Assembly: GCA_030595925.1 (NCBI GenBank)
Contig: JAUVLC010000065.1
Location: 1-13,505, forward strand
Reading direction: 5' to 3'
DNA length: 13,505 nt
From: Clostridia bacterium
GTDB lineage: Bacteria > CBDUZB01 > JAGLHV01
Shown here: positions 1 through 13,505 of the stretch, piece after piece
Position numbering within the stretch: the first letter of the stretch is position 1
How the letters are laid out: the number at the start of each line of letters is the position of its first letter
Made by a program: the position numbers and the translations under genes
The notes under the pieces: generated by a model
Told to the model about the DNA's origin: nothing
What the model saw: only the letters and a program-made list of their open reading frames with translations
Databases searched by the model: none

Positions 1-239
1 TTCAGGATATTTTAAATATTACATCATCTATTACTACGATAAAAACAATCAAAGCCACTGAGTTAAAAGAGATAAAATTTGCTGTTCCTCCTCTTAATGA
101 ACAAAAAAAGATTGCTGAGATTTTATCATCTGTAGATGAAAAAACAAAGGAAGGGGAACTAAATAAGGAAAAATTAGAGAATATTAAGAAAGGTGTGATG
201 CAGGTATTATTGACTGGAAAAATAAGAGTAAAAATATAG
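1..239 (+). CDS. hsdS: Type I restriction-modification specificity subunit, C-terminal fragment (partial at 5' edge)
   Basis: This is the 3' end of a reading frame entering from the left edge. It is open from base 3 (78 residues) and ends with TAG at 237-239. The product would be the DNA-recognition subunit of a type I restriction-modification complex, which directs HsdM/HsdR to a bipartite target. Visible hallmarks are the C-terminal conserved segment VPPLNEQKKIAEILSSVD, then a charged helical stretch (the spacer coiled coil of the family) and the typical ending GVMQVLLTGKIRV. Family knowledge: HsdS has two target-recognition domains separated by such helices; only the last helix is visible, so specificity cannot be read. 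No disruption is seen in this part. The gene immediately downstream (257 onward) is a broken hsdR-like start, so the system is probably non-functional for restriction unless an intact hsdR lies elsewhere. Confidence 0.85.
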   Translation, partial: QDILNITSSITTIKTIKATELKEIKFAVPPLNEQKKIAEILSSVDEKTKEGELNKEKLENIKKGVMQVLLTGKIRVKI

Positions 240-256
240 ACGGAGTTTATTTAAAA

Positions 257-403
257 ATGTCGAAGTATAAGTTTAACGAAGATACTTTATCCGAACGGTC
301 AGCAATTGAGTAACTTAAGTGACTTGGTTATATATACATTCATGATGATTATGATCAGCAATCAAGCAGCGATGTTATTTTGGAAGAGCGCCAGAGAACA
401 AAG
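257..403 (+). pseudogene. Decayed N-terminal remnant of a type I restriction endonuclease subunit (HsdR-like)
   Basis: It begins 17 nt after the hsdS stop with ATG at 257, preceded by a GGAG site at 242-245. Read in one frame it gives MSKYKFNEDTLSERSAIE, a stop (311-313), LK, a second stop (320-322), then LGYIYIHDDYDQ and DVILEERQRTK before a third stop at 404. This resembles the start of HsdR proteins, where a TLSE.pAIEqLksLGY segment is followed by a VxLEERLR helix. The position directly after hsdS fits. About 50 codons of an expected roughly 1000 remain, with the motor and nuclease domains gone. Homology is inferred from remembered family consensus, not from a search. The alternative is an unrelated small decayed ORF, which the syntenic position makes less likely. 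Confidence 0.6.
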
Positions 404-422
404 TAAGCAGAAATAAATTCTG

Positions 423-684
423 GTCAAGTATTTTTTGTATGTTCGCAAATCATTTGGAAGCGAAGAAAAATAAATTTTATCAATTGAGACACAACTTGAA
501 GAAGTGAAGCAGTTTGCGAAATAGGAAAGTCTTTTTACCGTTGGCCAATTTTCTGAGTCAAGAATTGTAAAAGAACCAAGAAGACCTGTTTTTAATGAAA
601 TGATAGCGAGAATTGAAAAAGGTGAGGTTCCAAGGAATTTTGGTTTGGCATTCTAAGAATCCATACAATTCAAATAAACTCTAA
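423..684 (+). pseudogene. Decayed serine site-specific recombinase (resolvase/invertase N-terminal domain remnant)
   Basis: Frame starting at 426 reads KYFLYVRKSFGSEEK, stop (468-470), LSIETQLEEVKQFAK, stop (519-521), then ESLFTVGQFSESRIVKEPR followed by RPVFNEMIARIEKGEV. This matches the N-terminal catalytic domain of large serine recombinases: the YVRKS segment carries the nucleophilic serine, and SIETQ plus GRPVFNEMI.RIEKGEA are conserved. After GEV, skipping one base near 629-633 restores QGILVWHSKNPYNSN, the counterpart of the QGILAWHpDRLARN segment, up to TAA at 682-684. So there are two in-frame stops and one +1 frameshift, and the DNA-binding C-terminal part is missing. No convincing ATG remains. 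It lies next to a tRNA-His gene and the broken restriction genes, which suggests an old integrated mobile island; that is inference. Confidence 0.75.
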
Positions 685-704
685 AAAATCAATTTAGTAT
701 AATC

Positions 705-782
705 TGGGGTGGATGACGAGAGTTGAACTCGCGGCCTCTAGAACCACAATCTAGCGCTCTAACCAACTGAGCTACACCCACC
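705..782 (-). tRNA. tRNA-His (anticodon GUG)
   Basis: Read on the minus strand, a full cloverleaf is present. The acceptor arm GTGGGTG pairs with CATCCAC, the D-arm is TAGCTCAGTTGGTTAGAGC, the anticodon stem CTAGA/TCTAG encloses the loop TTGTGGT with anticodon GTG, and the T-loop is TTCAACT. The extra G at position -1 and C73, both hallmarks of histidine tRNAs, are encoded, and CCA is encoded at 705-707. It is the last gene of the Pro-Arg-His cluster. I see no clear hairpin terminator downstream. Confidence 0.95.
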
Positions 783-812
783 ACCGTAAAAAAATCATTT
801 AAAATATTTATA

Positions 813-1151
813 CGCGCCTGGAGGGATTCGAACCCCCGGCCCACTGCTTAGCATCCAGCATCAAGTTACCCTGACCACCCGCCACTGAGTATAGACGGGC
901 TTGCTGGCTGGACTATGTCTTCACCGTCTCAGGTGTACAGCGTATAGTCTCTGAGGACTCTCGTTTTAAGTCCAGATAGTCATTAAACCAAATTTGGTAT
1001 GACTACCCGAAACTCGTACGGTTGCCTGCAAATTGCCCACTTTTTAATTAGTGGGGTTTCTTGCATATAGCTGTATCCACTCTATACGTTGTATTCCGCA
1101 TAGAGGCTCCCATTTGAAGGCAGTTGCTCTATCCGACTGAGCTACAGGCGC
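813..1151 (-). tRNA. tRNA-Arg (anticodon UCU), interrupted by a group I intron
   Basis: The minus-strand 5' exon (1151-1117) carries the acceptor GCGCCTG, a normal D-arm and the anticodon 5' stem ACTGC followed by loop bases CTT. The 3' exon (851-813) resumes with CTAA, the stem GCAGT, variable loop GGGCC, T-arm GGGGG/CCCTC with loop TTCGAAT, acceptor CAGGCGC and discriminator G. Joined, the anticodon loop is CTTCTAA, giving UCU, which reads AGA/AGG codons. The spliced RNA is 74 nt. CCA is not encoded here, although it is in both neighbours. The break lies between anticodon positions 34 and 35. The C at either side makes the boundary ambiguous by one base; I placed it so that the 5' exon ends in U and the intron ends in G, as group I splicing requires. 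Confidence 0.92.
852..1116 (-). other. Group I self-splicing intron (265 nt) in tRNA-Arg(UCU)
   Basis: On the minus strand the intron follows a 5' exon ending CTT and ends in G. P1 can form between exon CTT (1119-1117) and GAG (1109-1107), giving the required U-G pair at the splice site. P2 is a 9-bp hairpin (1105-1097 with 1088-1080). P3 is UACAGC (1075-1070) with GCUGUA (941-936). The strand CAGAGACTATA (about 953-943) and the strand AAGACATAGTCC (921-910) are the diagnostic P7 halves that form the guanosine-binding site. P8 is the hairpin CACCUGAGACGGUG (935-922). Further hairpins fit P5, P6 and P9. No ORF is present, so there is no homing endonuclease. The small size, tRNA location and P1 layout resemble the IC3 introns of cyanobacterial tRNA-Leu(UAA). 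All pairings were found by eye. Confidence 0.9.
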
Positions 1152-1165
1152 AAATTTAAAATATC

Positions 1166-1242
1166 TGGTCGGGGCGCCCAGACTCGAACTGGGGACCCCT
1201 TGCTCCCAAAGCAAGTGCGCTAGCCAACTGCGCTACGCCCCG
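1166..1242 (-). tRNA. tRNA-Pro (anticodon UGG)
   Basis: The minus-strand cloverleaf has acceptor CGGGGCG/CGCCCCG, including the C1-G72 pair typical of bacterial proline tRNAs. The D-arm is TAGCGCAGTTGGCTAGCGC. The anticodon stem CTTGC/GCAAG encloses TTTGGGA, giving anticodon TGG followed by G37. The T-loop is TTCGAGT, the discriminator is A, and CCA is encoded at 1166-1168. It is the first gene of the cluster and lies 14 nt upstream of tRNA-Arg. A short inverted repeat (AAACTC at 1251-1256 with GAGTTT at 1263-1268) lies just upstream; no convincing promoter was found. Confidence 0.95.
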
Positions 1243-1285
1243 AAATAATTAAACTCTAATTTGAGTTTATGAATGTTACACTGTG

Positions 1286-1314
1286 TCATAAATGGTCATA
1301 AATGGTCATAAATG
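1286..1314. repeat. Short tandem repeat, 10-bp unit, 2.9 copies
   Basis: TCATAAATGG is repeated at 1286, 1296 and 1306 without mismatch, the last copy lacking one base. It lies upstream of the tRNA cluster, on the side from which transcription would come. No function is evident. Confidence 0.9.
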
Positions 1315-1325
1315 CAGACAAACAT

Positions 1326-1361
1326 AAAGACAGTCCATAGTCCACAGTCCATAGTCCATAG
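1326..1361 (-). repeat. Heptad-repeat block, 36 nt, inverted orientation
   Basis: Read on the minus strand it consists of heptamers CTATGGA, CTATGGA, CTGTGGA, CTATGGA, CTGTCTT plus T. It differs by one base (second unit) from the identical plus-strand blocks at 1867-1902, 10598-10633 and 10985-11020. Confidence 0.9.
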
Positions 1362-1402
1362 ATAAAGACAAAAAAATAAATACCAAATCCTAATATCTAA
1401 AT

Positions 1403-1420
1403 CCGCCTTACTGATTGGCG
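1403..1420 (-). repeat. Member of a 9-nt-loop hairpin family (CCGCC...GGCGG type)
   Basis: On the minus strand the arms CGCC and GGCG enclose the 9-nt loop AATCAGTAA, followed by one more G. A GAGCGGAGCGGAAGTC phrase precedes it on that strand and an AT-rich phrase follows. The same arrangement occurs on the plus strand at 10850-10890. Confidence 0.75.
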
Positions 1421-1619
1421 AGACTTCCGCTCCGCTCCAGCAAATTATAAATTCAAAATCCAAAATACTAAATTCAAAACAAAAAAAATAACTGCCTTTT
1501 CCTTTAACTTTGTGCCTGTCTTTGTCTTTGACCAATTCAACAAATTTAAACCAATATAACCAATGCACTGTCTTTCAACTGTCTTTATCTTTGTCTTTAT
1601 CTTTGTCTTTATCCGTAAT

Positions 1620-1671
<52 letters not shown>

Positions 1672-1748
1672 CTGTTTGTCTTTAACTTATAACTAATAAC
1701 TTATAACTTTCTGTCATCTGTCAAGTTGCGTTTTCAACAGAGAAATTG

Positions 1749-1772
1749 CGCAGGCTAAAGCCTGCGACTACC
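1749..1772 (-). repeat. REP-like palindrome with GTAG tetranucleotide
   Basis: On the minus strand GTAG (1771-1768) is followed by the palindrome CGCAGGCTTTAGCCTGCG (1766-1749). The flank toward lower coordinates, with its TCAAC phrase, resembles the linker of the pair at 8878-8945, so this is probably one half of a pair whose other half has decayed (about 1725-1745). Confidence 0.75.
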
Positions 1773-1811
1773 TTTTGTATTTCGTAATTTGCAATTCACC
1801 ATTCGCAGTCT

Positions 1812-1962
1812 TTTGTTTTGATCTTTTATCTATGGACTATCGACTGTCTTTGTCTTTGTCTTTTATCTATGGACTATCGACTGTGGACTATGGACTGTCT
1901 TTGTCTTTGTTTTGATCTGTTATCTATGGACTATCGACTGTGGACTATTGACTGTCTTTCTC
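1812..1962 (+). repeat. Imperfect tandem repeat of a ~50-bp unit carrying heptad blocks
   Basis: There are three successive copies of a unit made of a TTTTGATCTNTTAT-like lead, a CTATGGA/CTATCGA/CTGTGGA heptad run and a GTCTTT tail. The heptad parts lie at 1830-1851 (short version), 1867-1902 (consensus 36-mer) and 1924-1959 (one mismatch). The array ends about 20 bases from the rdgB stop codon. Confidence 0.8.
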
Positions 1963-1980
1963 TATCTCAAAGAACATTAA

Positions 1981-2583
1981 TTATAACATTTTTTTTGCTG
2001 ATTGTAAAGCTTTTGCTCTGTGGCTTATTTTATTTTTTTCTTCTATATTCATTTCCGCGAATGTTTTTCCATATTCAGGAACGAAAAAAACAGGATCATA
2101 TCCAAATCCTTTGTTTCCTTTGTATTCCTGTGTAATAAAGCCTGAGCATATTCCTTCCGCCAGCCGGATTTTTTCTTCCAATTTATTATTTATATAAATA
2201 GGTTTTACTACAGCGATAACACATTTAAATTGTGCTTTTCTTTTTTCCGGAGGGGTGTGTTTTAGAAGTTGCAGTAATTTTTTATTGTTGTCTTCATAAG
2301 TTGCTTTTTCACCGGCAAATCGGGCGGAATATACCCCGGGTTCTCCGTTAAGTGCTTCCACTTCTAATCCTGAATCATCGGCAAGAGCAATTTTTTTGGT
2401 AAATATAGCTATTTCCAGGGCTTTTTTTGTTGCGTTTTCCTCTAATGTATTACCATCTTCTTCTACCTGGGGAGCAGCAGGAAATTCGTCCAGGGTTAAA
2501 AGGTTTATGGATAAATCTCTGAGAATGTTTTTTATTTCTTTTATTTTATCTTTGTTTCTGGTAGCTAATACGATATCAATCAT
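1981..2583 (-). CDS. rdgB: XTP/dITP diphosphatase (non-canonical purine NTP pyrophosphatase, HAM1/RdgB family)
   Basis: The enzyme hydrolyses dITP, ITP and XTP to the monophosphate and pyrophosphate, removing deaminated purines from the cytosolic nucleotide pool. The 200-residue length is normal for the family. Visible motifs are the N-terminal ATRNKDKIKEI nucleotide-binding segment, DGNTLEENA (43-51), the catalytic/metal ADDSGLEV (68-75, with Asp69 or Asp70), PGVYSARFAG (82-91), GFGYDPVFF (159-167) and the base-recognition SHRAKAL (187-193). The start ATG at 2583-2581 overlaps the rph stop by 4 bp (ATGA), indicating translational coupling. It is the last gene of valS-rph-rdgB; an rph-rdgB pair is widespread in bacteria. 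No truncation or missing key residue is seen. I find no hairpin terminator after the stop; the heptad array begins there. Confidence 0.96.
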   Translation of the reverse strand: MIDIVLATRNKDKIKEIKNILRDLSINLLTLDEFPAAPQVEEDGNTLEENATKKALEIAIFTKKIALADDSGLEVEALNGEPGVYSARFAGEKATYEDNNKKLLQLLKHTPPEKRKAQFKCVIAVVKPIYINNKLEEKIRLAEGICSGFITQEYKGNKGFGYDPVFFVPEYGKTFAEMNIEEKNKISHRAKALQSAKKML

Positions 2584-3311
2584 TTGTTTTTTTCTTTCGA
2601 ACCGAGTAGTAGTTGGTTTTGTATTTTAATTATTTCTTTGATGCCTATCTTTGCTAATTTTAATGCTTTATATAATTCTTCTTCACTAAAGTAAGCTTCT
2701 TCCCCTGCACCCTGTATTTCTACATATTGCCCTGAATCAGTCATTACTATGTTTATATCGACACTGGCCTTATAATCTTCTTCGTAACACAAATCAAGTA
2801 ATAATTTATCGTTTATTTTTCCTACACTGGTAGCAGCTAAAAAATTTTTTACCGGCCATTCCTTGATTTTACCTTCCTTTTTTAATTTTTTTATGGCCAT
2901 TACTACAGCGATAAAAGCACCGTTAATAGCAGTAGTTCTTGTTCCGCCATCTGCCTGAATTACATCACAATCAACAAGGATAGTTCTTTCTCCCAGTTTT
3001 TTTAAATCTATCACTGCTCTTAAGGCCCGGCCGATTAATCGTTGAATTTCGTAAGTTCTGCCCGTTATTTTAAACCGTTCTCTTTCTGTACGGCTAACAG
3101 TTGCTCGGGGAAGGAGTGCATATTCAGCGGTAATCCATCCGGTTCCACAACCTCTTAAATGTGGTGGTACTTTTTCTGCAACATTGGCGTTGCAAATTAT
3201 GCGTGTGGAGCCTGCTTCGATTAATACGGAGCCTTCCGCATAGCGAACATATTTTTTAGTGATTTTTAAAGGGCGAATTTTATTATTTTGCCTGCCGTCT
3301 TTACGTATCAT
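2580..3311 (-). CDS. rph: Ribonuclease PH (phosphate-dependent tRNA 3'-end exoribonuclease)
   Basis: RNase PH trims extra nucleotides from tRNA precursor 3' ends by phosphorolysis. That suits a genome in which tRNA-Arg lacks an encoded CCA. It has 243 residues, full length for the family. Seen: the N-terminal MIRKDGR; KVPPHLRGCGTGWITAEYALLPRAT (47-71), matching the family's loop and strand; GRTYEIQRLIGRALRAV (84-100) with the conserved arginines; the phosphate-binding DGGTRTTAINGA (121-132); and VDINIVMTDSGQYVEIQG (184-201). The ATG at 3311-3309 directly abuts the valS stop (TAA at 3314-3312), and its Shine-Dalgarno AAGGAG lies inside the last valS codons, so translation is probably coupled. 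Its own stop overlaps the rdgB start. Confidence 0.97.
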   Translation of the reverse strand: MIRKDGRQNNKIRPLKITKKYVRYAEGSVLIEAGSTRIICNANVAEKVPPHLRGCGTGWITAEYALLPRATVSRTERERFKITGRTYEIQRLIGRALRAVIDLKKLGERTILVDCDVIQADGGTRTTAINGAFIAVVMAIKKLKKEGKIKEWPVKNFLAATSVGKINDKLLLDLCYEEDYKASVDINIVMTDSGQYVEIQGAGEEAYFSEEELYKALKLAKIGIKEIIKIQNQLLLGSKEKNK

Positions 3312-6053
3312 TTACATAATTCTCCTTAGATTATTTTCTATACTTTGTTTTTTGTTTTCTGTTTCATTTATTTTATTTCTTACTTTTTTTACTTCCTGCT
3401 CAGGGGCTTTTTTAATAAAATTTTGGTTAGAGAGTTTTTTGTTTAATCTGTCTAACTCTATATCTATTTTGATCTTTTCTTTTTCTAATCTGGTTTTTTC
3501 TTTTTCTAAATCAATAATCCCGGTTAACGGAATATATATTTCTGCTCCAAAATTAGTAACGCTTACAGCGGATTTTTCTTCTTTGGGTCTATCTCCAATA
3601 ATTATATTTTCCGCTTTGGTCAGGTTTTGGATAATAGAACGGGTTTCCTCTAAAACAGATAAAATATATTTTGATTCGGCAGGGATTTTAGCCGTATTAA
3701 TGATTACTTTTATCCTGGTGGTAACGGGTATTCTTAATTCTCCCCGAATATTTCTTATATCATTAATAACTTTTTCGGTAAATTCCATATTTTTACCTAT
3801 TTGGGGACTGATATTAAATTTATTTTCTTCCGGCCATTCAGAGAGCATAATACTTTCACCTTTTTTCAGAGGAAGCATTTGCCATACTTCTTCAGTTATA
3901 AAAGGCATTATCGGGTGAACTAATCTTAGTGTTCTTTCTAATATGGTAATTAATATCGTGTGAGCAATTATTTTATCCTCACCTGTTCCGGTGTAAAGTC
4001 GGGGTTTAACCATTTCCAGATACCAGTCACAATAAATATTCCAGATAAAAGTATAAAGTTCTCTGGCTGCCTCACTTATTTTGTATTCTTTAAAGGCCTT
4101 ATTTACATTACAAACCAGTGTATCGTATTTATAAAGTATCCATTGGTCCATTAAATCTATTTTTTTGTCTTGAATATCTTTCTGATTTAAGTGGTTTCTT
4201 ACGGTTGATTTTATATCTTCGCCTAAATTTTCAAAATTAGTAAGCACGAATCTTGCCGCATTCCAGATTTTGTTGGTAAAATTTCTTGCTGCCTGGAAAT
4301 TTTCTTCTATAATTTGCATATCCCTTCCCATAATTGCGTCTTTAGCGAAAACAAAACGCAGGGCATCGGTATTATATTTTTCCATAATTTCCAGGGGATC
4401 GATTACATTTCCTAAAGACTTACTCATTTTTTTCCCTTTTTTATCCCGAACGATTCCGTGGATATAAACATTACGAAAAGGTATCATCTCTTCAATTTTT
4501 TGTTCACCTTTAGGATTTAATAATAATCCCATCATAATCATTCGTGCTACCCAGAGATAAATAATCTCATGCCCTGTTACTAAGACAGCGGTGGGATAAA
4601 AATGTTTTAATTCCTCTGTTTTTTCCGGCCAGCCAAGGGTAGAAAACGGCCAGAGGGCTGATGAGAACCAGGTATCTAAAACATCTTCTTCCTGGGAGAG
4701 AGAGGTGTTTCCGCAATTTGGACATTTGGTTGGTGTCTCTATTGATACGATAGGTGGACATGCCGAAAGATTTTCATTATCCGGGCCTTCTTTTTTAGTA
4801 CAATACCACACCGGAATACGATGTCCCCACCAGATCTGGCGGCTGATACACCAGTCGTGTAAATTTTCTATCCAGTTTAAATAGGGTCCTGCCCAATGAG
4901 AGGGAACGAATTTTACCTTACCGCTTTTTACCACCTCCAAACACGGGGCAATAATATTTTTAACCCGGAGGTACCATTGCTCGGAGATTTGAGGTTCTAT
5001 GGCAGAATGACAGCGATAACATCCTCCGACAGAATGAAGGTAATCCTGGGTTTTTTCCAGTAGATTTTGTTCCGTTAAATCACGGATTACTTTTTTTCTG
5101 CATTCATACCGTTCCATAAAAGCGTATTTTTCTGCTGATTCGGTCATTTTTCCTTCGGTACCGATAACAGTTATAAAAGGTAGATTGTGTCTTTTTGCTA
5201 TCTCGTAGTCATTAGGGTCATGAGCAGGAGTGATTTTTACCGCACCTGTCCCAAAAGAACTATCTACATATTTGTCTGCAATAATGGGGATTTCTTTTTT
5301 CATTAAAGGAAGAATACAATTTTTTCCGATTAAATGTTTGTATCTTTTGTCGTCAGGATTGACTGCTACTGCTGTATCACCCAACATTGTTTCCGGCCGG
5401 GTAGTAGCTACAGTGATGTAATCCCCGGAGCAATTTTTTATAGGATAACGAATGTACCATAAATTTCCTTTTTGTTCTTTATATTCCACTTCTATATCCG
5501 AAAGGCTTGTTTGGCAGCGTGGGCACCAGTTGACCATATATTTTCCTCTATAAATCATCCCTTTTTTGTAAAGGGTTACGAAAGCTTCTTTTACCGCATG
5601 GGAACAAACTTCATCCATAGTAAACCTTGTTCTTTCCCAATCGCAGGAACAACCCAATTTTTTCAATTGGTTTAAGATTGTATCCCCTGTTTTTTTTCGC
5701 CATTGCCATATTTTTTCTAAGAATTTTTCCCGGCCTATTTTTTTTCTGGTAAGTCCTTCTTTCAGGAGTGATTTCTCCATTACGTTCTGTGTGGCTATCC
5801 CTCCGTGGTCGGTTCCCGGCAGCCATAAGACATTTGCTCCTTCCATCCTCTTGCGTCGGATTAAGATATCCTGTAGAGTATTGTTTAGGGCATGTCCCAT
5901 ATGAAGTGAGCCGGTTACATTAGGGGGTGGAATAACAATAGTATATGGCTTTTTAGAATCATCGGCTTGATTATGAAAATAATTATTTTTAGTCCAAAAG
6001 CGATACCACTTTTCTTCTGTAATTTTAGGGTTATAACGTGTAGAAATTTCCAC
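3312..6053 (-). CDS. valS: Valyl-tRNA synthetase
   Basis: This class I aminoacyl-tRNA synthetase charges tRNA-Val and edits mischarged threonine. It has 913 residues, a typical length. In order: PPPNVTGSLHMGHA with the HIGH signature as HMGH (51-54); GTDHGGIATQ (80-89); Cys pairs WCPRC (176-180) and CYRC (345-348); the editing-domain signature ATTRPETMLGD (216-226); another Cys pair CPNC (444-447); EEDVLDTWFSSALWPFSTLGWP (455-476); GHEIIYLWVARMI (494-506); KMSKS (542-546); and a C-terminal Lys/Glu-rich coiled coil (about 845-913), the tRNA-binding arm of ValRS. The start codon is GTG (6053-6051), supported by AAGGAG at 6069-6064 with a 10-nt spacer and by the family's N-terminus. It is the first gene of the operon with rph and rdgB. 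No clear sigma70 promoter was found upstream; the nearest TTGACA/TATAGA pair, near 6145-6120 on the minus strand, is only 11 bp apart. Confidence 0.97.
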   Translation of the reverse strand: MEISTRYNPKITEEKWYRFWTKNNYFHNQADDSKKPYTIVIPPPNVTGSLHMGHALNNTLQDILIRRKRMEGANVLWLPGTDHGGIATQNVMEKSLLKEGLTRKKIGREKFLEKIWQWRKKTGDTILNQLKKLGCSCDWERTRFTMDEVCSHAVKEAFVTLYKKGMIYRGKYMVNWCPRCQTSLSDIEVEYKEQKGNLWYIRYPIKNCSGDYITVATTRPETMLGDTAVAVNPDDKRYKHLIGKNCILPLMKKEIPIIADKYVDSSFGTGAVKITPAHDPNDYEIAKRHNLPFITVIGTEGKMTESAEKYAFMERYECRKKVIRDLTEQNLLEKTQDYLHSVGGCYRCHSAIEPQISEQWYLRVKNIIAPCLEVVKSGKVKFVPSHWAGPYLNWIENLHDWCISRQIWWGHRIPVWYCTKKEGPDNENLSACPPIVSIETPTKCPNCGNTSLSQEEDVLDTWFSSALWPFSTLGWPEKTEELKHFYPTAVLVTGHEIIYLWVARMIMMGLLLNPKGEQKIEEMIPFRNVYIHGIVRDKKGKKMSKSLGNVIDPLEIMEKYNTDALRFVFAKDAIMGRDMQIIEENFQAARNFTNKIWNAARFVLTNFENLGEDIKSTVRNHLNQKDIQDKKIDLMDQWILYKYDTLVCNVNKAFKEYKISEAARELYTFIWNIYCDWYLEMVKPRLYTGTGEDKIIAHTILITILERTLRLVHPIMPFITEEVWQMLPLKKGESIMLSEWPEENKFNISPQIGKNMEFTEKVINDIRNIRGELRIPVTTRIKVIINTAKIPAESKYILSVLEETRSIIQNLTKAENIIIGDRPKEEKSAVSVTNFGAEIYIPLTGIIDLEKEKTRLEKEKIKIDIELDRLNKKLSNQNFIKKAPEQEVKKVRNKINETENKKQSIENNLRRIM

Positions 6054-6094
6054 AAGAATTAATCTCCTTATTTGATTGTTTTAAGTTTTCTGCT

Positions 6095-6152
6095 AAATAA
6101 CATATTCTGTTGATGCGAAATCTATAATGTTTTTAAATGTCAAAAGATTCCT
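6095..6152 (+). repeat. Degenerate copy of the dispersed palindromic repeat also at 13306-13371
   Basis: It shares AAATAACAYATTCTGT, then TGATGCGRAATCTATAAT and TTAAATRTCAA, in the same order and spacing as 13306-13371. The left arm of the central hairpin (ATTCCGCAC) is deleted here, so only a remnant is left. Confidence 0.7.
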
Positions 6153-6182
6153 GTTTCCCAGATTGTGTCACAATTTCCTTTT

Positions 6183-6400
6183 TTGTAGTCGCAGGCTTTA
6201 ACCTGCGGAAAAGTTCTGACGATAATGCAATCTAAAGAGCCTGTGCCATAACCCCATTTTTTGCAACAATTGTAGTTGCCTCATTTATGAGGCTCATTGA
6301 CAAAACCATTCAGCAGCCCAATACTTCGATTACACTCAGCACAAGTTCATTGGGCAACTACATTGATTGTGACACAGGCTCTAAAGGTTGCGGCTAACAC
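6183..6400 (+). repeat. Degenerate REP pair (BIME-like), split by a MITE
   Basis: The left half is GTAG (6185-6188) plus the palindrome CGCAGGCTTTAACCTGCG (6190-6207). A linker AAGTTCT...GATAA follows. The right half is split: its 5' part runs to TAAA (6233-6236) and its 3' part resumes at 6386 with GGTTGCGGCTAAC. Removing 6237-6381 and one TAAA gives a sequence collinear with the reverse complement of the pair at 8878-8945, with a handful of mismatches and two 2-nt length differences. Confidence 0.8.
6237..6381. mobile_element. MITE-like element, 145 bp, with terminal inverted repeats and TAAA target duplication
   Basis: The left end GAGCCTGTGCCA and the right end TGACACAGGCTC are inverted repeats with one mismatch in 12. 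TAAA lies directly outside both ends (6233-6236 and 6382-6385). Inside there is a second inverted repeat (GTAGTTGCC at about 6271, GGCAACTAC at about 6354-6362), a palindrome GCCTCATTTATGAGGC, and an ATTGGGC arm matching GCCCAAT. It has no coding capacity, so it would move in trans. GAG termini and a short duplication recall some IS5-family groups, but the family is not assigned. Confidence 0.8.
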
Positions 6401-6441
6401 ATGAAAATATGAGTTATGACATAGTCTGTCCGCAGGAATAC

Positions 6442-6462
6442 CCCGCCTTAAGAATTGGCGGG
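6442..6462 (-). repeat. Hairpin, 9-nt-loop family
   Basis: CCCGCC (6442-6447) and GGCGGG (6457-6462) enclose nine bases that read AATTCTTAA on the minus strand, close to AATCTGTAA at 10872-10880. There is no T-run on either side, so I do not call it a terminator. Confidence 0.6.
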
Positions 6463-6567
6463 CAGGCAAAAAGTAAAAAGGCTATTTTGCAGAAGTCTAA
6501 GTCATTTTGTAAAAATGAATAGTTTGGATTATACAAAATTTTTATATTTAAATCAACCAAATTTTTC

Positions 6568-6596
6568 TTGACATAAAATAAAAGATTTTGTATAGT
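6568..6596 (+). promoter_or_regulatory. Sigma70-type promoter for the 6746 outer-membrane gene
   Basis: A perfect -35 TTGACA (6568-6573), a 17-bp spacer and -10 TATAGT (6591-6596, 5 of 6). The predicted start near 6603 leaves a leader of about 140 nt, in which CCCT/AGGG and CAGAT/ATCTG (6619-6668) could pair into an interrupted stem. The leader matches no riboswitch known to me. Confidence 0.75.
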
Positions 6597-6745
6597 AAAA
6601 CAGTTTTTAGTGGTAATACCCTAAATTTTCAGATGGAAAGGAAGGGATAATTTTAATCTGATCAGGGTTTTATTTTGTACGATCTTAACAGAAGTAGATA
6701 AGAGATAGAGGGAAAGAGAAATTAAATAAATCAAGGAGATAAAAG

Positions 6746-8629
6746 ATGAACATAAGAAAAACAATAGTTTTTTTAGTTCTTTTTGGAATGCTTTCCAGTA
6801 TGGCTTTTGCTGATTTTAGTAATGTTTCTGTAAGAATGCAGGGAATAAATCCCAATCTTGCGGGGATAATGGTTGATGAATATTCGGATGCTATGGCTAA
6901 TCCTGCGGATTTATTGAATGTAGAAGGTTATCGGGTATTTACAAATTTATCTAATTTATACGGTGGAATGGACGGAAGAAATATCGGTAATGATAGAGCC
7001 TTCAATGGTTCAACTACCGGTGGACAGGGTGCATCACAATTTTTATTGGGAGCGTTTGGGAATCCTTTTCTGGGAAGTTATTTGCCGGATACTCAACTGG
7101 GATTACTTTATAATAACGGTTCTTCTTTATCTGCTTTAACCAATCATGTGTGGAGTGTTGGAGAGGAGTCTTTCGATGATACTTATCGGGTAGATGCGGA
7201 TAATAACGGCAGCTATAATGATGTAGGTGATTGGACCCGGGTTTCCGGCTACAGTGCAAATAGATATATAGAAGAATATGAAAGAAGTTTTAATTTGCTC
7301 GCTGGTTATCAAGTAAATCCTGATTTGAAGGTAGGTATTGATATTGGTACAAGCAACCTTGATTTAGACGGAAATTGTTCTTCCGAAGAGACCATAAAAG
7401 CCAGGGATTATGGATCAATAACGACCATTGCTAGTCCTAGTAACACTGTTGATACATCCGAAGATAGTCTTTCAGCTAAAGAAACTTATACTAATAGTAT
7501 ATTAGAGATTGCTTTTGGCGGCCGTTTTCAGGTTAATCCTGATTTGAATGTAGGAGCACGGGTTAATATTATGCCTGTTTCTTTTGAATACAAAAGAGAA
7601 GGAATGCCTGTCGTTTCTGAAAGTCATCCCGTAGGTTCGGTTGGTGCAGACACAGTATATGAAACAGGGGTGAATCTTGCTGGCTTTGCCTATGGTATCG
7701 GTGGAATAGTATTTAATGGGTTTAATTGGAACGGTAATTTTTTTCCAGGCACTCTTTTTCATGCCAATGAAGTTGGTTCGCAAAAAGAGGATGGAACAGG
7801 TTTAGGTTTAGTTTTGGACAGTTATTATGATATTACCCCTGACGTGACCTTGATGGGAGCGATTAATTATCAGAGTGTACCGCGGGATGTATCAATGGAT
7901 ATTTCTGCGCCTTATAGTTTGATTGAGACCGGTGGCGCTGTTGATGGTGATAGGGATGTGGTAAATAATAATACTATTTTTGATTTTTCCGGAGATGCAA
8001 AAGATAGTACCATTGGATTAACCCTGGGAGGGGAGGCAAAATTAGTGGATAATGTTTTGCTTGGTTTTGGGTTTAATTACAGTAATCGAACTGAAGAAAT
8101 AGATGGAACTGCCGTTATTACAATGACTAGTATTAATTCCTATGACGAAGATAATGATGGAAATCTAATCAATGATCCTGATGATCCTTCCGATACTGAT
8201 TATCTGAATACCTACACTGATGTAGATACAGGTAGTCATAGTAGTGAAATCAAAACCAACACCGTTCAGTTTCCTATTGGATTGGAGATGAGACCCTGGG
8301 AAAAATTCGCGGTAAGATTAGGCGTAACCCATCAGATTCAAACTGTAAAGGAAACTATTACTGATTGTATGACCGGTGATGGGCGTTGGAAAAATGTTCA
8401 TCAAACGAATGGGGTTGATACTACTACCGAGGAAGATTTATCTTGGGGTAAAACTACTTCCGATAAAACAGTAGAAACAGAGGAAGATACTACCCGAACT
8501 ACTCAATACTACTATGGTGTTGGATACGATTGGTCGGAGAATATCTCATTTGATATTCTGGGTGTAGCTAGTGGAGGGAGTATTCTAGATTTAAATAACT
8601 GGAGAATTGGTTGTACGATGAAGTTTTAA
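6746..8629 (+). CDS. Predicted outer-membrane beta-barrel protein (family not firmly identified)
   Basis: It encodes 627 residues. An N-terminal signal peptide (basic NIRK, hydrophobic 7-20, AFA with predicted cleavage 22/23) is followed by a long stretch of alternating amphipathic strands with Gly/Asn/Asp-rich turns. It ends in Phe (RIGCTMKF), the usual C-terminal signal for BAM-assisted insertion. Near the N-terminus, NPNLAGIMVDEYSDAMANPADLL resembles the ...NPAgL segment of FadL/OmpP1- and PorV-like barrels, suggesting a transporter or porin; the link is weak. Two Asp-rich loops, DADNNGSYND (150-159) and DEDNDGNLINDPDD (about 466-479), look like calcium-binding loops and would lie outside the barrel. 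Start ATG at 6746 has AAGGAG 7 nt upstream. It has its own promoter and terminator, so it is monocistronic. The function is unknown beyond its location. Confidence 0.75.
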   Translation: MNIRKTIVFLVLFGMLSSMAFADFSNVSVRMQGINPNLAGIMVDEYSDAMANPADLLNVEGYRVFTNLSNLYGGMDGRNIGNDRAFNGSTTGGQGASQFLLGAFGNPFLGSYLPDTQLGLLYNNGSSLSALTNHVWSVGEESFDDTYRVDADNNGSYNDVGDWTRVSGYSANRYIEEYERSFNLLAGYQVNPDLKVGIDIGTSNLDLDGNCSSEETIKARDYGSITTIASPSNTVDTSEDSLSAKETYTNSILEIAFGGRFQVNPDLNVGARVNIMPVSFEYKREGMPVVSESHPVGSVGADTVYETGVNLAGFAYGIGGIVFNGFNWNGNFFPGTLFHANEVGSQKEDGTGLGLVLDSYYDITPDVTLMGAINYQSVPRDVSMDISAPYSLIETGGAVDGDRDVVNNNTIFDFSGDAKDSTIGLTLGGEAKLVDNVLLGFGFNYSNRTEEIDGTAVITMTSINSYDEDNDGNLINDPDDPSDTDYLNTYTDVDTGSHSSEIKTNTVQFPIGLEMRPWEKFAVRLGVTHQIQTVKETITDCMTGDGRWKNVHQTNGVDTTTEEDLSWGKTTSDKTVETEEDTTRTTQYYYGVGYDWSENISFDILGVASGGSILDLNNWRIGCTMKF

Positions 8630-8664
8630 TTGGTTCTCTAAAGTTTTTGAGTAATGCCTTAAAG

Positions 8665-8698
8665 AAGAACCCTCATCCTTTAAAGGATGAGGGTTCTT
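8665..8698 (+). terminator. Rho-independent terminator after the 6746 gene
   Basis: A perfect 34-nt palindrome (GAACCCTCATCC...GGATGAGGGTTC, centre 8681/8682) is followed by a T-rich run (8697-8706). It lies 35 nt after the stop codon. Being symmetric, it could also terminate minus-strand transcripts. Confidence 0.92.
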
Positions 8699-8708
8699 TC
8701 TTTTCTCC

Positions 8709-8738
8709 TTGACAATGCTGTTTAAATTGTGGTATAAA
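8709..8738 (+). promoter_or_regulatory. Sigma70-type promoter for the 9027 gene
   Basis: TTGACA (8709-8714), an 18-bp spacer, TATAAA (8733-8738). It starts about 10 nt after the preceding terminator. The predicted leader is about 280 nt and includes the REP pair at 8878-8945 and the hairpin at 8975-9002. A TAATGTCAAA decamer lies just downstream (8764-8773) and recurs in that hairpin. Confidence 0.65.
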
Positions 8739-8877
8739 TTTGCAGGTAGATAAGTTGTATTGATAATGTCAAAGAATGAATGAAAAAAGATGAAAAAGTA
8801 AGATTACATTAAAGTATATTAAAACACTGTTGTTGTCATTCCTGTGGACAGAGTGTGTGATAACTCAGATTTTTATG

Positions 8878-8945
8878 TGGTAGCCGCAGACTTTAGTCTG
8901 CGTTATCAACGGAGAACTTCCGCAGGCTAAAGCCTGCGACTACCA
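8878..8945. repeat. Intact REP pair (BIME-like), two back-to-back GTAG palindromes
   Basis: Terminal inverted repeats TGGTAG (8878-8883) and CTACCA (8940-8945) flank two palindromes in opposite orientation, CGCAGACTTTAGTCTGCG and CGCAGGCTAAAGCCTGCG, separated by an 18-nt linker (about TTATCAACGGAGAACTTC). GTAG next to a GC-rich imperfect palindrome is the layout of REP elements mobilised by TnpA-REP (RAYT) transposases. No such transposase is in this window. It sits in the predicted leader of the 9027 gene. Confidence 0.85.
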
Positions 8946-8974
8946 AAAACGGGATTATGGCAAAGATGGTTCGC

Positions 8975-9002
8975 AGTAATGTCAAATACTTTTGACATTA
9001 CT
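8975..9002. promoter_or_regulatory. Perfect 12-bp inverted repeat upstream of the 9027 gene
   Basis: AGTAATGTCAAA (8975-8986) and TTTGACATTACT (8991-9002) are separated by four bases. It ends 10 nt before the AGGAG ribosome site. It could be a dimeric repressor operator or an mRNA hairpin. TAATGTCAAA also occurs alone at 8764-8773, just after the promoter, which favours a protein-binding half-site. There is no T-run of terminator type. Confidence 0.6.
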
Positions 9003-9026
9003 GTTATATTATAGGAGAACAAATAG

Positions 9027-10283
9027 ATGAAAGAAAAAAAATGTTTACTGATAGGCAGTTTATTTTTAATTTTATTTTTAGGGATAGGATACAATTATAG
9101 TTTAGCCAAGGTGGAATTAGGCGGAGAAATCAGGATGCGTTTTGAAGGAATAAACAACAGTGATTATGATGATGAAATTGCTGATAATTGTGCTTTTTCT
9201 ACCCAGAGGACCAGGGTTTATTTTCGGGGAGATTTGGCTAAGAATGTTTTATTTGATTTAGGGGCGCAGAGCAACGAATATTGGGGAGAAAAGGATGGGT
9301 TAAATCCGTGGGAACTTTATCTGGAAAATGCATATTTGAAATTTATTCAGGTAGAAAAAAAACCAATAGATGTTTTTGTCGGAAGGCAGCCTATTTGTTA
9401 TGGTGATGGGTTAGTACTTGATGATAGTAATCAGGGCTTTGATGCCTTACGTGCTGTTTGGAGATTACCGGCTAATTTAGAATGGGAAGCATTAACTGTT
9501 AAAGGACGGGAAACGGGGAGTTTAATTGATAAAGAAAGCGGAGATGCGGGTGGAGAATTAGAATCCAAAAAATATGTAGACGAAGATAAAGATGCGGATG
9601 TTTACGGTACGGTATTTAGGTGGTTACCCATCAGGAAAAAAATAGAATGTTATTTTATTTATGAAGTAGATAAGTCTACTGACAGTGTTGTTTTAAGAGA
9701 TAAATGTTTTTATGGGATTCGTTTAGAAGAAAAGATGAAAGAAGGAATTGATTACAAAATAGAGATTGCGATGAAAAAGGCAGGTAAAAAAAATACATTC
9801 AATTATGATGGTTATGCCTTGCAAGCAGGGATAGTGGGGTATGCTCATACTTCTGTTTTAGGAGCGGTAAGTGCAAGAGTAGAATATTTTCAAGCTACAG
9901 GTTCTGTGGATGAACAGGATAAGAAAAATTTTAATCCTGCTTATGCCAGGACATCCAATAATTATGGGGAATGTTACTACGGTGAGTATTACAGTGAAGT
10001 TTCTCCCGAAATGGCTAATAAAAAAATCACAAATTTTGGTATAGGTGTTTCCCCTCTAAAAAAAACAAATATAAATATAAATTATTATATATTTGATTCC
10101 TGGACTAAAACGATAAACGGAGTAAGGGATTTAGGGGAAGAAATTGATGTTGTTTTGTTTTATAGATATTCACCACAGGTAAAACTACGTTTTGTATATG
10201 CACTTTTTTTGCCGGGAGAAGCTTCTATAAACGAAGGAACATCTGCGAATAAGATTTTAGGCGAAATATTGGTGCGGTTTTAA
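9027..10283 (+). CDS. Outer-membrane porin-like protein, alginate-export (AlgE-like) family
   Basis: It encodes 418 residues. The signal peptide (MKEKK, hydrophobic 7-20, SLA with likely cleavage 27/28) leads straight into beta-barrel sequence. The order LGGEIRMRFEG (31-41), then TQRTRVYFRGDL (59-70), LENAYLKF (99-106), VGRQPICYGDGLVLDD (118-133) and FDALRAVWRLP (138-148) matches the N-terminal half of the alginate-export family: an RxR strand, a GRQ...YGD turn and FDalr. It ends LGEILVRF with a C-terminal Phe, as expected of an outer-membrane barrel. Family members export or take up anionic polysaccharides or small solutes, so no substrate is inferred. Start ATG at 9027 follows AGGAG at 9013-9017 with a 9-nt spacer. 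It is monocistronic between its own promoter and terminator. No alginate biosynthesis gene is nearby. Confidence 0.78.
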   Translation: MKEKKCLLIGSLFLILFLGIGYNYSLAKVELGGEIRMRFEGINNSDYDDEIADNCAFSTQRTRVYFRGDLAKNVLFDLGAQSNEYWGEKDGLNPWELYLENAYLKFIQVEKKPIDVFVGRQPICYGDGLVLDDSNQGFDALRAVWRLPANLEWEALTVKGRETGSLIDKESGDAGGELESKKYVDEDKDADVYGTVFRWLPIRKKIECYFIYEVDKSTDSVVLRDKCFYGIRLEEKMKEGIDYKIEIAMKKAGKKNTFNYDGYALQAGIVGYAHTSVLGAVSARVEYFQATGSVDEQDKKNFNPAYARTSNNYGECYYGEYYSEVSPEMANKKITNFGIGVSPLKKTNININYYIFDSWTKTINGVRDLGEEIDVVLFYRYSPQVKLRFVYALFLPGEASINEGTSANKILGEILVRF

Positions 10284-10320
10284 AAAATAAAAAGATGAAA
10301 AATTATTAAGGATAAAAGGC

Positions 10321-10352
10321 AAAAAGCTCCTTAAGAAAAAGGAGTTTTTTTT
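10321..10352 (+). terminator. Rho-independent terminator after the 9027 gene
   Basis: CTCCTT (10327-10332) pairs with AAGGAG (10339-10344), closed by a six-base loop and extended by A-run/T-run pairing with one bulged G. Eight T follow (10345-10352). It starts 37 nt after the stop codon. Confidence 0.88.
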
Positions 10353-10355
10353 GAT

Positions 10356-10384
10356 TTGACAAATTATTTTAATTTTGCTAATAT
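10356..10384 (+). promoter_or_regulatory. Sigma70-type promoter, possibly of the folK-panB-panC operon
   Basis: TTGACA (10356-10361), a 17-bp spacer, TAATAT (10379-10384, 4 of 6). It begins right after the terminator T-run. The next gene, folK, starts about 670 nt later, and nothing protein-coding lies between. It may therefore give the operon a very long repeat-filled leader, or drive a small RNA. Confidence 0.5.
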
Positions 10385-10597
10385 CTGTATTCATACTTGG
10401 TTGGGTCTTATGAATTATTAAAAGTGGATAAGTAATTATTTATTACCGATTTTTCTGATTGCTGTCATCTGTGAACTGTCCGTTGTTTTTGTTTTTTAAC
10501 TTTGTGCCTGTTGTTGTCTTTAGTATTTATCTTTGTCTTTGTCTTTGTCTTTGTTTTTTAATTTTTTTAACTTATAACTAATAACTGTAGTTTCTGT

Positions 10598-10633
10598 CTA
10601 TGGACTATCGACTGTGGACTATGGACTGTCTTT
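10598..10633 (+). repeat. Heptad-repeat block, consensus 36-mer
   Basis: Heptamers CTATGGA, CTATCGA, CTGTGGA, CTATGGA, CTGTCTT plus T; identical to 1867-1902 and 10985-11020. Confidence 0.95.
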
Positions 10634-10689
10634 TGTCTTTGTTTTGAATTTTGAAGTTGGGGGTTAGAACAGGGAAAATAAAGCCAAAA

Positions 10690-10835
10690 CATGTTTTTCT
10701 CTAGACGCATAATTTTACCCTGCGGGCACGCAAAAACAAGCTAAAAATGAAAAACTCGCTTTGCTCAGACAGTTCCATTTTTTTAACGCTTGTTTTCGCT
10801 AAAATTTGCTAAGTCGTTCAAAACATATTTTACCT
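10690..10835. repeat. Long imperfect inverted repeat (palindromic element, ~146 bp)
   Basis: The left arm (about 10690-10750), with AAAACATGTTTT and then GCAAAAACAAGCTAAAAATG, corresponds in inverse order to the right arm (about 10775-10835), with CCATTTTTTTAACGCTTG, TTTTCGC and then AAAACATATTTTA. The left arm is about 8 bases longer in its middle. The central 24 bases contain CTCGCTTTGCTCAGACAG. It has no ORF and no obvious target duplication; likely a MITE or a fold-back repeat. Confidence 0.6.
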
Positions 10836-10866
10836 TCATTTTTTTTTGCTGGAGCGAAGCGAAAGT

Positions 10867-10885
10867 CCGCCAATCTGTAAGGCGG
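10867..10885 (+). repeat. Hairpin, 9-nt-loop family
   Basis: CCGCC (10867-10871), loop AATCTGTAA, GGCGG (10881-10885). It is preceded by GAGCGAAGCGAAAGT, the same phrase that accompanies the minus-strand copy at 1403-1420. Confidence 0.8.
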
Positions 10886-10918
10886 GAATTTAGAGTTTTG
10901 GATTTTGAATTTGCCTGT

Positions 10919-10937
10919 CCTCCAGTCTGTAAGGAGG
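10919..10937 (+). repeat. Hairpin, 9-nt-loop family, covarying stem
   Basis: CCTCC (10919-10923), loop AGTCTGTAA, GGAGG (10933-10937). Compared with 10867-10885 the central stem pair is T-A instead of G-C; both sides changed, so pairing is kept. Confidence 0.8.
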
Positions 10938-10984
10938 GTTTAGTATTTCGGATTTCGGATTTAGTATTTGTTTTTTGTTCTTGT

Positions 10985-11020
10985 CTATGGACTATCGACT
11001 GTGGACTATGGACTGTCTTT
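10985..11020 (+). repeat. Heptad-repeat block, consensus 36-mer
   Basis: Identical to 1867-1902 and 10598-10633. It ends 41 bases before the folK start codon and is followed by the usual TTATCTTTG tail. Confidence 0.95.
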
Positions 11021-11061
11021 TATCTTTGTTTTTAATTTATTTACTTTTTGTGAGGATTTCT

Positions 11062-11574
11062 ATGAAGGTTGCTTATCTTGCTTTGGGTTCGAATTTGGGT
11101 AATAGATTGGAAAATATTAAAAGAGCGGTAGAGTTACTTAAAACCGGAAAAATAAAAATTGTAAAGGAATCTTCAATTTATGAAACTGAACCTTTAGAAT
11201 ATAAAAGGAATTTAAAAGACAAAGTAAAAAAAATATTGACGAAGAAATGGTTTTTGAATAGTGTGGTAAAAATAAAAACAGTTTTGTCTGCGAGGGATTT
11301 ATTAAGTACCTGTCAAAAAATAGAAAAAGAATTAGGCCGAAAAAAAACATTAAAATGGGGGCCAAGAATAATTGATATAGATATAGTGTTTTACGGAAAC
11401 GATATTATAAAAGAAAAAAAAATAGTTATTCCTCATTCCCAGGTAGATAAGAGAGGATTTGTTTTATTTCCTTTAGAGGAAGTTAGTTCCGGGTTTGTTC
11501 ATCCGGTGTTAAAGAAGAGAATAAGTACTTTACTGGAAAGGTTGGAAGATAATCTTAAAATATATAGAATATAA
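11062..11574 (+). CDS. folK: 2-amino-4-hydroxy-6-hydroxymethyldihydropteridine pyrophosphokinase (HPPK)
   Basis: HPPK transfers pyrophosphate from ATP to 6-hydroxymethyl-7,8-dihydropterin, the step before dihydropteroate synthase in folate synthesis. The protein has 170 residues. Seen: ALGSNLGNRLENIKRAV (7-23), SSIYETEPL (37-45), FLNSVV (64-69), and the signature KWGPRIIDIDIVFYG (98-112) with the two Mg-binding aspartates Asp105 and Asp107, then IPHSQVDKRGFVLFPLEEV (123-141). The start is ATG 11062, with GAGGA five bases upstream; the frame is open further left to 10975, but those codons are heptad repeat, so I reject the longer form. A lysine-rich stretch of about 15-18 residues (46-63) replaces the usual short loop before FLN. 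It is the first gene of folK-panB-panC and ends 4 nt before panB. Confidence 0.94.
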   Translation: MKVAYLALGSNLGNRLENIKRAVELLKTGKIKIVKESSIYETEPLEYKRNLKDKVKKILTKKWFLNSVVKIKTVLSARDLLSTCQKIEKELGRKKTLKWGPRIIDIDIVFYGNDIIKEKKIVIPHSQVDKRGFVLFPLEEVSSGFVHPVLKKRISTLLERLEDNLKIYRI

Positions 11575-11578
11575 CGGG

Positions 11579-12385
11579 ATGAAAAAAATGAATAAAATTA
11601 CCGTGGTTAAATTACAGGAAATGAAACACCATAAAGAAAAAATTACTATGCTTACCTGTTACAATTATTGGATGGCTAAAATATTAAACGAGGTAGAAAT
11701 AGAAGTACTTTTGGTGGGAGATTCCCTGGGGATGGTAGTGCTTGGTTATGAAAACACCCTTCCGGTAAAAGTAGAGGATATTTTATATCACACTAAAGCA
11801 GTTAAAAGAGGTAATTTAAGTGCGCTTTTAGTGGCGGATATGCCTTTTATGTCTTATCAGGTGGGAGAAAAAGAAGCTTTGCTCAATTGCAGCCGGATGC
11901 TCAAAGAAGGTGGAGCGGAAGCAGTGAAAATAGAAGGTGGGGCAGGAGTAGCAAAGACGGTTAAATGTCTGGTAGAGGCTAATATTCCGGTGATGGGACA
12001 CATAGGAATTACCCCTCAGGCAGTACATAAAATGGGGGGATATAAGGTGCAGGGAAGGGTAAAGGAAGAGGCGGAAAGGTTGATTGCAGATGCTCAGGTG
12101 TTAGAAGAAGCAGGAATTTTTTCTTTAGTGCTGGAAGGTATACCGGAAAAATTATCCCGTGAAATTACAAAAAAAATCAGTGTTCCCACTATTGGAATTG
12201 GAGCAGGAAAATATTGTGATGGGCAGGTTTTGGTATCAGAGGATCTCTTAGGCCTGACTGGAAAAGTTACTCCGAAGTTTGTTAAACAATATGTCCGTCT
12301 GGATAAAGAAATAAAAAAGGCAGTGGATAGATTTAAGAAAGAGGTAAAAGAAAATAAATTTCCTAGTAGTAGATATAGTTATTGA
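11579..12385 (+). CDS. panB: 3-methyl-2-oxobutanoate hydroxymethyltransferase (ketopantoate hydroxymethyltransferase)
   Basis: PanB adds a hydroxymethyl group from 5,10-methylene-tetrahydrofolate to 3-methyl-2-oxobutanoate to give ketopantoate, the first committed step of pantothenate synthesis. It is folate-dependent, which makes folK a fitting neighbour. 268 residues, normal length. Seen: LTCYNYWMAKIL (25-36); VGDSLGMVVLGY (46-57) with metal-ligand Asp48; VADMPFMSY (85-93) with Asp87; AVKIEGG (115-121) with Lys117; MGHIGITPQ (139-147); LVLEGIP (183-189) with the catalytic-base glutamate Glu186; and GIGAG (206-210). The first ATG (11579) has only CGGG immediately before it; the ATG at 11588 (Met4) would have a better-spaced GGGA, so the true start may be three codons later. 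Confidence 0.96.
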   Translation: MKKMNKITVVKLQEMKHHKEKITMLTCYNYWMAKILNEVEIEVLLVGDSLGMVVLGYENTLPVKVEDILYHTKAVKRGNLSALLVADMPFMSYQVGEKEALLNCSRMLKEGGAEAVKIEGGAGVAKTVKCLVEANIPVMGHIGITPQAVHKMGGYKVQGRVKEEAERLIADAQVLEEAGIFSLVLEGIPEKLSREITKKISVPTIGIGAGKYCDGQVLVSEDLLGLTGKVTPKFVKQYVRLDKEIKKAVDRFKKEVKENKFPSSRYSY

Positions 12386-12418
12386 AAGAAATAATGAGTA
12401 GAATTTTCCGGCAAACAA

Positions 12419-13273
12419 ATGAAAATAATAAAAACTGTTTCTCAAATGCGAAAGTTGAGCTTGAAGTGGATAAGGCAAGGAAAATCTGTTGGATTGATTT
12501 CTACGATGGGAGCGTTGCATAAGGGACATCGTTCTTTGATTAAGCAATCACGCGAAGAAAATGATATTTCTGTCCTTAGCATTTTTGTTAATCCTGTTCA
12601 GTTCGGGCAGGGAGAAGATTATAAAAAATATCCCAGATGTTTACAAAAGGATAAGCGGTTAGCGGAAAAGGAAGGGGTAGAAATAATTTTTGCTCCTTCG
12701 GTAGAGGAAATGTATCCTCAAGGATATTTAACTTTTGTAAATGTAGAAAATTTATCCTCTGTTCTTTGTGGAAATTCTCGAGCAGGACATTTTAAAGGTG
12801 TTTGTACTGTCGTCAATAAACTTTTTAATATTATTAAGCCAACCCGGGCGTATTTTGGGCAGAAGGATTATCAACAACTTAAGATAATAGAAAGAATGAC
12901 AAAAGATTTGAATTTGAATGTAGCAGTAATAATGATGCCTATTGTACGGGAGGAAAACGGTTTGGCGATCAGTTCAAGGAATAGTTATCTTTCCGGAGAA
13001 GAAAGAAGGCAGGCTCCTGTTTTGTTTAATGCATTAAAAAAAGCGGAAGAAATGATTAGAGTAAAAAAAGAAACTGATTCAGCATATATAATTAATCAAA
13101 TGGAGCATAAGGTTCGGAGTCAGTCTAAAGCAAAAATTGATTATATAAAAATTTGTGAACCGGAAAGTCTTAAAGAGATAGAAAAAATAAGTGGTGAGGT
13201 TTTAGTATTGTTAGCCGTATGGATAGGCAAGACCAGATTGATTGATAATTTTTTAATAAAAGGAGATGAATAA
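12419..13273 (+). CDS. panC: Pantothenate synthetase (pantoate--beta-alanine ligase)
   Basis: PanC condenses pantoate with beta-alanine using ATP, through a pantoyl-adenylate, to give pantothenate. 284 residues, full length. Seen: TMGALHKGHRSLI (29-41) with the HxGH nucleotide-binding signature as HKGH (34-37); SIFVNPVQFGQGEDYKKYPR (54-73); FGQKDYQQL (146-154); and ISSRNSYLS (184-192), the KMSKS-like loop. The start ATG 12419 fits the family's N-terminus (MKIIKTVSQMRK) but has no clear Shine-Dalgarno, so it may depend on readthrough from panB 33 nt upstream. An ATG at 12394 is in another frame. panE/ilvC and panD are not seen in the window; panD often follows panC, but here the operon ends in a repeat and a transposase. 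Confidence 0.96.
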   Translation: MKIIKTVSQMRKLSLKWIRQGKSVGLISTMGALHKGHRSLIKQSREENDISVLSIFVNPVQFGQGEDYKKYPRCLQKDKRLAEKEGVEIIFAPSVEEMYPQGYLTFVNVENLSSVLCGNSRAGHFKGVCTVVNKLFNIIKPTRAYFGQKDYQQLKIIERMTKDLNLNVAVIMMPIVREENGLAISSRNSYLSGEERRQAPVLFNALKKAEEMIRVKKETDSAYIINQMEHKVRSQSKAKIDYIKICEPESLKEIEKISGEVLVLLAVWIGKTRLIDNFLIKGDE

Positions 13274-13305
13274 TAAAAAAAGATTTATGTTATTTAGAGT
13301 TATGC

Positions 13306-13371
13306 AAAATAACACATTCTGTCATTCCGCACTTGATGCGGAATCTATAATCTTCTTAAATATCAATAGAT
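13306..13371 (+). repeat. Dispersed palindromic repeat (ATTCCGCA...TGCGGAAT type)
   Basis: An 8-bp-arm hairpin with a 5-nt loop (13324-13344) is followed by CTATAATCTTCTTAAATATCAA. The flanks on both sides match 6095-6152, where the hairpin is partly deleted. This defines the repeat as roughly 66 bp. Confidence 0.75.
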
Positions 13372-13396
13372 GATATGATAAAGTGTCAAGCTTCCC

Positions 13397-13422
13397 TTGA
13401 AAGATGGTATAATATCTTTCAA
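13397..13422 (+). promoter_or_regulatory. Extended -10 promoter inside an inverted repeat, upstream of the transposase
   Basis: TGGTATAAT (13405-13413) is a perfect extended -10. It is embedded between TTGAAAGAT (13397-13405) and ATCTTTCAA (13414-13422), a perfect 9-bp inverted repeat. A weak -35 (TGTCAA, 13384-13389) lies 18 bp upstream. The repeat could be an operator or an end-related structure of the element. Confidence 0.6.
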
Positions 13423-13448
13423 CAAAAATTAACCAAAGGAGGAAAAGC

Positions 13449-13505
13449 ATGACAACAAATCATTTACCAAAGAACTACGACACATTTATTGGAATCGATG
13501 TTGAC
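13449..13505 (+). CDS. IS110-family transposase (DEDD recombinase), N-terminal fragment, runs off the right edge
   Basis: Only 19 codons are visible: ATG at 13449 with a strong AAAGGAGG (13435-13442) six bases upstream, then MTTNHLPKNYDTFIGIDVD. The FIGIDVD motif is the start of the RuvC-like DEDD domain of IS110-family transposases; its Asp is the first catalytic acidic residue. The good start, ribosome site and promoter argue for an intact 5' end. IS110-family recombinases act with an element-encoded bridge RNA taken from the non-coding ends, but I cannot place that RNA here. Other RNase H-fold proteins (RuvC-like, ROK-type) share short GID motifs, so the call rests on a brief match. Confidence 0.68.
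   Translation, partial: MTTNHLPKNYDTFIGIDVD

What the first reader, a model, noticed from the sequence alone, without database searches (positions are those of the whole stretch)
813..1151. Group I intron in the anticodon loop of tRNA-Arg(UCU)
The tRNA halves splice to a perfect cloverleaf, and the 265-nt insert has P1, P2, P3, P7 and P8 pairings plus the conserved P7 strands. The classical bacterial tRNA introns known to me are in Leu(UAA), fMet, Ile(CAU) and Arg(CCU). Here it sits in Arg(UCU), between anticodon positions 34 and 35, exactly the Leu(UAA) position, with a very similar P1 (exon CUU with GAG). This could be an intron that jumped between tRNAs sharing a CUU/loop context. AGA is a frequent Arg codon in low-G+C genes, so splicing may be essential.
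Basis: partly seen in the sequence, partly recalled or inferred. Interest (0 to 1): 0.75.

Follow-up and report, generated by a model that had tools for sequence, protein, structure and literature searches.

The report
Self-splicing intron in arginine tRNA gene
A small self-splicing RNA intron interrupts the only gene found in this bacterium for the tRNA that reads AGA arginine codons; the kind and the host tRNA are already known, and more than a hundred other bacteria carry one at the same place, so it is a genuine but ordinary find.

Summary
On the minus strand a 74-nt tRNA-Arg(UCU) gene (1151-813) is interrupted after U34 by a 265-nt insert (1116-852). The insert passes Rfam's group I threshold (53.3 bits, cut-off 50), has P1-P10, ends in G, and covaries with relatives in P2, P3, P4, P8 and P9. 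It has no ORF. The 2.6-Mb genome has an uninterrupted Arg(CCU) but no second Arg(UCU); AGA is the commonest Arg codon in the window. Splicing is therefore probably needed for growth (inference).

The suggested novelty does not hold. tRNA-Arg(TCT) group I introns were already reported in Beggiatoa and Thiomargarita. Thirty-eight of 111 introns compared carry a PD-(D/E)XK homing-endonuclease gene or fragment; this one is endonuclease-free. On a tree, introns group by host tRNA, and this one sits among Arg(UCU) introns from other phyla. A recent jump from Leu(UAA) is not supported; a deep common origin stays open. It is a new member of a known kind.

The parts
1117..1151 (-). 5' exon of tRNA-Arg(UCU), positions 1-34, ending ...ACUGC-CUU
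   Evidence: in-silico splicing and ARAGORN
852..1116 (-). group I intron, 265 nt, begins CAAAUGGGAG, ends GGAUG (terminal G at 852); no ORF of 60 aa or more inside
   Evidence: RF00028 53.3 bits; boundaries; ORF list
813..851 (-). 3' exon, positions 35-73, starting CUAA-GCAGU; CCA not encoded
   Evidence: sequence
1107..1119 (-). P1: exon CUU (1119-1117) with intron GAG (1109-1107), U-G wobble at the splice site; guide sequence UGGGAG
1080..1105 (-). P2, 9 bp (1105-1097 with 1088-1080)
   Evidence: 6 of 9 pairs with double changes
936..1075 (-). P3, 6 bp (1075-1070 with 941-936)
   Evidence: 5 of 6 pairs with double changes, 100% paired
1027..1065 (-). P4 (1065-1060 with 1032-1027) and, inside it, P5 (1055-1050 with 1041-1036)
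955..1026 (-). P6 with a long hairpin extension in L6, the place where a related intron (L109) carries the homing-endonuclease gene
911..949 (-). P7, GACUAU (949-944) with AUAGUC (916-911); invariant in the 8 aligned introns, which were collected with a pattern or model that favours this P7
922..935 (-). P8, 4 bp (935-932 with 925-922)
   Evidence: 3 of 4 pairs with double changes
855..907 (-). P9 region: base stem, P9a and P9b; P9b capped by a GUAA tetraloop (869-866)
1166..1242 (-). tRNA-Pro(UGG), upstream neighbour, uninterrupted
705..781 (-). tRNA-His(GUG), downstream neighbour, uninterrupted

Best explanation
A compact, endonuclease-free group I intron (probably subgroup IC3) interrupts the anticodon loop of the only tRNA-Arg(UCU) gene found in this genome. 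In the precursor, the intron's guide UGGGAG pairs with exon CUU (P1, U-G at the cut). A guanosine bound in P7 cuts after U34. The freed U34 then attacks after the terminal G, with the 3' exon CUA held by P10, joining U34 to C35 and restoring the UCU anticodon loop. The intron belongs to a lineage specific for this tRNA and found across many phyla, which probably spread by homing with a PD-(D/E)XK endonuclease encoded in L6 of some members. Shown here: gene, fold, covariation, placement among relatives. Inferred: self-splicing, essentiality, homing and loss of the endonuclease.
For: Rfam hit. Spliced tRNA. Covariation in P2, P3, P4, P8 and P9 with P1 and P7 intact. 108 pattern-scan loci with the same tRNA and the same bond. 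Guide sequence xxGGAGC in 109 of 111 Arg(UCU) introns, most often UAGGAGC, the complement of CUU/CUA apart from the U-G pair. Tree placement within Arg(UCU) introns. PD-(D/E)XK ORFs or fragments in 38 of 111 introns compared. No second Arg(UCU) gene.
Against: No splicing data. The Rfam score is only 3 bits above threshold. P10 is short (3 bp with one G-U). The assembly is 193 contigs and 97% complete, so a second tRNA-Arg(UCU) gene in a gap cannot be excluded; no CGN-reading Arg tRNA was found either, which shows that some tRNA genes are missing from the assembly or were not detected.
Confidence: 0.93

Rival explanations
1. The intron jumped recently from a tRNA-Leu(UAA) gene, helped by the shared CUU exon sequence.
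For: Same bond (after U34) and same P1 core CUU/GAG as Leu(UAA) introns. Leu(UAA) introns lie in the larger group that also holds Arg(UCU) introns.
Against: Nearest relatives are Arg(UCU) introns (76% identity over 197 columns with L262; then L257 and L150), in starred sets of 4 and 12 rows that are all Arg(UCU). Leu(UAA) introns form separate groups. The guide bases for the 3' exon differ (UUGAG or CUGAG in Leu, mostly UAGGAG in Arg). The genome's own Leu(UAA) gene is uninterrupted.
Confidence: 0.03
2. A degenerate, non-splicing relic in a dead tRNA gene, with a functional Arg(UCU) gene elsewhere in the genome.
For: Rfam score only just over the gathering score; no endonuclease; draft genome.
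Against: All core helices are intact, the spliced cloverleaf is complete, and only one Arg(UCU) gene was found; AGA is the commonest Arg codon in the window.
Confidence: 0.03
3. A protein-spliced or otherwise different insert that only resembles a group I intron.
For: None found.
Against: RF00028 full-length match, conserved P7, covarying P3, U-G at the 5' site, terminal G.
Confidence: 0.01

Closest known systems
Putative group I introns in tRNA-Arg(TCT) of Beggiatoa (BOGUAY) and Ca. Thiomargarita nelsonii (PMC4853749)
   Same: same host tRNA, putative group I intron
   Different: the paper gives only the genes and coordinates and says that structure and type were not determined; their splice bond was not checked here
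[quoted passage not shown]
   Same: same bond after U34, P1 exon CUU with GAG, similar core and size
   Different: different tRNA, guide fits AAA instead of CUA, separate groups on the tree
tRNA-Arg(CCU) group I introns
   Same: anticodon loop of an AGR-reading Arg tRNA
   Different: inserted two positions later (after the fifth loop base, U36), separate group on the tree
I-Ssp6803I-type PD-(D/E)XK homing endonucleases (Pfam PF11645; PDB 2OST)
   Same: Pfam family of the ORF in long Arg(UCU) introns
   Different: sequence match to 2OST itself is weak (E 0.16); the window's intron has no such gene
tmRNA T-loop group I introns (PMC11915505)
   Same: group I intron in a tRNA-like loop; present in a congener (G001)
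   Different: different gene and site; no blastn match to the window's intron

Membership tests
Group I intron (Rfam RF00028) | covariance-model match over the curated cut-off | tested here: met
   53.3 bits against 50
Group I intron (Rfam RF00028) | core helices P3-P8 with the P7 guanosine site | tested here: met
   P3, P4, P5, P6, P7, P8 present; covariation outside invariant P7
[quoted passage not shown]
   U34 with G at 1109, and G at 852
Group I intron (Rfam RF00028) | guanosine-initiated splicing | not testable with these tools
   needs an RNA experiment
Group I intron (Rfam RF00028) | subgroup IC3 | not tested
   core and size resemble bacterial tRNA introns; no subgroup model was run
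tRNA-Arg(UCU) gene | spliced exons form a canonical tRNA with anticodon UCU | tested here: met
   ARAGORN
tRNA-Arg(UCU) intron lineage | nearest relatives sit at the same bond of the same tRNA | tested here: met
   trees
tRNA-Leu(UAA) intron lineage | groups with Leu(UAA) introns | tested here: not met
   tree
Endonuclease-bearing mobile intron | homing endonuclease ORF in the intron | tested here: not met
   no ORF in 852-1116; present, fragments counted, in 38 of 111 introns compared

The most novel reading that the evidence does not exclude
tRNA-Arg(UCU) is one of the main bacterial tRNA homes of group I introns, hardly described so far: a lineage specific for this tRNA, spread over many phyla with its own PD-(D/E)XK endonuclease in L6 and repeatedly reduced to small endonuclease-free forms such as this one.
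Probability: 0.5. Interest if true: 0.4.

Novelty: new member of a known kind. Interest (0 to 1): 0.25.

Why it matters
tRNA finders that do not look for group I introns miss such genes (ARAGORN as run here does), so genomes seem to lack an essential tRNA. The wide set of relatives shows that introns keep to one tRNA and one bond across phyla, with the guide sequence fitted to that exon junction; that gives a ready test bed for homing, endonuclease loss and target switching.

Tried and rejected
Jump from Leu(UAA): rejected for this intron by the trees. Endonuclease gene in the window's intron: none. Kinship with the congener's tmRNA intron: no blastn match to the window's intron among those listed, and it falls on a very long branch. 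Presence of the intron in the two congeners: not decidable, as neither assembly yielded a tRNA-Arg(UCU) gene by DNA search. Naming the organism: not possible; its phylum has only three genomes held, all one genus, and the named collection leaves out its own records. Prevalence by strict pattern: 3 of 386 sampled genomes, a lower bound, since G358 was found by Rfam and not by the pattern. The cyanobacterial 'group I introns' of 22-49 nt in PMC5733544 are in my judgement far too short to be group I introns and were not used.

Full report
Observation. On the minus strand, between tRNA-Pro(UGG) (1242-1166) and tRNA-His(GUG) (781-705), lie two tRNA halves: 1151-1117 and 851-813. Joined, they make a 74-nt tRNA-Arg with anticodon UCU and complete stems (ARAGORN). 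The 265 nt between them (1116-852) match Rfam RF00028 over the full model at 53.3 bits, with a gathering score of 50 and E 2.2e-11; in the whole genome this is the only such match.

Anatomy. Exon CUU (positions 32-34) pairs with intron GAG, with a U-G pair at the splice site; the intron ends in G; the 3' exon CUA can pair with UGG just upstream of GAG (P10, 3 bp including one G-U). P2 (9 bp), P3 (6), P4 (6), P5 (6), P6, P7 (6), P8 (4) and a P9 region with a GUAA tetraloop were assigned by hand and tested on an alignment of eight related introns. Standard pairs fill 93.5% of cells; controls with the 3' partners slid by 1-3 columns give 32-43%. Thirty-one of 62 pairs change on both sides (shuffled mean 18.9); the covariation score is 0.438 against 0.183. 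The structure was derived from one of the eight sequences, so the percentage paired leans towards it, and the eight are related, so shuffles are not a strict test; the double changes in P2, P3 and P8 are nevertheless clear. P1 and P7 never vary, so they give no covariation. L6 carries a long hairpin. No ORF of 60 aa lies in the intron.

Genome context. The window's genome (2.6 Mb, 193 contigs, 97% complete) yielded 35 uninterrupted tRNAs. Among them are Arg(CCU) and Leu(UAA), both without intron. A search with the spliced tRNA found Arg(CCU) at 82% identity and the two halves in the window, and no second Arg(UCU). AGA makes 57 of 144 Arg codons in eight window ORFs. By the established decoding rules only the UCU anticodon reads AGA, so correct splicing is probably essential; this is inference. 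CCA is not encoded in the 3' exon, as in about a third of the genome's tRNAs, Arg(CCU) included; the genome has two proteins of the CCA-adding/poly(A) polymerase family PF01743.

Relatives. Of these, 108 could be spliced in silico to tRNA-Arg(UCU) with the intron after U34. Named hosts include Pseudomonadota, Bacteroidota, Bacillota, Acidobacteriota, Chloroflexota, Myxococcota and Omnitrophota, and Desulfogranum marinum of an eighth phylum. In a sample of 386 genomes across the domain, 3 have the strict pattern, and Rfam adds one more; so about 1% as a lower bound. The pattern favours introns with this exact P7, so it understates the range and overstates P7 conservation.

Mobility. Of the 111 Arg(UCU) introns compared, 38 hold an ORF, or a fragment of one, similar to a PD-(D/E)XK endonuclease. 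Two were tested against Pfam and hit PF11645 (E 7.5e-34 and 3.4e-29), the family that to my knowledge holds I-Ssp6803I of the cyanobacterial fMet intron; the direct match to PDB 2OST is weak (E 0.16). In the Omnitrophota relative L109 the gene lies between P4 and J6/7, that is in L6. Small introns such as the window's are best read as endonuclease-free forms; whether the L6 hairpin of the window is a remnant is not shown.

Origin. A tree of 106 introns puts the window's intron with L262, L257 and L150 (Omnitrophota) in a starred set of four, inside a starred set of 12, all Arg(UCU) (same result with fewer Leu introns). Labels by host tRNA need 5 changes, the minimum for six groups; shuffled labels need 36.8. 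Leu(UAA) introns (18 rows, 16 of them from one sampled phylum) form two other groups. Support for all Arg(UCU) as one group is moderate (88). Alignment of such introns outside the core is uncertain, and the quick tree has many weak forks. The guide bases differ as expected: UUGAG or CUGAG in Leu(UAA), mostly UAGGAG in Arg(UCU), UGGGAG here.

Literature. [quoted passage not shown] So the host tRNA is not new. The bacterial group I review (PMC3984707) and tRNAscan-SE 2.0 (PMC8450103) describe tRNA introns in general without this site in the passages read. The library holds open-licence papers only, so wider prior reports may exist.

Verdict. A real group I intron, correctly described, in an essential-looking tRNA gene; a new member of a known kind. 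The moderately interesting part is the size and phylum range of the Arg(UCU) lineage and its endonuclease, not this copy.

Noticed in passing
L222, L223, L224, L227, L228, L229, L230, L231, L234, L238, L239, L240, L244, L276, L279: tRNA-Asn(GUU) genes in 15 sampled genomes, mostly of different families, carry group I introns after U35 of the anticodon; two (L224, L228) contain HNH-like ORFs. One tRNA-Tyr(GUA) (L225) has one at the matching bond. One literature search found no mention of tRNA-Asn introns in bacteria.
   Followed up: partly
L041 (G001, congener), about 411-687: The congener's tmRNA gene is interrupted in the T loop by a 277-nt group I intron; the window genome's tmRNA (L071) is uninterrupted. 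A known kind (PMC11915505).
   Followed up: partly
whole genome G000: No tRNA-Arg reading CGN codons was found among 35 tRNAs although CGN makes 62 of 144 Arg codons in the window ORFs; also no Leu(UAG) or Gly(GCC). Possibly assembly gaps.
   Followed up: no
window about 1330-1400, 1600-1700, 1820-2000, 10950-11030: Repeats of the type CTATGGACTATGGACTGTGGA recur in several intergenic stretches on both sides of the window.
   Followed up: no
G171 (L241, L251): One 2.2-Mb single-contig genome has five RF00028 matches of about 350-370 nt; no tRNA context was found by my cloverleaf scan for the two read.
   Followed up: no
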